Shown: piece by piece, positions 1 through 64,000 of the stretch
Layout: every line of letters begins with the position of its first letter
Position numbering within the stretch: position 1 is the stretch's first letter
DNA from: Flavobacterium sp. CF136
Lineage (GTDB): Bacteria; Bacteroidota; Bacteroidia; Flavobacteriales; Flavobacteriaceae
Assembly: GCF_000282055.1 (NCBI RefSeq)
Contig: NZ_AKJZ01000107.1
Coordinates: forward strand, 1 to 64,000
DNA length: 64,000 nucleotides
Direction of reading: 5' to 3'
The notes under the pieces: model-generated
What the model saw: the letters and a program-made list of their open reading frames with translations, nothing else
The model's database searches: none
Told to the model about the DNA's origin: nothing
Program-made: the position numbers and the translations under genes

Positions 1-2
1 CT

Positions 3-77
3 AAACTTTTGGGTGCAGTCTACTATTGTTCGGCTTTTTTATTTGGGAAATTGAAAGAAGCTTCTGAGGTTTTCTGA
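3..77 (+). CDS. C-terminal end of a protein cut by the window edge (tentative)
   Basis: One plus-strand frame is open from the first bases to a TGA at 75-77 and gives about 24 residues, ending in GKLKEASEVF after a hydrophobic stretch (GAVYYCSAFLF). That looks like the tail of a membrane protein. A strong terminator-like hairpin follows at once, which supports a gene ending here. The fragment is too short to name a family, and the frame could be open by chance. Confidence 0.35.
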   Translation, partial: KLLGAVYYCSAFLFGKLKEASEVF

Positions 78-97
78 ATATTAGCACGATAATAGCA

Positions 98-136
98 AAA
101 ACTTAACTAATCTACAGTTAGTTAGGTTTTTTTTTG
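98..136 (+). terminator. Rho-independent terminator
   Basis: The arm around 98-110 (ACTTAACTAA) pairs with TTAGTTAGGT at 118-127 with one G-T wobble and a 7-base loop, followed by a run of nine T. It probably ends the gene whose tail lies at 3-77 and insulates the next gene. Confidence 0.7.
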
Positions 137-208
137 TCTTTTTTTGTTTCATATTTGCGTGCCCTTAAATCACAAATTATTAACAAACCAACCACTTAAT
201 AATAATTT

Positions 209-1540
209 ATGAAAAGAACTTTACTATTTTATTGCTTTTTAGGAAGCATTTTTTACGTTAACGGACAATCTTATTTTGGATTTCGGGATGATAATTATGC
301 CGGAATTCAGGGAGCGTTGTTTAATCCGTCTTCTATTGTGGATTCAAAATACAAGGCCGATGTTACTGTTTTTTCGGTGAGCGCAACAGGTCAAAATGAT
401 TTGTATGGTGTTAATTTTGCCGAGGCATTAGGTGCCGGGTATGATTTTGAAACACAGGGGGGCAAAAATATTAAAACGAATAACAGAGGAAATTTTAATG
501 TAGATATTTTAGGGCCTTCCTTTATGATGAATATTACGCCCAGGCATAGCATCGCTCTTTTTACACGTGTAAGGAGCATAACCAGCCTTGTTAATGTAAA
601 CGGTACCCTGATTGATGAACTTAATCAGGATACAGATGCATCGAACAGTTTTTCGATAACAGGAGGAAACCCTAATGGTGTCAGTAATTCCTGGGCAGAA
701 ATTGGAGCCGGGTATGGTACTATATTATTGGATGATGATAGACATTTTATAAAAGGCGGTATTACATTAAAATACCTAATGGCGGGAACAAACGGATATA
801 TCAACGGAAATAACCTGAGCGTTACTTTTAATAAAAATGATAGTGATCCGGCATTGAGTGAATATTACTCTACAGGAACATTAAGGACATCTGCAAGTTA
901 TGATTATGAAAATGGACAAGATCCGAAGTTTGATGCTTCATCAGCAGGCTTGGGTATTGATATAGGTTTTACCTATGAGTATCGTACCAATTGCCATACA
1001 TGTGAAGGAAACAGATATAAATTTAAAACGGCAGTAGCTGTGACTGATATTGGCAGGCTTAACTATAAAAATGCTATCGAAAACACTTATGATCTAACCG
1101 GAAGCGTTACTCAGGATGATATTGATAATGCAGGGGATATTTTTGAGTTTTTTGATACAAATTACACAAAAACTTCTTCAGGAAAAGGGGTAAAAGCAAA
1201 TTTGCCAACTGCTTTGCATACTAACTTTGACTGGAACATAAACAATAAATTTTACTTGAATTTAAGCGGTGATTTCGGATTGGTAAATGCAGAAAAAATA
1301 AATGCAACAGCAATTGCTAATTCGGTTACATTTACGCCGCGATATGAAATCAGACAATTTAGTTTTTATATTCCGGTGACCTGGATGGAATACAGTGGTA
1401 CTCAAATAGGAACCGGTTTTAGGGTCGGTCCTTTATTTATTGGTTCCGGTTCTCTTGTTTCTAATTTATTTTCGAATAATTCTAAAGCTTGTAATCTTTA
1501 CGTTGGTTTAAAACTTCCAATTTATCAAAATTATAATTAA
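209..1540 (+). CDS. DUF5723 family outer membrane/surface protein
   Basis: This 443-residue exported protein has an N-terminal signal peptide (MKRTLLFYCFLGSIFYVNGQ) and no OmpA domain. It is a clear paralogue of the first ~440 residues of the protein at 7947-10130: both share YFGFRDDNYAG/YTGYFHDNYAG near the start, GPSFM.NI.P.H..A.FTR, LPTALH near the middle and TWMEYSG near the end. The alternating polar/aromatic pattern suggests a beta-barrel-like outer membrane domain; DUF5723 proteins are common in Bacteroidota and have no defined role. TTTGCG(tg)CCC just upstream (154-163) is also found before the paralogue, so the promoter may have been duplicated with the gene. A terminator follows at 1591-1626. 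Family call is firm; function unknown. Confidence 0.85.
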   Translation: MKRTLLFYCFLGSIFYVNGQSYFGFRDDNYAGIQGALFNPSSIVDSKYKADVTVFSVSATGQNDLYGVNFAEALGAGYDFETQGGKNIKTNNRGNFNVDILGPSFMMNITPRHSIALFTRVRSITSLVNVNGTLIDELNQDTDASNSFSITGGNPNGVSNSWAEIGAGYGTILLDDDRHFIKGGITLKYLMAGTNGYINGNNLSVTFNKNDSDPALSEYYSTGTLRTSASYDYENGQDPKFDASSAGLGIDIGFTYEYRTNCHTCEGNRYKFKTAVAVTDIGRLNYKNAIENTYDLTGSVTQDDIDNAGDIFEFFDTNYTKTSSGKGVKANLPTALHTNFDWNINNKFYLNLSGDFGLVNAEKINATAIANSVTFTPRYEIRQFSFYIPVTWMEYSGTQIGTGFRVGPLFIGSGSLVSNLFSNNSKACNLYVGLKLPIYQNYN

Positions 1541-1590
1541 TAAACCAAAGACTGGACAATTCAATTTAAGTTCGGTTTTTTTATAATGCA

Positions 1591-1626
1591 AAAAAGCAAA
1601 GTTCACTCATGTAAACTTTGCTTTTT
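1591..1626 (+). terminator. Rho-independent terminator
   Basis: A perfect 13-bp stem, AAAAAGCAAAGTT (1591-1603) with AACTTTGCTTTTT (1614-1626), ends in a T run. It lies 50 bases after the DUF5723 stop and can act in both directions for the convergent gene pair. The rest of the gap to 1842 is AT-rich and shows no convincing feature. Confidence 0.85.
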
Positions 1627-1842
1627 CTTCTAAAAAGGCTCTAGTTTTATAAAAAAAATAGAGATTTATAGTGAAAGTATTAACTGCTTAACCGTTTGTT
1701 TATAAAACGTATAAACGAGTTAGATACCTAAAAATACTCTTGTGAATTCAAAACATTTATATAGGTTTGAGTAAATGTGTACACCATTTTTTATTATTAT
1801 TTCATTTAATTTTTCCATAATATTTTATTTAAAGTTTAACAA

Positions 1843-2196
1843 TTACTCTTTTGATGATTCTTCGTGTGATGATTCCTGTGGTTTAGAAACTAAAGTAGTA
1901 ACGGCCAGCTGTAATATCGATCCAAGGATGTTTTTAAATATTGAATCGGTTTTTCCTATTACCAGTTTTTTTGCCAGATAACCTATTCCTATGCTTATTG
2001 CAGACTGGGCAAGATTACTTTTAAAACCAACAGTTTCGTTGATTTCTTCAACCGTGTTTCGAATCAGGTTAAGAGGTTTTAAATTCTCTTTAATATCATC
2101 GATTTCATCTTTAATGGAACACCATTCCCTGTCTTGTTGCTCTTCTAAAAATTTAATTTTCTGATTTAATGAATCAATAGTGTAAACAGTTTCCAT
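1843..2196 (-). CDS. Hypothetical helical protein of the envelope-stress cluster
   Basis: This 117-residue protein starts METVYTIDSLNQKIKFLEEQ. Its first ~60 residues are charged and heptad-like, so probably coiled coil, followed by a more hydrophobic segment (SAISIGIGYLAKKLVIG, then ILGSILQLAVTTLVS) that could sit in or on the membrane. It is the last gene of a minus-strand run, 30 bases after the holin-like gene, and probably shares its transcript. I do not recognise a named family. Small genes of this kind travel with holin-like and YtxH genes in Flavobacteriaceae, so a role in envelope stress is inferred from context only. Confidence 0.7.
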   Translation of the reverse strand: METVYTIDSLNQKIKFLEEQQDREWCSIKDEIDDIKENLKPLNLIRNTVEEINETVGFKSNLAQSAISIGIGYLAKKLVIGKTDSIFKNILGSILQLAVTTLVSKPQESSHEESSKE

Positions 2197-2226
2197 AACA
2201 GTCTCTTTTATTTATCAATTATTAAA

Positions 2227-2586
2227 TCAGTTTTTAGAATCTTTTAAAATACTGGAAACAATCATGTTTCCAATTGGTGTTTTGATAAGCTTATGCTGTG
2301 TTTTATGCATAACAATAGCTACAATGAGATAAAATAATGCCACTATAAAAAAGCCATAATAATACTCACCGAGTACTTTTCCAAGCCATAAACTGATTCC
2401 GATATTCAGGAACAGGGTAAAAAATGCAACAACAGCTCCAACTGCTATTCTGGATGTTACTGTTGACAATGCGTCAGCAGAGGCTAATACTGTTTTGAGT
2501 TTAATTAATTCTAAACTCGTTTTGGTATAATTTTCTGCCTTTTCATACAGATTTAAGTCATCATTTGTTGTTGCATTTGATTCCAT
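2227..2586 (-). CDS. Phage holin family / holin-X-like small membrane protein
   Basis: A 119-residue protein with two hydrophobic helices (about residues 45-70 and 76-95, SRIAVGAVVAFFTLFLNIGI and YYGFFIVALFYLIVAIV) between a charged N-terminus and a basic C-terminus (MHKTQHKLIKTPIG). This matches the putative holin-X/DUF1469-type proteins common in Bacteroidota chromosomes. No phage genes are nearby, so lysis is unlikely; in these bacteria such proteins sit in stress-induced clusters next to YtxH and CsbD, as here. It lies 33 bases after ytxH on the same strand. The family call rests on size, topology and neighbours. Confidence 0.75.
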   Translation of the reverse strand: MESNATTNDDLNLYEKAENYTKTSLELIKLKTVLASADALSTVTSRIAVGAVVAFFTLFLNIGISLWLGKVLGEYYYGFFIVALFYLIVAIVMHKTQHKLIKTPIGNMIVSSILKDSKN

Positions 2587-2619
2587 AATATAAGATTTTA
2601 TGATTTGAAAAATTCACTT

Positions 2620-2904
2620 TTAATAGTTTGTTTTTACAGTTTTTGCTTCATCTTTCATAGAATTGAAGTCTTCTTTTACAGAATTGAATTTGGCTTTTCC
2701 TTCTTCAATAATGTCTTTACCGTTTGAAGTAATAGTACTTATGATACCATCTACTTTGCTTTTTAAATTATCTCCGTAATCTTTTGATTTATCTGAGATT
2801 TTTTTTCTTGTATTTGACCCTTTATCCGGTGCAAATAAAACTCCTAAAAAAGCTCCCGCCGCTGCGGCTCCTAAAATTCCTAAAACTGTTGTGCTAGTTT
2901 TCAT
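2620..2904 (-). CDS. YtxH domain-containing protein
   Basis: A 94-residue protein with a glycine/alanine-rich hydrophobic N-terminus (LGILGAAAAGAFLGVLFAPDKG) followed by SNTRKKISDKSKDYG and a long amphipathic helix. The pattern GxLFAPDKGSxTRKKI is the hallmark of YtxH-like general stress proteins. The start ATG gives the short basic N-terminus MKTSTT normal for the family. It is probably a single-pass membrane protein with a cytoplasmic helical tail and is co-transcribed with the holin-like gene downstream. The exact molecular role of YtxH is unknown. Confidence 0.85.
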   Translation of the reverse strand: MKTSTTVLGILGAAAAGAFLGVLFAPDKGSNTRKKISDKSKDYGDNLKSKVDGIISTITSNGKDIIEEGKAKFNSVKEDFNSMKDEAKTVKTNY

Positions 2905-2952
2905 AATATTTGATTTAATAGATTAATATAAATTATTTAATAATGCTGATTT

Positions 2953-3105
2953 TTAAATTTCACGACCTTTGATAAGTCTGAATAGTATTGCGATAATAGC
3001 AATTACTAATAATATGTGGATAATACTTCCTGCGCTATAAACAAAGAACCCAAGGGCCCAGAGAATAACTAAAATAACTGCAATTGTGTATAATAAATTT
3101 GACAT
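2953..3105 (-). CDS. lmo0937-type 50-aa membrane protein
   Basis: A short reading frame of 50 residues, MSNLLYTIAVILVILWALGF then a second hydrophobic stretch (HILLVIAIIAILFRLI) and the tail KGREI. Two transmembrane helices separated by GSI.H is the pattern of the small lmo0937 family of membrane proteins, often found with stress genes. It starts at the ATG read from 3105 and ends with TAA at 2953, between the outer membrane protein gene and ytxH with gaps of 35 and 48 bases, so it fits the operon. It is easy to miss because of its size. Function unknown. Confidence 0.8.
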   Translation of the reverse strand: MSNLLYTIAVILVILWALGFFVYSAGSIIHILLVIAIIAILFRLIKGREI

Positions 3106-3140
3106 GGTCTTTAAAAATTTATGGTTAATAATTAATTTGT

Positions 3141-3764
3141 TTAATTTAACTTATATGAAAGGTATAAGGACAGATTGCTGTTTTTTAGATCTGATGAATC
3201 ATCTCCATCTTTTTCTATAGTTGTCAATCCGTAGTTATAACGTAATCCAACACTTAATGGGTTAAAATCTACTCCAATACCACCAGCTAATCCTGCATCA
3301 AACCTGTTAAAGTCATCAGTATTGTATTGATCTTCGAATTCGAAATCTCCATCACCTGTCGATTTAGCACTAACCATATAAGATGCGTAACCACCAGCAT
3401 GTATATTGAAATTTTTAGTAATATTTACTCTTACCAACAAAGGAAGTTCAATATAATTTAATTTTAATTTTACATTTCCTTGAGCTAGGGCATTGTTATA
3501 CTCTAATTTTGAACCTCTGGTAGTGAATAATAGCTCGGGTTGTATTGCAACAAAATCAGATACAGGCAATGTGGCATAAACGCCGGCATTAAAACCATAT
3601 AAAATATTTTCGTCATCAGCATCGTCAGTATATAAATTAGACATGTTTAATCCTCCCTTTACACCAAATTCAGTATTTACATTATTGTCCTGAGCGTGCA
3701 GCATTCCAAATGAAGCTGTTAAGAAAAGTGTTAAGGCATATAAAATATTTGATCGCATTTTCAT
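3141..3764 (-). CDS. Outer membrane beta-barrel (PorT-like) protein
   Basis: A 207-residue exported protein with a signal peptide ending near MLHAQ and then TEFGVKGGLNMSNLY, the usual opening strand of PorT/outer membrane beta-barrel family proteins. Alternating strands follow (IQPELLFTTRGSKL, LNYIELPLLVRVNI, FDAGLAGGIGVDF, LSVGLRYNYGLTTI) and the protein ends in the aromatic/polar strand SLYLSYKLN, as expected for insertion by Bam. An eight-stranded barrel is likely. It lies in the minus-strand stress cluster. Such small barrels are often stress- or growth-phase-controlled in Flavobacterium; the substrate or partner is unknown. Confidence 0.85.
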   Translation of the reverse strand: MKMRSNILYALTLFLTASFGMLHAQDNNVNTEFGVKGGLNMSNLYTDDADDENILYGFNAGVYATLPVSDFVAIQPELLFTTRGSKLEYNNALAQGNVKLKLNYIELPLLVRVNITKNFNIHAGGYASYMVSAKSTGDGDFEFEDQYNTDDFNRFDAGLAGGIGVDFNPLSVGLRYNYGLTTIEKDGDDSSDLKNSNLSLYLSYKLN

Positions 3765-3799
3765 AGTTTTAAAATTTAGTTAATAATGATTGCAGGCTT

Positions 3800-4360
3800 T
3801 TAATTGATTTCTTTTTTAATTTTTTTGGCTTCTCTTAAAAATTCATATTGTTTTGGTAAATAATGAACAACCAGATTTAGTACTTCCATATCTTCAGTTT
3901 CCTTTGAAATAGATTCAAATAATTCTATTTGTTCAGATAAAGATTTTATGATTGAATTGATGTATGATTTATCAAAACTCACTTCACCTTTATCAACCAG
4001 TTCATATAAGTCTTCACGAGTAACCGTTGAATTTATTTCATTGATTATAATGAGTTTTTTTACAGCTATTTTATTAATCTCCTGCAGTAACAGATTTTGA
4101 TTATTTTCTATTTTAATGCTAACATCTTTTATAGTGTTTTTTACACTTTTATGTTGTGCCAGCTGACTTTTTGAAATAATTAATTTTGTCACATTTGCAG
4201 TTGCTATAAAAAAATAAGCCTCAATTTCTTCACTGTTTTTTGTAAGAACGTATTTACTGTTTACCATTTCAAGACTTTCATTTTTTTTACAAGATGGAAT
4301 AGCTATTATTAAAATCACTATACAAATTGCTTTTAAAAATGATGATTTTGATGGAGGCAT
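3800..4360 (-). CDS. DUF4142-like lipoprotein
   Basis: A 186-residue protein with an N-terminal hydrophobic segment and a lipobox (IIAIPSC), so probably a lipoprotein. The rest is helical. The stretch ELVDKGEVSFDKSYINSIIK followed by SEQIELFESISKETEDMEV and a last helix resembles the DUF4142 (ferritin-like, putative outer membrane) family, which carries D..FD..Y and a trailing four-helix bundle. The metal-type residues usual in the family are poorly preserved, so this is a divergent member. It sits between the barrel gene (35 bases away) and the histidine kinase. Role unknown; family call moderate. Confidence 0.6.
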   Translation of the reverse strand: MPPSKSSFLKAICIVILIIAIPSCKKNESLEMVNSKYVLTKNSEEIEAYFFIATANVTKLIISKSQLAQHKSVKNTIKDVSIKIENNQNLLLQEINKIAVKKLIIINEINSTVTREDLYELVDKGEVSFDKSYINSIIKSLSEQIELFESISKETEDMEVLNLVVHYLPKQYEFLREAKKIKKEIN

Positions 4361-4438
4361 TGTTTTAAAATTGTTACTTCATTATTACATTACAAAGATG
4401 CAAACCAACAGGAAGTTTTGCTTTACAGCATAAAAAAG

Positions 4439-4479
4439 AAACGTTATATAATTCCCATAATAGGGACTATATAACGTTT
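4439..4479 (-). terminator. Terminator of the histidine kinase gene
   Basis: Perfect 12-bp arms AAACGTTATATA (4439-4450) and TATATAACGTTT (4468-4479) with an inner TTCCC/GGGA pairing. On the minus strand the hairpin is followed by a T-rich run (complement of 4432-4440). It lies 43 bases beyond the kinase stop. Confidence 0.7.
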
Positions 4480-4496
4480 AATAAGGTCTTTTCAGA

Positions 4497-4537
4497 GAAA
4501 TTATTCAGGAAGAAATACGAAATTATTCAGGAAGAAA
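4497..4537 (-). repeat. Short tandem duplication over the kinase stop codon
   Basis: The 19-base unit GAAATTATTCAGGAAGAAA occurs at 4497-4515 and again at 4519-4537 (period 22). Read on the minus strand each copy encodes FLPE plus a stop, so the last codons of the histidine kinase are present twice. The outer copy lies beyond the first stop. Confidence 0.85.
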
Positions 4538-6307
4538 CACAGTAAATACAGAGCCATGGTTTGGCTTACTGTCGGCAGTAATGTGGCCTTTGTGGTTCTC
4601 AACAATTTTTTTACAAATCGCTAATCCTATTCCGGTTCCGGGATAATCAGTTTTCGAATGTAAACGCTGAAACAATACAAATATGTTATCCTTAAACTGT
4701 GGGTCAAATCCCATTCCGTTATCGGTGAAAGTAATTTTGTAAAATTTTTTAAAAGGCTGATCCAGTATTTCGGGATATTCATTAGATAAAATTTTGTCAC
4801 ATTTAATAGTAATCTGTGGTGCTATTCCAGGCTGACTGTATTTTAAAGAATTTCCAATAAGGTTGATAAAAAGCTGCTCAATCTGATAAGGAATTACTTT
4901 TAGTTTAGGTAATTTATCAATTTTAAAATTTCCATTCTTTTCATCAATTATTACAGCTAATTCTAATTTGGCATTTTCTATTAATTCATTCAGATCAGAT
5001 TTAATGAATTCTTTCTTGGTCGTATTGGTTTTTGAAAATAATAATAAATCATCAATCAGTACACGCATTCTTTTGGCCGATGTTTCGATTTTTGAAATAT
5101 AATCTTTTGCATTGTCAGAAAGAACGGCTTTGTCGGCATCGGAAATCCTTGAAATAAAAGTTTGGATTTTGCGAAGGGGCTCCTGTAAATCATGACTGGC
5201 AACATGATTAAATGAAGCTAGTTCCTGATTGCTTTTTTCAAGTTCATTATTCCGTTCCTTAAGTTTAATGTTTAATAGATGTTCGTCTGTAATATCAAAA
5301 TTAATTCCCAATAAAATTTTACTGCCTTGTTTATCTATAAGTAATTTGCCTGTTGACTTAAAATAGCGGATTTCATTATTAGGCTGAATAATTTTATAAT
5401 AGATAAAAGGGAGTTCCTGATTATTGATTATACCTTCCATCGATTCAGCAATTGCTTCTTTATCTTCCGGATGTACAAAGTCTAAAAAAGTATCTTTATC
5501 AGGTATAAATGCATTGGGTTGAAATCCCAGAAGACGGAACTGATTTTCAGAATAATCAATTTTATTAGTATCTAAATCCCATTGCCAGGTGCTGAATTTA
5601 CCAATTGCTTCAGATTCGGCCATTAAGCCTGACGAAATTAAAAGCTTTTTATTATATACTTTCAGACGTTCTATATCTTTACTTATCTGTCTGTATGCTA
5701 ATAAAATAAAACTCAATGCTGCCAGAAATAATGAAATTGAAAAAATAGGGCCAAGAGAAATTTCTTCGTCATATTTTTTTAAACTTTTATCTAAAAATGT
5801 TTTTTCGATATCATTCATTTCATCAACCTGAAAACGAATGTTCTCCATTAAGATACGACCGCCAAACATATGGTTGTCTAATTTTCTTTTATCGTAAGTT
5901 TTCGGGTCACTGTATTTTAAACAATTTTCAAAAGAAACATACCGCTGAATAATTAACTTGAATAATTTTTCGAGATTTTGTTTTTGCTTTTGATTGTCTG
6001 CAGTAAGTTTTTTTAAGGTAATAAAAGAGGTGTTTACCTTGTCGCGGGAAAAAAGGTATGGTGTAAGAAATCGGCTGTTTCGGGTAATCATATACCCACG
6101 CTGACCTGTTTCAGCATCTTTAATTGCTGACATTAACCGCTCAAGTTGTATGTTTATTTCATACGTATGCATTAATAGCTTACTGGATTCGTTTAAATCA
6201 CGATTGTGTTTGTAGGCTATTGATGAAAGAAAAAGTAAAATGAAAATAGCTATTATAAAAATAACTCTCAAATAATTTGAAGAATTAAACTTAGGTATCC
6301 ATTTCAT
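4523..6307 (-). CDS. CHASE3/PAS sensor histidine kinase
   Basis: A 594-residue membrane histidine kinase. Order: transmembrane helix 1 (about 13-31), periplasmic CHASE3 domain with its typical AIKDAETGQRGYMITRN (61-77), transmembrane helix 2 (about 186-204), a PAS domain (about 230-345, with WQWDLDTNKIDYSEN and FDITDEH), HisKA with SHDLQEPLRKIQ (probable phosphoacceptor H372) and HATPase_c with NLIGNSLKYS, DNGMGFD and GTGIGLAICKK. The order resembles phytochrome-like stress kinases of Bacteroidota. It lies 11 bases after the response regulator gene on the same strand, so the two almost certainly form a phosphorelay with the AraC-type gene upstream. The sensed signal is not visible. Confidence 0.92.
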   Translation of the reverse strand: MKWIPKFNSSNYLRVIFIIAIFILLFLSSIAYKHNRDLNESSKLLMHTYEINIQLERLMSAIKDAETGQRGYMITRNSRFLTPYLFSRDKVNTSFITLKKLTADNQKQKQNLEKLFKLIIQRYVSFENCLKYSDPKTYDKRKLDNHMFGGRILMENIRFQVDEMNDIEKTFLDKSLKKYDEEISLGPIFSISLFLAALSFILLAYRQISKDIERLKVYNKKLLISSGLMAESEAIGKFSTWQWDLDTNKIDYSENQFRLLGFQPNAFIPDKDTFLDFVHPEDKEAIAESMEGIINNQELPFIYYKIIQPNNEIRYFKSTGKLLIDKQGSKILLGINFDITDEHLLNIKLKERNNELEKSNQELASFNHVASHDLQEPLRKIQTFISRISDADKAVLSDNAKDYISKIETSAKRMRVLIDDLLLFSKTNTTKKEFIKSDLNELIENAKLELAVIIDEKNGNFKIDKLPKLKVIPYQIEQLFINLIGNSLKYSQPGIAPQITIKCDKILSNEYPEILDQPFKKFYKITFTDNGMGFDPQFKDNIFVLFQRLHSKTDYPGTGIGLAICKKIVENHKGHITADSKPNHGSVFTVFLPE

Positions 6308-6318
6308 TATTATTTCAA

Positions 6319-6768
6319 TTATTTAAGGCTTAAGAGGAAGTTGTCACGATTTAATCCTGATGTATGATAATGCCAGTTTAGCGTTATAACTTCATTAATA
6401 ATTTTTTTAAGTGCATTAAAATCACTTGGTTTTTTGATATAAATATTAGCTCCTTCAATAAAAGTGTCTTCAATATCTTCATCTGAAGATGATGTTGAAT
6501 AAATTGCAATTATTATGTCTTTTAAATGTTCTGTTTTTTTTATTTCTATCAAACATTCTTTACCCGTTTTTTTAGGCATGTTTAAATCCAGAAACAAAAT
6601 ATCAGGCAATTTAGTATCAGGATTCATAAGATGTTCCATTAATTGTAAGCCATCGAAAACAAATTCGACTTTTGTTTGCACTTTTACTTCCTCAAAGGCA
6701 TCTTTAAAAAAAAGTCTATCATCTTCGTCGTCATCAGCGAGTAAAATGTGTAATGCGTTTTTCTGCAT
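6319..6768 (-). CDS. Single-domain response regulator
   Basis: A 149-residue CheY-like receiver with no output domain. The acidic pocket is LLADDDEDDR (D12-D14), the probable phosphoacceptor is D61 in FLDLNMP, the switch serine/threonine lies in AIYSTSS and the conserved lysine in IYIKKPSD. The LADDDEDDR..F start is typical of Rcp1-like regulators that pair with PAS/GAF histidine kinases in Bacteroidota. It lies between the kinase gene (11 bases) and the AraC-type gene (19 bases), so it probably carries phosphate from or to that kinase. Its target is unknown. Confidence 0.92.
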   Translation of the reverse strand: MQKNALHILLADDDEDDRLFFKDAFEEVKVQTKVEFVFDGLQLMEHLMNPDTKLPDILFLDLNMPKKTGKECLIEIKKTEHLKDIIIAIYSTSSSDEDIEDTFIEGANIYIKKPSDFNALKKIINEVITLNWHYHTSGLNRDNFLLSLK

Positions 6769-6787
6769 TGAATATAGGTGTTTGGTT

Positions 6788-7339
6788 TTATTTTAAATTC
6801 TCTCTTCGCTTCTTAATAATTCTGAGAAATGCTGAAGGTGTTATTCCGGTTGTATTTTTAAACTGAGTACTTAAATGTGCAACACTCGAATAATTCAGTA
6901 AAAAAGCAATTTCGGTTAAACTCATTTCATTAACAATCATTAACTGCTTTGCTCTTTCTATTTTTTGAATAATAATGAAATTTTCAATAGAAGAATAGGT
7001 TACTTCAGAGAACACATTGGACAAGTAACCATAACTGTGATTTAATTTATCAGCTAAATATGCTGAACTTTTAAAATTGTTGTTATCATCAGTATAAACT
7101 AATTCTATTATTGCATCTTTTATTTTTTGAACTAAAACACTTTTTTGATTTTCTACAATTTCAAGACCTAAAGGGCTTAAATTATTTTTCAGGTCCTCTA
7201 ATGCTTCGATGCCAAGATTTTCCTCAAGTTCAATTTCTCCAAATCCTATGGTAGAAAAATTTAAATTTTGTTCCTCCAGTTTTTGTTTCAGAAAAAGTGT
7301 ACAAATTGTATTAATATCAAATTTTATAAATAACTTCAT
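6788..7339 (-). CDS. AraC-type regulator with a small HMA-like N-terminal domain
   Basis: A 183-residue protein. The C-terminal ~100 residues are an AraC/XylS double helix-turn-helix (SSAYLADKLNHSYGYLSNVF; IERAKQLMIVNEMSLTEIAF; the closing GITPSAFLR). The first ~60 residues (MKLFIKFDINTICTLFLKQK onward) look like a compact ferredoxin-like domain similar to heavy-metal-associated folds but without the CxxC metal site, rather than the usual cupin sensor. It heads the regulator-kinase run and probably controls the adjacent stress genes and CsbD. Most AraC proteins are about 290 residues, so this is a short form. The DNA-binding call is firm; ligand and target are inferred. Confidence 0.85.
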   Translation of the reverse strand: MKLFIKFDINTICTLFLKQKLEEQNLNFSTIGFGEIELEENLGIEALEDLKNNLSPLGLEIVENQKSVLVQKIKDAIIELVYTDDNNNFKSSAYLADKLNHSYGYLSNVFSEVTYSSIENFIIIQKIERAKQLMIVNEMSLTEIAFLLNYSSVAHLSTQFKNTTGITPSAFLRIIKKRRENLK

Positions 7340-7434
7340 TTTGTAAAAATATGGTTAAAGATAATTAATTTATTTTTGGTTTTTTAATTTAAAGCAAGCT
7401 TTTGAAGAATGTAAATCTTTAAAGTTTGAAAATC

Positions 7435-7468
7435 AAAAAAATACCGCCTAATTTAAATTAGGCGGTAT
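7435..7468 (-). terminator. Terminator of the csbD-type gene
   Basis: A 28-bp perfect palindrome at 7441-7468 (arms ATACCGCCTAATTT and its complement) is followed on the minus strand by six T (complement of 7435-7440). It lies 22 bases past the CsbD stop codon. Confidence 0.88.
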
Positions 7469-7490
7469 AACTGGTTTAATTTGAAAGAGT

Positions 7491-7676
7491 TTACAATTCC
7501 GACAAAATTTGATGCAATTCTTCTTTTGTTTTACCTAATTTTTGCTGAAGTTTTCCGTACATTTCGTCTTCTTTTCCTTCGGCAAACATCAAATCATCAT
7601 CAGTCAATGTAGCATATTTTTGTTTCAATTTCCCTTTCAGCTCATTCCAGTTTCCTTTTATTTCGGTAGTATTCAT
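7491..7676 (-). CDS. CsbD family stress protein
   Basis: A 61-residue protein, [20 protein letters not shown] then [20 protein letters not shown] and [13 protein letters not shown]. This is the complete CsbD-like four-helix pattern ([21 protein letters not shown]...EGK.DE..G.LQ...G.T.EE). CsbD proteins are small, hydrophilic and induced by general stress; their molecular action is unknown. The gene stands alone on its transcript, with its own strong terminator, beside the AraC-type regulator, which supports the view that the whole minus-strand block is a stress regulon. Confidence 0.93.
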
Positions 7677-7906
7677 AACTATAAAATTTAATTGTTTTGT
7701 GTTATGTAAAGTTCCGGTTTATTCGTCAGGTTATGTTATATATATATTACTTACTGTTGTATAATTCACATTATTTATGCCTTAATGTGTTAATAATATG
7801 TTTATTATCAAATTTAAAAAAGTGAGCAGTTTTTTATTTTACATAATTTATTAAAGATGTTACATCAATTCAATATTATGATAACACATTTGTAAATCAA
7901 TTATTG

Positions 7907-7914
7907 TAGTTTTG
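7907..7914 (+). promoter_or_regulatory. Candidate -7 box of the DUF5723-OmpA gene
   Basis: TAGTTTTG fits the Bacteroidota -7 consensus TAnnTTTG and lies 33 bases before the ATG. The following GCGCCC is shared with the segment before the paralogous gene at 209. A TTTG lies upstream at 7889-7892, but the spacing (14 bases) is shorter than usual, so the -33 element is uncertain. Confidence 0.45.
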
Positions 7915-7946
7915 CGCCCAATTTGAAACCCTAAACATAAATCTTA

Positions 7947-10130
7947 ATGAAAAAAACATTTTTAATTTTATTATTCTTAATTTCTGGTTTAACAGTAAGT
8001 GCCCAATCTTATACAGGCTATTTTCATGATAATTATGCGGGGGTACAAAGTGTGCTTTTTAATCCGGCATCTATAGCTGATTCTCGTTTTAAAACTGATA
8101 TTAATTTATTTTCTGTCAGTGGCTCTGTAGCGAATGACTTGTATGGTGTTCGATTTTTTGATATTTTAAAAAAAGATTATAATATTGACAGAGATGCCAA
8201 AATTACTCCGTCAAATGCAAATAATGGCCGTGCTAATTTTGATATTATGGGGCCATCATTCATGTTTAATATTGCTCCAAAACACACATTGGCAGTTTTT
8301 ACAAGAGCAAGATCTATAACTAACCTAAGAGATATTAATGGAAACCTTATTGATCAGGTTAAAGATGGTTTAGATCAGGCGAGCAATTTTAACCTTAATG
8401 CAGGTAATGCAAAAGGAGCTTCGAATTCATGGGGAGAATTAGGTATTTCTTATGCCGCTGTTTTATACCAAAACAACCAGCATTTTTTAAAGGTAGGTTT
8501 AACAGCCAAATATCTGCAAGGTGGTGTAAACGGATATATTCAGGGAAAAGATGTTAACGTAACTTATGTTGAAAATAATATAAATCCTAAAGCCGGAGCT
8601 TTGATTTCTAATGGAGAAATTACCATTGGTGCAAGTCAGGATTTTGAAGCCAATGAAGATTATAAGTTTGATGCTAATTCAAGAGGATTTGGTTTTGATT
8701 TAGGGCTTGTTTACGAATGGAGACCTAATTATGCAGATTATGATTTAAATAATGCAAAACCTGCAGATAATAACTTTAGGGATTTAAATAAATATAAAGT
8801 GCGTTTTGGATTGTCTGTTACAGATATTGGATCGATAGATTATAAAAATAAAAAACAGGATACGTATAATGTAAATGGTGTCGTAACACAGCAAATGATT
8901 GATGATGCAGACAATTTGTATGATTTCCTAAATGAACATTATACTAAAACGTCAACTTCAAAAGGAGCAAAAACAAATTTGCCAACTGCGCTTCACGCTG
9001 ATGTAGATTGGAATATGTACAAAAAATTCTATCTGAACCTGAATGGTGACATTAATATGGTTTCTACGAATAAACTTAACGCTTACGGGATTGCCGACAG
9101 GGTATCTTTGACACCTCGTTATGAAAGCAGATGGTTTAGTTTTTATGTACCAATGACATGGATGGAATATAGCGGAATGCAGGTAGGTTCAGGAATTAGA
9201 CTGGGAGCTTTCTTTGTTGGTTCAGGGTCTGTGCTTAGTAATGTAGTTTCTAAAGAATCAAAAGGGGCTGACTTTCATGTTGGTATGAAGATTCCGGTTT
9301 ATGAAAAGAAATTTAAAGATACTGACGGAGATGGTGTTATTGATAAAGAAGATGGTTGTAAAAAAGTAGCAGGACCAGTTGAAAACCATGGTTGTCCTTG
9401 GCTGGATACAGATGGAGATAAAGTTTTTGATAAAGATGATACATGTCCTGAAATTGCTGGTCCGGTAGAAAATAAAGGTTGTCCATGGAAAGATTCTGAC
9501 GGGGATACTTTACTGGATAATGCTGATGCTTGTCCTACAGTTGCGGGTCCGATAGAAAATAAAGGATGCCCTTGGAAAGATACTGATAAAGATAGCGTTT
9601 TGGATAAAGACGATGCCTGCCCAGAAGTTGCCGGTTTAGTTGAAAACAGAGGATGCCCGAATTTGGATACTGACAAAGATGGCGTTCTGGATAAAGATGA
9701 TGCTTGTCCTGCAATTGCCGGTCCTGCAGAAAATAAAGGCTGCCCGGTAGTTAGTAAAGCTGTATTGGAACAATTAAAAGTAGAAGCTAAATCTATTTTC
9801 TTTACATCTGGTAAGGCTGTTTTAAGCAATGCTAATAATGATGAAACTTCAACAAGATTAGATGCTATCAAAGAAATTTTGAAAAACTATCCAAATGCTA
9901 AATTTGCAATCAATGGACATACTGATAATGTAGGAAATGCTAAAGCGAACCAAAAATTATCAGAAGTAAGAGCAAAAGTTGTTATGGATGCCTTAATTGC
10001 AAAAGGAGTTAATCCTGCAAATTTAACTTCTCAGGGATTTGGAGCTACAAAACCGGTTAAGTCAAATAAAACAGCTGCAGGAAGAGCTGAGAACAGAAGA
10101 ACCGAGATTGTATATTTAGGTAATTTTTAA
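7947..10130 (+). CDS. DUF5723 - thrombospondin type 3 repeat - OmpA family protein
   Basis: A 727-residue outer membrane protein. Signal peptide (residues 1-20, ending VSAQ), DUF5723 region (about 21-455) paralogous to the 209-1540 product, then five thrombospondin type 3-like calcium-binding repeats (about 457-600), each DxDxDxxxDxxDxCP...GP.EN.GCP of 27-28 residues, and an OmpA-like peptidoglycan-binding domain (about 608-727) with INGHTDNVG, LSEVRAKVV, GFG and GRAENRRTEI. The OmpA end should grip peptidoglycan while the N-terminal part sits in the outer membrane; the repeats form a stiff Ca-dependent spacer with paired cysteines. A terminator follows at 10151-10182. The fourth repeat has DTDKDS, slightly degenerate for calcium. 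Family call firm; biological role unknown. Confidence 0.92.
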   Translation: MKKTFLILLFLISGLTVSAQSYTGYFHDNYAGVQSVLFNPASIADSRFKTDINLFSVSGSVANDLYGVRFFDILKKDYNIDRDAKITPSNANNGRANFDIMGPSFMFNIAPKHTLAVFTRARSITNLRDINGNLIDQVKDGLDQASNFNLNAGNAKGASNSWGELGISYAAVLYQNNQHFLKVGLTAKYLQGGVNGYIQGKDVNVTYVENNINPKAGALISNGEITIGASQDFEANEDYKFDANSRGFGFDLGLVYEWRPNYADYDLNNAKPADNNFRDLNKYKVRFGLSVTDIGSIDYKNKKQDTYNVNGVVTQQMIDDADNLYDFLNEHYTKTSTSKGAKTNLPTALHADVDWNMYKKFYLNLNGDINMVSTNKLNAYGIADRVSLTPRYESRWFSFYVPMTWMEYSGMQVGSGIRLGAFFVGSGSVLSNVVSKESKGADFHVGMKIPVYEKKFKDTDGDGVIDKEDGCKKVAGPVENHGCPWLDTDGDKVFDKDDTCPEIAGPVENKGCPWKDSDGDTLLDNADACPTVAGPIENKGCPWKDTDKDSVLDKDDACPEVAGLVENRGCPNLDTDKDGVLDKDDACPAIAGPAENKGCPVVSKAVLEQLKVEAKSIFFTSGKAVLSNANNDETSTRLDAIKEILKNYPNAKFAINGHTDNVGNAKANQKLSEVRAKVVMDALIAKGVNPANLTSQGFGATKPVKSNKTAAGRAENRRTEIVYLGNF

Positions 10131-10150
10131 TCGCAATTGAATATAATATC

Positions 10151-10182
10151 AAAAAGCCATTCTTAATTGAGTGGCTTTTTTT
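10151..10182 (+). terminator. Rho-independent terminator
   Basis: AAAAAGCCA (10151-10159) pairs with TGGCTTTTT (10172-10180), followed by more T. It ends the DUF5723-OmpA gene 20 bases after its stop. Confidence 0.82.
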
Positions 10183-10189
10183 ATTTTTG
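10182..10189 (+). promoter_or_regulatory. Candidate -7 box of pyrF
   Basis: TATTTTTG matches TAnnTTTG and abuts the preceding terminator, about 55 bases before the pyrF ATG. No clear -33 TTTG is seen because the terminator stem occupies that position. Confidence 0.35.
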
Positions 10190-10243
10190 CATACTTTCCA
10201 AAAAAACAAGATTTCTTTAAATTAGAAGAACTAAAAAAACAAG

Positions 10244-11071
10244 ATGACAACACAACAGCTGCACGAACAAATTCTTCAGAAAAAATCATTTTTATGCGTT
10301 GGATTAGACCCTGATTTAACCAAGATTCCACCTCATTTATTAGAAACCGAAGATCCTATTTTCGAATTCAATAAAGCTATAATCGATGCAACACACGATT
10401 TGACTGTGGGATATAAACCAAATACTGCTTTTTTTGAAGCATATGGCATAAAAGGGTGGCTTTCGCTTCAAAAAACAATCAATTACATCAACGATAATTA
10501 TCCTGATATATTTACTATTGCCGATGCAAAACGCGGAGATATCGGAAATACTTCGAGCATGTATGCAAAAGCTTTTTTCGAAGATTTGAATTTTGACAGC
10601 GTAACCGTTGCACCATACATGGGCAAAGATTCTGTTGAGCCTTTTCTGGCTTTCGAGAATAAACATACAATTATGCTGGCTTTGACGTCAAATGAAGGAG
10701 CTTTCGATTTTCAAACATTAACTACAAACGGAAAAGAATTATACAAACAAGTTTTAGAAACTTCTAAAACATGGAAAAACAGTGAGAATTTAATGTATGT
10801 TGTTGGCGCGACCAAAGCAGAATATTTTACAGAAATCAGAAAAATTGTTCCGGACAGTTTCTTGTTAGTTCCCGGAATTGGCGCTCAGGGCGGAAGTTTA
10901 TCTGAAGTTTGTAAATATGGAATGAATGATAAAGTTGGTTTATTGGTAAATTCTGCCAGAGCAATTATTTATGCTTCAAAAGGAACGGATTTTGCTGAAA
11001 AGGCCAGGGAAGAAGCCTTGAAAGTACAACAGGAAATGGAGCAAATTTTAAATTCTAAGTTTCAGGTTTAA
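10244..11071 (+). CDS. pyrF: Orotidine 5'-phosphate decarboxylase (type 2)
   Basis: A 275-residue cytoplasmic enzyme that decarboxylates OMP to UMP in the last step of pyrimidine synthesis. The active-site motif is [11 protein letters not shown] (D94, K96, D99). The N-terminal [15 protein letters not shown] and [13 protein letters not shown] and the C-terminal [11 protein letters not shown] mark it as the longer type 2 (mycobacterial-like) form, usual in Bacteroidota, where type 1 enzymes are about 230 residues. It appears monocistronic, with its own promoter box right after the upstream terminator. All expected motifs are intact. Confidence 0.96.
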
Positions 11072-11076
11072 AATTG

Positions 11077-11148
11077 TTAGCCACGAATTTCACGAATTAA
11101 CCCGAATTTATATTTCAATTTGTGAAAATTTGTGTAATTCGCGGTTAA
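11077..11148 (+). repeat. Intergenic inverted repeat, 'CACGAATT' family
   Basis: TTAGCCACGAATTTCACGAATT (positions 11077-11098) is nearly complementary to the segment ending at 11148 (AATTTGTGTAATTCGCGGTTAA read as its complement). The arms match at about four of every five positions. Such CACGAATT...AATTCGTGG elements are scattered between genes in Flavobacterium genomes. It may form a hairpin at the 3' end of the pyrF transcript. Confidence 0.7.
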
Positions 11149-11205
11149 AAAAATACAGTTAAATTACCACAATTCGAATAACTTGAAACAATAATAACTT
11201 GAAAT

Positions 11206-12006
11206 TTGAAACCACTTTTAGATCAACTCGGTATTTCGCATTCTTTTGAAGAGTCTCCAAAACGTATTATTTCGTTGGTTCCTTCTCAAACCGAATTATT
11301 ATATGATTTAGGTTTAGAAGAAAAAATCATCGGAATAACAAAGTTCTGCGTACATCCGTATCATTTAAAATCAACCAAGAAAGTTGTTGGCGGGACAAAA
11401 AAGATTCATTTTGAGAAAATAAAATTATTACAGCCGGATATTATCATTTGTAATAAAGAAGAGAATACACGGGAAATAGTGGAACAATTAAGTCAGATTT
11501 GCCCTGTTTGGGTTACAAATATCATTACAATTGAAGATAATTTTCAGATGATTTCAGATTTCGGTCAACTCTTTAATTGCCGGACTGAAGCCCAGAAATG
11601 GAACAATAAATTAACTTTCGCTTTAAGCGAGTTTAAAAAATATGTCCAGGATATACCAGTAAAAAAAGCAGCTTATTTTATTTGGAAGAATCCATATATG
11701 GTTGCAGGAAAGGATACTTATATCAATGAATTATTAAAACTGAATCATTTTCAGAATATCTACGAAGATAAAGGGCGTTATCCTGAAATTGAACTTAAAA
11801 AAATGCGTATCGAAGGTGATCCGGATTTGGTTTTACTTTCATCAGAGCCATATCCTTTTAAGGAAGAAGATGCTTTTGAAATTGGACGTTTTACACATCA
11901 TGCCAAAACTATTTTTGTGGATGGAGAAATGTTCTCCTGGCATGGAAGCCGATTACTAAAGGCTTTTCCGTATTTTAAATTACTGCACGAAAGATTAGGA
12001 AATTAG
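11206..12006 (+). CDS. Periplasmic-binding-protein-fold metal/cobalamin binding protein (BtuF-like)
   Basis: A 266-residue single-domain protein of the helical-backbone metal receptor superfamily: PKRIISLVPSQTELLYDLGL, IIGITKFCVHP, VGGTKKIHFEKI, LQPDIIICNKEENT and a late DGEMFSWHGSRL. This resembles the cobalamin-binding/BtuF-like proteins. No signal peptide or lipobox is visible, so it may act in the cytoplasm or be exported another way; no ABC permease or ATPase is adjacent. The only possible start in frame is the TTG at 11206, because a TGA lies at 11200-11202 and the next Met is far inside the fold. The start region AACTTGAAATTTGAAACC resembles a dispersed repeat (see 12012-12181). Family call good; ligand unknown. 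Confidence 0.8.
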   Translation: MKPLLDQLGISHSFEESPKRIISLVPSQTELLYDLGLEEKIIGITKFCVHPYHLKSTKKVVGGTKKIHFEKIKLLQPDIIICNKEENTREIVEQLSQICPVWVTNIITIEDNFQMISDFGQLFNCRTEAQKWNNKLTFALSEFKKYVQDIPVKKAAYFIWKNPYMVAGKDTYINELLKLNHFQNIYEDKGRYPEIELKKMRIEGDPDLVLLSSEPYPFKEEDAFEIGRFTHHAKTIFVDGEMFSWHGSRLLKAFPYFKLLHERLGN

Positions 12007-12011
12007 TTTAA

Positions 12012-12181
12012 AGTTTTCTTTGTTTAAGGTTTCAAGTTTTTTGGATTGTATTTTTTTAATCGTAAAGTTTGCTAAGATTTTGCAAGGTTCGCAAAGGAAT
12101 ATATTTGCATTTTAGGTAAATTTTGTGCGGTTAATATTTATGCTCAAAGTCAAACAACTTGAAACCTGAAACAAAGAAAAC
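12012..12181 (+). repeat. Intergenic inverted-repeat element, 'AACTTGAAACC' family
   Basis: The left arm 12012-12038 (AGTTTTCTTTG, then TTTAAGGTTTCAAGTT) is almost the exact complement of the right arm 12156-12181 (AACTTGAAACCTGAAACAAA, then GAAAA); I count one mismatch over about 26 bases. The 117 bases between them are non-coding and include TTTGCTAAGATTTTGCAAGG and TTCGCAAAGG. The unit AACTTGAAA also appears upstream at 11180-11212. It has no coding capacity and looks like a small non-autonomous mobile repeat. Confidence 0.72.
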
Positions 12182-12206
12182 CTGAAACAAAATTTGCACA
12201 AAAAGA

Positions 12207-12233
12207 ATGCCGGCATCTGGAAGACGCCGGCAT
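12207..12233 (-). terminator. GC-rich hairpin, possible terminator for the gene at 12421-13965
   Basis: ATGCCGGC (12207-12214) pairs perfectly with GCCGGCAT (12226-12233). On the minus strand it is followed by TTCTTTTTG, so it could end transcription of the minus-strand gene, though it lies 190 bases past that stop. The rest of the gap 12234-12420 is AT-rich and shows nothing I can name. Confidence 0.45.
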
Positions 12234-12420
12234 CATTTAACTAACCAAAACCAAAATAATAAATAACCAGTTTATTACATTACAAAGGTCAGATATATTT
12301 AAAGGTTTTGCTGTTAAGGTTTTGTTATTACTTTGTTGGACATAAGTTAAGATTTTTTAAAACGCTTTTTTGAGCCCTCAGGAGCATGAAAATAGCCTCT
12401 AGTCAGATTCGTCATCAGTT

Positions 12421-13965
12421 TTAACGACTATTTAATTTTGCCTTTTCTTTCATTATATCAGCAATTTTTCTGTTTTCTATTTTACTTTCCAGCCAGGAAA
12501 TAATATCTAAATATAGGAAGGCCCTTTTTTCATAAGTGTTTTTTTCCAATTCAATAAAGCGTTCCCGCATCTTAATAAATTCTTTTTTAATATCGGTGGG
12601 ATAGAAATTATTCAGGTTTTTCAGGAATTTAATGATTTCTTTTTGAACTTCGTGCAAATCATTCATTTTCAATAAAAACTTGTAAGTGTTTTTCAAATGA
12701 TTTTCTAAATAATAATCTTTTCCAAGCTCATAATGTACAATCAACGACAAAATACGTGCAAAGCACATTAAGTCTTCGCGCATCGTTAAGTTTTTGTTAT
12801 TAATGATTTTGTCTAAATAAAATATAGATTCATTATACTTTTCATTCCCAAAATAAATACAGGCAATTTTATAATAAAACAACATTTCATGATGTTCATC
12901 AAGGTGTTCGCTGTGTAATTTTATTTTGTCTAAAATTTCAGGAATCAAATATTCGCTTTCGGCAAAAGTTCCTTCCAGAATATGATAATTTAACTTGTTA
13001 TTATACACATATAAGAAGGATAGTGATGCAATATTATCGTTAACAGGGAATTTGGGATCTTCAATAGTTTCTTCTAAAAGCGTTAAATATTTCTTGAAAT
13101 TTGATTTGTATTTCAACATATAAAGAGACTCTAAAAAATAATGGTTCCCTTTTAGGAAAAACACAGGATTCTGATAAATCATATTTGGATTATCATAAAA
13201 AAGCCGAACCCATTTATAGGCATATTTATAACTTGCGAGGAAATCCTGAACAAGGAAACTGCGCCAAAGATTAGCATTATAGAACCAGTACTTTTCTCTG
13301 AAACCAAACTTGCTTTCGTCTAATTTTGAAATGTGTTTATTGAAGTAATCATCAATATACTTGTATTCCTCATCACTTTTTACATAGCCGGTTTTAAGCA
13401 TGATTCCGTATAATTGAAGCGATAAATTTGATAATTTGCTTGAAATGGTATTTCGATAATTTAATTCTTTGGCCTGAATAACCAATTCATCAGCGCGCCC
13501 CTGAATACTTCGTGTAATATATTGTGATTCGATAAGTTTTTCGAATTCGACAATTTCATACGCCATGTATTTTTCGTCATTTTCAAGTGCTATAATTTTG
13601 GTCTTATCCAGAATTTTTAAACTCTGTTTGTATAATCCTTTATTATACAGAATTACAGCAAAATCAATTTGCTCCCGTAATTGATATCGAATGTTCTGAC
13701 TGGGAATGTTTAAACGTATGCTAACTAAAATCTGTTTGTATAGATATGATTTTAAGTTAGATAGCTGTACTTTCTTGATGATTCCGCTTTTTAAAATAAG
13801 TCTTTCATCATAGGTTTCCGATTTATCTAAAATATTAAATAATTCAATGAATTTAGTGTTCGAACTCGTTTCTAATCGGCTTGCAAAAATTTTAAACTGT
13901 CTTTTTTCAGATTTTGAAAGGGATTTGATCAGAACAAATAAGAAATCTTTTTGATGGTTAGCCAT
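12421..13965 (-). CDS. Hypothetical helical-repeat (TPR-like) cytoplasmic protein
   Basis: A 514-residue protein without signal peptide or membrane segment. It opens with DFLFVLIKSLSKSEKRQFKI, a conserved start among large Bacteroidota proteins of unknown function, and is almost all alpha-helical, with TPR-like helix pairs (QLREQIDFAVILYNKGLYKQ; EMLFYYKIACIYFGNEKYNE). Codon use matches its neighbours. It stands alone between a non-coding repeat block and the divergent leuA promoter region. A protein-protein interaction scaffold is the most likely role, but this is inference from fold type only. Confidence 0.75.
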   Translation of the reverse strand: MANHQKDFLFVLIKSLSKSEKRQFKIFASRLETSSNTKFIELFNILDKSETYDERLILKSGIIKKVQLSNLKSYLYKQILVSIRLNIPSQNIRYQLREQIDFAVILYNKGLYKQSLKILDKTKIIALENDEKYMAYEIVEFEKLIESQYITRSIQGRADELVIQAKELNYRNTISSKLSNLSLQLYGIMLKTGYVKSDEEYKYIDDYFNKHISKLDESKFGFREKYWFYNANLWRSFLVQDFLASYKYAYKWVRLFYDNPNMIYQNPVFFLKGNHYFLESLYMLKYKSNFKKYLTLLEETIEDPKFPVNDNIASLSFLYVYNNKLNYHILEGTFAESEYLIPEILDKIKLHSEHLDEHHEMLFYYKIACIYFGNEKYNESIFYLDKIINNKNLTMREDLMCFARILSLIVHYELGKDYYLENHLKNTYKFLLKMNDLHEVQKEIIKFLKNLNNFYPTDIKKEFIKMRERFIELEKNTYEKRAFLYLDIISWLESKIENRKIADIMKEKAKLNSR

Positions 13966-14077
13966 TGTAAAATATAATAATGTAACTTACTGGTTTTTAG
14001 TTGTTTAATACGTTATAAATTGTTTTATGAACAGTATAATTTCATTAAAATGAATTTCATACTGAAGTAGTACAATA

Positions 14078-14085
14078 TATATTTG
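14078..14085 (+). promoter_or_regulatory. Candidate leuA promoter -7 box with a nearby palindrome
   Basis: TATATTTG fits TAnnTTTG and lies 29 bases before the ATG. Just upstream, 14041-14054 is TTCATT-AA-AATGAA, a perfect 6-bp inverted repeat that could be an operator. A clear -33 TTTG is not visible. No leucine-rich leader peptide is seen here, unlike before ilvD. Confidence 0.4.
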
Positions 14086-14114
14086 TTATCAAGATGTGAA
14101 ATTACATTAAATAA

Positions 14115-15296
14115 ATGAATATGAATAGAGAGAAAGTTCAAATTTTTGACACCACTTTGCGTGATGGAGAACAGGTTCCGGGATGTAAGTTAGATACTAA
14201 ACAAAAATTAGTTATCGCTGAACGACTTGACAAAATGGGAGTTGATATCATCGAGGCAGGTTTTCCTGTGTCAAGTCCGGGCGATTTTTTATCGGTCTCT
14301 GAGATTTGTAAAATCGTAGAGAATGCAACCGTCTGCGGACTGACAAGAGCCGTAAAAAACGACATTGATGTTGCTGCAGCTGCTTTAAAGCATGCTAAGA
14401 AACCAAGGATCCACACCGGAATCGGAACTTCACAATCTCATATACTCCATAAATTAAACACTACTCCGGAAGATATTATTGCCAGAGCAAAATTTGCAGT
14501 TTCTCATGCTAAATCTTATGTCGAAGATGTTGAGTTTTATGCAGAAGATGCCGGTAGAACTGATAATGCTTTTTTAGCGAAGGTTTGTGAAGAAGTAATC
14601 AAATCAGGAGCGACTGTATTAAATATCCCGGATACAACAGGATATTGTCTGCCTGAAGAATATGGAGCAAAAATTAAGTATTTAAAAGAAAACGTAAAAG
14701 GTATTGAAAATGTAATTCTTTCATGCCACTGTCATAATGATTTAGGAATGGCAACTGCAAACTCAATTTCGGGTGCTATAAATGGAGCCAGACAAATTGA
14801 ATGTACAATAAATGGTATTGGCGAGAGAGCCGGAAATACAGCACTTGAAGAAGTAGTGATGATTTTTAAACAGCATCCTTACTTAAATTTAGATACCAAT
14901 ATCAATACCAGGGAATTAAACGAAATGAGCCGTTTGGTTTCTGAAAGCATGGGAATGATTGTACAGCCTAATAAAGCTATTGTTGGAGCAAATGCTTTTG
15001 CTCACAGTTCGGGGATTCACCAGGACGGAGTAATCAAAAACAGAGCAACTTACGAAATAATGGATCCGTTGGATGTTGGTGTAAATGAATCTTCGATTAT
15101 CCTTACAGCCAGAAGTGGTAGAGCTGCATTGGCTTATCGCGCTAAAAAAGTAGGTTATGAACTTACAAAAGTACAGTTGGATATCGTATATATTGAGTTC
15201 TTGAAATTTGCAGATATTAAAAAAGAAGTTTTAGACGAAGATATTCATCAAATTATAGAAGCATCTAAAATTCAGGGGGATTTAATAAGAAATTAA
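14115..15296 (+). CDS. leuA: 2-isopropylmalate synthase, short form
   Basis: Condenses acetyl-CoA with 2-oxoisovalerate in the first committed step of leucine synthesis. The HMGL-like catalytic barrel is complete: [13 protein letters not shown] (residues 11-23, R16/D17), [15 protein letters not shown] with the metal-binding histidines, NGIGERAGN, and the family's HSSGIHQDG. The protein stops at 393 residues, whereas classical LeuA is about 510, so the C-terminal LeuA dimer (leucine-binding allosteric) domain is absent. Short LeuA forms occur across Bacteroidota. It may start at 14115 or at the second ATG (14121). leuB follows 43 bases downstream; leuC and leuD are not in the window. A homocitrate synthase-like role is possible but the neighbours favour LeuA. 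Confidence 0.9.
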
Positions 15297-15339
15297 ATTT
15301 AGAAAAATAAAATTTTAAATACATAAAGAACGAGGCATT

Positions 15340-16458
15340 ATGAATTTGAAAATAGCAGTTTTAGGAGGAGACGGAATTGGACCGGAAGTAATTTTGCAAG
15401 CCAAAAAAGCTTTATATGCAATTGGTGAAGTGTATAATCATGAGTTTGTTTTTGAAGAAGCCCTGATGGGAGCTATTGCTATTGACAAAACAGGAAATCC
15501 GCTTCCTGAACAAACATTAAATCTTTGTTTAAATACAGATGCTGTTTTGTTTGGAGCGATTGGAGATCCTAAATATGATAACAACCCGAATGCAAAAGTC
15601 CGTCCGGAACAAGGATTATTAAAACTGCGTAAAGAATTGGGTTTATTTGCAAATATTCGTCCTATTAAACCTTATAAATCACTAATTGATTCTTCTCCAT
15701 TAAAAAGAGAAATTATTGAAGGAGCTGATTTTACTATTTTCAGAGAATTGACAGGTGGAGCTTATTTTGGAGCAAAAACATTAAATGAAGAAGGAACACA
15801 TGCTTCAGATTTATGTGAATATTCAGAAGAAGAAATTACCCGAATTGCACATTTAGCTTTTAAATCGGCACAAAACCGACGCAAAAAACTAACTATGGTA
15901 GATAAAGCAAATGTTTTGGAAACCTCAAGATTGTGGCGAAAAGTAGTTCAGAAAGTAAGTGAAAATTATCCTGATGTAGCTTTGGACTTTTTATTTGTTG
16001 ATAATGCAGCAATGCAGATTATCTTAAACCCAAAGCAGTTTGATGTGATTTTGACGGAAAATTTATTTGGAGATATTTTATCAGATGAAGCCAGTGTTAT
16101 TACCGGCTCTATTGGTTTATTGGCTTCGGCGTCTTTAGGTGAGAAAAATGCGCTTTTTGAACCAATCCATGGTTCTTACCCACAGGCAAAAGGAAAAAAT
16201 ATTGCTAATCCAATAGCTTCTATTTTATCGGCAGCGATGTTATTAGAGCATTTTGGATTGTTTAAAGAGGCAAATGTTATTTATAAAGCAGTCGAAAAAG
16301 CAATTGAATTTAAAGTAGTTACAGTAGATTTAAAAGCGGATTCAAAATTTGGAACTAATGAAGTTGGAGAATTTGTTTCAAACTTTATTTTCAGTAAAGA
16401 TGATTTGCTTTATTTTAATAATGATAACGTTCATATTGGACAATCAACGATTGTTTAA
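15340..16458 (+). CDS. leuB: 3-isopropylmalate dehydrogenase
   Basis: A 372-residue NAD-dependent enzyme that oxidises and decarboxylates 3-isopropylmalate to 2-oxoisocaproate. Visible family marks: LGGDGIGPEVI at the N-terminus, the substrate loop RPEQGLLKLRKELGLFANIRP, the tyrosine motif ELTGGAYFG, VDKANVLETSRLW, the metal/substrate aspartates in DFLFVDNAAMQ and LFGDILSDEAS, and EPIHGSYP for NAD. Length is normal. It lies 43 bases after leuA and is probably in the same transcript, ending before the ilv leader region at 16540-16696. Confidence 0.96.
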   Translation: MNLKIAVLGGDGIGPEVILQAKKALYAIGEVYNHEFVFEEALMGAIAIDKTGNPLPEQTLNLCLNTDAVLFGAIGDPKYDNNPNAKVRPEQGLLKLRKELGLFANIRPIKPYKSLIDSSPLKREIIEGADFTIFRELTGGAYFGAKTLNEEGTHASDLCEYSEEEITRIAHLAFKSAQNRRKKLTMVDKANVLETSRLWRKVVQKVSENYPDVALDFLFVDNAAMQIILNPKQFDVILTENLFGDILSDEASVITGSIGLLASASLGEKNALFEPIHGSYPQAKGKNIANPIASILSAAMLLEHFGLFKEANVIYKAVEKAIEFKVVTVDLKADSKFGTNEVGEFVSNFIFSKDDLLYFNNDNVHIGQSTIV

Positions 16459-16539
16459 AGTTTTTTGTTAAATGTTGAAATAAATAACAAGAAGTATTTA
16501 AAATGTTGAGATTTATTTTTTTAGTCCTATTAGTTTTTA

Positions 16540-16547
16540 TACTTTTG
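16540..16547 (+). promoter_or_regulatory. Candidate promoter -7 box of the ilv leader
   Basis: TACTTTTG fits TAnnTTTG and lies 18 bases before the leader peptide ATG, so transcription would start just upstream of the leader. The -33 region is T-rich without a clear TTTG. Confidence 0.45.
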
Positions 16548-16564
16548 TGACACCAAAAAAATAA

Positions 16565-16642
16565 ATGATGCAAATCTCAATTATTATTACTTCTGTCATT
16601 GTTGTCAATGTGTATAGCACATTTGCATCGGGAATGGTATAA
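16565..16642 (+). CDS. ilv operon leader peptide (25 aa)
   Basis: A tiny reading frame, ATG at 16565 and TAA at 16640-16642, reading MMQISIIITSVIVVNVYSTF then ASGMV. Within residues 4-16 it has five Ile and four Val codons, the amino acids made by the operon that follows. It is followed 24 bases later by a perfect terminator hairpin and then ilvD. This is the layout of ribosome-mediated attenuation, as in the enterobacterial ilv leaders. The peptide itself probably has no function; its translation is the sensor. Confidence 0.82.
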   Translation: MMQISIIITSVIVVNVYSTFASGMV

Positions 16643-16696
16643 ATATAATTGAAAGATATATATTATAACCTCCCACTTAGTTGGGAGGTTTTTTTT
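16567..16696 (+). promoter_or_regulatory. Transcription attenuator controlling ilvDBNC
   Basis: Four pairing segments can be read. Segment 1 GATGCAAAT (16567-16575) pairs perfectly with ATTTGCATC (16621-16629) in segment 2. The end of segment 2, GGGA-AT-GGT (16630-16638), pairs with ACC-TCCC (16668-16674) in segment 3, with a 2-base bulge. Segment 3, AACCTCCCA (16667-16675), alternatively pairs with TGGGAGGTT (16682-16690) to make the terminator. A ribosome stalled at the Ile/Val codons would cover segment 1 and free segment 2 to form the antiterminator; a ribosome reaching the stop at 16640 would cover segment 2 and let the terminator form. Confidence 0.72.
16667..16696 (+). terminator. Attenuator terminator before ilvD
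   Basis: A perfect 9-bp stem, AACCTCCCA (16667-16675) with TGGGAGGTT (16682-16690), a 6-base loop and T16689-T16696. It lies 33 bases before the ilvD ATG, so it must be conditional if the leader promoter serves ilvD. Confidence 0.9.
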
Positions 16697-16728
16697 AGAA
16701 ATAAAATAAAAATTACAAATATTACATA

Positions 16729-18402
16729 ATGGAATTAAACAAGTACAGCAAAACAATCACGCAAGACGAAACTCAACCAGCTTCTCAGGCCATGTTCTAC
16801 GGAATTGGTTTGACAGAAGAGGATCTTAAAAAAGCGCAGGTAGGAATTGTGAGTATGGGTTACGACGGAAATCCTTGTAACATGCACTTAAACGACCTGG
16901 CTAAAGATATTAAGACTGGCGTCTGGAAAGCAGATTTAGTTGGGTTGATTTTTAATACTATTGGTGTAAGTGATGGTATTTCTAACGGAAATGATGGAAT
17001 GCGTTTTTCTTTGGTTTCACGTGATGTAATTGCAGATTCCATCGAGACTGTTATGGGTGCACAATGGTACGATGGTATGATTGCTGTTCCGGGTTGTGAT
17101 AAAAATATGCCGGGAGCTTTAATGGCTATGGGCAGAGTAAATCGTCCTTCTATTATGGTTTACGGAGGATCTATTCATCCAGGAAAATGGAAAGGGGAAG
17201 ATTTGAATATTGTTTCTGCTTTTGAAGCATTGGGAAAAAAAATCAGCAACAAAATTACACCTGAAGATTTCAAAGGGGTGATTCAAAATGCTTGTCCAGG
17301 TGCTGGTGCCTGTGGTGGAATGTACACTGCAAATACAATGTCATCAGCAATTGAAGCATTAGGAATGAGTTTGCCTTACAGTTCTTCTAACCCTGCTTTG
17401 AGTCCGGAAAAGAAACAAGAATGTGTTGATGCAGGTAAAGCTATCAGAATATTATTGGAAAAAGATATTAAACCCAGAGACATTATGACTCGTAAAGCAT
17501 TTGAAAATGCAATTACGATGGTAGCTGTTTTAGGAGGTTCTACCAATGCAGTAATGCACTTAATTGCAATGGCGCACTCGGTAGGTATTGAATTGACATT
17601 AAAAGATTTCCAGGATATCAGTGATAAAACGCCATTATTAGCCGACTTGAAACCAAGTGGTAAATACTTAATGGAAGATTTACATAATGTAGGTGGTGTT
17701 CCGGGAGTAATGAAATATTTATTAAAAGAAGGTTTTTTACACGGTGACTGTTTAACTGTAACAGGAAAAACAATAGCGGAGAATTTAGCTTCAGTGCCCG
17801 ATTTACATGATGGTCAGCAAGTAGTTTTCGAAATTCAAAAAGCTTTAAAAGCTACCGGAAATATTCAGATTTTATACGGAAACATAGCAACAGAAGGTTG
17901 TGTGGCTAAAATTAGCGGTAAAGAAGGAGAGTTTTTTGAAGGTACAGCTGTAGTTTTCGAAGGTGAAAAAGATGTAATCAGAGGAATACAAGCAGGTGAA
18001 GTGAAGCCTGGAAACGTAGTGATTATTCGTTACTGTGGTCCAAAAGGCGGTCCCGGCATGTCTGAAATGTTAAAACCAACATCTGCCATTATGGGAGCCG
18101 GTCTAGGAAGTACTGTTGCTTTGATTACTGACGGGCGTTTCTCTGGAGGATCTCACGGTTTTGTAGTGGGTCACGTTACCCCGGAAGCATATGAAGGTGG
18201 TGGAATTGCATTGATAGAAAACGGCGATGTTATTACAATTGATGCTGTAAATAACACCATTAATATGAAGATTTCTGATGAAGAATTGGCAAAACGTAAA
18301 GCCAATTGGAAAAGACCGGAATCACCAATCAAACAAGGAGTTTTACTTAAATATATGCGTTCGGTCTCCAGTGCCTCTGAGGGATGTGTTACTGACAAAT
18401 AA
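16729..18402 (+). CDS. ilvD: Dihydroxy-acid dehydratase
   Basis: A 557-residue Fe-S enzyme that dehydrates 2,3-dihydroxy-acids to the 2-oxo acids in valine and isoleucine synthesis. Cluster ligands are C50 (GYDGNPC), C123 ([10 protein letters not shown]) and C195 ([18 protein letters not shown]); the late catalytic region [20 protein letters not shown] and GHVTPEA is intact. It is the first gene after the attenuator and is followed 64 bases later by ilvB. Length and motifs are normal for the IlvD/Edd family; the ilv neighbours exclude Edd. Confidence 0.97.
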
Positions 18403-18466
18403 TTTAAAAAAATAGAAATCTCTAAATTCAAAAATAAATATTTAGAGGTTTTAAAAAAGATATAAA

Positions 18467-20164
18467 ATGGAAACAATTAAAATATCTGGCGCAGAAGCCG
18501 TTATCAGGTGTTTATTGGCAGAAGGAGTAGATTTGGTTTATGGATATCCGGGAGGAGCCATAATGCCGGTTTATGACGAATTATATAAATTTCAGGATCA
18601 ATTGCACCACGTTTTGGTGCGTCACGAACAAGGTGCAGCCCATGCAGCACAAGGATTTGCCAGAGCGACTGGTAAAGTAGGTGTAGCTATTGCAACTTCG
18701 GGACCGGGAGCTACCAATTTAGTAACTGGTATTGCTGATGCTCAAATCGATTCTACACCGTTAGTGTGTATTACAGGTCAGGTTGGAAAACACTTATTAG
18801 GGTCTGATGCTTTTCAGGAAACTGATATTATTGGAATTTCAACTCCGGTAACCAAATGGAACTACCAAATTACAGAAGCTCACGAAATTCCGGAAATTAT
18901 TGCAAAAGCATTTTATATTGCAAGATCAGGTCGTCCGGGCCCGGTCTTAATTGATATTACTAAAAATGCCCAGTTTGACGAGTTTGATTTTAGCTATGAA
19001 AAATGTACAGGAATTAGAAGTTATCACCCAAAACCGGTGTTGAATCTTCAAAAGGTACAAGAAGCTGCAGATGTCATTAATAATGCAAAAAAACCATTTA
19101 TTGTTTTTGGTCAGGGGATTATATTAAGTGAAGCAGAAGAACAATTAAAAAGATTAGTTGAAAAATCAGGGATTCCTGCTGCCTGGACAATATTAGGTCT
19201 TTCTGCTTTACCAACAGATCATCCTTTAAATGTAGGTATGGTAGGGATGCATGGTAATTATGGACCTAATGTTCTGACTAATGAATGTGATGTTTTAATT
19301 GCACTTGGAATGCGTTTTGATGATCGTGTTACTGGAAATTTAGCTACTTATGCTAAACAAGCGAAAGTAATTCACTTCGAAATTGATCCGGCTGAAGTTG
19401 ATAAAAACGTAAAAACTGAAGTTGCTGTTTTGGGAGATGTTAAAGAAGCATTGACTGCTTTAATTCCATTGATTGACAAAAAATCACATGATTCCTGGCA
19501 TAATGAATTCAAGGAAAAATATAAAATTGAATTAGATAAGGTTATTAATGAAGAGTTGGCTCCAACAAATGGCAAAGGAATTTCCATGGGAGAAACCATC
19601 GAAATGATTAATAAACACTCGAAAGGGGATGCAATAATGGTTTCGGATGTAGGCCAGCATCAAATGTTTGCTTGTCGTTATGTTAAATTCAATTCAACTA
19701 AAAGTAACGTTACTTCAGGAGGATTAGGAACAATGGGGTTTGCTTTACCTGCTGCTATTGGTGCCAAAATGGGAAGACCGGATCGTGAAGTTGTAGCTAT
19801 TATTGGTGACGGAGGTTTTCAAATGAATATACAGGAGTTAGGTACAATTCACCAGACAAAAGTTCCTGTAAAAATTGTTGTGTTAAACAATGAATTTTTG
19901 GGAATGGTACGTCAATGGCAGGAATTATTTTTCGACTATAGATATGCTTCTACAGTTATGATAAATCCAAATTTTTGCGCTATTGCTGAAGGATATTATA
20001 TCAAATCAAAGAAAGTAACTAAAAGAGAAGATCTTGATGCTGCTGTTGCAGAAATGATGGCTTCTAAAGATTCATACTTTTTAGAGGTTATGGTAGAGAA
20101 AGAGAATAATGTATTTCCAATGATTCCAACAGGAGCCTCAGTTTCTGATATCAGATTAAGTTAA
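18467..20164 (+). CDS. ilvB: Acetolactate synthase large (catalytic) subunit
   Basis: A 565-residue ThDP-dependent enzyme that joins two pyruvates, or pyruvate and 2-oxobutyrate, into acetohydroxy acids. The N-terminal VYGYPGGAIMPVYDEL and VRHEQGAAHAAQGFARATGK carry the catalytic glutamate E54; the ThDP/Mg motif GDGGFQMNIQELGT lies near residue 447; a central FAD-type domain lies between. The regulatory subunit gene ilvN starts 6 bases after its stop, as expected for a two-subunit enzyme. Confidence 0.96.
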   Translation: METIKISGAEAVIRCLLAEGVDLVYGYPGGAIMPVYDELYKFQDQLHHVLVRHEQGAAHAAQGFARATGKVGVAIATSGPGATNLVTGIADAQIDSTPLVCITGQVGKHLLGSDAFQETDIIGISTPVTKWNYQITEAHEIPEIIAKAFYIARSGRPGPVLIDITKNAQFDEFDFSYEKCTGIRSYHPKPVLNLQKVQEAADVINNAKKPFIVFGQGIILSEAEEQLKRLVEKSGIPAAWTILGLSALPTDHPLNVGMVGMHGNYGPNVLTNECDVLIALGMRFDDRVTGNLATYAKQAKVIHFEIDPAEVDKNVKTEVAVLGDVKEALTALIPLIDKKSHDSWHNEFKEKYKIELDKVINEELAPTNGKGISMGETIEMINKHSKGDAIMVSDVGQHQMFACRYVKFNSTKSNVTSGGLGTMGFALPAAIGAKMGRPDREVVAIIGDGGFQMNIQELGTIHQTKVPVKIVVLNNEFLGMVRQWQELFFDYRYASTVMINPNFCAIAEGYYIKSKKVTKREDLDAAVAEMMASKDSYFLEVMVEKENNVFPMIPTGASVSDIRLS

Positions 20165-20170
20165 AAAAGC

Positions 20171-20695
20171 ATGGAAGATAAAACATTTACCATTTCGGTA
20201 TATTCGGAAAATAATGTGGGCTTGTTAAATAGAATATCTGGAATATTCTTAAAGCGTCACATCAATATATTAAGTTTAAACGTTTCAGAATCAGAAATAG
20301 AGAATGTTTCAAGATTCATCATAGTAGTTGAAACTACTGAGAAATGGGTTAAAAATATAGTAGGGCAAATAGAGAAACAAATTGAAGTTATAAAAGCGTT
20401 TTATCATACAGATGAAGAGACAATTTATCTGGAAAATGCGTTATTTAAAATAGCATCAAGTTTATTATTTGATGAGAAACAAATTCAGAATATAATCAAA
20501 GACAGCCAATCTACGATTGTGACTGTTTCCCGCGATTTCTTTGTGATTTCAAAATCAGGAAGACGTTCTGAAATCGAAGAATTATATGCAAAATTCAAAC
20601 CGTACGGCATTATGCAATTTGTACGTTCAGGAAGAATTTCAGTTTCTAAAGAAAAAATGGAAATTTCATCATTATTATTAAACGAATTAAAATAG
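20171..20695 (+). CDS. ilvN: Acetolactate synthase small (regulatory) subunit
   Basis: A 174-residue protein with an N-terminal ACT domain (FTISVYSENNVGLLNRISGI, then FLKRHINILSLNVSESE) and the C-terminal IlvN/IlvH domain. The ACT domain normally binds valine and gives feedback inhibition of the large subunit. It starts 6 bases after ilvB and ends 39 bases before ilvC. Length is typical of the ilvH/ilvN group; the choice of gene symbol within that group is by convention. Confidence 0.93.
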   Translation: MEDKTFTISVYSENNVGLLNRISGIFLKRHINILSLNVSESEIENVSRFIIVVETTEKWVKNIVGQIEKQIEVIKAFYHTDEETIYLENALFKIASSLLFDEKQIQNIIKDSQSTIVTVSRDFFVISKSGRRSEIEELYAKFKPYGIMQFVRSGRISVSKEKMEISSLLLNELK

Positions 20696-20734
20696 TTACA
20701 AAATTAAATATCATACTTATTAAATATTAAAAAA

Positions 20735-22204
20735 ATGGCCAATTATTTCAACACATTACCACTTAGATTACAATTAGAACAATTAGGAGTTTGCGAATTT
20801 ATGGATCAATCAGAGTTTGCAAATGGAATAGCAGCATTAGCAGGAAAAAAGGTTGTTATCGTAGGTTGCGGAGCTCAGGGTTTAAACCAGGGTTTGAACA
20901 TGAGAGATTCAGGTTTGGATATTTCTTATGCTTTGCGTGCAGATGCAATTGCTGAAAAAAGAGCCTCTTATAAAAACGCTACCGAAAATGGTTTTAAAGT
21001 TGGTACATATGAAGAATTAATTCCAACAGCTGATTTAGTTTGTAACCTTACTCCGGATAAACAACATACAGCTGTTGTAACTGCGATTATGCCATTAATG
21101 AAAAATGGTTCAACTTTAGCATATTCTCATGGATTTAATATTGTTGAAGAAGGAATGCAAATCCGTAAAGACATTACGGTAATCATGTGTGCTCCTAAAT
21201 GTCCTGGTTCAGAGGTACGTGAAGAATATAAAAGAGGTTTTGGTGTACCGACACTTATTGCAGTTCACCCGGAAAATGATCCAAACGGTTTAGGTTTAGA
21301 TCAGGCAAAAGCATACGCTGTAGCAACTGGCGGGCATAGAGCAGGAGTTTTAAAATCATCATTTGTTGCTGAAGTAAAATCAGATTTAATGGGTGAGCAA
21401 ACTATCCTTTGTGGATTATTGCAAACAGGTTCTATTTTATGTTTTGATAAAATGGTTGAGAAAGGAATCGATGCTGCATATGCTTCAAAATTAATTCAAT
21501 ACGGATGGGAAACTATCACAGAAGCTTTGAAACATGGTGGTATCACAAATATGATGGACCGTCTTTCAAATCCTGCAAAAATTGAAGCTTACGAAATTGC
21601 AGAAGAATTAAAAGATATCATGCGTCCGTTATTCCAAAAGCACCAGGATGATATTATTTCCGGAGAATTCTCCAGAACTATGATGATTGACTGGGCAAAT
21701 GACGATAAGAATTTATTGACTTGGAGAGCAGCTACAGGAGAAACTAATTTCGAAAAAACAGCTCCACAAGAAGCTCCAATTTCAGAACAGGAATATTTTG
21801 ACAATGGAGTATTAATGATAGCAATGGTAAAAGCTGGTGTTGAATTAGCTTTTGAAACTATGACCGAAGCAGGAATTATTGAAGAATCTGCTTATTATGA
21901 GTCATTACACGAATTGCCATTGATTGCAAACACTATCGCAAGAAAGAAATTATTTGAAATGAACCGTGTTATTTCGGATACAGCAGAATATGGCTGTTAT
22001 TTATTTGATCATGCTTGTAAGCCTTTATTGACTGAATTCATGAAAAAAGTAGATACAAACATAATAGGAAAACCATTCTCAACTTCAAACGGAGTAGATA
22101 ATGCAGTTTTAATTGCTGTAAACAAAGAAATTCGTCAGCATCCTATCGAAGAAGTTGGTGCATGGTTGAGAGAATCTATGACAGCAATGAAAAAAATTGG
22201 ATAA
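20735..22204 (+). CDS. ilvC: Ketol-acid reductoisomerase, class II (long form)
   Basis: A 489-residue NADPH enzyme that isomerises and reduces acetohydroxy acids. The dinucleotide motif is [20 protein letters not shown] near residues 35-53, followed by [29 protein letters not shown] and the duplicated helical knotted domain (about residues 210-485) mark the class II type of about 490 residues, as in E. coli, rather than the 330-residue class I type. It is the last ilv gene here; no ilvA or leuCD follows before the non-coding segment. Confidence 0.96.
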
Positions 22205-22264
22205 TATAAATTAGAATTACACACCACGTTGTGTGTGGGGATTTTGCACTGTATCTTTGTTTTA

Positions 22265-22542
22265 TATAATATTTTGAATTAGTAAGCACTTATTAAGATA
22301 ATAACAGATATAGGCATGTTACATTCACTTAACTTCCATTTTTTGGTTAAGTTAAGTGAAGTAATCCCTAATTATTAAGGTATATTTAGTTGTAAATATA
22401 CTCGTAGAGATTTCTGTTATGATTAATAATGTTGCTGCTATTTTCAAAATAAATGAATTAAGCTGATAATGTTAAGAAATTAATTGTTATTGAAATTGTT
22501 AAATTTAAAAGGCATGGTATTTATAATATCATGCCTTTTTTT
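22265..22542 (+). ncRNA. Candidate structured non-coding RNA or acs 5' leader
   Basis: The 494-base gap between ilvC and acs holds ordered structure. A -7-like box TATCTTTG lies at 22252-22259 with TTG at 22229-22231 (20-base spacer), so a transcript could start near 22265. Then ATAACAGA (22301-22308) pairs with TCTGTTAT (22413-22420) and encloses two hairpins: TTAC-a-TTCACTTAACTT (22319-22335) with AAGTTAAGTGAAGTAA (22349-22364), and GTATATTTA (22380-22388) with TAAATATAC (22393-22401). This makes a three-way junction, followed by a perfect terminator at 22508-22542. GGCATG occurs both before the first hairpin (22313-22318) and in the terminator, so alternative pairing is possible. It could be a stand-alone sRNA or a regulatory leader of acs. 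I recognise no known family. Confidence 0.4.
22508..22542 (+). terminator. Rho-independent terminator between ilvC and acs
   Basis: AAAGGCATG (22508-22516) pairs perfectly with CATGCCTTT (22530-22538), with partial pairing inside, and is followed by T to 22542. It ends the ilv transcript or the candidate RNA before it, 157 bases before acs. Confidence 0.88.
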
Positions 22543-22698
22543 ATTGCATATATTTTTGATTAAATCTAAAAATTATATTAAATACACTAAAAGACGATGT
22601 TTTTTTTATAATATGTTTTTTTTAGATGAAATTTATGAATTAAATAATTTTAAGAATACATTGTTATTTAATACATTTATAAAAAAATTACAACAACC

Positions 22699-24609
22699 AT
22701 GAGTTATTATAAAATAGAAAATTTAGAACAATATTTTAAACATTACAATAAGTCAATAAGAGAGCCAAGAAAATTTTGGGGTAAAATAGCCGAAGAAAAT
22801 TTTACCTGGTACCAGCAATGGGAAAAAGTTGTTGATTTTAATATGGCTGATGCCGAAGTAAAGTGGTTTACTGAAGCAAAAGTTAACATTACAAAAAATT
22901 GTATAGACAGGCATTTAAGTAAAAGAGGAGAAAAGACGGCAATTATTTTCGAACCAAATAATCCGGGTGAGAACTCATTACATATTACTTATAATGAGTT
23001 ATACGAAAGAGTTTCTAAAATGGCAAACGTTTTGCGTGAGCAAGGCGTTGTTAAAGGAGACAGAGTTTGTATTTATTTACCAATGATTCCGGAACTTGCT
23101 GTAGCAGTTTTGGCTTGTGCCAGAATTGGCGCTATACATTCGGTTATTTTTGCTGGGTTTTCAGCTTCTGCAGTTTCTGCAAGAATTAATGATTGTGAAT
23201 GTAAAATGGTAATTACTTCAGATGGAGGTTACAGAGGGAATAAAACAATTGATCTTAAAGGAATCGTTGATGAAGCTTTAGATACCTGCCCGTCAGTTAC
23301 AAAAGTTTTAGTTGTAAAAAGAACCCAGACAGAAATAAAAATGCAGGAAGGTCGTGACATTTGGTTGCAGCCTTTATTAGATGCCGCTCTTGATTACAAT
23401 GTGGCAGAAATCATGGATGCTGAAGATCCTTTATTTATTTTATATACTTCAGGTTCAACAGGAAAACCAAAAGGAATGGTACATACCACAGCCGGATATA
23501 TGGTTTACACGGCTTATACTTTTAAAAATGTTTTCAGTCATGAAGAAAATGATATTTTCTGGTGTACAGCAGACATTGGGTGGATTACCGGACATTCATA
23601 CATTTTATACGGACCATTATTGAATGGAGGAACAACCGTAATTTTTGAAGGGGTGCCATCTTATCCTGATTTTAGCCGTTTTTGGGAAATTATCGAAAAA
23701 CATAAAATAACACAATTTTATACAGCACCAACTGCAATTCGTTCATTAGCAAAAGAAAGCTTAGATTATATTCAAAAATATCCTCTAAAATCACTTAAAG
23801 TTATTGGATCTGTTGGAGAACCAATTAATGAAGAAGCATGGCACTGGTTTAATGATCATGTTGGAGATAAAAGATGTCCGGTTGTAGATACTTGGTGGCA
23901 AACAGAAACTGGTGGAATTATGATTTCGCCAATTGCTTTTGTAACACCGACAAAACCAACATATGCAACTTTGCCATTACCTGGAATTCAGCCAGTTTTA
24001 ATGGATGAAAAACGTAATGAAATTGAAGGAAATCAAGTAGTCGGAAGTTTGTGTATTAAGTTTCCATGGCCCGGAATTGCCAGAACTATCTGGGGGAATC
24101 ATGAACGTTACAAAGAAACATACTTTTCAGCTTTTCCGGGAAAATATTTTACAGGAGACGGAGCCTTAAGAGATGAAGTTGGATATTATAGAATTACCGG
24201 TAGAGTAGATGATGTTGTAATTGTTTCCGGACATAATTTAGGAACTGCACCTATTGAAGATGCTATTAATGAACACCCTGCGGTTGCTGAATCAGCAATT
24301 GTTGGTTTCCCGCATGAAATAAAAGGAAATGCTTTGTATGGCTATGTAATCTTAAAGGAAACAGGTGAAGTTAGAAATAAAGAAAACTTAGCTAAAGAAA
24401 TCAATCAATATATAGCAGATCATATTGGCCCGATTGCTAAATTAGATAAAATTCAGTTTGTATCAGGATTGCCAAAAACGCGTTCAGGTAAAATTATGCG
24501 TAGAATCCTGCGCAAAATAGCTGAAGGAGATTTTTCTAATTTTGGAGATACTTCAACTTTATTAAATCCTGAAGTTGTCGAAGATATTATGAATGATAGA
24601 ATTTCATAG
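22699..24609 (+). CDS. acs: Acetyl-CoA synthetase
   Basis: A 636-residue AMP-forming ligase that turns acetate, ATP and CoA into acetyl-CoA. Motifs: YTSGSTGKPKGMVH (about residues 250-263), WWQTETGG, the YFTGDGA hinge region, and the catalytic lysine K598 in PKTRSGKIMRR, the site normally controlled by acetylation. The RYKETYF segment is also typical of Acs. Full length for the family. It has its own terminator at 24628-24655 and stands behind a structured leader region, so it is probably controlled apart from the ilv genes. Confidence 0.96.
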   Translation: MSYYKIENLEQYFKHYNKSIREPRKFWGKIAEENFTWYQQWEKVVDFNMADAEVKWFTEAKVNITKNCIDRHLSKRGEKTAIIFEPNNPGENSLHITYNELYERVSKMANVLREQGVVKGDRVCIYLPMIPELAVAVLACARIGAIHSVIFAGFSASAVSARINDCECKMVITSDGGYRGNKTIDLKGIVDEALDTCPSVTKVLVVKRTQTEIKMQEGRDIWLQPLLDAALDYNVAEIMDAEDPLFILYTSGSTGKPKGMVHTTAGYMVYTAYTFKNVFSHEENDIFWCTADIGWITGHSYILYGPLLNGGTTVIFEGVPSYPDFSRFWEIIEKHKITQFYTAPTAIRSLAKESLDYIQKYPLKSLKVIGSVGEPINEEAWHWFNDHVGDKRCPVVDTWWQTETGGIMISPIAFVTPTKPTYATLPLPGIQPVLMDEKRNEIEGNQVVGSLCIKFPWPGIARTIWGNHERYKETYFSAFPGKYFTGDGALRDEVGYYRITGRVDDVVIVSGHNLGTAPIEDAINEHPAVAESAIVGFPHEIKGNALYGYVILKETGEVRNKENLAKEINQYIADHIGPIAKLDKIQFVSGLPKTRSGKIMRRILRKIAEGDFSNFGDTSTLLNPEVVEDIMNDRIS

Positions 24610-24627
24610 TGATGATATATTAAAAAT

Positions 24628-24655
24628 AAAAAAACCGTCTTAAGACGGTTTTTTT
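24628..24655 (+). terminator. Terminator of acs
   Basis: A palindrome centred on CTTAAG at 24639-24644 (AAACCGTCTT with AAGACGGTTT) is flanked by A and T runs, so it can work in both directions for the convergent gene at 24700. Confidence 0.9.
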
Positions 24656-24699
24656 ATACAATTAAAAGAGATAATAATTTGAGTTTACTCATTATTTTA

Positions 24700-25152
24700 T
24701 TAATCCTTCTTTAAACTCAATCCCATTGGAACCATCAAGATCCCTTTTTCATAAATATTCAAATAAATTTTGACCGGCTTTTTTTGCCCTTCCCATTTCA
24801 ATTCATAAACATTCAGGAATCCGGCTCCCATATCGCTTCTTTTGGTCGGAAATGGGCAACAGGTCTCTAATCTTGTATATGTGATTTTTTCACCATTTGG
24901 TCCAGCTAAAGCATTTAAAAAACGGGTTTCATTGAGTGCTTCATCTTTGGTATTTCTGTAAAAGATATTAATTGGATAATCAGGATTGTAACCATATTTT
25001 TTGTCTTTGCTGAAAAGTGTAATGACAAACGTATTATTTTTTGATAAAACTAAATCCGGCGCATTATCATCAACATTTTTCAAAGTTGATTTTGTGCTGA
25101 TACAAGAAGTTACAGTAATTAATAAAAAGATAAAAACAGTTATTTTTTTCAT
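24700..25152 (-). CDS. Conserved Flavobacterium lipoprotein of unknown function
   Basis: A 150-residue protein with signal peptide and lipobox (LLITVTSC, then ISTKSTLKNV). The mature part has a conserved core, DKKYGYNPDYPINIFYRN, RFLNALAGPNGEKITY and CCPFPTKRSDMGAGFLNVYEL, with a paired cysteine CC and a C-terminal beta segment VKIYLNIYEKGILMVP. I recall close relatives in Flavobacteriaceae, and I believe some carry a 'phosphooctonate aldolase' name in databases, which this sequence does not support: it has no aldolase features. It is monocistronic and convergent with acs. Function unknown. Confidence 0.75.
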   Translation of the reverse strand: MKKITVFIFLLITVTSCISTKSTLKNVDDNAPDLVLSKNNTFVITLFSKDKKYGYNPDYPINIFYRNTKDEALNETRFLNALAGPNGEKITYTRLETCCPFPTKRSDMGAGFLNVYELKWEGQKKPVKIYLNIYEKGILMVPMGLSLKKD

Positions 25153-25377
25153 GGTTTAATGATATTGGTAGTACAAATGTAAAAGGTTTTTTCGAATGCA
25201 GGCAAATTTTAAAATATTTAAAAAATCAACGCAAATCAGTTTTTATAGATATTGTTTTAGCCTTTATCTTAATTTACATATATTGTGCCATAAGATAAGG
25301 GAAAATCAATAAAAATGAACTTCTTTAAAAACTTTGTATTCTCTTTTTAGCGTCTTATTTTATGGAATTCTTCCATA

Positions 25378-25426
25378 AAAAAACATTCTGTTTTACTCAA
25401 ATATAGAATAAAACAGAATGTTTTTT
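25378..25426 (-). terminator. Terminator of clpS
   Basis: A perfect 18-bp stem, AAAAAACATTCTGTTTTA (25378-25395) with TAAAACAGAATGTTTTTT (25409-25426), 14 bases past the clpS stop on the minus strand, with T on the exit side. Confidence 0.92.
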
Positions 25427-25439
25427 GAAATATTTACAA

Positions 25440-25715
25440 TTAAACAATTTCGGCACTAAGTCCAGCTTCCAAAAGTTGTGTACATTGTGGTTTTAACTTA
25501 TCCATTGGACCTGTTTTTACCGTGCATTTTCCATTATAATGTACAATCAAGGAACATTGTTCCGCTTGCTCGGGAGTGTGGCTGCATACACGCATTAAAG
25601 TGTCAATTACGTGATCAAAAGTGTTTACATCATCATTATAAACAATGATTTCGTTATTGAAACCTGTAGCTTCCTTTTCGCGAACTTTTTCTCTTACTTT
25701 TTCTTTAGTACTCAT
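25440..25715 (-). CDS. clpS: ATP-dependent Clp protease adaptor ClpS
   Basis: A 91-residue adaptor that delivers N-degron substrates to ClpAP/ClpCP. The core IIVYNDDVNTFDHVIDTLMR holds the NDD..T motif that contacts the substrate N-terminus and chaperone, followed by CSHTPEQAEQCSLIVHYNGK. The basic, charged N-terminus (MSTKEKVREKVREKEATG) is the flexible arm. The gene lies 35 bases after prmA on the same strand, so both are probably co-transcribed. Confidence 0.93.
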   Translation of the reverse strand: MSTKEKVREKVREKEATGFNNEIIVYNDDVNTFDHVIDTLMRVCSHTPEQAEQCSLIVHYNGKCTVKTGPMDKLKPQCTQLLEAGLSAEIV

Positions 25716-25750
25716 GTTTTTAGGTTTTTGTACTGTTTGTAATAAACTAT

Positions 25751-26584
25751 CTAATTTACGTATTTTAATGAAACCCAGTTGTTTCTTTGAAACTTTTTTA
25801 CATACGTTAAACCTTTTTCAGTGCAGGAAGCATTAATAAAAGGAATGTCTTCTTCATAAAAACCGCTTAAAAGCAGAGTCCCTTTTGGGTTTAAACAATC
25901 TACATAACTTTGCATATCGTTTAATAAAATATTACGGTTTATATTGGCGATAATCAAATCGTATTTTCTGCCCGGCAATAAATCCGCATCACCTTCATAA
26001 ACAGTAATGTGTTGACAATTATTACGTTCAGCGTTCTCAATAGAATTCAAATAGCACCAATTATCAATATCAATAGCATCAATAGGCCGGGCACCTTTCA
26101 TCTCAGCTAATATAGCTAAAATTGCAGTTCCGCAACCCATATCAAGAGTTTTCAACCCTTCAATATTAGTTTCTAATAAATGCTGAATCATCATATGAGT
26201 AGTTTCATGATGCCCTGTTCCAAAACTCATTTTTGGCTCAATTACGATATCGAATTCGGCATTGGTTTTTTCATGAAAAGGGGCACGAACATGACATTTT
26301 CCATCAACGTCGATGGCTTCAAAATTCTTTTCCCATTCTTCATTCCAGTTTACCTGATCGATTTCTTCAACTGTATATTCAATTTTAAATTCCTCAGATT
26401 GTAAAATATAAATGTCATCCAGAATATTCTCGTCCCACAAATCTTTTTTCACAAAAGCCGAAATTCCATTCTCAGTTTCTGTAAAACTTTCGAACGCTTT
26501 TTCGCCTAATTCAGCAATTAAAATTTCTGATCCCGATTCCTTTGGTTCAATCGTAAAATGATACCCTAAATATATATTTGACAT
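25751..26584 (-). CDS. prmA: Ribosomal protein L11 methyltransferase
   Basis: A 277-residue SAM-dependent enzyme that trimethylates ribosomal protein L11. The N-terminal ~100 residues are the L11-binding domain; then EPKMSFGTGHHETTHMMIQH, the SAM motif LDMGCGTAILAILAEMKGA, IDIDNWCYLNSIENAERN and the catalytic-site ANINRNILL. The FGTGHHETT pattern is specific to PrmA. clpS follows 35 bases downstream. Confidence 0.94.
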   Translation of the reverse strand: MSNIYLGYHFTIEPKESGSEILIAELGEKAFESFTETENGISAFVKKDLWDENILDDIYILQSEEFKIEYTVEEIDQVNWNEEWEKNFEAIDVDGKCHVRAPFHEKTNAEFDIVIEPKMSFGTGHHETTHMMIQHLLETNIEGLKTLDMGCGTAILAILAEMKGARPIDAIDIDNWCYLNSIENAERNNCQHITVYEGDADLLPGRKYDLIIANINRNILLNDMQSYVDCLNPKGTLLLSGFYEEDIPFINASCTEKGLTYVKKFQRNNWVSLKYVN

Positions 26585-26696
26585 AAATTATTTTTTTGCA
26601 AAGGTAAGAATCGAAAGTTGAAGTTGTTTATAAATAATCAATATCCTTACAAATATTAATGTTAATTTTGAGTAAGATTTTTAAGTGAATTATAAT

Positions 26697-27839
26697 ATGA
26701 AGAATGTCCTTTTTGTTTTGCTTTTTGTGGTATTAAGTTCAGGGAGTTGTGAAAAGGAACACGAAACTGAAGTCATTAGATCGTTTTGTTATTGGAAAAC
26801 TGATTTATCTTTCGATAAAGAAGATGATTCTATTATTAAGGATATGAAAGTGAGCCATCTATATGTTCGTTTTTTTGATGTAGATTGGAATCCGTTTTCT
26901 AAAGAACCTTTGCCCGTAGCTACGATTCATGATATTAGATTGAACGAAAGCAATCCTGAAATCACTCCAAGCGTTTTTATAACAAATGAAGTAGTTTTAA
27001 AGTCTGATAAGAAACAATTGGATAGCCTGGCAATACAAATTACCAAGCGTATTCAGCAAATTGGTAATAAAATGAATGAGATTAAAGCAGAATCAATTGC
27101 TTATAAAATCGTATACCCGCAAAACTATAACAATAAGAAAGATTTCAAACAACTGAATTATGATTCAGTAAAATCTGTTGAATTAGCTAAATTAAAAGTT
27201 GACTTCAAAGAGATTTTGCTTGATTGTGACTGGTCAGAAAAATCAAAAGAAAATTATTTTTATTTGCTTCAAAAAATAAAAAAAGAAATTCCAACTTCAA
27301 ATCTTACTGCTACAATTCGATTATGGCAATATAAATATGCTGAAAAATCCGGAATTCCTCCAGTTGATAAAGGCCTGTTGATGTGTTATAACGTATCAAA
27401 ACCGGAAGATTTTCAAACTAAAAATTCAATAGGAACAAGTGATGAGTTAGCACAATATATTACACATAATCAATATAAACTTAAATTGGATATCGCTTTG
27501 CCATTGTACAGTTGGGCTGTTGTTTTTAGGGGAAATAAATTCAAAGGAATTTTATCCGATTATGAACAGTTGATGAATGATACCATTAAATTAAAAAAAT
27601 CAGCATCTGATAAATATATTTTGCGGGATGATATTCTGATTGGACAAACTTATTTGAGAAATGGTGATGAAATCAGGATTGAAAAAATTTCGGATGACGA
27701 ATTAGATAAAATGATTTCTATTATAAAAGATAAAATTCAAATTGACAATAGAACCCGAGTGACGTTTTTTTCTTTTGATAAAAAATATATAAACGATTAT
27801 GGAACCCAAAATATCTCCAGCTATTATGCGCGTTTTTAG
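26697..27839 (+). CDS. Lipoprotein with a GH18-like TIM-barrel pattern
   Basis: The frame opens at a GTG (26685), but the ATG at 26697 gives a proper lipoprotein signal, MKNVLFVLLFVVLSSGSC, with C18 as the likely lipid site, so I use it. The mature ~360 residues show barrel-like blocks reminiscent of GH18 folds: VSHLYVRFFDVDWN, EILLDCDWSEKSKENYFYLL with a D-x-D-W core, LTATIRLWQYKY, LLMCYNV and LDIALPLYSWAVV. The GH18 signature DxxDxDxE is not intact, so it may bind rather than cut glycans. It overlaps the next gene by 14 bases. I do not know a named family; the fold idea is inference. Confidence 0.6.
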   Translation: MKNVLFVLLFVVLSSGSCEKEHETEVIRSFCYWKTDLSFDKEDDSIIKDMKVSHLYVRFFDVDWNPFSKEPLPVATIHDIRLNESNPEITPSVFITNEVVLKSDKKQLDSLAIQITKRIQQIGNKMNEIKAESIAYKIVYPQNYNNKKDFKQLNYDSVKSVELAKLKVDFKEILLDCDWSEKSKENYFYLLQKIKKEIPTSNLTATIRLWQYKYAEKSGIPPVDKGLLMCYNVSKPEDFQTKNSIGTSDELAQYITHNQYKLKLDIALPLYSWAVVFRGNKFKGILSDYEQLMNDTIKLKKSASDKYILRDDILIGQTYLRNGDEIRIEKISDDELDKMISIIKDKIQIDNRTRVTFFSFDKKYINDYGTQNISSYYARF

Positions 27840-30129
27840 CAGTTTAATTTTACTGTTAAGTTTTCAGGTTTCTTTTGCCTGCGGATGGAGCGTTTCGCCC
27901 GAAACGAACAGACTGGCTTTGTTTAAAGCTCAACGTCAAGGTTTTTTTAAGCTTACTCCTTTTTATTATTCGGCAGATTCTTATTATTCTACAGATGCAA
28001 TTTCTAATGCAGATCTGGAGTTGAATTGTTTGGAATGGAAAAAAAAATTAGGCAGCCAGATAAACCCTAAAGATGTCAATTTTATTTTATACGAAACAGA
28101 TGCAGAAGCTTTTCAAAATGCTTATGAAAATAAGACTTTAAAAGATGTTTTTGTTAAAAATACTTTTATTGAAGCTTTATTACAACCTAAAAACAAAGCT
28201 TTTTTAGAATATATCGTGTTTGCTAAAAAACTGGAATACGATAAGAGTCCGGTTGAAAAATGGGAATCCTGGGAAACAATAGATTCTGAAAGTAATGGAA
28301 AAAAATGGTTGGATTTAGGAAATTTTGAACAAAAAATTACGTCAGCAAAAGATGCTTTTTTAAAACAGCGCTATGCTTTTCTAATTTTAAGATACAGTTT
28401 CTACGGTCAGGATCCAAATGAAGTGATTCGCTTATACGATACCTATTTTTCTAATAATAAAAATACCATTTTGGAGCCATGGGCTTTGTATTATAAGGCA
28501 TTATGTATTGATAATTTGCCCTTACAGAACTATTTGCTGAGTAAAGTTTTTGCTGCTTGCGAAGAAAAATCTTTTGCTGTTTTGCAGCATTATAATTGGA
28601 AATTAACTTCAGAAACTTTGGCTTTAGCCAAAAATGATGAAGAACGAAGTGTTATTTTATCTATTGAAAGCTTACGCAATCCTGCACCTGATCTAAAAGC
28701 AATAAAAGAAATTTACAAATTAAGCCCGAACAGTATTTATTTGAGTTTTTTGATAGGAAGAGAAATCAATAAACTGGAGGACTGGATTTTTACGCCACAA
28801 TATACCAGTGGCGGTCCATCGGTTGTTTTTGATGGTACAAATTGGTATGAAGATTATGCCAAAGCAAAACAAGAAAATTTGGCTAAGGATATTTTGTATT
28901 TAAGAGAATTGAAGGATTTTTTGATTAGCATTCATGAACAAACTTCAGGAGAGCAAAAAGATTATATTACAACTGCAATTGCCCAGCTTTGTTTTATTGA
29001 TGACGAAGTTGATTTAGGGAAAAAATATACCAATATGATTTCTGATAAAGCCAATGCATCAATACAGATGCAAAAAAACATTCAGTTGGCTTTGGTTGCT
29101 TTAAAACAAAATGATTTACACAACCAAAAAGTTCAAAATCAACTTTTTGATTATTTTAATTCTGTTGAAAATTTGATAGAAAGTGATAGCGGGTTGTTTA
29201 AAAATTTATATAGTTTGTATCGAATTGCCAGCAGCGAATTTTTTAAGCAAGGTAACAGAGTAACTGCGGGTTTATTGCTTATGAAATCTGACAGTAAAAA
29301 TGCAGGTGAATATTCGATGTACAATACTCCTTATTTCTACAGCTATATTGGCTATTTTGAGCGCTCTGCCACTGTAGAGGATATGGATATTTTGATAGCT
29401 TTACAACAAAAAGAAAATAAAACGCCTTTTGAAAAATACATTTGTGCAGGAACTATAGCGCCAAATGTAAATTATTATAAAGATTTAAAAGGAACACTTG
29501 CTTTCAGGAATAATAATTTAGAATTGGCTTATGCTGTGTTTTCAAGTATGCCAAAAGATTTCTGGGAAAAGAATTATTCATTTACGGATTATCTCAATGA
29601 AAATCCATTTATTCCTAAAATTTTACAAAAAACCAGAGAACGTAAATTCAATTATCGTTTTAATAAAGCCGAATTTATCGCAAAGCTTATTCGTTTAAAA
29701 AAACAAAATACAGCCAGTAGTAATTTACAATTGGCGCATGCTTATTTTAATGTTTCCTATTTGGGAAATTCATGGATGATGACAGCTTATGACTGGACTT
29801 CAGGAGAATCTTATATCGATTATATTTATGGAGATAATACAGAAGTCGAAAAAAAGTACCAAAATGGCAATTATTACAATTTGACAATAGCCAAACTATA
29901 TTATGAAAAAGCTTTGCAAATGTCTAAAAATAATAATGAAAAGGCTTTGGCCAGTTTAATGATTTTCGAATGTAATTATTATGATTTTTATGCCAATTAT
30001 GTGTATTCTGATCAGGAAAAAGTACCATTTAAAGCAGGGCAGGAGCTTATTAATTTTTACTCGGTTTATTCAGAAACTGCAAATTTTAAAAAATATAACT
30101 GTCCGCTTTTAGAGTCATATATAAATTAA
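27826..30129 (+). CDS. Exported helical protein of unknown function
   Basis: The ATG at 27826 gives a clean signal peptide (MRVFSSLILLLSFQVSFAC) and a 767-residue protein; an earlier ATG at 27799 would add nine polar residues and is less likely. The mature protein begins CGWSVSPETNRLALF and is mainly alpha-helical, with features like SEL1/TPR pairs and many aromatic residues, and has no transmembrane helix. The cysteine near the cleavage site leaves a lipoprotein possible. Its start overlaps the end of the GH18-like lipoprotein gene by 14 bases, so the two are translationally coupled and probably work together in the periplasm. No family name recognised. Confidence 0.65.
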   Translation: MRVFSSLILLLSFQVSFACGWSVSPETNRLALFKAQRQGFFKLTPFYYSADSYYSTDAISNADLELNCLEWKKKLGSQINPKDVNFILYETDAEAFQNAYENKTLKDVFVKNTFIEALLQPKNKAFLEYIVFAKKLEYDKSPVEKWESWETIDSESNGKKWLDLGNFEQKITSAKDAFLKQRYAFLILRYSFYGQDPNEVIRLYDTYFSNNKNTILEPWALYYKALCIDNLPLQNYLLSKVFAACEEKSFAVLQHYNWKLTSETLALAKNDEERSVILSIESLRNPAPDLKAIKEIYKLSPNSIYLSFLIGREINKLEDWIFTPQYTSGGPSVVFDGTNWYEDYAKAKQENLAKDILYLRELKDFLISIHEQTSGEQKDYITTAIAQLCFIDDEVDLGKKYTNMISDKANASIQMQKNIQLALVALKQNDLHNQKVQNQLFDYFNSVENLIESDSGLFKNLYSLYRIASSEFFKQGNRVTAGLLLMKSDSKNAGEYSMYNTPYFYSYIGYFERSATVEDMDILIALQQKENKTPFEKYICAGTIAPNVNYYKDLKGTLAFRNNNLELAYAVFSSMPKDFWEKNYSFTDYLNENPFIPKILQKTRERKFNYRFNKAEFIAKLIRLKKQNTASSNLQLAHAYFNVSYLGNSWMMTAYDWTSGESYIDYIYGDNTEVEKKYQNGNYYNLTIAKLYYEKALQMSKNNNEKALASLMIFECNYYDFYANYVYSDQEKVPFKAGQELINFYSVYSETANFKKYNCPLLESYIN

Positions 30130-30195
30130 AGGCTTAAGAAATTGGAGTTTTGCTTTAGTATAAAAAGGTTAAATTATTAAGGATGAGAAGAATAT

Positions 30196-32304
30196 TTAGC
30201 TAATATAATTCCAGATATTTTTTTTCTTGGTCAATTCGATGAAAACCGATTTTAATACAGCATGTTCCGGTTTTTGCAGTGGAGCATCTTCTTTTAAAAT
30301 TTTCATGGCATAATTTCTGGCTAAAATCAAAATATCACGATCCCGAACAATATCAGCAATTTGAAGGTTTAGGACACCACTTTGTTGTGTTCCCATCAAA
30401 TCTCCCGGACCGCGAAGTTTCAGGTCGACTTCGGCAATTTCGAAGCCATCATTGGTCTGAACCATTGTTTCCATTCGGGTTTTACTGTCGGAACTCAACT
30501 TATGACTTGTCATCAAAATACAATAACTCTGTTCGGCCCCACGACCTACGCGGCCACGTAATTGGTGCAATTGGGATAATCCGAACCGCTCAGCACTTTC
30601 TATAATCATCACACTGGCATTTGGGACATTCACTCCAACTTCAATTACGGTTGTCGCTACCATAATATTGGTTTTTCCTTCAGAAAAGCGTTTCATTTCG
30701 GCATCTTTATCAGCCGGTTTCATTTTTCCGTGCAAAATTGAAATTGAATATTGAGGCAGCGGAAAATCGCGGGAAATACTTTCGTAACCGTCCATTAAAT
30801 CTTTGAAATCCATTTTCTCAGATTCCTGAATTAACGGATACACAATATAAATTTGTCTCCCAAGGGCAATTTCATCACGAAGGAATTTCCAGACTTTTAA
30901 TCGGTTACTGTCAAAACGATGAACGGTCTGAATGGGTTTTCTGCCGGGAGGCAATTCATCAATAACAGAGATATCCAAATCACCGTACAGACTCATCGCC
31001 AAAGTTCTCGGAATAGGGGTTGCAGTCATTACTAAAACATGGGGCGGAATTTCGTTTTTCTTCCATAATTTTGAACGCTGTTCTACTCCAAAACGATGTT
31101 GCTCATCAATCACGGCCAATCCTAAATTCTGAAATTTTACCTTGTCTTCCAACAATGCGTGTGTTCCGATTAAAATGTGCAAGCTGCCATTTTCAAGTTC
31201 TTCATGAATAATTTTTCTAGCTGAAGTTTTAGTTGAACCGGTTAGTATTTTTATATTGATATTTAATGTTTTGGCTAATTCAGATAAACCAATAAAATGT
31301 TGGTTTGCTAAAATTTCCGTAGGTGCCATCAAACATGCCTGAAAACCATTATCGATAGCCAAAAGCATACTCATAAAAGCCACAATCGTTTTTCCGGAAC
31401 CTACGTCTCCTTGTAATAAGCGATTCATTTGGGCATTGCTTCCCATGTCAGAACGGATTTCTTTTACCACTCTTTTTTGGGCATTCGTGAGTTCAAACGG
31501 TAAATGATTTTGATAGAATTCGTTAAAATATTCTCCTACTTTCGTAAAAGGATGACCTTTTATTTTGTGCTTACGGATTAGGTTTTTGGTAATCAATTGC
31601 AATTGAATAAAAAACAATTCTTCAAATTTTAAACGGAATTGTGCTTTCGCTAAAGCATCGGCACTTTTAGGAAAATGAATATTGAATAAGGCTGCTTTCT
31701 TCGAAATTAGTTTTAATTCTTCAATTAAATAAGATGGAAAAGTTTCTGTAAATAAAGCTTGTGTTTCAATAAACAGCTGCTCCATTAGTTTGTTTATCGT
31801 TCGGTTAGAAATGCCGCGATTGGTCAAAGTTTCTGTTGAAGGATAAACAGGCTGCATAGCTGAACGAAGGCTTTTTTCATGCTCGCTTAAAAGCTCAATT
31901 TCAGGATGTGCCATACTGAACTGACTTCCGTATAAAGAACATTTTCCAAAAATGACACAAACTTCATTTAGTTTTAAACTCTCGCGAATCCATTTATGTC
32001 CCTGAAACCAATTCAGATCGATTTGCCCGGTATCATCCACGAAAGTGGCAACCAAACGTTTTTTATTTTTGGCAAATTCAACTGTTTTTATGTTGATGAT
32101 TTTACCTATAATCTGAACCTCTGTACCGGTATTCTGGAGCTCATTTATTTTATAATAACGTGTTCTGTCAATATATCTGTTTGGAAAAAAATTAATTAAA
32201 TCCCCATATTTATGGATTCCCAATTCCTTACGAAGCAACTGGCCACGACTGGGACCAACGCCTTTCAGGTATTCAATTTGAGTTTCCAGGAGATTATTAG
32301 ACAT
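30196..32304 (-). CDS. recG: ATP-dependent DNA helicase RecG
   Basis: A 702-residue superfamily 2 helicase that remodels stalled forks and Holliday junctions. N-terminal wedge/OB region (FFPNRYIDRTRY; VEFAKNKKRLVATFVDDTGQ), Walker A GDVGSGKT (about residue 298), DEQH box (DEQHRFGVEQR, about 398), MTATPIPRTLAM, the TRG-type motif and QLRGRVGRG near the C-terminus. Length and motifs are normal. It is transcribed away from the exported-protein genes and appears monocistronic. Confidence 0.97.
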   Translation of the reverse strand: MSNNLLETQIEYLKGVGPSRGQLLRKELGIHKYGDLINFFPNRYIDRTRYYKINELQNTGTEVQIIGKIINIKTVEFAKNKKRLVATFVDDTGQIDLNWFQGHKWIRESLKLNEVCVIFGKCSLYGSQFSMAHPEIELLSEHEKSLRSAMQPVYPSTETLTNRGISNRTINKLMEQLFIETQALFTETFPSYLIEELKLISKKAALFNIHFPKSADALAKAQFRLKFEELFFIQLQLITKNLIRKHKIKGHPFTKVGEYFNEFYQNHLPFELTNAQKRVVKEIRSDMGSNAQMNRLLQGDVGSGKTIVAFMSMLLAIDNGFQACLMAPTEILANQHFIGLSELAKTLNINIKILTGSTKTSARKIIHEELENGSLHILIGTHALLEDKVKFQNLGLAVIDEQHRFGVEQRSKLWKKNEIPPHVLVMTATPIPRTLAMSLYGDLDISVIDELPPGRKPIQTVHRFDSNRLKVWKFLRDEIALGRQIYIVYPLIQESEKMDFKDLMDGYESISRDFPLPQYSISILHGKMKPADKDAEMKRFSEGKTNIMVATTVIEVGVNVPNASVMIIESAERFGLSQLHQLRGRVGRGAEQSYCILMTSHKLSSDSKTRMETMVQTNDGFEIAEVDLKLRGPGDLMGTQQSGVLNLQIADIVRDRDILILARNYAMKILKEDAPLQKPEHAVLKSVFIELTKKKNIWNYIS

Positions 32305-32488
32305 TTACTGATTTTTGATTGCTGATTTTAGAATAAAGAATATAGAAAATAGAGTATGGATTTTCGTTATATGCCTTTTTTATTTCAAAAGCGAAGATAG
32401 ATTTTAATTGGGAAATTTGAAAATCTATGCTTTTCATTTTCTGGAAACCTTCATTATAAAACGATTTTTATTAATAATTTTTATATGT

Positions 32489-32518
32489 TTTGTTTTGGAA
32501 AGAAAAAACTTATGTTTG
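32489..32518 (+). promoter_or_regulatory. Candidate promoter of the zinc-ribbon membrane protein
   Basis: TTTG at 32489-32492 and TATGTTTG at 32511-32518 are separated by 18 bases, matching the -33/-7 spacing of Bacteroidota promoters. The next ATG is at 32604, giving a leader of about 80 bases. The rest of 32305-32603 shows nothing else I can name. Confidence 0.55.
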
Positions 32519-32603
32519 CACTTGGATTGAAATTTAGGATCTGATAATAATAATCTAAAGTAATTAATCCACAATTGACCATAATAACCTTAAAAAAATA
32601 AAG

Positions 32604-33386
32604 ATGTTCATTTTCGTTTATCAAATAATAACAAAACCTTTAACCTCAAGAATACTTTCTGAAGAAATTTGTCCTTCTTGCAATAAAAAAGGTGACATAG
32701 AATTAACCCTGTATATGAGATACATATCAATGGGAATACCTTTTTTTGGAATGGGAAGGCATACCGGAGTGACTTGTACTAACTGCGGAAATGTGTTGAA
32801 AAACCCTGATGCTTCAATATTTGCAAAGAAAAAATATTCAAATATGGTTGCTGTAGCCATAAAAGATATTCGCGCCAATCATAAAAGAACCCTATGGCAA
32901 TTATTGTATCCATGGTCGATTGTTTTTGTTTTGCCTTTTCTAATTTTAATCGGATATGGTTTTGTATCTCTAAGTAAACATTCAGCTAACGAAAGAGCTA
33001 AGAAATATGCTGAGTTAATTAACCATCCGCAGCCAGGGGATATTTATAAAGCAATGTGGTCTGAAGAAAATAGTATCTCACAAGGAGCATTGGTCAAATT
33101 AATGCGTATTAACGGGGATACTATGTATGTTGTTCGAAGTAAGGAAATGATTCCGATGAGTTTTTCTGAAGAAGAGTGGAATAAACTTTCATCAGATGCC
33201 GGCGCATTCAATTCTAAAGAATATAAAGTAAAGAAATTTTCCGACATGAATAACAACAATTTAGGCGATTTTTTTATGTACAATAATGATGAAAATGGGA
33301 AGCAGTACCCTATATATTTGGGAGGAATACTAAACAGCAAATCTGAAATGGATTTGGATTTTGAAACCATAGAACGTAAAAAATAA
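32604..33386 (+). CDS. Zinc-ribbon single-pass membrane protein, function unknown
   Basis: A 260-residue protein. The N-terminal part has two CxxC knuckles 34 residues apart (CPSC and CTNC, at about residues 23-26 and 57-60), so a cytoplasmic zinc ribbon is likely. A basic segment (KDIRANHKRTLWQ) precedes one transmembrane helix (about 105-127, WSIVFVLPFLILIGYGFVSL). The C-terminal ~125 residues (PQPGDIYKAMWSEENSISQG) look like a small extracytoplasmic beta domain. I do not recognise a named family. It seems to have its own promoter and no close partner. Confidence 0.65.
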   Translation: MFIFVYQIITKPLTSRILSEEICPSCNKKGDIELTLYMRYISMGIPFFGMGRHTGVTCTNCGNVLKNPDASIFAKKKYSNMVAVAIKDIRANHKRTLWQLLYPWSIVFVLPFLILIGYGFVSLSKHSANERAKKYAELINHPQPGDIYKAMWSEENSISQGALVKLMRINGDTMYVVRSKEMIPMSFSEEEWNKLSSDAGAFNSKEYKVKKFSDMNNNNLGDFFMYNNDENGKQYPIYLGGILNSKSEMDLDFETIERKK

Positions 33387-33496
33387 AAATTGTTTATACC
33401 ATTAATAATTAATTTTAAGTAAAAAAGTCATCTAATAAGCAACCATTTAACAAAATGACTATCTATTAAGTAAACTTAAACCTTAAAACAATATAA

Positions 33497-33928
33497 ATGA
33501 AAAAATTTGGAATTACTTTTATACTAATGTTAAGCCTTATTTCTTGTTCAAACGAAGATGCAAATTCATCTTTAGTTTCAGATTATAAAGGAAAATGGCA
33601 ATTAATTGAAATGTCAGGCTCAACTATTAACTCTGTAACAACTGGATCTGAAATGAGTTGGCAGGAATCCTATGTTTTTAATACTAATCGAACATTTGTA
33701 AAAACAAGAATAAAAGATAATACTACTACAACCGCATCGGGAACATTCTCAGTTGTTACAATATTAGATGAAACACATTTAGAATTGACCTATTCAGAAA
33801 GTAGTACACTGGTAGGAAGTTGTTACGGAAATTTAAAAGAAGATCTTTTCATTAACAACAATAATTTATTAGTAAGTACATGGCAAAATTGTGACGGTCC
33901 CGGATTGGTTTATCAAAAAAAGAAATAA
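33497..33928 (+). CDS. Lipocalin-like lipoprotein
   Basis: A 143-residue protein with a short signal peptide and lipobox (MLSLISC). The mature part starts SDYKGKWQLIEMSG, the common opening of lipocalin-like/DUF5004-type domains, and continues through short beta strands: WQESYVFNTNRTFVKTRI, TTASGTFSVV and LDETHLELTYS. A cysteine pair in the second half (SCYGNL and WQNCDGPG) may form a disulfide. Such lipoproteins are numerous in Bacteroidota; ligand unknown. It is followed 77 bases later by the DUF1697 gene. Confidence 0.72.
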   Translation: MKKFGITFILMLSLISCSNEDANSSLVSDYKGKWQLIEMSGSTINSVTTGSEMSWQESYVFNTNRTFVKTRIKDNTTTTASGTFSVVTILDETHLELTYSESSTLVGSCYGNLKEDLFINNNNLLVSTWQNCDGPGLVYQKKK

Positions 33929-34005
33929 AAAACTGTAAGTTTGTAGATGAATAGAAAGAGTGTTCGATTTTAATTACTGAATACTCTTTATTTTAAATTT
34001 TAAAA

Positions 34006-34551
34006 ATGACTACACACTTAGCACTTTTACGGGGAATTAACGTCTCTGGTCACAATATGATGAAAATGGAAGCATTGAAACTGATGCTTGAGAATATTGG
34101 TTTTTCAAATGTTAGAACTTACCTGCAATCCGGAAACGTTTTTGTTGATACTGAAGAAGAAAGTGCCTCGAAAATTGGTTTCATAATCAAGCAGGAAATT
34201 TTTAAGGTTTTTGGACATGAAGTTCCTGCAGTTGTTATTACTAAAGAAGATTTAGAGGCTTGTTTTAAAAATAGCCCATTTTTAAAAGAAAAAGACCTGG
34301 ATACTAAAAAGCTGTATGTAGCTTTTGTTTCTATAGCTTTAAAAAGTGAAAATATAAATGATCTGAAAATCAGTCAGTTTAAACCGGATGAAGCCAGTAT
34401 TGATGGAAATCGAATTTTTATTAAATATGCTGTCGGAGCAGGAAAAACCAGATTTGACCAGAAATATATTGAGAAAAAACTAAATGTCACAGCAACCATT
34501 AGAAACTGGAATACAGTAACAAATTTGCTGAAGATGTTTAATGAAGAATAA
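34006..34551 (+). CDS. DUF1697 family protein
   Basis: A 181-residue cytoplasmic protein with the complete DUF1697 pattern: HLALLRGINVSGHNMMKMEAL, LENIGFSNVRTYLQSGNVFV, the middle AVVITKEDLEACFKNSPF and the C-terminal ATIRNWNTVTNLL. DUF1697 proteins are conserved across bacteria and have no known activity. A strong bidirectional terminator overlaps its stop region. Confidence 0.93.
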   Translation: MTTHLALLRGINVSGHNMMKMEALKLMLENIGFSNVRTYLQSGNVFVDTEEESASKIGFIIKQEIFKVFGHEVPAVVITKEDLEACFKNSPFLKEKDLDTKKLYVAFVSIALKSENINDLKISQFKPDEASIDGNRIFIKYAVGAGKTRFDQKYIEKKLNVTATIRNWNTVTNLLKMFNEE

Positions 34552-34599
34552 CAAAAAAAGCAGAACTCAATATGAAATTTGAATTCTGCTTTTTTTGTT
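34550..34599. terminator. Bidirectional terminator between convergent genes
   Basis: AACAAAAAAAGCAGAA (34550-34565) pairs perfectly with TTCTGCTTTTTTTGTT (34584-34599). With A and T tracts on both sides it can serve the DUF1697 gene and the minus-strand gene ending at 34614. Confidence 0.88.
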
Positions 34600-34613
34600 A
34601 TTGCAAAAGTATA

Positions 34614-35519
34614 TTATAATCTGAAAATCCCTCCAAAAGCAATAATTCGCTGGAAGAAGAAGAAATCTTGCGAAGCTCTATCTTCTTTATTTACACTAGT
34701 TCTGATATCCTGCATATTAATGTAACCTCCTTTTAGCTCACCCTGAATATAAAAATATTTATAAAAGGTAAAGTTAATTCCTGCTTTAGCAGATAAGCCA
34801 TAACCAGAAACATGAAAATCGTCATGACGTTGTTTTCCTAAAAGAGTTGTATTTGTTTTAGGGTATAAAAGTCCTGCACCTAAGCCATCAGTTAAATTAA
34901 TTTGAACTTTATCCGTATTAGGCAAACCAAACCATTTCGAAATATCGTCATGTCTTGAAAATTCTGTATTGACGTAGTTTAAACCGTCCGTGTGTTCGTA
35001 CATTAAAAAAGCAGGAATACCTGGCTGGGTACTACCTTTCTCAAAACCACCTTCCTGGGCACCATTTTGAGACATATCTACAGGTGTATTATTATAAACT
35101 CCGTTGTAAAAAGATCCGGATTCATCAGTAGGTAAATTAATGTAACCAGTTACGTTAGCAGTTTGATTTTGCGTCATTACATACTTCATGTGATCCCAAC
35201 CAACAGAAACACTGTAATGATCATTAATAAAATACCCCATTCTAAAGTTAGTTTGCGGAATTGTCATGTTAGCAGGATTCACGTAATCAACATGCCATCC
35301 TTTTGGTTTGTCGTGCGCAACCATATTATCAACTGTAAAGTTGTAATCTTTTCCTCTAAAATTAACATCAGATTTTGTGTAGCTATCTCTGTTTCCTCCC
35401 CAGGAAATAAAAAACTTTCCTTTATTATGTGCTGTGTATCTTTCTACTGCGATTTCTTCCTGTGCAAAAGTGTTTATTGAAAAAACCAATAAGAAGAAAA
35501 ATAAAATTTTTGTTTTCAA
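34614..35519 (-). CDS. Outer membrane protein of unknown function
   Basis: A 301-residue exported protein with a signal peptide ending INTFAQ. The mature part has beta-barrel features: KGKFFISWGGNRDSYTKSDV, TNFRMGYFINDHYSVSVGWD, LSAKAGINFTFYKYFYIQGE and a final strand with aromatic ends (FQRIIAFGGIFRL). A loop region rich in Gly/Asn (NGVYNNTPVDMSQNGAQEGG) lies in the middle. Conserved in Flavobacteriaceae to my recollection, but without a name. It lies 22 bases downstream of kdsA on the same strand and may be co-transcribed. Confidence 0.75.
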   Translation of the reverse strand: MKTKILFFFLLVFSINTFAQEEIAVERYTAHNKGKFFISWGGNRDSYTKSDVNFRGKDYNFTVDNMVAHDKPKGWHVDYVNPANMTIPQTNFRMGYFINDHYSVSVGWDHMKYVMTQNQTANVTGYINLPTDESGSFYNGVYNNTPVDMSQNGAQEGGFEKGSTQPGIPAFLMYEHTDGLNYVNTEFSRHDDISKWFGLPNTDKVQINLTDGLGAGLLYPKTNTTLLGKQRHDDFHVSGYGLSAKAGINFTFYKYFYIQGELKGGYINMQDIRTSVNKEDRASQDFFFFQRIIAFGGIFRL

Positions 35520-35541
35520 TGGAATAATATTAAAATTAGGA

Positions 35542-36360
35542 TTAGAATGAATTAACTGTTTTTCTGATAGCGACCAATTTGGTCATCAGACCTTCAAAAT
35601 AGTCTAAATGCAGCATATTGGCACCATCACTTTTTGCATTTGCAGGGTCAAAGTGAGTTTCGATAAAAATACCGTCAACACCAACAGCAATACCTGCTTT
35701 GGCAACGGTTTCAATCATATCAGGTCTTCCGCCCGTAACACCAGCAGTTTGGTTAGGTTGTTGCAATGAATGTGTAACATCCAGAACTGTAGAAGCATAT
35801 TGCTGCATAGTAGGGATTCCTCTAAAATCAACAATCATATCCTGGTAACCAAACATAGTACCACGATCCGTGATTATTACATTTTCGTTATTACAATCCA
35901 GGACCTTTTGCACAGCGTGTTTCATGCTTTCCGGACTCATAAATTGTCCTTTCTTCAGGTTTACCACTTTTCCGGTATTTGCGGCTGCCACAACCAAGTC
36001 AGTTTGACGCACAAGGAAAGCAGGAATCTGCAAAACATCAACATATTGAGCCGCCATATCAGCATCTTCATTGGTATGAATATCTGTTACTGTAGGAACA
36101 TGAAAAGTTTCTGAAACTTTTCTTAAAATTTTTAATGCTTTTTCATCTCCAATTCCGGAAAAACTATCAATTCTGGAGCGATTGGCTTTTTTAAAAGAGC
36201 CCTTAAAGACATAAGGAATCTGAAGTTTGTCGGTAATACCAACTAATTTTTCAGCAATTCTGAGAGCCATTTCTTCTCCTTCAATAGCGCAGGGTCCCGC
36301 CAATAAAAAGAAATTACCACTATCGGTATGCTTAATTTGTGGAATATGTTGTATGTTCAT
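35542..36360 (-). CDS. kdsA: 3-deoxy-8-phosphooctulonate (KDO-8-P) synthase
   Basis: A 272-residue enzyme that joins arabinose 5-phosphate and PEP to make KDO-8-P for lipid A core synthesis. FFLLAGPCAIEGEEMALRIA, FKGSFKKANRSRIDSFSGIG, TDIHTNEDA, LQIPAFLVRQTDLVVAAA, the substrate loop ITDRGTMFGY and FIETHFDPANAKSDGAN are all present. The frame extends eight codons further upstream, but the ATG at 36360 (MNIQHIPQIKHTD) fits the family start better. Cytoplasmic. An outer membrane protein gene follows 22 bases downstream. Confidence 0.95.
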   Translation of the reverse strand: MNIQHIPQIKHTDSGNFFLLAGPCAIEGEEMALRIAEKLVGITDKLQIPYVFKGSFKKANRSRIDSFSGIGDEKALKILRKVSETFHVPTVTDIHTNEDADMAAQYVDVLQIPAFLVRQTDLVVAAANTGKVVNLKKGQFMSPESMKHAVQKVLDCNNENVIITDRGTMFGYQDMIVDFRGIPTMQQYASTVLDVTHSLQQPNQTAGVTGGRPDMIETVAKAGIAVGVDGIFIETHFDPANAKSDGANMLHLDYFEGLMTKLVAIRKTVNSF

Positions 36361-36437
36361 AATATGATTTTTTTGACAGTGCAAATGTAGTTATGATTTA
36401 TGAATCGCAGATGAAGATTTAAGATTTTTTTATGAAG

Positions 36438-36575
36438 CTAATCCTGCTATCCGCTTCAATATTTTTCTCCAAATCCTTTTTTTCCAAGACTGCTCAGGAG
36501 CTTCCGTTGGTCGCTCTGTTCAGTCAGGAAAAAATAGGCTTTCTCAAAAAATGATTTCAGCTGTTATCAGGGCTA
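36438..36575 (+). repeat. Divergent copy of the 'GCTATCCGCT...CAGGGCTA' dispersed repeat
   Basis: This non-coding stretch begins AATCCTGCTATCCGCTTCAA and ends TTCAGCTGTTATCAGGGCTA, with a T-rich then A-rich middle (ATTTTTCTCC... and ...CTCAAAAAAT) and an inner CAGGAGCTTCCGTTGGTCGC. It resembles the elements at 42481-42564 and 51428-51510 in ends and layout but is less well kept. A 40-codon ATG frame across it is accidental. The rest of 36361-36714 holds only a candidate -7 box (36682-36689). Confidence 0.5.
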
Positions 36576-36681
36576 AATCTTTAGTAAAGTATAACTATTC
36601 AAATAGGTTTACAAAATAATTTCCAAAATGTAAAAAGAATGCAGTTGTGTTTTATTAATAAGAAAAGTCATTGAATTTTAT

Positions 36682-36689
36682 TATTTTTG
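36682..36689 (+). promoter_or_regulatory. Candidate -7 box of the dioxygenase gene
   Basis: TATTTTTG matches TAnnTTTG, 25 bases before the ATG at 36715. No convincing -33 element is visible, so support is weak. Confidence 0.3.
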
Positions 36690-36714
36690 ATTTATAACAA
36701 TTTTACTGAAAATT

Positions 36715-37641
36715 ATGCAGTGGATTCTTTTTGAAAAACTTTGGAAACGTACAACAGGCAACCATTCTATCAATGATGCCTCTCCCAATGATGCCTCTAC
36801 ATGGAATGAAGAAATAGAAATGCTTTATCGATTAGGTATCAGTATGGAAGACACGCTTCAGTATCTGTATTTTAATAAACCTGATTTTGAGTCTTTTAAA
36901 AACTGGATATTGCAAAATAAAAATGAAATAAAAAATATAAAAGAAGTTGATTCTGAAGATGTTCTTTCAAAAGAGGACCTTGATTTTTGGGATGAAAATG
37001 GATACGTAATAGTAAAAAATGCTATTGCAATATCAGAATGTGAGGAAACTCAAAAAGCCATTTGGGATTTTCTGGAAATGAACCCTGATATAAGAGAAAC
37101 ATGGTATAACAGGCATAGGGAACAAAGAGGACTTATGCTTAATTTTTCTAATCATTCAACTTTAAATAGAAACAGATCATCTTTACGGATACAAAAAGCT
37201 TATGAGCAGCTTTATAAAACAACAAATATTTATAAAACTATTGATAAAGTAAGTTTTAATCCCCCTGAATCAAAACATTTTAAATTTTTAGGAAGCCCGC
37301 TTCATTGGGATGTTAGTTTAAAATTACCAATTCCATTTGGTTTACAAGGACTTTTATATCTTACAGATTGTGCCGAAAATGAAGGGGCATTCCATTGTGT
37401 ACCGGGATTTCATAGAAAAATAGAGCAGTGGCTTGGTGATTTAAATCCAACGGATAATCCAAGAGAAGTAGCTGTCGAAACATTAAAACCGGTTGCTATA
37501 ACCGGAAATGTGGGTGATTTTATTATCTGGCATAAAGCTTTGCCTCATTGTGCTACACCCAACCATGGTTTACTGCCCAGAATGGTGCAATACCTAACAT
37601 ACCTTCCAGATAATTATAAGGAGGTTTCAGAATGGATTTAG
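36715..37641 (+). CDS. Phytanoyl-CoA dioxygenase family protein
   Basis: A 308-residue Fe(II)/2-oxoglutarate oxygenase. After a variable ~85-residue N-terminus comes the PhyH fold: SKEDLDFWDENGYVIVKNAI, the metal motif SPLHWDVSLKLP (H and D), a strand LQGLLYLTDCAENEGAFHCVP, GFHRKIEQWL, the distal histidine probably in IIWHKALPHC, and RMVQYLTYLPDN with the 2-oxoglutarate arginine. All metal ligands seem present, so it should be active. Substrate unknown: no metabolic partner gene is adjacent. A weak terminator follows. Family call firm. Confidence 0.9.
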   Translation: MQWILFEKLWKRTTGNHSINDASPNDASTWNEEIEMLYRLGISMEDTLQYLYFNKPDFESFKNWILQNKNEIKNIKEVDSEDVLSKEDLDFWDENGYVIVKNAIAISECEETQKAIWDFLEMNPDIRETWYNRHREQRGLMLNFSNHSTLNRNRSSLRIQKAYEQLYKTTNIYKTIDKVSFNPPESKHFKFLGSPLHWDVSLKLPIPFGLQGLLYLTDCAENEGAFHCVPGFHRKIEQWLGDLNPTDNPREVAVETLKPVAITGNVGDFIIWHKALPHCATPNHGLLPRMVQYLTYLPDNYKEVSEWI

Positions 37642-37658
37642 ATAAAGTATAATAATAG

Positions 37659-37685
37659 AAAAAGCTCTGGAAATCCAAAGCTTTT
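37659..37685 (+). terminator. Terminator of the dioxygenase gene
   Basis: AAAAGCT (37660-37666) pairs with AGCTTTT (37679-37685), with inner TGG/CCA pairing. A short T run is part of the right arm. Moderate strength. Confidence 0.55.
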
Positions 37686-37762
37686 GTATATGTAAAGAAT
37701 AATATTACTCTTCCTTCAATCTTAATTGATACTAAAGAATTGAAAAGTCTTTTTTGAGTAAA

Positions 37763-37957
37763 TTATTTTTTTTGCTGACCCGGAGCATATGCTTTTGCAC
37801 TTTTGCTTCCTGACATTTTTTTAGCTTGTCCAGGAGGTATTTTTTGAGAGTTACTGTTTGAATGTGAGTGCTGTACGACACAACTTAACATACTCACAAT
37901 TACAAATAATAGCACCATAATAATTACGGCAAATTTAGTGTATTTGGAATTTTTCAT
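37763..37957 (-). CDS. Small lipoprotein with a PPGQAKK / APGQQKK tail
   Basis: A 64-residue protein with an N-terminal signal and lipobox (VIVSMLSC), followed by a histidine/serine stretch (VVQHSHSNSNSQK) and a basic tail IPPGQAKKMSGSKSAKAYAP then GQQKK. The PPGQAKK...GSKSAK.YAPGQ.KK pattern is shared by many tiny Flavobacteriaceae proteins, some of which I recall under the doubtful name 'quinol oxidase subunit 4'. The basic, glycine/proline-rich tail could bind peptidoglycan or lipopolysaccharide. It appears monocistronic. Function unknown. Confidence 0.65.
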   Translation of the reverse strand: MKNSKYTKFAVIIMVLLFVIVSMLSCVVQHSHSNSNSQKIPPGQAKKMSGSKSAKAYAPGQQKK

Positions 37958-38044
37958 AAAATTATTTTTAATTTGAATTACAAATATAATGCTTACCAGT
38001 ATATTTGTTCATACTTTGAATTTGTTTAAAATCATTATAAACAA

Positions 38045-38068
38045 AAAGCCCTGAAAATCCAGGGCTTT
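38045..38068 (-). terminator. Terminator of the yebC-type gene
   Basis: AAAGCCCTG (38045-38053) pairs perfectly with CAGGGCTTT (38060-38068), with five T on the minus-strand exit side. It lies 20 bases past the stop. Confidence 0.8.
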
Positions 38069-38088
38069 GATAGTATCAATAGGAGAAA

Positions 38089-38802
38089 TTATTCTTCTTT
38101 CATTGTATGATAAACGTTCATTACGTCATCATCTTCTTCGATTTTTTCAATTAATTTTTCAACATCGGCAATTTGTGCTTCAGTAAGTTCTTTGGTAATT
38201 TGTGGAATACGTTCAAAACCGGAAGATAAAATTTCTAAACCTCTGTTTTCTAACTCTTTTTGTAAAGCTCCAAAACTTCCAAAAGGAGCGTAGATTAAGA
38301 TTCCATCTTCGTCTTCAAAAACTTCTTCAGCACCAAAATCAATTAGTTCCAATTCCAGTTCCTCGGGATCAAGATTTCCTTTTGCAATACGAAAATTACA
38401 AGTATGGTCAAACATAAATTCAACAGAACCTTGTGTTCCCATTGTTCCGTTACATTTATTAAAATAGCTGCGGATATTTGCAACAGTCCTGTTATTGTTG
38501 TCAGAAGCTGTTTCAATCAAAATTGCAATTCCGTGAGGCGCATATCCTTCAAACAAAATTTCCTTATAATTGGCAGTATCTTTATTACTTGCATTTTTTA
38601 TGGCACGTTCAACATTATCTTTAGGCATGTTGGCCGCTTTAGCATTTTGTATAACAGCTCTTAATCTAGAATTGGCATCTGGGTTAGGACCACCTTCTTT
38701 AACGGCCATAACGATATCTTTACCAATTCTGGTAAATGTTTTGGCCATTGCAGACCAACGTTTCATTTTTCTTCCTTTTCTAAATTCGAACGCTCTTCCC
38801 AT
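38089..38802 (-). CDS. yebC: YebC/PmpR family protein
   Basis: A 237-residue cytoplasmic protein: MGRAFEFRKGRKMKRWSAMA, KTFTRIGKDIVMAVKEGGPN, NSRLRAVIQNAKAANMPKDN and EILFEGYAPHGIAILIE are the family signature. YebC/PmpR proteins bind DNA and are long annotated as transcriptional regulators; more recent work links YebC-type proteins to translation of proline-rich stretches. The MKRWSAMAK variant at the start is usual for Bacteroidota. Monocistronic with its own terminator. Confidence 0.95.
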   Translation of the reverse strand: MGRAFEFRKGRKMKRWSAMAKTFTRIGKDIVMAVKEGGPNPDANSRLRAVIQNAKAANMPKDNVERAIKNASNKDTANYKEILFEGYAPHGIAILIETASDNNNRTVANIRSYFNKCNGTMGTQGSVEFMFDHTCNFRIAKGNLDPEELELELIDFGAEEVFEDEDGILIYAPFGSFGALQKELENRGLEILSSGFERIPQITKELTEAQIADVEKLIEKIEEDDDVMNVYHTMKEE

Positions 38803-38981
38803 TACTAATTTTTTATTTTGTGATGCAAAAATACGGTTATTCCTTATTTTTCCAAAAACAAAACTATTCTTTTTTGAATTATGTTTTTATGATTGGCAAT
38901 ATGATAAACCAAGCCATTTTTTAATTTCAAAAATGATTCGTTATTTTAAAGAAATATTGAAATACAACCAAAAGCAAAAGA

Positions 38982-41012
38982 TTATTTTGAGGCGTTGAAT
39001 TCATTAATAATATTCACGGCTTCGTTTAGATAAGGATTGGTTTTAAGGTTGTCAATCTGATATTGATTTATTGTTTTTTCACTTGGATAGACACCTAATA
39101 AAAACTGGTTGACCGTTGAATTATAAACATCTAACGGATTGTTCTCATCATTAAAAGTATTTATTTCTGTCCATAATCCATTCCTGATTGTTTTTTGCTC
39201 GAAAATTGCATCCAGAGTCATTGGAACTTCAGCTTTTGGGACATTTACCATTTGATCAATTTTTGCATTGATTTTTTTAATTTCATTAAAGTAGAAATTA
39301 TCAGCCAGTCTCGCTGTGCTGTTTTTTGCAATTTTATCAATTAGATTCCTTTTTACATAAGGTCTGTATTTTAAGAAAGAGTCAATGCTGTCGTTTTGAA
39401 TTGCTGTCGGGAAACTACTTTCTTTTTGGTAAACACTTTCATAAAACTCAGGAAGAATAACATCTGGTTTTACGCCGGTATTTTGATGACTTTTACCTGT
39501 AACCCTATAGAACTTATTAACTGTAATCTTTAAAAAATCTGTAGTTGTATTTTCGTCAAGCGGAAGAATGGTTTGCATAGTTGCTTTTCCCAGTGTATTA
39601 CTGCCCAATATTAGAGCACGATTGTAATCTTGTAAGATTGAAGAAAAAAATTCACTGGCAGAAGCCGTATTGCTATTAACTAAAATTACAATCGGACCTT
39701 TATAAATTAATCCTTTGTACGGATCATTTATAATTGATTGATTTTTTTTGTTATCTACAACAATAGAAATAGGCCCATAATCAATAAACATTCCCGCCAG
39801 TCTTATGGCTTCTTCCATTGAACCGCCTCCATTATCAATTAAATCAATTACCAGGCCTTTTACATTGTCTCTTTCTAATTTTATAACTTCGCGGGCGACA
39901 TCATCTGCACAGCCTTTTTGACCGGTAGATTCTAAATCGGCATAGAAACTTGGAATCTTAATGTATCCAATTTTACTTTCTTTACCAATAATAAAACTGA
40001 AAACCGAATTATCTTCGTCTTTCATCAATTGTTTTTCAATATAAACATCGAAACTTTTACCTGAATTTCGCTTCAGCGTAAGGGTAATATGTTTATTTGA
40101 CTCAGACAAAATCATGGTAGAAATTGATTCTAAAGAAGAACAGGAAACTTCTAAAGTTTCTTTTTGGTTAGAAATAGAAACAATCTGATCTCCTTTTTTA
40201 ATTTGTCCGGTCTGAAAAGCAGGGCCATTAGGGTCTAATTCTTCAATGATGATTTCATTTTTCTCATTTAATTTTACACTCATTCCTAATGACAAATGTT
40301 CTTTTGATAAGGAAGCTACAAAACTGGATTTAGAATCGTTGGTAAAATAAGTTGTGTGTGGGTCAAAATAGGTGCAAAAAAAGTTATAAAGTTTTTCCTG
40401 TTGTGTATCTTTTTTTTCCAAGAGCGTACTGATTCGGCATATCTCATTTGATAAAATTGTTTTTTTTGATTCTAATTCTATTGCTTTAAAATTAGATTTA
40501 AGAGAATCCAGATTGTTACTTTTTTCAACAATATCATCTAAAATCTGATAACGTAATTTTTTCACCCAGACTTTTTCCAAATCTTCTTTTTTGAGATAAA
40601 AAGAAAAAGCTTTTTTGTAAAACCGAATCGTATCTTTTTTGTTGTAATCAATTGTTCCGGCCTGAATTTTCTCTAAAACATTTTTGGTTCTGGTAAGACC
40701 GTTTATATATTTGGTGGTAATATCAGTTAAAAAATTACAATCATTCCCCATAATTAAATTATCCAAATTCAGACGATATTTTTGCGACATTTCATCATAT
40801 TCCGACTTAAAAAAAATATTTCTTGACGGGTCCAAATCATCAATAAGATTGTCAAAAACAAAAACAGATAAACTGTCATCTACCGGTTTGGGTCTTACAT
40901 GGTCACTTTGAATAAGCAAATTTATTTTGGTAAGTATTTCGCATGTCTGATCGCTATTTTGACTAAATAGTGCATTTGTAATCAATAAAAATACCAGTGA
41001 TAAGTTTTTCAT
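38982..41012 (-). CDS. Carboxy-terminal (tail-specific) processing protease, S41 family
   Basis: A 676-residue exported serine protease with a signal peptide (LLITNALFSQ). The N-terminal helical domain (about 30-230) holds DDLDPSRNIFFKSEYDEM, typical of the Tsp/Prc type. A PDZ domain follows (about 240-330: LSLGMSVKLNEKNEIIIEEL), then the S41 core with GLVIDLIDNGGGSMEEAIRL, the catalytic serine in NSNTASASEFFSS and the lysine in LGKATMQTI. Prc removes or trims C-terminal tails of periplasmic proteins. The C-terminal ~150 residues match the DUF3340-like tail of Prc. Appears monocistronic. Confidence 0.93.
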   Translation of the reverse strand: MKNLSLVFLLITNALFSQNSDQTCEILTKINLLIQSDHVRPKPVDDSLSVFVFDNLIDDLDPSRNIFFKSEYDEMSQKYRLNLDNLIMGNDCNFLTDITTKYINGLTRTKNVLEKIQAGTIDYNKKDTIRFYKKAFSFYLKKEDLEKVWVKKLRYQILDDIVEKSNNLDSLKSNFKAIELESKKTILSNEICRISTLLEKKDTQQEKLYNFFCTYFDPHTTYFTNDSKSSFVASLSKEHLSLGMSVKLNEKNEIIIEELDPNGPAFQTGQIKKGDQIVSISNQKETLEVSCSSLESISTMILSESNKHITLTLKRNSGKSFDVYIEKQLMKDEDNSVFSFIIGKESKIGYIKIPSFYADLESTGQKGCADDVAREVIKLERDNVKGLVIDLIDNGGGSMEEAIRLAGMFIDYGPISIVVDNKKNQSIINDPYKGLIYKGPIVILVNSNTASASEFFSSILQDYNRALILGSNTLGKATMQTILPLDENTTTDFLKITVNKFYRVTGKSHQNTGVKPDVILPEFYESVYQKESSFPTAIQNDSIDSFLKYRPYVKRNLIDKIAKNSTARLADNFYFNEIKKINAKIDQMVNVPKAEVPMTLDAIFEQKTIRNGLWTEINTFNDENNPLDVYNSTVNQFLLGVYPSEKTINQYQIDNLKTNPYLNEAVNIINEFNASK

Positions 41013-41222
41013 AAATAAATAATCTTCGCTTATACTAAAATTACGTTTATTTTTCGATAAATGACAGTAATTACCCTAAAATGTCGATGACTAAATAATT
41101 TTTCACGACTAACTGCACGAAGCAATTCAAATTAATGTGTTAATAATTTGAAAATGAAAAGACAGGGTAGGAACATAGCTTTCTTCTGATATATTACTAC
41201 ATGTTTAAATTGAATTCACAGC
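41013..41222. other. Intergenic region without recognised feature
   Basis: AT-rich stretch between the divergent-side end of the protease promoter and the gcvT terminator. It probably holds the protease promoter. CACGACTAACTGCACGAA at 41105-41122 faintly resembles the CACGAATT repeat family, too weak to call. Confidence 0.5.
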
Positions 41223-41262
41223 AAAAAAAATGCATTACAACTTTATCAGTGTAATGCATTTT
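41223..41262 (-). terminator. Terminator of gcvT
   Basis: AAAATGCATTACA (41227-41239) pairs perfectly with TGTAATGCATTTT (41250-41262), and the eight A from 41223 give a T run on the minus strand. Confidence 0.85.
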
Positions 41263-41314
41263 GATTATTTATGGTAACTACAAATAGATATAAGAATTTG
41301 CAGTAAATAAAAAT

Positions 41315-42397
41315 CTATTTCTTATAAAATGGCAGTTTTACCACTTTTGCAGGAACATCATTTTTTCTGATTCGGATAAAAATATCGCTATCAATAGCAC
41401 TATTGTTCACAGTAACATATCCTAAACCAATCCCTTTATTCATAGAAGGTGACATTGTTCCGGATGTTACAATGCCAATTACAGCGCCAGAAGCATCAAC
41501 AATTTCGTAATCATGTCTGGGTACTGCACGTTCCTGCATTTCAAAAGCAATTAATTTTCTGGTAATACCAGCTTCCTTTTGTTTTTTAAGAGCCTCAGAG
41601 TTTGTAAAATCTTTAGTGAATTTCGTAATCCATCCTAAACCAGCTTCAATTGGAGAAGTGGTATCATTAATATCGTTTCCGTATAAACAGAATCCCATTT
41701 CTAAACGCAAAGTATCACGTGCAGCTAATCCAATTGGTTTAATTCCGTATGAAGCTCCAGCTTCAAAAACTTTGTTCCAGACTTGTTCTGCTTCGTCATT
41801 TTTACAATAAATTTCAAATCCGCCTGAGCCGGTATATCCTGTAGCTGAAATAATTACATGTTCAATTCCTGCAAAATCACCAACTTCAAAATGATAATAA
41901 GGTATAGTAGATAAATCTATAGATGATAAAGCCTGCATAGCCTCAACCGCTTTCGGACCCTGAATCGCCAATAAAGAATAATCATCAGAAAGGTTTTTCA
42001 TATCAACACCCAAATCATTGTGTGAAGAAATCCAGTTCCAGTCTTTTTCAATATTCGAAGCATTTACAACAAGTAAATATTGCTCTTCTTTCATTTTATA
42101 AACAATCAAATCGTCTACAATTCCGCCTTCATTATTAGGCAGACAAGAATATTGCGCCCTGCCAATTGTCAATGTCGAAGCATCGTTTGAAGTTACTTTT
42201 TGGATCAAAGCCAAAGCATTTGGTCCTGTAAGTAAAAATTCGCCCATATGCGAAACGTCAAAAACGCCTACACTGTTACGAACCGTTTCATGTTCAGCAT
42301 TAACACCCTCGTAAGTAATGGGCATATTGTAACCGGCAAAAGGCAGCATTTTTGCTCCCAGACTTTCATGTATGTGCGTAAGCGCAGTATTTTTCAT
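41315..42397 (-). CDS. gcvT: Glycine cleavage system T protein (aminomethyltransferase)
   Basis: A 360-residue folate enzyme that releases ammonia from the aminomethylated H protein and forms methylene-THF. Motifs: [57 protein letters not shown] with the catalytic aspartate, [28 protein letters not shown] and the C-terminal [20 protein letters not shown]. Complete and of normal length. gcvH and gcvP are not in the window, as is usual when gcvT is unlinked in Flavobacterium. Confidence 0.96.
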
Positions 42398-42480
42398 TGT
42401 GATGTTTTAAAAATTGTGTGACAAATTTATTCAAAAAATATCGAAAATAAGTACTCTAAATTATAAATTTCGCAATGATT

Positions 42481-42564
42481 AGGAGCTGTTTCCTGTTATT
42501 CGCTATATCTTTTTGTTTTTAAAGGAAAAACAAAAAGGATGCCGCTACTACCAGGGCTATGACT
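42481..42564 (+). repeat. Dispersed repeat, 'GCTATATCTTTT...AAAAGGATGCCG' family
   Basis: AGGAGCTGTTTCCTG, TTCGCTATATCTTTTTG, then a hairpin centre (TTGTTTTTAAAGGAAAAACA), AAAAAGGATGCCGCTACTAC and CAGGGCT. The flanks match the element at 51428-51510 closely, while the hairpin centre differs in sequence but keeps its pairing. Non-coding. Dispersed small repeat of Flavobacterium type. Confidence 0.75.
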
Positions 42565-42631
42565 TCAAATTAGCAATTACCACTCTTGTATTCAGTTTTT
42601 TATGTAACTTTAAATTCATAAAATAGGTCAA

Positions 42632-43480
42632 ATGAAAACTCCATTTTTAATCACAAAAGAAGAAATTCTAAAATTTTATAAGCCTGTAAATCCACTGACA
42701 CACAAAGGACTGCAGGGCCATGCCGTAATAATTGCAGGTAGTTACGGGAAAATTGGAGCAGCAGTTTTGGCTTCGAAATCCTGTTTAAAATCCGGCTGCG
42801 GACTCGTCACGACTTTTATACCAAAATGTGGTTACCAAATCCTGCAGATCAGTATTCCGGAAGTTATGGTAATTACCGATGAAAATGCAAATGCTATCAC
42901 CAATATTAATCTTTCATTACTGCCACAGGCGATTGGTATTGGTCCGGGAATAGGGAAGGAGTTGTCCACACAAAAAGCATTATTCGAGTTTTTAAGAATC
43001 AACAAATCCCCTTTAGTTCTCGACGCTGATGCCTTAAATATTTTAGCCGAAAATAAATCCTGGCTGGAATTAGTACCTGAAAATACCATTTTAACCCCGC
43101 ATCGAAAAGAGCTTGAACGTTTAATTGGCAACTGGAATTCCGAATCGGAGAAGTTTCAGAAAACAATCGCTTTTTCTGAAAAATATAAAGTTATTATAGT
43201 GATGAAAGGTGCGCCAACATTCATTATCAATAAAAATAAAATCTACGAAAACACTACCGGAAATGCTGCTTTGGCTACTGCGGGAAGCGGTGATGCATTA
43301 ACAGGTATTATTACGGGTTTATCAGCTCAAAATTATGAATCTGTACAAGCGGCAAAATTAGGAGTTTTTCTCCATGGGCTAACGGCTGATATTGCACTGC
43401 CACAAACAGGCTGCCAATCATTTACCGCATCGGATATTATTGAAAATCTGGGAAGGGCTTTTTTGACCCTTGAAAATTAA
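42632..43480 (+). CDS. nnrD: ADP-dependent NAD(P)H-hydrate dehydratase
   Basis: A 282-residue ribokinase-fold enzyme that repairs hydrated NAD(P)[72 protein letters not shown]-type strand and [20 protein letters not shown] (the catalytic aspartate in SGDA, about residue 220) are present. In E. coli it is fused behind the NnrE epimerase; here the N-terminal epimerase domain is absent and the protein stands alone, so NnrE would have to be encoded elsewhere. The extra N-terminal ~30 residues ([20 protein letters not shown]) fit the stand-alone form. Confidence 0.92.
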
Positions 43481-43525
43481 ATTTATTATAATTCGTTGGG
43501 TGTAATTAAAAATATAAGTGTCAGG

Positions 43526-43575
43526 CTGAGCGTAGTCGAAGCCCTTTTCATGTAAAAGCCTTCGACTACGCTCAG
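43526..43575 (+). repeat. REP-like perfect inverted repeat, 'CTGAGCGTAGTCGAAG'
   Basis: CTGAGCGTAGTCGAAG (43526-43541) and its exact complement CTTCGACTACGCTCAG (43560-43575) flank an 18-base loop. The GC content stands out from the AT-rich surroundings. This sequence occurs as a dispersed intergenic palindrome in many bacteria, including Bacteroidota. It lies between nnrD (plus) and the fic gene (minus) and may also help terminate both. Confidence 0.85.
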
Positions 43576-43728
43576 GATAACAATGATTTCCAGAAATATA
43601 TAGATATTTTACTCAAATTTATATTTTTTTATATGAAATAAGAGTTGTAATCAATTACACTCAATGGGTTTATTATAATTTGTATTATTAGGCAACGGAA
43701 TATAAATGCATGTAGCTCTTTTTATTTA

Positions 43729-44763
43729 CTAAGAATATTGATTATATCTTTCTAAACTTTCTTTCTCCATCTGAGCAATAAAAAGAGTAAAGTCTTCTTT
43801 GTTGTTTTTTATTTGTTCAGCCTTAAACGATTGATAATTTTCGTAATCTTCTTTTTTTATATTAACAATCAGATACCCTTTTTGCATTAAGATCAGGTTT
43901 AGTATTAATCTTGAAACTTTTCCGTTGCCATTAGCAAAAGGCTGGATTTTTAAAAGGCGTTCGTATATTTCTGCTCCTAAAACTATCGGATGAAGTCTGT
44001 TCTTATTGATTTCATACCAAATAAAAGACTCTTCAATCTCTTTGGAAATCACAGGTGGTGATAGAGAAATATCACTATTGTCATTGGTTATGTCCTGTTC
44101 TTTTCTGTAACATCCTGCTTCTTCCGGAATAATTCCTCTCAGGAGTAAATTATGAATTGATAAAAGATCCCGTTCGTTCAACGAATTATTTTTTTTGATT
44201 AAATCTTTTATAAAACCAATAGCTTCCTGATGGTTAATTATTTCAAGATGTTCGCGCATACTTTTTCCGGAAATTGTTAATCCTTCATTAACAACCATTT
44301 TAGTCTCGCGAAGGGTCATTGTATTTCCTTCTGTTCGATTACTTTCAAAAGTATATTCGAGTTCAAGAGTTTTTATGTTTTTACGATCTTCGTTTTGGCG
44401 AAAAGTATCCATTTTGGTTTTCAGAATATCAATTTCTTTTAATATTTTTTCTAACGCATCGGATAATTCTATTTTAGAAACGGATTTTTTATATTTAAGT
44501 TCTTGTTCAGCAACAGCAAGAGCTTTTAAAGCAAACTCCTCATTTTCAATTTCATTTAAAATTTTTTCCTTTAGCCAGGCAATTATCAAAGTTTCATAAT
44601 CAATTTCTAAAAGTTCGGCTAATTTGATTACTTGTTCTTTGGTTGGTTTTCGCGTACCACTTTCAAATTTACTTATCAAAGCCTGGTCAATACTAAGTAA
44701 TTGTGCTACTTCTCTGGTTTTTAACCCTTTTTTTTCTCTGCCATTTTTAAGAAGTGATTTCAT
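43729..44763 (-). CDS. Fic family protein with N-terminal XRE domain and altered active site
   Basis: A 344-residue protein. Residues 1-60 form an XRE helix-turn-helix (REKKGLKTREVAQLLSIDQA, then ISKFESGTRKPT). A linker coiled coil (about 62-130) leads to a Fic domain. The inhibitory motif SNRTEGN (141-147) fits the [S/T]xxxE[G/N] pattern of self-inhibited Fic proteins. The active-site loop is QPFANGNGKVSR (274-285), where the usual HPFxDGNGRxxR has H replaced by Q274 (codon CAG), D by N278 and R by K282. Loss of the catalytic histidine suggests weak or different chemistry, or a purely DNA-binding/regulatory role. Stand-alone gene beside a REP-like repeat. Family firm; activity doubtful. Confidence 0.88.
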   Translation of the reverse strand: MKSLLKNGREKKGLKTREVAQLLSIDQALISKFESGTRKPTKEQVIKLAELLEIDYETLIIAWLKEKILNEIENEEFALKALAVAEQELKYKKSVSKIELSDALEKILKEIDILKTKMDTFRQNEDRKNIKTLELEYTFESNRTEGNTMTLRETKMVVNEGLTISGKSMREHLEIINHQEAIGFIKDLIKKNNSLNERDLLSIHNLLLRGIIPEEAGCYRKEQDITNDNSDISLSPPVISKEIEESFIWYEINKNRLHPIVLGAEIYERLLKIQPFANGNGKVSRLILNLILMQKGYLIVNIKKEDYENYQSFKAEQIKNNKEDFTLFIAQMEKESLERYNQYS

Positions 44764-44822
44764 AATTAAAAGTTTTTTTTTAAAATTGTCCTGACATATT
44801 TTGTCATAAAATTTAAAATAAA

Positions 44823-44849
44823 AAAAGCAATATCAAAAATATTGCTTTT
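44823..44849 (-). terminator. Terminator of smpB
   Basis: AAAAGCAATAT (44823-44833) pairs perfectly with ATATTGCTTTT (44839-44849) around a 5-base loop, with more A upstream giving T on the minus-strand exit side. It lies 40 bases past the smpB stop. Confidence 0.8.
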
Positions 44850-44888
44850 CAAAATACTATTATTTTAAGTACGGTTAATACTTTTAGA

Positions 44889-45344
44889 TTAATTGAACGC
44901 TTTTTTAATTCGGTCCAAATCACGTTTGGTATCTTGTTCTTTTAAAGATTCACGTTTGTCGTAGTTTTTCTTTCCTTTGCAAAGACCAATTTGAAGTTTG
45001 GCAAGTCCCTTTTCGTTTGTAAATAATTTTAGGGGAACTATAGTCAATCCTTTTGCCTGAACACTTTTTTGAAGATTTTTTAATTCTTTTCTATTTAAAA
45101 GCAATTTTCTTTCGCTTCTTGATTTATGATTAAATTGGTTCCCAAAAGCATATTCTTCAATATAAGTATTGATTGCAAATAGCTCATTGTTACTGAATTC
45201 ACAAAAACTCTCAGTAATATTTGCTTTTCCTAACCGGATAGATTTTATTTCAGTTCCTGCCAAAACAATTCCAGCAGTATAGGTATCGATTATTTCATAA
45301 TCAAACCGGGCTCTTTTATTAAATATATTGACAGTTTTTAACAT
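44889..45344 (-). CDS. smpB: SsrA-binding protein SmpB
   Basis: A 151-residue tmRNA-binding protein needed for rescue of stalled ribosomes. The OB-fold start NKRARFDYEIIDTYTAGIVL, AGTEIKSIRLGKANITESFC and the basic end CKGKKNYDKRESLKEQDTKR, the tail that enters the decoding centre, are complete. Divergent from the VF530 gene at 45415. No ssrA (tmRNA) gene is visible in the window. Confidence 0.96.
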   Translation of the reverse strand: MLKTVNIFNKRARFDYEIIDTYTAGIVLAGTEIKSIRLGKANITESFCEFSNNELFAINTYIEEYAFGNQFNHKSRSERKLLLNRKELKNLQKSVQAKGLTIVPLKLFTNEKGLAKLQIGLCKGKKNYDKRESLKEQDTKRDLDRIKKAFN

Positions 45345-45381
45345 AGGTTGACAAATTTAGTAACAAATAAATGAAAGCGCA

Positions 45382-45410
45382 ATTGTTTTTGTATAAATGA
45401 TATAAATTTG
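45382..45410 (+). promoter_or_regulatory. Candidate promoter giving a nearly leaderless VF530 mRNA
   Basis: ATTG (45382-45385), a 17-base spacer, then TAAATTTG (45403-45410), which fits TAnnTTTG. The ATG follows only four bases later at 45415. If the box is used, transcription starts at or next to the start codon. Confidence 0.45.
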
Positions 45411-45414
45411 CAGT

Positions 45415-45648
45415 ATGGAAAAGCAAAAATCACAAGATCCGTTGCATGGGATTACACTTCAAAAAATTGTGGAAAAATTAGTAGATCATTATGGTTTTGA
45501 TACTTTGGGAGAATTAATTTCAATTAAATGTTTTAATGAAAATCCCAGTGTAAAATCCAGCTTAACTTTTTTAAGAAAAACCGATTGGGCCAGAAAAAAA
45601 GTTGAAGAGCTATATTTGAATTCGCTTTCTAAATTTTCAGGAAATTAA
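45415..45648 (+). CDS. VF530 (DUF2132) family DNA-binding protein
   Basis: A 77-residue protein: DPLHGITLQKIVEKLVDHYG, FDTLGELISIKCFNENPSVK and SSLTFLRKTDWARKKVEELY. This is the full VF530/DUF2132 pattern (PL.G.tLe.iv..Lv..yGw..L...i.i.CF...PsikSSLkFLRkTpWAR.kVE.lY). VF530 proteins are small helical proteins with proposed DNA binding. The stop overlaps the convergent gene at 45645 by four bases. Promoter spacing suggests a leaderless message. Confidence 0.93.
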   Translation: MEKQKSQDPLHGITLQKIVEKLVDHYGFDTLGELISIKCFNENPSVKSSLTFLRKTDWARKKVEELYLNSLSKFSGN

Positions 45649-46202
45649 TTTAATTTATAAGAAATCATAACTCCGCCACGATAGGGTAACCATTCACCAC
45701 TTTTATCCCAATTTTTTACACTTTCATAGCTTCCTGGAGTTCCGTCATTGTAATGGCCTTCATAGAATCCCTGGTGCCAGCCGCCGCCTACAAAAATATC
45801 CAACAGCAATTTATCACTTAGCTTCTTATTGTAACCTATTGTAGCACCAAATCTGTATCCAAAACCTGTTTCGTAATTATTGGTATCCCAATAGTTCCAT
45901 TTTTGAAGTTCATAAGTATCAAATCCGGCATTTATACCTGCATAAAAACCATTGTATTTTTCTTTAAAATGGTAACGGATCTCAGGCGTCAGAAGCAAAA
46001 ATTTCATTGGTTTTTTACCATCGAAAGAAGCCCAAAAAGAAGCCATTACATCAAAACTAAAAGTAGTTTTTTCTCCAATGCTTGTTTCTACTCCAACGTT
46101 TGGAACTAAGACTAATGCTGTAGCTGCATTAAATTTTATGTAAGTTTGGCTCTGTAATTGAATAGAAAATATAAGGGCAATTATAAAAAGTATTTTTTTC
46201 AT
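45645..46202 (-). CDS. DUF3575 outer membrane protein
   Basis: A 185-residue exported protein, signal peptide ending IQLQSQ. YIKFNAATALVLVPNVGVET, LLTPEIRYHFKEKYNGFYAG and a long Trp/Tyr-rich middle (QKWNYWDTNNYETGFGYRFG) fit the DUF3575 family of small beta-barrels. It ends in the strand GGVMISYKLN. The stop codons of this gene and VF530 overlap on opposite strands. Role unknown; in other Bacteroidota DUF3575 proteins sit with surface appendage or minor fimbrial genes, but none are here. Confidence 0.8.
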   Translation of the reverse strand: MKKILFIIALIFSIQLQSQTYIKFNAATALVLVPNVGVETSIGEKTTFSFDVMASFWASFDGKKPMKFLLLTPEIRYHFKEKYNGFYAGINAGFDTYELQKWNYWDTNNYETGFGYRFGATIGYNKKLSDKLLLDIFVGGGWHQGFYEGHYNDGTPGSYESVKNWDKSGEWLPYRGGVMISYKLN

Positions 46203-46298
46203 TCAGTTTTGTAAATATGATTTTGCGTGCAAATATAGCGCAAACAAATAATTACTATTGCCGAAATGAAATTATTTGATAAAATTTATTTCTAAAAA

Positions 46299-46850
46299 TC
46301 ATTTACTGTTTAATAATGAATAAATTACCTTATCAAGAAACTTTCCTTCATAAAATTCCGCTTCTTTTAAATGTGCCTCTTTAACAAAACCACATTTTTG
46401 TAAAACCTTTTCAGAAGCAAAGTTTTCAGGGTCAATTACAGCTTCAATAGAATGTAATTTTAAATCATCAAAGCCATACGCAATTAACCGATTTACTGCT
46501 TCAGAAATAATTCCTTTACCGTGATATTCAGGTAATAACATATAGCCAATTTCGGCACGATAATTTTCAGGCTGCATTCTGTAATATCCAATAATACCAA
46601 GAACTCTGGAATCGCCTTTCAAGGTTATTCCCCAATTAATACCTATGTTCGAAGTGATTTTTTCTTCAATCATTGCAACATGCTCGAGTGCATCTTCAGT
46701 AGTTTTTACCAAAGGCCTTGGAATATATTTCATTGTTTCCGGATTTGAACGTAATTCAAATACTTCATTAACATCATCGTTTGTGATTCGTCTTAAAATT
46801 AAACGTTCAGTTTCTATAACAGGAAAAGGAGTAAAATTAAAATTCAGCAT
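46299..46850 (-). CDS. GNAT family N-acetyltransferase (RimJ/RimL-like)
   Basis: A 183-residue cytoplasmic acetyltransferase. FPVIETERLILRRITNDDVN at the start, GIIGYYRMQPENYRAEIGYM, the acetyl-CoA loop LLPEYHGKGIISEAVNRLIA and NFASEKVLQKCGFVKEAHLK near the end are the RimJ/RimL-type GNAT pattern. These act on ribosomal protein N-termini or small molecules; the substrate cannot be told here. It lies downstream of the symporter gene on the same strand (68 bases) and could share its transcript. Confidence 0.92.
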   Translation of the reverse strand: MLNFNFTPFPVIETERLILRRITNDDVNEVFELRSNPETMKYIPRPLVKTTEDALEHVAMIEEKITSNIGINWGITLKGDSRVLGIIGYYRMQPENYRAEIGYMLLPEYHGKGIISEAVNRLIAYGFDDLKLHSIEAVIDPENFASEKVLQKCGFVKEAHLKEAEFYEGKFLDKVIYSLLNSK

Positions 46851-46918
46851 ATAATTAAAGATATTATTTGATAAACAAGTTTGAAATGAATCTATTTTGA
46901 ATTGATGTTTAACTTAGG

Positions 46919-48649
46919 TTATAACTCATTTAACTCAAGATTATTTCTTTTAAAAAAAGCAATTTGCATAAACAGAGATAATAGAATAGTTAATATTGCG
47001 CCAATAAAATTCAGCCATAAATAACCTAATTTTTCCTGACCACTTGGATAAATATATATCATAAAATAATAAATGATAAAAATAGTGATCTGACTAATAA
47101 TTGCACTGCAAAACATAGATTTGGCCTGAACACGTTTTAAATAAAATCCAACCAAAAAGATTCCTAAAACAGTTCCATAAAATATAGAACCAATAATATT
47201 TACCAGCTGAATTAAATTCTCAAATAAAGTTCCTACACAGGCAAAAAGTATGGCAATAATTCCCCAGAAAAGAGTGAAAAATTTGGTAGCATTCAGATAA
47301 TGTTTTTCCGATTTTTCGTTTTTTAGATTACGCTTATAAATATCAATTGCGGTAGTAGAAGCTAATGCATTTAATCCTGAAGCTGTTGAAGACATTGCTG
47401 CCGAAAGAATCACAGCGAGTAATAAACCGATAAGTCCTTTAGGTAAATAATGCAGGATGAAATGAAAAAACACATAATCTTTATCATTAGTTTCACTGTT
47501 ACTGTCAGCTTTAGAAATAATTTCTTTGGCCCGGTCGCGTAAGTCCTTTTCCTTGTTTGATAATGTAACCAATTCTTTTCGCAAAATCGGATTGTCATAA
47601 TCCTGATTCAATTGTTCGATATACAAGAGATTAATCACTTTTTTATCTTCAGAAAGTTTATTTAGTTTGTTTTCTAAAACATGATACTCATCTTTATAAG
47701 CTGATTTTTCAATGATAATTTTATTATTGGGATTAAAATTGAGAGGTACAGGATTGAATTGAAAAAACACAAAAACCATCACTCCCGTCAGTAATATAAA
47801 AAACTGCATCGGAACTTTTAACAGTCCGTTCATGATCAATCCCATCTGGCTTTCTTTAACCGATTTTCCGGATAAATAACGTCCAACCTGTGATTGATCT
47901 GTTCCGAAATAAGCAAGTGCAAGAAAAAAGCCTCCTGTGATTCCGCTCCAGATTGTATATTTTTCTTCGGGATTAAAGGAAAAATCTACAATATTCATTT
48001 TGTCATTTGCACCGGCAATATGCATTGCGCTTGAAAATGTCATGTCCTGAGGCAAATAATGAAGGATTAGGAAAAAGGTGATAAACATTCCGGTCATAAT
48101 CACAAACATTTGCTGCTTTTGAGTCACATTTACGGCTTTTGTTCCTCCGGAAAAAGTATAAACAATAACTAAAAGACCAATAATAATATTCATGAAAGTT
48201 AAATTCCAGCCTAAAAGTGCCGAGAGGATAATTGCCGGTGCATATATAGTCAGCCCCGTTCCCAATCCTCTTTGAACTAAAAACAAAATGGCTGCCAATG
48301 AACGTGTTTTTACATCAAATCGCTTTTCCAAAAACTCATATGCGGTAAATACTTTGTGTTTATGGTATAGTGGAATAAAAGTTACACAAATAACAATCAT
48401 TGCAATTGGTAATCCGAAGTAGAATTGCACAAACCCCATTCCGTCATGATAAGCCTGACCCGGAGTAGATAAAAAAGTAATCGCACTGGCCTGAGTAGCC
48501 ATGACTGAAAGACCTACTGTGTACCATGGTGTTTCATTATTTCCTAAAATAAAGTCCTCAACATTTTTACTTCCTTTGGTTTTCCAGGAGCCATATCCTA
48601 CAATAAACAGAAGAGTAACAATTAGTACAATCCAATCAAATAGTTGCAT
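46919..48649 (-). CDS. Sodium:solute symporter (SSS family)
   Basis: A 576-residue inner membrane transporter with about 13-14 helices. QLFDWIVLIVTLLFIVGYGS opens it, followed by NVEDFILGNNETPWYTVGLS and MATQASAITFLSTPGQAYHD, the SSS motifs near the sodium site, and later YTFSGGTKAVNVTQKQQMFV and FGTDQSQVGRYLSGKS. A soluble, charged insert of roughly 90 residues between helices (about 310-395, YHVLENKLNKLSEDKKVINL) is unusual but known in flavobacterial members. It starts three bases after the 35-aa microprotein gene and lies behind the PIG-L gene, so all three form an operon. The solute is probably a sugar or amino sugar, by context. Confidence 0.92.
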   Translation of the reverse strand: MQLFDWIVLIVTLLFIVGYGSWKTKGSKNVEDFILGNNETPWYTVGLSVMATQASAITFLSTPGQAYHDGMGFVQFYFGLPIAMIVICVTFIPLYHKHKVFTAYEFLEKRFDVKTRSLAAILFLVQRGLGTGLTIYAPAIILSALLGWNLTFMNIIIGLLVIVYTFSGGTKAVNVTQKQQMFVIMTGMFITFFLILHYLPQDMTFSSAMHIAGANDKMNIVDFSFNPEEKYTIWSGITGGFFLALAYFGTDQSQVGRYLSGKSVKESQMGLIMNGLLKVPMQFFILLTGVMVFVFFQFNPVPLNFNPNNKIIIEKSAYKDEYHVLENKLNKLSEDKKVINLLYIEQLNQDYDNPILRKELVTLSNKEKDLRDRAKEIISKADSNSETNDKDYVFFHFILHYLPKGLIGLLLAVILSAAMSSTASGLNALASTTAIDIYKRNLKNEKSEKHYLNATKFFTLFWGIIAILFACVGTLFENLIQLVNIIGSIFYGTVLGIFLVGFYLKRVQAKSMFCSAIISQITIFIIYYFMIYIYPSGQEKLGYLWLNFIGAILTILLSLFMQIAFFKRNNLELNEL

Positions 48650-48652
48650 AGT

Positions 48653-48760
48653 TTATGAGTATAATTGCATGATTAAGAAAAAAATAACAATGTAAATTGC
48701 ATTAGCAACCAATACATACGTGTAGCTTTTTTTCCATTTTTTTTGTTTTTTAGCTTCCAT
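48653..48760 (-). CDS. 35-aa single-pass membrane microprotein
   Basis: A very short frame, ATG read from 48760 and TAA at 48653, reading MEAKKQKKWKKSYTYVLVAN then AIYIVIFFLIMQLYS. A strongly basic N-terminus (nine K in eleven residues nearly) is followed by one hydrophobic helix, so it should insert with its N-terminus inside. It is packed between the PIG-L stop (13 bases) and the symporter start (3 bases) on the same strand, which is too tight to be chance. It may be an accessory subunit of the symporter. Function unknown. Confidence 0.7.
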   Translation of the reverse strand: MEAKKQKKWKKSYTYVLVANAIYIVIFFLIMQLYS

Positions 48761-48773
48761 TTTCTGACTGTTT

Positions 48774-51308
48774 TTAAGGCTTTAATTCTTGTTTAGGAGC
48801 TTCTATAGGTTGTTTTAACGAAATAATATTCGATAATAATCGGTAAGCACCCGAAACTCCTTCCGGCAATTCTCTAAAAAAACTTAGACCAGTGTAAATA
48901 TAGTATCCTTTTCCATAAGGAGCGATCAATAAAGCACCATCTTTTGATGATTCACCCTTATCATGTGAGGATATAATAGGAGTAAAGGCACGATCATATT
49001 GATCCGGATAATATAAGCCCTGCTCTTGTGTCCAGCCTTCAAAATCTTTTGTACTGATTTTGTTTGGCGTGTTTAAAACAGGATGATTAGGTGCTAAAAA
49101 TGTAATTTTTGCATTCTCTTCTGTTACACGATCATTCGAAATTTTAAGTGGATATGGTGCAATCTTATCTGTAATAAGTTTTCCATTTGTATTGTATTGC
49201 ACAATCATTGTTTTTCCTCTTTTTACAAAATCAAAAAGAATCGATTGTTTGTTGGCTAAAGCATTTACAGTGTTATAGGCACGTATTCCTGTTATGACAA
49301 CATTAAAGGAGTCTAATTTTTCAGGTGTAATTTCTTCCGGTTTCAAAATGATTACCTTATATCCCATTTGGGCCAGACTTTCCGGGACTTCATCGCCAGC
49401 ACCCATTACATAGCCAATTGTATCGCCTGTAGTCTTTAAATCGATTTTTAAGAATTTTGATTCGGCTGGTTTCAAAACCATTTGTTTTGTAATATGACCA
49501 AAATCGATTATAGTTTCGTCTTTGTCAAAGCGCTGATCGTCAATAATAACGATGCTTTTTGCGATAGCTTCTTCCGGGTTTGACGGAGGGATAACTTCAA
49601 AATAAAAAGTTTGCTCCATACCTTTTTTATCTAATGAAAACGGAATTTGTTTTGGAGAAACTATCCAGTTTTTAGGCAATTCCAGTTGTAAATTTCCTTT
49701 AACGGCATCTTTACCGGCACGGACTTTTACCGGAATCATTTTACTTTTATTATCTTTAAAAATGAGAACTTTTTCAAGTATAGAAGAGGTAACTTCCGGT
49801 ACAATATCAAGAAAATTGTACATTTCGCCTTTTACTCCGTCGTTGTATTTATAGACTACAGTTCTTTCAAAGGGAATATCAACACCATTAATTCTCACAT
49901 TAAAAATAACTTTTACTTCTCGGATAATATCCGGAAGTCCTATGTTTTCCTGATTAGAAACCGTATACATTCCAACACTGGCTTTTTCTTTCAACCAATA
50001 GGGCTGAGTATATTCGATTGTGTCGGGAAGCTGTATTTCAAGTTTTAATCGTTGGTCTATATTGTTTTTTAAGATAAAACTCTTTTTAATCGTGGTTATG
50101 TTGTCTGGTAACGAAGTTAAGCCTGTCAATTGCATTTCAATAGAGCATCTGTTAATGGCTTCGAGATTTAATTTAATTGTATTTCCGGGCGTAGCTTCCT
50201 GTTCCTCTGCAACAGCCTCTAAATATAAACCCGAACTGGAGGCGATGATGTTTTTTATAGCATCCGATTTTATATCTTTCCAATGGGTATCTTCCAAATC
50301 CTGAATCATTGAATACGCTTTTACCAAATCTGGAATACTGGCTGATGGATTGCTGAAATTGTAATTTGCAATAATTTTAGAAATCAATTCACCAATCGAC
50401 TTTCCATTTTTTACACGATTCCATGAAGTATCAATCCCATCAAACAAATCATTGCGGTTTTGTGGAGTTTCACCATTGATAAGTTCCAAATATTCCGATT
50501 CATCACCACGGCTTCCTGTACTTCCGAAACCTTGGGACTGATGACGGCTGCGGCTTAAAGCGGCAATTTCCTGATTAGATTTCCCTATTCCGGAATAATA
50601 AACTCCCGTTTGTAATGTGGTAAATTTGGACTTATTAGCAGCATCAAACTTTTCCTGACTTCCGTAAAACCACCAGGAAGTATTAAAAAATTGACGTTTA
50701 ACCTGCCAGGGAGTTACATATTTCAGTTGTTCCGGATATATTTTAGTATTATTTGTCAAATCAAAACTCTCAACACTTAACATTGCTGATGAAGTATGGT
50801 GTCCGTGGGTTGTTCCCGGCGAACGATGGTCAAAACGGTTGATAATTACATCAGGCTGAAATTTCCTGATTGTCCAGATTACATCGGCAAGGACCTTATC
50901 TTTATCCCAAATCTTTAAAGTCTCATCTGGGTTTTTTGAATAACCAAAATCATTGGCACGCGAAAAAAACTGTTCACCACCATCAATTTTTCGGGCTTCA
51001 ATTAATTCCTGGGTTCTGATAACCCCCAGTAATTCACGCAATTGAGAACCAATTAAATTTTGACCTCCATCACCTCGGGTTAGTGATAAATAACCTGTTC
51101 TGGCATTTACTTCATTCGATAAATACGAAATCAAACGCGTATTTTCATCATCAGGATGTGCTGCAATATATAGAACCGAACCCAAAAAGTTTAATTTTCT
51201 AATTTGATTATAAATCTCAACAGAATTCGGTTTTTGTGGCTGTTGTGCAAAAGAAATTTGAAGACTGATTAAGAAAACTAAAAATGCCTGTATCTGAGTT
51301 TTTCGCAT
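48774..51308 (-). CDS. Exported large PIG-L family deacetylase
   Basis: An 844-residue protein with a signal peptide (LVFLISLQISFAQQ). The N-terminal PIG-L/LmbE domain has the zinc motif AAHPDDE (H51, D53-D54, E55) and HGHH (168-171) in SPGTTHGHH. A long beta-rich middle (about 360-640, including an NPCBM/Fn3-like KNWIVSPKQIPFSLDKKG) follows, then a GATase1-like C-terminal domain (about 650-830: GYVMGAGDEVPESLAQMGYK, VVITGIRAYNTV). PIG-L enzymes remove acetyl groups from N-acetylglucosamine units. Export and the symporter gene downstream suggest deacetylation of an outside amino sugar before uptake. First gene of the operon. Family firm; substrate inferred. Confidence 0.9.
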   Translation of the reverse strand: MRKTQIQAFLVFLISLQISFAQQPQKPNSVEIYNQIRKLNFLGSVLYIAAHPDDENTRLISYLSNEVNARTGYLSLTRGDGGQNLIGSQLRELLGVIRTQELIEARKIDGGEQFFSRANDFGYSKNPDETLKIWDKDKVLADVIWTIRKFQPDVIINRFDHRSPGTTHGHHTSSAMLSVESFDLTNNTKIYPEQLKYVTPWQVKRQFFNTSWWFYGSQEKFDAANKSKFTTLQTGVYYSGIGKSNQEIAALSRSRHQSQGFGSTGSRGDESEYLELINGETPQNRNDLFDGIDTSWNRVKNGKSIGELISKIIANYNFSNPSASIPDLVKAYSMIQDLEDTHWKDIKSDAIKNIIASSSGLYLEAVAEEQEATPGNTIKLNLEAINRCSIEMQLTGLTSLPDNITTIKKSFILKNNIDQRLKLEIQLPDTIEYTQPYWLKEKASVGMYTVSNQENIGLPDIIREVKVIFNVRINGVDIPFERTVVYKYNDGVKGEMYNFLDIVPEVTSSILEKVLIFKDNKSKMIPVKVRAGKDAVKGNLQLELPKNWIVSPKQIPFSLDKKGMEQTFYFEVIPPSNPEEAIAKSIVIIDDQRFDKDETIIDFGHITKQMVLKPAESKFLKIDLKTTGDTIGYVMGAGDEVPESLAQMGYKVIILKPEEITPEKLDSFNVVITGIRAYNTVNALANKQSILFDFVKRGKTMIVQYNTNGKLITDKIAPYPLKISNDRVTEENAKITFLAPNHPVLNTPNKISTKDFEGWTQEQGLYYPDQYDRAFTPIISSHDKGESSKDGALLIAPYGKGYYIYTGLSFFRELPEGVSGAYRLLSNIISLKQPIEAPKQELKP

Positions 51309-51427
51309 AGTGTGATTAGTATTTTTGAAAGAGCTTCAAAAATACTAATTATATCCTTGAACAGTATTTAAATGAAATGTTAATGTTCAATTTTATTTCA
51401 GATTTTAAAATACGTAATTTATTTTTC

Positions 51428-51510
51428 AGGAGCTATTTCCAGTTGTACACTATATCTTTTGTGGCAAACCCTGCCATAAAAGGATGCCGTTTCCATCTGG
51501 GCTGTGACTT
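51428..51510 (+). repeat. Dispersed repeat, 'GCTATATCTTTT...AAAAGGATGCCG' family, second copy
   Basis: CAGGAGCTATTTCCAGTTGT, ACTATATCTTTTGTGGCA, loop, TGCCATAAAAGGATGCCG, TTTCCATCTGGGCTGTGAC. It matches 42481-42564 in its ends (GGAGCT.TTTCC, CTATATCTTTT, AAAAGGATGCCG, GGGCT.TGACTT) but has a different, still complementary hairpin centre (TTTTGTGGCA with TGCCATAAAA). Lies between acr3 (minus) and the PIG-L gene (minus). Confidence 0.78.
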
Positions 51511-51566
51511 TTTGTTTTCATTAAAAAATCATAGATAAAAACTCAGAACCTTTGTATTTAGTATCC

Positions 51567-52628
51567 CTAAGAAAAATACTTTTTCCTAAACCAAAAAGCG
51601 ACATTTACAAGGGCAATCAAAGCAGGAACTTCAACCAAAGGACCAATAACACCTGCAAAAGCCTGTCCGCTATTAATTCCGAAAACACCTATAGCAACTG
51701 CTATTGCCAATTCAAAGTTGTTTCCTGTGGCTGTAAATGCAATCGCAGTACTTTTTGAATAATCAGCACCAAAATACTTTCCGATAAAAAAGCTAATGAC
51801 AAACATCACAACAAAATAAATCACTAAAGGAATAGCAATCCGAACGACATCCATCGGGATTTGAACAATCAATTTGCCTTTTAGGCTAAACATAATCACA
51901 ATTGTAAATAACAAGGCAACTAGTGTTATAGGAGATATAAAGGCAACATATTTATTCTGAAACCATTCTTTACCTTTAAGTTTTATCAGACTATAACGGC
52001 TTATGAAACCAAGTGCAAAAGGAATTCCTAAATAAATACCAACACTTTCCGCAATTTGCCCAATACTTATATTGACATTAAAGCCTGTATAACCAAAATA
52101 GGGAGGCAAAATAGTGATGAAAATATAAGCGTAAACACTATAAAGTAAAACCTGAAAAATACTGTTTAAGGCTATTAACCCTGCGGCATATTCTCGATTT
52201 CCATCGGCAAGGTCATTCCAGACAACGACCATTGCAATACAGCGCGCCAATCCAATTAATATTAAACCAATCATGTATTCAGGATGTCCTTTTAAAAACA
52301 AAAGTGCCAGTAAAAACATCAAAATTGGTCCCACAATCCAGTTCAGGAATAAAGAAGCGCCCAGAACTTTTGTGTTTTTAAAAACTTCTCCCATTTTTTC
52401 GTATTTCACTTTTGCCAAAGGCGGATACATCATCAGAATAAGCCCAATTGCCAGCGGAATATTTGTAGTTCCACTGGAAAAGGAATTAATAAAATTTCCA
52501 CTCGACGGAATAAAATAACCAATAGAAACACCAATTATTATGGCAATAAAAATCCACAATGTTAGAAAACGATCCCAAAATCCCAGTTTTTTTCTTTCTG
52601 CAATGGGAGCACAATGATTTATAGCCAT
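51567..52628 (-). CDS. arsB: Arsenite efflux transporter Acr3
   Basis: A 353-residue, ten-helix Acr3-type permease that exports arsenite. [20 protein letters not shown] holds the essential cysteine, and [20 protein letters not shown] the conserved glutamate region of the family. The N-terminal cytoplasmic stretch [20 protein letters not shown] is usual for long Acr3 forms. Last gene of the ars operon, 216 bases after arsC; the gap holds a repeat. The symbol acr3 would be equally right. Family call firm. Confidence 0.95.
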
Positions 52629-52664
52629 TATTTTTTAAATGTGTGTTAATTTATATAAGTTTAT

Positions 52665-52820
52665 TTAACACATAGATGCATAGTTATACTTTCCTTAAAA
52701 GTGTTTCACTTTAAATATTACCGCATAGCAAAATGTCTCTAAAAGTGAGATAGCTATGTGTATTTAAAATAAGTAAAACGCCTATTTTTGAACCTTAAAA
52801 AAGCTATGTTTTTATGTGTT
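52665..52820 (+). repeat. 'ACACATAG' inverted-repeat block between arsC and acr3
   Basis: TTAACACATAG (52665-52675) is complementary to CTATGTGT at 52754-52761, and CTATGTTTTTATGTGTTTAA follows at 52804-52823. A small hairpin AAAGTG-TTT-CACTTT lies at 52698-52712. Such ACACATAG...CTATGTGT blocks recur between flavobacterial genes. Non-coding; could affect arsC-acr3 transcript processing. Confidence 0.6.
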
Positions 52821-52844
52821 TAAAATAATTAGACCCAATTGGTT

Positions 52845-53474
52845 TTATTTTTTTATTTGAAAAAAAACATAAAACATTTCAGTTGCAATTTGCAAACTGC
52901 GTTCCTGATACTTCTCAGTTTGCTGTGGTGTATTATCAAAAGCTTTTGGGTCTTCAAAAGTAACTGGAATTCTTTTTTCTGCCCCGGCAATAAAAGGACA
53001 ACCATCATCAGCATTGGAGCAGGTCATAATAGCTGCAAAACCACTTTCAGGATTAAAATCATCGTCATACGTTTTAGAAAAACCTATAACCGGATACCCG
53101 TTTTCTGCAAATTTTATCGCATAAACCGGATTATTCTCTTCTGAAAGTTTTTGAATTTTAAATCCGGTATTTTTTAAAGTTTCGGCAACTTTAGGAAATA
53201 AAGCTGTAGCTTCTGTACCTCCGGAGTAGCAAAAAACATTTTTAATTTCGTAATAATGTGCTGCAGTTTGTGCCCAAATTTGCGATAAATGACTACGTCT
53301 TGAATTGTGTGTGCAAATAAAATTCAGCCGAATATCTTCTTGATTTTTAACTTTCAACTGAATAAAGTCAATAAGTGGTTGTAAAATATTTTTGCGTTCA
53401 AATGTAATTTCTTCAAAATTAAAAGATAATGTAACTTCTTTTATTTTAGTCAATAAGGTTTCTTTATTTAACAT
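52845..53474 (-). CDS. arsC: Arsenate reductase, low-molecular-weight phosphatase type
   Basis: A 209-residue protein. The phosphatase-like P-loop ICTHNSRRSHLSQIWAQTAA has C54 and R60 (C-x5-R). Later cysteines (FAAIMTCSNADDGCPF) fit the thiol relay of the thioredoxin-linked ArsC, and the fold ends with DPKAFDNTPQQTEKY. The ~45-residue N-terminal helical extension is absent from the usual 130-140-residue ArsC. It reduces arsenate to arsenite for Acr3. It lies 10 bases after the DUF6428 gene. A plain phosphatase role is less likely given the operon. Confidence 0.9.
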   Translation of the reverse strand: MLNKETLLTKIKEVTLSFNFEEITFERKNILQPLIDFIQLKVKNQEDIRLNFICTHNSRRSHLSQIWAQTAAHYYEIKNVFCYSGGTEATALFPKVAETLKNTGFKIQKLSEENNPVYAIKFAENGYPVIGFSKTYDDDFNPESGFAAIMTCSNADDGCPFIAGAEKRIPVTFEDPKAFDNTPQQTEKYQERSLQIATEMFYVFFQIKK

Positions 53475-53484
53475 ATTAATTTAA

Positions 53485-53958
53485 TTAACAGCAACTTCCA
53501 CCAGGAGTGCATGAATTAGTACTATTGGCATTAAGTTGGGTAAGATTTAGTTTTGTTTTTTTAGCAGGAACTCCACATTGCTCTTTTGCAAGGCAAGCTG
53601 TTTGTTTGTTCAGTAGTTGGAAATCTTTACCGTTGAAATCCAAATCATATTTGCCAATGGTAGTATCCTGATATTCAACTTCGATTTCAAAATCTTCTAT
53701 ACCTAAAACTTTTTCGGAAAGTGCTATAATATGAATTAGTTTTTGAGGTTTTAAGCGATGCTCAAAATCATTTGCATCCCAAAGTTGAAAATTTACAACG
53801 GTTTCTTTGCGGACAGTTCCGCCACAATCAATGAAGTTTTTGGTGATTAGGCCCACTTCGGTTACATGAAAATGTTCCGGTACGAAGTTTCCGTTTGGTA
53901 ATTGAAAATTTACTGTTTCTACGGTTTCCAGTATGGTTTTAATTTCTGAAAGTTTCAT
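53485..53958 (-). CDS. DUF6428 family arsenic-operon protein
   Basis: A 157-residue protein: FQLPNGNFVPEHFHVTEVGL, KNFIDCGGTVRKETVVNFQL and LWDANDFEHRLKPQKLIHII are the DUF6428 pattern. EHFHVTEVG has the look of a small metal-binding or cupin-like site. The C-terminus is cysteine-rich (TACLAKEQCGVPAKK and a final SCTPGGSCC), so it could bind arsenite or another thiophilic metalloid. It is embedded between arsR and arsC. DUF6428 is seen mainly in ars operons of Bacteroidota; its activity is unknown. Confidence 0.85.
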   Translation of the reverse strand: MKLSEIKTILETVETVNFQLPNGNFVPEHFHVTEVGLITKNFIDCGGTVRKETVVNFQLWDANDFEHRLKPQKLIHIIALSEKVLGIEDFEIEVEYQDTTIGKYDLDFNGKDFQLLNKQTACLAKEQCGVPAKKTKLNLTQLNANSTNSCTPGGSCC

Positions 53959-53978
53959 AATTTTTAATTTAATTGTTT

Positions 53979-53994
53979 ATTGCAATATTGCGAT
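53979..53994 (-). promoter_or_regulatory. Candidate ArsR operator O2 before the DUF6428 gene
   Basis: ATTGCAATATTGCGAT differs at one position from the 16-base site before arsR (54356-54371). It contains the perfect palindrome ATTGCAAT and lies 21 bases upstream of the DUF6428 start codon, inside the 56-base gap after arsR. Confidence 0.6.
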
Positions 53995-54014
53995 TTACCT
54001 GATTAAAAAAAAGC

Positions 54015-54341
54015 CTAGCAACATTTTTGATTTGTAGTAGTTAGAATAATTTTAGAAAAATAATCATTCAAAATAACAAAGACCTTTTCATCAATACAAT
54101 AACAAATTGCATTTCCTTCAACGTTTCCTTTAATAAGACCAGCGTTTTTTAACTCTTTCAAATGCTGCGAGATTGTAGGTTGGGCAAGAGGAAGTTCGTT
54201 TACAATATCGCCGCAAATACAAGTATTCACTTTAAGTAAATATTCGATAATGGCAATTCTGGCAGGATGTCCCAATGCTTTTGCAATTATTGCAATTTGA
54301 TTTTGTTTATCAGTAAAATGATCAGTTTTAGTTGCGCCCAT
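54015..54341 (-). CDS. arsR: ArsR family arsenite-responsive repressor
   Basis: A 108-residue winged-helix repressor. The frame can be extended to a TTG at 54362, but that codon lies inside the likely operator; the ATG at 54341 (MGATKTDHF) fits better. AIIAKALGHPARIAIIEYLL, the metal-site region NTCICGDIVNEL (CxC) at the start of the recognition domain and AQPTISQHLKELKNAGLIKG are the family core; a further CYC and the C-terminal KCC give extra thiols. Arsenite binding to the cysteines should release DNA. First gene of the ars operon. Confidence 0.92.
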   Translation of the reverse strand: MGATKTDHFTDKQNQIAIIAKALGHPARIAIIEYLLKVNTCICGDIVNELPLAQPTISQHLKELKNAGLIKGNVEGNAICYCIDEKVFVILNDYFSKIILTTTNQKCC

Positions 54342-54355
54342 TTCTAAATTTTTAT

Positions 54356-54371
54356 ATTGCAATATTACGAT
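54356..54371 (-). promoter_or_regulatory. Candidate ArsR operator O1 before arsR
   Basis: ATTGCAATATTACGAT, 15 bases upstream of the arsR ATG, nearly identical to the site at 53979-53994. The surrounding ATATTGCAATAT is a perfect 12-bp palindrome, of the kind bound by ArsR dimers. Confidence 0.65.
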
Positions 54372-54438
54372 ATTGTTTGTTATGAAAAAAGAAAATAATT
54401 AAATATTTTCTTTAATCTTAAAAATATAGCTAATTAAT

Positions 54439-55086
54439 TTATTCTTTTTTGAGCTGTAAATAATAACTGCAACAATAAGTCAAAGGACATTCTTCACATT
54501 TGGGCTTTGGACGGCAGGTTTCTCTTCCAAGAAATGAAATGGCCATACCAATTTCTGACCAGATATTTTTTGGAAGGGCTTCAATCAATTGTTTTTCGAC
54601 CTTGTTGCCGTCTTTGCTTTCTTGTACGATTCCTATTCTGGGAGCAACACGAATTACGTGTAAATCAGTGATAATTCCTTCAGCAGGCTGATGTGTTTCC
54701 CTTAGAATTACATTAGCAGATTTTCTGCCTAAACCTTTCAAAGCCGTTAATCCATTCATAGTTAATGGGATGTCTTTGTCATTTTGGACAGTTTTGGCAA
54801 TTTCTAACAACCACCCGGTTTTTGTTGCATGATTTCGAACCTTGCTTACATAAGGTATGAAGGTTTCAGAATCTGTTTTTGCTAAACTTTTTAAAGTTGG
54901 GAATTTAGCAAACAGAGCGGGGGAAATAGTATTTATATTGGCATCAGAATCCTGAGCAGACAATACAACCATTACGAGTAATTGATAGGTGTTTTGATAT
55001 TCCAAAGGATGTTTCTTCCCTTTGTATTTCTTCAGAATGGGTTTTAAATCATTTTCCCAATTCGATGTTTGTCCGAATAAGTCCAT
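54439..55086 (-). CDS. nth: Endonuclease III
   Basis: A 215-residue base-excision repair glycosylase/AP lyase for oxidised pyrimidines. LLVMVVLSAQDSDANINTIS, the helix-hairpin-helix TALKGLGRKSANVILRE with the catalytic lysine, and ITDLHVIRVAPRIGI with the catalytic aspartate are intact. The 4Fe-4S cluster loop is GRETCRPKPKCEECPLTYCC: the first spacing is C-x5-C, where E. coli has C-x6-C, so one residue is missing. It follows arsR at about 100 bases, on the same strand but with its own spacing. Confidence 0.95.
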   Translation of the reverse strand: MDLFGQTSNWENDLKPILKKYKGKKHPLEYQNTYQLLVMVVLSAQDSDANINTISPALFAKFPTLKSLAKTDSETFIPYVSKVRNHATKTGWLLEIAKTVQNDKDIPLTMNGLTALKGLGRKSANVILRETHQPAEGIITDLHVIRVAPRIGIVQESKDGNKVEKQLIEALPKNIWSEIGMAISFLGRETCRPKPKCEECPLTYCCSYYLQLKKE

Positions 55087-55101
55087 TTGATTTTCATTAA
55101 A

Positions 55102-55971
55102 TTAATTGTTTCCCTGAATGAATTTTATAATTTTTTTAATCACACTATGATTTCCTAAAATTTTTCGATGTCCCAATCCTTCCGTTAGAAATAAAGAACC
55201 GTTTTTAAGATGCTTATGAATATGAATTCCGGCTTTTACAGGAACTTCGGGATCGTTTTTATCATGAATTACCAAAGTAGGAATCTCAAGCTCTTTTGCT
55301 GCTTTATAAGCTGAAAAGTCATCCATCTTAACTTGATATTTATTTTCAAAATAATCACGTAAACGAATACTAATTTCGGGTTTTAAACCCAATTTAAAAA
55401 CAAATTCATCTAAAATATCTTCTACCACATCACCACTACCTATAATAACAGCTTTTTTTACATTTAATCCTTTCTTGACAGCATTCAAAACAGACATTCC
55501 GCCCAGTGAATGTCCAATGGCGATTTCAAAAGGACCATATTGTTTTTCAATTTCTAAAATGCAAAGAATAAAATCTGACATAATAGCTGTTTTTCCTTCA
55601 GATTTTCCATGAGCCGGTGCATCAAAACTAATGACAGAAAACCCATTTTCAAGTAATTCATCAGCAATTTTAAACAATTGTGTACCACGTCCGGACCATC
55701 CGTGTACGACTAAAATTCTTTTATCACTTTTGCCATATTCATAAACCATAATATTCTTATTAATTGATGGAATATGAATTCTATTTTGGATACTCCCGGA
55801 ATCCATATGCATTTCTCTTTTTGGAATCTTGTGTTTTATAGGTGTTGTAAAAAGTTTTGCAGCATAAGCAGTAACTAATTTAGAGGAAATAAGAGCACAT
55901 AATTTACTGGTGACCCTTATAAATTGTGGAATTTCTAAAGATTGAGTTGGATTAGGAATCTTTTTTGGCAT
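55102..55971 (-). CDS. Alpha/beta fold hydrolase
   Basis: A 289-residue cytoplasmic hydrolase. ILVVHGWSGRGTQLFKIADE, the nucleophile elbow AIGHSLGGMSVLNAV, the acid region LVIHDKNDPEVP and the histidine in EGLGHRKIL form a complete Ser-Asp-His triad. The N-terminal ~85 residues have a predicted helix and a basic segment but no signal peptide. Substrate unknown. It lies 15 bases upstream of nth on the same strand, so the two may share a transcript, with no obvious functional link. Confidence 0.9.
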   Translation of the reverse strand: MPKKIPNPTQSLEIPQFIRVTSKLCALISSKLVTAYAAKLFTTPIKHKIPKREMHMDSGSIQNRIHIPSINKNIMVYEYGKSDKRILVVHGWSGRGTQLFKIADELLENGFSVISFDAPAHGKSEGKTAIMSDFILCILEIEKQYGPFEIAIGHSLGGMSVLNAVKKGLNVKKAVIIGSGDVVEDILDEFVFKLGLKPEISIRLRDYFENKYQVKMDDFSAYKAAKELEIPTLVIHDKNDPEVPVKAGIHIHKHLKNGSLFLTEGLGHRKILGNHSVIKKIIKFIQGNN

Positions 55972-56103
55972 ATTGATAATTTTTTTTTATAGTCTCGATT
56001 TTGTTTATTTTTTCCTAAATTTAAAAAACATAAAAGTACCACAATTAATAAAAGCTTACAGAATAATTTAACTTACAATTTACTCTAAATATTAATTTCT
56101 AAA

Positions 56104-57531
56104 ATGGAAATATTTCATATCAGTGCAGAATGTTACCCCATGGCTAAAGTAGGAGGTTTGGCCGATGTTGTTGGGGCATTACCTAAATATCAAAAAAACG
56201 CAGGTCATCAGGTTAGGGTTGTGGTTCCGTGCTATGATACAAAGTTTAAAAATGAAAATGATTTTGAGTGTGTACATTGGGGAAACGTAAAGCTGGGAAA
56301 TTTTGATTTTCCGTTTAGTGTCCTAAAAGAAAATACAGATAAATTAGGCTATGAATTATACCTGATAGAAATTAAAGAATTATTTGACCGGCCAAATATA
56401 TATGGTTATGAAGATGATATCGAACGTTTTTTGTCTTTTCAAATAGCAGCTTTAGATTGGATTTTAGCACGAAAAACAATTCCGGATGTTATTAATTGTC
56501 ATGATCATCATACCGGATTAATTCCGTTCATGCTTAAATACAGTTATAAATATGAAGTTTTGAGTAAAGTCAGAACGGTTATAACCATTCATAATGGATT
56601 GTATCAGGGCTGGTTCGGATTTGATAAACTACACTATATCCCTGAGTTTGATTTAAAACATGTTGGTTTTTTAGAATGGAATAATAGCCTGAATTCCCTT
56701 GCGGTCGGAATTAAGTGTGCTCATGCGGTTACGACGGTTTCACCAAGTTATCTGGACGAGATTAATATTTCGGCGAATGGGCTGGAATCATTATTTAATA
56801 TGGTTCGTAACAAATCAACAGGTATTTTGAACGGAATAGATATTGAAGTTTGGAATCCTTTAAAAGATAAAATGCTGGAAGAAAATTTTTCTATAGCGGA
56901 TTTTGAAACAGGCAAGCAAAAAAATAAAGAAAAATTGTGTGAGCAATTTGATTTAGACCCAACAAAACCCCTGTTTAGTTTTATTGGCCGTTTATTCGAA
57001 GAAAAAGGAGGTGATTTATTACCTCAGGCTTCGGCATTGGCATTGTCTGAAAATTTCGAAAATATCAACATCTTGATTTTAGGATCAGGAAATCAGGATA
57101 TTGAAACACAATTATTGCAATTAAGAGGTGATTATAAAGGTAATTACAATGTTTTTGTTGGATATAATGAAGAGCTGGCACACTTGATTTATGCTGGTGC
57201 TGATTTTATTTTAATGCCATCAAGGGTTGAACCCTGTGGATTAAATCAGATGTATGCCTTGCGTTACGGAACAATTCCTATCGTGAGAAGAACGGGTGGT
57301 TTGCGTGATACCGTAATTGATTTTGGCGATAACGGAAACGGAATTTGTCACGATCAGGCTTCGGTTGGAGATGTTTGTTATTCTATTAATCGTGCGGTAA
57401 AGTTGTATAGTGATAATGAAAAATTTAATAAAATAAGAAAAACAGGAATGTCAATTGACCATTCCTGGGAAAGAGTTTGTCAGGAATATATCGAAACATA
57501 CAACCAAATAATTCAAAAAAATGAAAGTTAA
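56104..57531 (+). CDS. glgA: Glycogen synthase (ADP-glucose)
   Basis: A 475-residue GT5 enzyme that extends glycogen with ADP-glucose. AKVGGLADVVGALPKY (from A14, with K15 in the substrate loop), DVINCHDHHTGLIPFMLKY and the C-terminal FILMPSRVEPCGLNQMYALR, the acceptor/nucleotide site, are intact. A second half with GRLFEEKGGDLLPQA completes the GT-B fold. It heads the glycogen operon and overlaps glgC by 11 bases. Confidence 0.95.
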   Translation: MEIFHISAECYPMAKVGGLADVVGALPKYQKNAGHQVRVVVPCYDTKFKNENDFECVHWGNVKLGNFDFPFSVLKENTDKLGYELYLIEIKELFDRPNIYGYEDDIERFLSFQIAALDWILARKTIPDVINCHDHHTGLIPFMLKYSYKYEVLSKVRTVITIHNGLYQGWFGFDKLHYIPEFDLKHVGFLEWNNSLNSLAVGIKCAHAVTTVSPSYLDEINISANGLESLFNMVRNKSTGILNGIDIEVWNPLKDKMLEENFSIADFETGKQKNKEKLCEQFDLDPTKPLFSFIGRLFEEKGGDLLPQASALALSENFENINILILGSGNQDIETQLLQLRGDYKGNYNVFVGYNEELAHLIYAGADFILMPSRVEPCGLNQMYALRYGTIPIVRRTGGLRDTVIDFGDNGNGICHDQASVGDVCYSINRAVKLYSDNEKFNKIRKTGMSIDHSWERVCQEYIETYNQIIQKNES

Positions 57532-58801
57532 CAAAAAAGGAGTAGTTGCCATTATTTTAGGAGGTGGTCAGGGATCACGTTTATATCCATTAACAGAAAC
57601 AAGATCAAAACCAGCTGTTCCGATTGGCGGAAAATACAGATTGGTAGATATTCCTATATCTAATTGTATCAATTCGGATATTTTTAAAATATTTGTGCTT
57701 ACCCAGTTTAACTCGGCTTCGTTAAATGCACACATTAAAAACACATTTAATTTCAGTATTTTTAGCCAGTCATTTGTCGATATCTTAGCAGCCGAACAAA
57801 CTCCTGATAATCCAACATGGTTTCAGGGAACTGCGGATGCTGTTCGCCAATGTATGTCACATTTCTTAAAGCATGATTTTGAATATGCCTTAATTTTATC
57901 CGGTGATCAATTGTATCAAATGGATTTTAACGAAATGCTGGAAGCTCATATTGCGGCAGATGCAGCCATTTCTATAGCTACTTTACCTGTAAATGCAAAA
58001 GATGCCCCGGAATTTGGAATTCTTAAAACCAATCATGAAAACTGCATTGAAGCTTTTATAGAAAAACCGGATGCGTCGCTTTTACCTGAATGGGAATCTG
58101 AAGTAAGTGAACAAATGCAGGCCAAAGGAAAAAAATATCTGGCCTCAATGGGAATTTATATTTTCAATCGTCAATTATTGATAGATTTAATGGCTAATCC
58201 GGATACTAAGGATTTTGGAAAAGAAATTATTCCGCAAGCCGTTGGAAAACATAAAATTTTAAGTTACCAATATGAAGGATATTGGACAGATATTGGAAAC
58301 ATAGATTCCTTTTTCGAGGCAAATATTGGCTTGACAGCAGATATACCGGAATTTAATTTGTTTGATAATGAGAATAAGATTTTTACACGTCCGAGATTAT
58401 TGCCTCCTTCAAAATTCAGAAACTCAAATATCAACCAATCTCTGATTTCTGAAGGCTGTATCATTAATGCCCAGGAAATTAAAAGTTCTGTAATTGGTAT
58501 CCGATCGAGAATTGGTGAAGGAACAGTTATTCAGCATTCTTATGTCATGGGGAATGATTTTTATCAGGATCTGGATGAAATGAATCAGGATACCGCCAAC
58601 AATAAAATACATGTTGGAATAGGAAATAATTGTTTTATAAAAAATGCTTTGGTTGATAAAAATGTACGAATAGGAAACAATGTTCATGTTAACGGAGGCA
58701 AACATTTGGAGAATTTTACCAATGATTTGTACACTATAAAAGACGGTATTGTTGTGATTAAAAAAGGAGCTGTGCTTCCGGATAATTTCAGAATAGATTA
58801 A
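57521..58801 (+). CDS. glgC: Glucose-1-phosphate adenylyltransferase
   Basis: A 426-residue enzyme that makes ADP-glucose from ATP and glucose 1-phosphate. AIILGGGQGSRLYPLTETRS (residues 11-30), PISNCINSDIFKIFVLTQFN, the GDQLYQMDF metal site, GYWTDIGNIDSFFEANI and left-handed beta-helix repeats at the C-terminus (VIGIRSRIGEGTVIQHSYVM) are all present. Likely allosteric, rate-limiting step. Its start lies inside the glgA end, so the two are translationally coupled. Confidence 0.96.
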   Translation: MKVNKKGVVAIILGGGQGSRLYPLTETRSKPAVPIGGKYRLVDIPISNCINSDIFKIFVLTQFNSASLNAHIKNTFNFSIFSQSFVDILAAEQTPDNPTWFQGTADAVRQCMSHFLKHDFEYALILSGDQLYQMDFNEMLEAHIAADAAISIATLPVNAKDAPEFGILKTNHENCIEAFIEKPDASLLPEWESEVSEQMQAKGKKYLASMGIYIFNRQLLIDLMANPDTKDFGKEIIPQAVGKHKILSYQYEGYWTDIGNIDSFFEANIGLTADIPEFNLFDNENKIFTRPRLLPPSKFRNSNINQSLISEGCIINAQEIKSSVIGIRSRIGEGTVIQHSYVMGNDFYQDLDEMNQDTANNKIHVGIGNNCFIKNALVDKNVRIGNNVHVNGGKHLENFTNDLYTIKDGIVVIKKGAVLPDNFRID

Positions 58802-58812
58802 TGTTTTAGGCC

Positions 58813-58932
58813 CTAGTAATTAGTTTTTAGTGATTAGTAAAGAGTGTTACTTTGTACTAAATACTAACTACTAATAACTACGTATCAAAATCAAAAAAAC
58901 TAATTACTAAGTACTAGGTACTAATTACTAAG
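58813..58932 (+). repeat. Intergenic repeat 'CTAGTAATTAG' between glgC and glgB
   Basis: CTAGTAATTAG...TTAGTGATTAGTA (58813-58839) is an imperfect complement of the block 58899-58932 (ACTAATTACTAAGTACTAGG, then TACTAATTACTAAG). The middle also repeats TACTAACTACTAATAACTA. This makes a long, imperfect hairpin that may lower transcription or translation of glgB relative to glgC. Such runs recur between genes in Bacteroidota. Confidence 0.6.
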
Positions 58933-58942
58933 AACTCAATAT

Positions 58943-60850
58943 ATGTCCAACGTTATTACGCATTCTCTATTTACTGATTTTGATATCGATTTATTCAAAG
59001 CAGGGAAACACTTTAAATTATACGAAAAGCTAGGTGCTCATTTGGTAGAAGTTAATGGAGTGAAAGGCGTTTATTTTGCCGTTTGGGCCCCCACAGCCCA
59101 ATCTGTTTCGGTTGTTGGAGATTTTAATTACTGGACACAGGGAGAGCATTTGCTTCAGGTACGCTGGGATTCTTCCGGAATTTGGGAAGGATTTATTCCA
59201 AATTTAATCAAAGGAGCAATTTATAAATATAAAATTCAGTCCAATATCAACGGAATTGTAACTGAAAAGGCCGATCCCTTTTCTTTATATTGTGAAAAAC
59301 CGCCTCATACAGCTTCTGTAGTCTGGGATTTGGATTATAATTGGAAAGACGATAAATGGATGCAATCACGTCAGGAAAACAATGCTTTGGATAAACCTTA
59401 TTCGGTTTACGAAGTACATTTAGGTTCCTGGAAACGTGGCGATCACAATCGGTTTTTAACTTATTTGGAACTTGCGGATGATTTGGTGGCTTATGTTAAG
59501 GAAACAGGATTCACACACGTAGAGTTTATGCCCATTATGGAGTATCCTTACGATCCGTCATGGGGATATCAGCTGGTTGGATATTTTGCGCCTACTTCAC
59601 GTTTTGGAAAACCGCAGGATTTTATGGTGCTGGTAGATAAATTGCATCAGGCAGGTATTGGTGTGATTTTAGACTGGGTTCCATCACATTTTCCTGACGA
59701 TGCACATGGTTTAGGATTTTTTGACGGGTCACATTTATACGAACATCCTGATCGCAGAAAAGGATATCACCCGGATTGGAAAAGCCTTGTTTTTAATTAC
59801 GCCCGTAATGAAGTCCGCGCTTTTTTAATTAGTAATGCCGTTTTTTGGCTGCAGCATTATCATGTTGATGGTTTACGGGTTGATGCAGTAGCTTCTATGC
59901 TGTATTTGGATTATTCTAGAAATGAAGGCGAATGGGAACCTAATATTTATGGTGGAAGAGAAAATTTGGACACCATTAGTTTTCTTAAAGAATTCAATGA
60001 AGTTATTTATGCTAATTTTGATGGTGTTCAGACAATTGCAGAAGAGAGTACCTCTTTTCCTATGGTCTCCAGTCCAACCTTTGCCGGTGGTTTAGGTTTT
60101 GGAATGAAATGGATGATGGGATGGATGCACGATACTTTAAAATATTTTCAGAAAGAAACTGTTTATAGAAAATACCATCAAAATGATTTGACTTTTTCAA
60201 TGACTTATGCTTTTACCGAAAATTTCATGCTGCCTTTTTCGCATGATGAAGTGGTGTACGGAAAACAATCAGTTTTGAATAAAATGCCTGGTGATGAATG
60301 GCAGAAATTTGCAAACTTAAGGTTGCTTTATGGCTATATGTTTACCCATCCGGGAACCAAATTATTATTTATGGGTTCTGAATTTGGTCAAAGTTCCGAA
60401 TGGAATTTCGAGAATAGCCTGGATTGGCATTTATTGCAATACGACTATCATGCAGGGATTAAAAAAGTGATTACTGATTTGAATCAATTATATAAATCAC
60501 ATCCGGCTTTGTATGAAAAACAATTTAGTGGAGAAGGTTTCGAATGGATTAATTATTCAGATCATCAGAATGCTGTTTTATCTTATATCAGAAAAGGAAT
60601 TAAACCGCAGGAGAATTTAATAATTGTCTGTAATTTTACTCCCATTATTCGTGAAAATTACAGAATTGGAATTCCTCAAAAAGGAATATTAAAAGAAATT
60701 TTTAATAGTGATTCTCAGCTTTATGGCGGAAGCGGAGTTGGTAATTCAGGGGTATTAAAAATTGAACCTTCACCGTATGATGGCAGCCATTTTTCCATCG
60801 AATTGATTCTGCCTCCTTTAAGTGTTACGGTTTATTCATTTGTGCAGTAA
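58943..60850 (+). CDS. glgB: 1,4-alpha-glucan branching enzyme
   Basis: A 635-residue GH13 enzyme that makes the alpha-1,6 branches of glycogen. Short N-terminal CBM48 (FAVWAPTAQSVSVVGDFNYW), SVYEVHLGSWKRGD, GYQLVGYFAPTSRFG, the nucleophile in DGLRVDAVASMLYLDYSR (about residue 314), the acid/base in QTIAEESTSFP (about 367) and FSHDEVVYGK are intact. The start lacks the extra N1 domain of E. coli GlgB. Third gene of the glycogen operon. Confidence 0.96.
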   Translation: MSNVITHSLFTDFDIDLFKAGKHFKLYEKLGAHLVEVNGVKGVYFAVWAPTAQSVSVVGDFNYWTQGEHLLQVRWDSSGIWEGFIPNLIKGAIYKYKIQSNINGIVTEKADPFSLYCEKPPHTASVVWDLDYNWKDDKWMQSRQENNALDKPYSVYEVHLGSWKRGDHNRFLTYLELADDLVAYVKETGFTHVEFMPIMEYPYDPSWGYQLVGYFAPTSRFGKPQDFMVLVDKLHQAGIGVILDWVPSHFPDDAHGLGFFDGSHLYEHPDRRKGYHPDWKSLVFNYARNEVRAFLISNAVFWLQHYHVDGLRVDAVASMLYLDYSRNEGEWEPNIYGGRENLDTISFLKEFNEVIYANFDGVQTIAEESTSFPMVSSPTFAGGLGFGMKWMMGWMHDTLKYFQKETVYRKYHQNDLTFSMTYAFTENFMLPFSHDEVVYGKQSVLNKMPGDEWQKFANLRLLYGYMFTHPGTKLLFMGSEFGQSSEWNFENSLDWHLLQYDYHAGIKKVITDLNQLYKSHPALYEKQFSGEGFEWINYSDHQNAVLSYIRKGIKPQENLIIVCNFTPIIRENYRIGIPQKGILKEIFNSDSQLYGGSGVGNSGVLKIEPSPYDGSHFSIELILPPLSVTVYSFVQ

Positions 60851-61000
60851 AAATTATTTTTTCAGGCGCTGTGATTTTATGATTTTTTCAGATATAAATT
60901 ACCGAATTGTTTATTTTTTGACATGTAATTTATCACTCAGTCAAAAAAAACGTTTTCGTGAATAAACCTAATATTCATACAGGCTTACTTAGTTTTTTTG

Positions 61001-61008
61001 TATGTTTG
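61001..61008 (+). promoter_or_regulatory. Candidate -7 box of the GH31 gene
   Basis: TATGTTTG fits TAnnTTTG and lies 41 bases before the ATG at 61049. A start site just past this box would exclude the upstream ATG at 60998, so the box helps choose the start. No clear -33 element. Confidence 0.4.
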
Positions 61009-61048
61009 GAACAGAAGAAGAGTTGGTTTAATTAATTCGTTAGCAAAT

Positions 61049-63448
61049 ATGATCGTAAATACACAATTAGAATATAAAGGAGATTTGTATCCGTCAAAAA
61101 TTGTGTCGCATGAACACCATGGAGACTCCATTTTTTTTCATACGGACAATAAGGTAATCTTAAAAGTAACAATTCTAAGAGATAGTTTAATTCGGTTTCG
61201 ATTTACTACCAAAGGCTATTTTAGTAATGACTTTTCGTATGCTATCGACAAAAGCCAATTACATGGATATAACTTTCTTGAACTTACAGAAGAAGAAACT
61301 TTTTTTCTGATCAGAACCAGTAAGGTCAAATGTAAAATTCAAAAAATAGATCTTCGTTTGTCAATTTTTGATTTGAATGACCAACTGATTTTGGAAGATG
61401 AACTTGGATTTCATTGGGAAGAAAGCTATGAATATGGAGGGAATATTGTAAAAATGAGTAAATCTTCTAAAGACGGAGAATGTTTTTACGGTCTTGGAGA
61501 TAAAGCTACCCAAATGAATTTAAAAGGCAAAAGAGTTGAAAATTTTGCTACCGATCAATATGCCTATCAAAAAGATCAGGAACCATTATATAAAGTAGTT
61601 CCGTTTTATATTGGCTTACAAAATAAACAATCATACGGTATATTCTTTGACAATACATTTAGGACTTTTTTTGATTTTTGTCAGGAAAGAAGAAATGTTA
61701 CAAGCTTTTGGGCTGAAGGCGGCGAAATGAATTATTATTTTGTTTATGGTCCTCAGATGCAGGATGTAGTCACCACTTATACAGATTTGACCGGAAAACC
61801 GGAACTGCCACCGCTTTGGGTTTTAGGATATCATCAATGTAAATGGAGTTATTATCCGGAGAGCAAAGTAAAAGAAATTACATCTAAATTCAGGGAATTA
61901 AAAATCCCATGTGATGCAATTTATTTGGATATCGATTATATGGAAGGGTTTCGATGTTTTACCTGGAACAAAGAATATTTTCCGGATCCAAAGAAAATGG
62001 TTGCAGAATTAGCCGAAGATGGATTCAAAACAATTGTAATTATAGATCCGGGAATTAAAATTGATAAAGAATATTCGGTTTATAAAGAAGCTTTAGAAAA
62101 AGATTATTTTTGTAAAAGAGCTGATGGACCTTATATGAAAGGGAAAGTCTGGCCAGGCGAATGTAATTTTCCTGATTATACAAATCCTGTTGTTCGTGAA
62201 TGGTGGGCAGGATTATTTAAAGAATTAATCTCGGATATTGGTGTAAAAGGCGTTTGGAACGATATGAACGAACCTGCTGTTATGGAAGTCCCAAATAAAA
62301 CTTTCCCAATGGATGTTCGTCATGATTATGATGGAAACCCTTGCAGTCACAGAAAAGCACACAATATTTACGGTACTCAAATGGCAAGGGCAACCTATCA
62401 TGGTGTGAAAAGATTTGCTTACCCGAAACGTCCATTTGTAATTACGCGTTCCGCTTATTCAGGAGCGCAGCGGTATACATCATCCTGGACAGGAGATAAT
62501 GTAGCAACGTGGGAACATTTGTGGATTGCCAATATCCAGGTACAGCGTATGAGTATTTCCGGAATGGGTTTTACAGGCTCTGATATTGGTGGATTTGCAG
62601 AACAGCCAACAGGGGAATTATATGCACGCTGGATTCAGTTAGGTGTTTTTCACCCTTTTTGCAGAACACATTCTTCCGGAGATCATGGCAATCAGGAGCC
62701 TTGGGCTTTTGATGAAGAAGTGATTAATATTACACGTAAATTTATTAATTTGCGTTATCAATTATTGCCTTATCTGTATACCATGTTCTGGCAATATATT
62801 GAAGAAGGAATTCCAATGTTAAAACCTTTGGTGTATTATGATCAGGATGATACCCAGACACATTATAGAAATGACGAATTTATATTCGGAAACCAAATAT
62901 TAGTATGCCCGATACTTGAACCTAATTCTTTAGGCAGAAGAATGTATATTCCAAGAGGGGAATGGTATAACTATTGGACAAATGAATTTGTAACAGGAGG
63001 CAGGGAAGTCTGGATTGATACTAAATTTGATGAAATTCCGGTTTTTGTAAAAGCAGGTGCTGTAATTCCAAAATATCCTGTACAGCAATTTGTTGGGGAA
63101 CTTGAATTTGATGAATTGACACTTGATTTATATTATAAAAACGGTAAGGAGAAATCTGTAGTTTATGAAGATGCCCAGGATGGATACGATTATAAAAAAG
63201 GGCGTTACAGCTTTTTATCTTTCAGGACTATCGGGAAAGAAAAAGAACTAATTGTTCAGTTACATAAAGAGGGTAAATATGATACATCTTACACTAAATA
63301 TAAGATAAACTTAATAGGATTACCGTTTAAAGTTACTGAAATAGAAATTGATAATGAAAAAATTGAGTTTGATTCAGTTACTTTAGAAGCAAATCATTTC
63401 TTAATTGTTGATAAAGAGTTTAATGAACTTCATATTAGTGGAGAATAA
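61049..63448 (+). CDS. Alpha-glucosidase, glycoside hydrolase family 31
   Basis: The open frame begins at 60998, but the ATG at 61049 (MIVNTQLEYKGDLYPSKIVS) gives a normal start and lies downstream of a -7 box, so I choose it: 799 residues. The GH31 core is complete: PLYKVVPFYIGLQNKQSYGI, GYHQCKWSYYPESKVKEI, YLDIDYMEGFRCFTWNKEYF, the nucleophile in GVWNDMNEPAVMEV (about residue 404) and the acid/base aspartate in SWTGDNVATWEHLW (about 479). No signal peptide, so it should act in the cytoplasm, probably on maltose or glycogen-derived ends. It follows glgB and ends in a strong terminator. Confidence 0.94.
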   Translation: MIVNTQLEYKGDLYPSKIVSHEHHGDSIFFHTDNKVILKVTILRDSLIRFRFTTKGYFSNDFSYAIDKSQLHGYNFLELTEEETFFLIRTSKVKCKIQKIDLRLSIFDLNDQLILEDELGFHWEESYEYGGNIVKMSKSSKDGECFYGLGDKATQMNLKGKRVENFATDQYAYQKDQEPLYKVVPFYIGLQNKQSYGIFFDNTFRTFFDFCQERRNVTSFWAEGGEMNYYFVYGPQMQDVVTTYTDLTGKPELPPLWVLGYHQCKWSYYPESKVKEITSKFRELKIPCDAIYLDIDYMEGFRCFTWNKEYFPDPKKMVAELAEDGFKTIVIIDPGIKIDKEYSVYKEALEKDYFCKRADGPYMKGKVWPGECNFPDYTNPVVREWWAGLFKELISDIGVKGVWNDMNEPAVMEVPNKTFPMDVRHDYDGNPCSHRKAHNIYGTQMARATYHGVKRFAYPKRPFVITRSAYSGAQRYTSSWTGDNVATWEHLWIANIQVQRMSISGMGFTGSDIGGFAEQPTGELYARWIQLGVFHPFCRTHSSGDHGNQEPWAFDEEVINITRKFINLRYQLLPYLYTMFWQYIEEGIPMLKPLVYYDQDDTQTHYRNDEFIFGNQILVCPILEPNSLGRRMYIPRGEWYNYWTNEFVTGGREVWIDTKFDEIPVFVKAGAVIPKYPVQQFVGELEFDELTLDLYYKNGKEKSVVYEDAQDGYDYKKGRYSFLSFRTIGKEKELIVQLHKEGKYDTSYTKYKINLIGLPFKVTEIEIDNEKIEFDSVTLEANHFLIVDKEFNELHISGE

Positions 63449-63471
63449 GTTATGAGACATTTTTGATAAAT

Positions 63472-63505
63472 AAAAAAACTTGTTAGTTTCTAACAAGTTT
63501 TTTTT
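63472..63505. terminator. Bidirectional terminator after the GH31 gene
   Basis: AAAAAAACTTGTTA (63472-63485) pairs perfectly with TAACAAGTTTTTTT (63491-63504) around a 5-base loop. It can end both the GH31 gene and the convergent gene at 63534. Confidence 0.9.
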
Positions 63506-63533
63506 ATGCCTATTAAGGTTTTATTACAAAAAA

Positions 63534-64000
63534 CTAAGCAGGAATCTGCTGGCTCAAACAATGTAAAGTTCCAAATCCCCAAATAAAATCGATGCAACTA
63601 ATTCCGATTACTTCACGATCCGGGAAACATTCAGATAGAATATTCAAAGCAACTCTGTCGTTACTATCATTAAACGTCGGAACTAAAACACAATTATTCA
63701 AAATCAGGAAATTAGCATAACTCGCTGGTAATCTTAAATCTTCAAAATCAACACGTTTTGGCATTGGCAATGCAACAATTATTGGTGATTTTCCATCTTC
63801 TAATTTTGCATTTTGTAAACGTTTCAAATTATCCTGTAACGGTTTGTAGTTTGAATCGTTTTTATCAGTTTCTACAATTGTTACAATCGTATCTTCATTT
63901 ACAAATCGGCATAAATCATCAATATGACCGTGAGTATCATCACCTTCAATTCCGTCTCCTAGCCAAATTACATTGGTAACACCAAGATATTCTTTAAAAA
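63534..64000 (-). CDS. aguA: Agmatine deiminase, 5' end beyond the window
   Basis: The frame continues without stop from 63534 to the window edge, beyond the 63827 codon, which is an internal TTG rather than a start. The visible ~155 C-terminal residues show the agmatine deiminase/PAD fold: IWLGDGIEGDDTHGHIDDLC with the catalytic HGHxD, NFLILNNCVLVPTFNDSNDR, ALNILSECFPDREVIGISCI, and the active-site cysteine in GTLHCLSQQIPA at the end. It turns agmatine into N-carbamoylputrescine on the way to putrescine. The rest of the gene lies past base 64000. Confidence 0.92.
   Translation of the reverse strand, partial: FKEYLGVTNVIWLGDGIEGDDTHGHIDDLCRFVNEDTIVTIVETDKNDSNYKPLQDNLKRLQNAKLEDGKSPIIVALPMPKRVDFEDLRLPASYANFLILNNCVLVPTFNDSNDRVALNILSECFPDREVIGISCIDFIWGFGTLHCLSQQIPA

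Follow-up and report, generated by a model that had tools for sequence, protein, structure and literature searches.

A structured RNA conserved behind ilvC in Flavobacterium and its putative action as a small RNA on SusC mRNAs

The gap between ilvC and acs in Flavobacterium sp. CF136, contained in the 64,000-nt stretch of DNA analyzed here (the window), raises the question of whether it encodes a structured RNA, to which transcript such an RNA would belong, and on what it might act. An earlier note, made from the window sequence, had drawn a three-way-junction RNA in this gap that was either a stand-alone small RNA (sRNA) or a conditional leader of acs. As a result of the comparison with other genomes of the genus, we find a conserved structured RNA that is linked to ilvC, and with modest confidence we read it as a structured 3' UTR of the ilvDBNC operon that would work as, or be processed into, a trans-acting sRNA on SusC mRNAs.

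The ilvD, ilvB, ilvN, and ilvC genes (Table 1) are separated by gaps of 64, 6, and 39 nt, and are probably co-transcribed. The coding potential of the RNA in the ilvC-acs gap amounts to just short frames of 20-37 aa; a TTG-started 72-aa frame spans its terminator. No family of the Rfam 15 models reached its gathering score in the gap, and the 6S-Flavo model (RF01685), with which the earlier note had proposed to scan it, gave no match there at E up to 10. The 6S-Flavo match of this genome is located on another contig (C9) and scores 84.1 bits, 0.9 below the 85-bit cut-off; thus, the ilvC RNA is ruled out as 6S. Elsewhere in the 64-kb window, three Flavo-1 RNAs (RF01705) score above the gathering threshold, all on the minus strand (36436-36578, 42485-42562, and 51432-51507).

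Table 1. Genes and RNA elements around the ilvC-acs gap (positions within the window)
Feature	Position	Strand	Basis or remark
ilvD	16729-18402	+	ORF list; Pfam ILVD_EDD
ilvB	18467-20164	+	ORF list; Pfam TPP_enzyme
ilvN	20171-20695	+	ORF list; Pfam ALS_ss_C/ACT
ilvC	20735-22204	+	ORF list; Pfam KARI
ilvDBNC branched-chain amino-acid operon	16729-22204	+	likely source transcript of the ilvC RNA
P0 hairpin	22217-22238 (22217-22224 with 22231-22238; 2/8 pairs G.U)	+	12 nt after the ilvC stop
P1 hairpin	22245-22316 (22249-22255 with 22307-22313; lower part 22245-22247 with 22314-22316)	+	covariation
P1a, inner part of P1	22267-22271 with 22291-22295	+	RNAalifold, 76 close relatives
Putative seed TATTTTGAATTAGTAAGC around the P1a loop, core TTTTGAATTAGT	22270-22287	+	alignment, antisense enrichment, target leaders
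P3 hairpin	22320-22363	+	covariation; first hairpin (22319-22364) of the earlier note
Hairpin 2	22380-22401	+	98.6% of cells paired, 76 close relatives
Rho-independent terminator	22508-22542	+	98.0% of cells paired, 76 relatives
acs (acetyl-CoA synthetase)	22699-24609	+	downstream neighbor of the RNA, not required; Pfam

All elements listed by the earlier note are present in the window sequence, including an 8-bp closing stem (ATAACAGA at 22301-22308 with TCTGTTAT at 22413-22420), the long hairpin with a bulged A, and the motif GGCATG at 22313-22318. The region 22260-22545 has a folding energy of -76.9 kcal/mol (z -7.65; 0/200 shuffles as low), the segment 22285-22440 folds below its shuffled controls (z -6.5), and the closing stem appears in the single-sequence fold. 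In an alignment of 76 close relatives (the earlier note had suggested aligning the gap from other Flavobacterium genomes as a check for covariation), P1, P3, hairpin 2, and the terminator hold, the latter with many compensatory changes, whereas the closing stem does not: all eight of its pairs occur in 3 relatives, one pair lacks a base in 68, and 86.0% of the cells that carry letters are paired. The RNAalifold consensus of these relatives contains P1, P1a, P3, and the terminator, leaves out the hairpin 22380-22401, and assigns the 5' arm of the closing stem partly to P1. Because of the incomplete closing stem and this assignment, the three-way junction is not kept as drawn. A structured RNA ending at the Rho-independent terminator is well supported, and the long hairpin is retained genus-wide as P3. 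The proposed promoter box TATCTTTG (22252-22259) overlaps the 5' arm of P1 and is not kept as a box, its position reading TATCAATG, TATCTCTG, or TATCAAAT in the aligned relatives, and a transcript start at about 22265 disagrees with the conserved structure (P0 and P1), which extends upstream to the ilvC stop. The motif GGCATG, proposed as a possible switch with the terminator arm, is mostly GATGCA in the relatives (judged by eye, uncounted), so the switch does not look conserved.

Across the genus, 98.9% of the cells of the P3 main stem are paired in a structural alignment of 93 matches, which was fitted to the covariance model and is biased towards its fold, and the covariation observed in this alignment is unmatched by any shuffle (the 93 rows include the antisense rows L024 and L145, which were left out of the counts that follow). 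Double compensatory events were counted on an ilvC tree of 73 loci, which is independent of the RNA. They number 15 in P3 (0-1 in slid controls) and 26 in P1 (16 in the lower and 10 in the upper part; 1-5 in slid controls), with just 4 in P1a (0-2 in slid controls). Wobble pairs are asymmetric, with 66 G.U against 5 A.C in P3 and 97 against 27 in P1, and this excess of G.U over A.C points to the plus strand as the RNA. The arms of P3 are nearly invariant, their sequence being kept beyond the needs of pairing, and an ungapped-helix test gave a mild excess for P1 (mean 7.7, control 6.5). For P0, the mean stem score over 153 copies is 7.79 compared with 5.56 in shuffles, as scored in a longer window (a shorter one that cuts the 3' arm gave a mean z of -0.26), and 39 of these copies exceed the 95th percentile of the shuffles; the P0 stems differ greatly in sequence (CACAC/GTGTG, TCCCGCAGAAT/ATTTTGCGGGA, CGCACG/CGTGCG). 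A search for covarying pairs over all columns against our own tree-shuffled null yielded none that was significant, the best E being ~2 and the null maximum higher. The closing helix GGGATT/AATCCC was rejected as a candidate, with 68.3% of cells paired, more A.C (78) than G.U (58), and 2 double events against 1-5 in controls.

The RNA is confined to one genus in our searches and accompanies ilvC. By blastn with E up to 0.001, the segment 22265-22545 has matches in 87 of 199 genus genomes, a large share of them weak; at the 69 loci from the stronger hits (L002-L070), ilvC adjoins the match in 68, with the exception of L070. The covariance model R1, built from 62 sequences, recovers the RNA from 123 of 299 genomes of Flavobacterium and, family-wide, from 3 of 397 genomes, all of them Flavobacterium (1/237 genera, 0/236 others); these large searches use stricter filters, by which weak matches are lost. 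The ilvC gene is present in 145 of the 299 genomes and in 122 of the 123 that bear the RNA, and in the one exception (G297) the RNA adjoins a fragment of ilvC at the end of a contig. There is no RNA match in 23 of the 145 ilvC-bearing genomes. Copies of the RNA usually number one per genome, sometimes two. The set of 153 unique copies comprises 157 found by script minus four chance regex matches recognized by eye (L187, L192, L196, and L211), with the weaker model match L086 outside it; 144 of these copies lie directly behind ilvC and 9 elsewhere. Five of the latter (L078, L079, L081, L083, and L085) are located upstream of a 591-aa frame, identified by Pfam in L078 as an AMP-binding enzyme. 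Second copies in L075, L076, L083, and L085 (about 2430-2640) are located behind a divergent 307-aa frame, which is LysR-type by Pfam in L075, the one locus so assigned. Near the start of this ligase (the 591-aa frame), a TAATTTGC box can be seen by eye, so the copy is probably not a ligase leader. The nine non-ilvC copies have no convincing terminator, with one weak candidate among them. In locus L092 (2440-2760), from a genome with a decayed ilvC, the 5' part of the RNA is retained, whereas the P3 hairpin has been lost (by eye).

Outside P3, the most conserved stretch of the RNA is the loop core TTTTGAATTAGTWA, and the loop UAUUUUGAAUUAGUAAGC as a whole is nearly invariant in the genus. Its complement, TWACTAATTCAAAA, has 470 hits in the 123 RNA genomes, of which up to about 123 (approximately one per genome) are the RNA itself, against 123 hits of the reversed pattern. 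The 176 genomes without an RNA match show no enrichment (130 vs 118). We classified 126 non-RNA sites among those listed, which were chosen regardless of context apart from the omission of sites in the RNA itself (134 rows minus 8 of the RNA). The 112 sites in RNA genomes are divided into 26 sense copies followed by a terminator outside coding regions, 20 antisense sites before a start, 31 sites in coding regions, and 35 others, at least seven of which are further 3'-UTR copies (by eye). For the 14 sites in RNA-less genomes, the corresponding numbers are 0, 2, 9, and 3. Since many hits are sense copies in 3' UTRs, a reading of all complement hits as targets was rejected. The 26 sense copies, 23 of them located within 130 nt behind a same-strand gene, out of 112 sites compare with 0.6% of random places, an excess that is inflated by the preference of A/T-rich words for non-coding DNA. 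Under a strict rule (8-59 nt before a gene start), 19 of the 112 listed sites in RNA genomes lie before starts, compared with 94 of 6468 random places (1.45%), this strict background being used instead of a loose one (11.4%) that counted internal ATGs; the 2 of 14 sites that do so in RNA-less genomes are a similar fraction. The 20 before-start sites include 10 before SusC-like genes and 4 before genes of one symporter family, and are not independent of each other; the one SusC-like site tested by Pfam (L259) belongs to a gene with a TonB plug domain.

Several of these sites recur in particular gene families. In L238, L304, L321, and L324, the complement precedes a sodium:solute symporter gene (Pfam on L238), at a distance of 24-25 nt from its start; in L240 and L243, it precedes an M3-family peptidase gene (Pfam on L240), 21 nt from the start. 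Genes of M16-peptidase type carry TATTTTGAATTAGTAAGC or a near variant in the 3' UTR before the terminator in nine loci (L234, L254, L283, L320, L326, L244, L303, L319, and L327), assigned by Pfam on L234 and L244 and by similar ends elsewhere. In the window genome, a search with up to two mismatches finds five sites (0 in the control), namely the RNA itself, one site in the 3' UTR behind a 127-aa frame, two within coding regions, and one in the leader of a SusC gene that diverges from rnhB.

The SusC gene beside rnhB was compared at 50 RNA loci, with a start recognized at 31 and none at 19, and at 20 RNA-less loci, with a start recognized at 14. The conserved seed is complementary to the susC start region in 25 of the 31 leaders from RNA genomes, which contain a perfect complement of 13-17 nt to the loop, whereas shuffles reach at most 10 nt; the remaining 6 have a complement of 5-10 nt. 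None of the 14 RNA-less leaders has a complement longer than 9 nt, and all of them read AACTAACTCAAA. The leader is TTTGCnnnATACTAATTCAAAAT...ATG in the close relatives and ATAACTAATTCAAA in the majority of the distant RNA genomes. Pairing energies between leader and loop are -16.0 kcal/mol in RNA genomes, -11.8 in RNA-less genomes, and -7.7 in shuffles, and the own SusC leader of the window genome pairs at -21.3 kcal/mol. As the genomes are related, the contrast between those with and without the RNA may rest on few independent events. At a neighboring position, where the RNA has GT[A/T] and the leader [T/A]AC, the expected match is observed in 14 of 18 leaders, with a single clade contributing 9, which is only suggestive of covariation between loop and leader. 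The leader site is located directly behind a TTTGC promoter-like box, and so the mRNA would begin with it. The rnhB-adjacent SusC genes of L382 (around 1500) and L385-L454, including those without the RNA, have in common a conserved leader of very short length directly behind TTTGC.

Taken as a mechanism, the ilvDBNC transcript would end at the terminator, and its 3' UTR would act as an sRNA or be processed into one, with P0, P1, and P3 shaping the molecule and the loop within P1 presenting UAUUUUGAAUUAGUAAGC as the seed. The seed would pair with the first ~13-17 nt of mRNAs of SusC-like TonB-dependent transporters (5'-AUACUAAUUCAAAAU...AUG), where it would cover the nucleotides immediately before the start codon, and should lower SusC translation. 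Full-length folds keep the seed largely paired, an obstacle that a working seed would have to overcome: its mean unpaired value is 0.13 in the full-length window RNA, where it is buried, vs 0.51 for P0-P3 alone, and 0.35 vs 0.56, respectively, over 38 relatives. Within the window RNA, the segment TTCAAAATA (22443-22451) matches part of the seed as its complement and sequesters it when the full length is folded; this segment could be a self-inhibiting element. Since the 3' UTRs of the M16-family peptidase genes and of other genes carry the same seed before a terminator, these RNAs would form a family, of which the one behind ilvC would be the largest and best-conserved member. More tentatively, and with less confidence than in the action of the ilvC RNA on SusC mRNAs, the 14-18-nt seed shared by these unrelated 3' UTRs (ilv, M16 peptidases, and others) may be a common antisense signal onto SusC/TonB leaders, through which amino-acid biosynthesis and peptide breakdown would jointly tune outer-membrane uptake.

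Several other explanations bear on the origin of the RNA. The likeliest origin is the 3' UTR of ilvDBNC, as judged from sequence: like a 3'-UTR-derived sRNA, the RNA follows a protein-coding gene and is closed by a terminator, which a stricter script recovered in 89 of 139 ilvC-linked copies and in none of 139 shuffles. An independent sRNA gene with the same trans role, driven by a separate promoter at the very end of ilvC or shortly past it, is an unlikely alternative, to which the nine copies away from ilvC lend some weight, as several are located behind a divergent gene and a copy can thus have its own promoter. It is opposed by the promoter search, in which the TAnnTTTG box (the box type covered) reached at most 8 of 143 copies per 10-nt bin within the 400 nt upstream, by the lack of synonymous constraint in the last ilvC codons of 148 sequences, and by P0, which begins so soon past the ilvC stop in the window; together, these three observations favor the 3' UTR of the ilv operon. 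The proposal that the RNA is a conditional leader or attenuator of acs appears very improbable. Although 116 of the 127 copies with enough sequence have acs as their next gene, it is replaced in the other 11 by a same-strand FAD-binding-type gene (6 copies) or an opposite-strand gene (5 copies), with an FAD-binding domain (L053) and an exonuclease domain (L063) as Pfam examples, and the proposed switch motif differs in relatives. The RNA thus travels with ilvC rather than acs, and its presence without acs as neighbor speaks against a leader. Even less credible are inverted repeats serving as protein-binding palindromes of a DNA operator: the near invariance of the P3 arms would agree with this, but one-sided changes preserve G.U on the plus strand, most clearly in P3, and the arms of P1 lie ~50 nt apart at variable spacing.

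A different function for the same 3' UTR is doubtful, although it has more in its favor than the alternatives on origin. The hairpins and loop could form a cis-acting element bound by a protein or ribonuclease that stabilizes or processes the ilv and other mRNAs, with the complementarity to SusC being incidental. This would account for the sense copies of the motif just before terminators in other 3' UTRs, for the frequent pairing of the seed in full-length folds, and for the sequence of P3 that is conserved beyond pairing needs. It is also consistent with the SusC leader of RNA-less genomes, which keep a similar sequence, one of them (G290) even having the exact site before a SusC start, so that constraints other than the RNA may preserve this leader. 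However, a cis-acting element leaves unexplained the antisense sites before starts, at about 12x background, and the perfect matches in SusC leaders, and the second copies in L075, L076, L083, and L085 are not 3' UTRs, having the divergent gene upstream.

The best reading by analogy is that the ilvC RNA is similar in logic to the FopS sRNAs of Bacteroides thetaiotaomicron. FopS sRNAs are paralogs whose shared seed pairs near the susC start codon and represses translation; they are ~65-70 nt long, number 14 per genome, carry the seed in the 5' region, and have canonical sigma-ABfr promoters, with FopS-14 being a 3'-UTR-derived member (PMC11697453). The two systems would share a seed present in several RNAs, an origin from 3' UTRs (FopS-14), and the susC start region as the site of pairing. 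Unlike FopS, the ilvC RNA would be ~340 nt long if it starts at the ilvC stop, has its seed in a hairpin loop, is tied to ilvC, and usually occurs in one copy. Within Flavobacterium, Rfp18 of F. psychrophilum likewise acts on mRNAs by predicted pairing, with metalloprotease mRNAs as the targets instead: its third stem-loop is predicted to pair with these mRNAs, two of which were lowered when Rfp18 was deleted (PMC9723704). The ilvC RNA could be one of the F. psychrophilum Rfp RNAs or distinct from them (PMC9723704). Candidate sRNAs without Rfam matches are reported for F. columnare (PMC5395568). 6S-Flavo and Flavo-1 are also structured RNAs of flavobacteria, and neither model matches the gap. 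Among the matches listed from the open-licence literature, none describes an RNA located behind ilvC in this genus.

The comparisons suggest that an undescribed small RNA connects the synthesis of amino acids with the uptake of nutrients. Post-transcriptional control of SusC has already been shown in gut Bacteroides; if the proposed role is true, the ilv 3' UTR would tie amino-acid supply to nutrient import in environmental Flavobacterium, and the genus would gain an sRNA regulon with defined target sites and a seed shared by several 3' UTRs.
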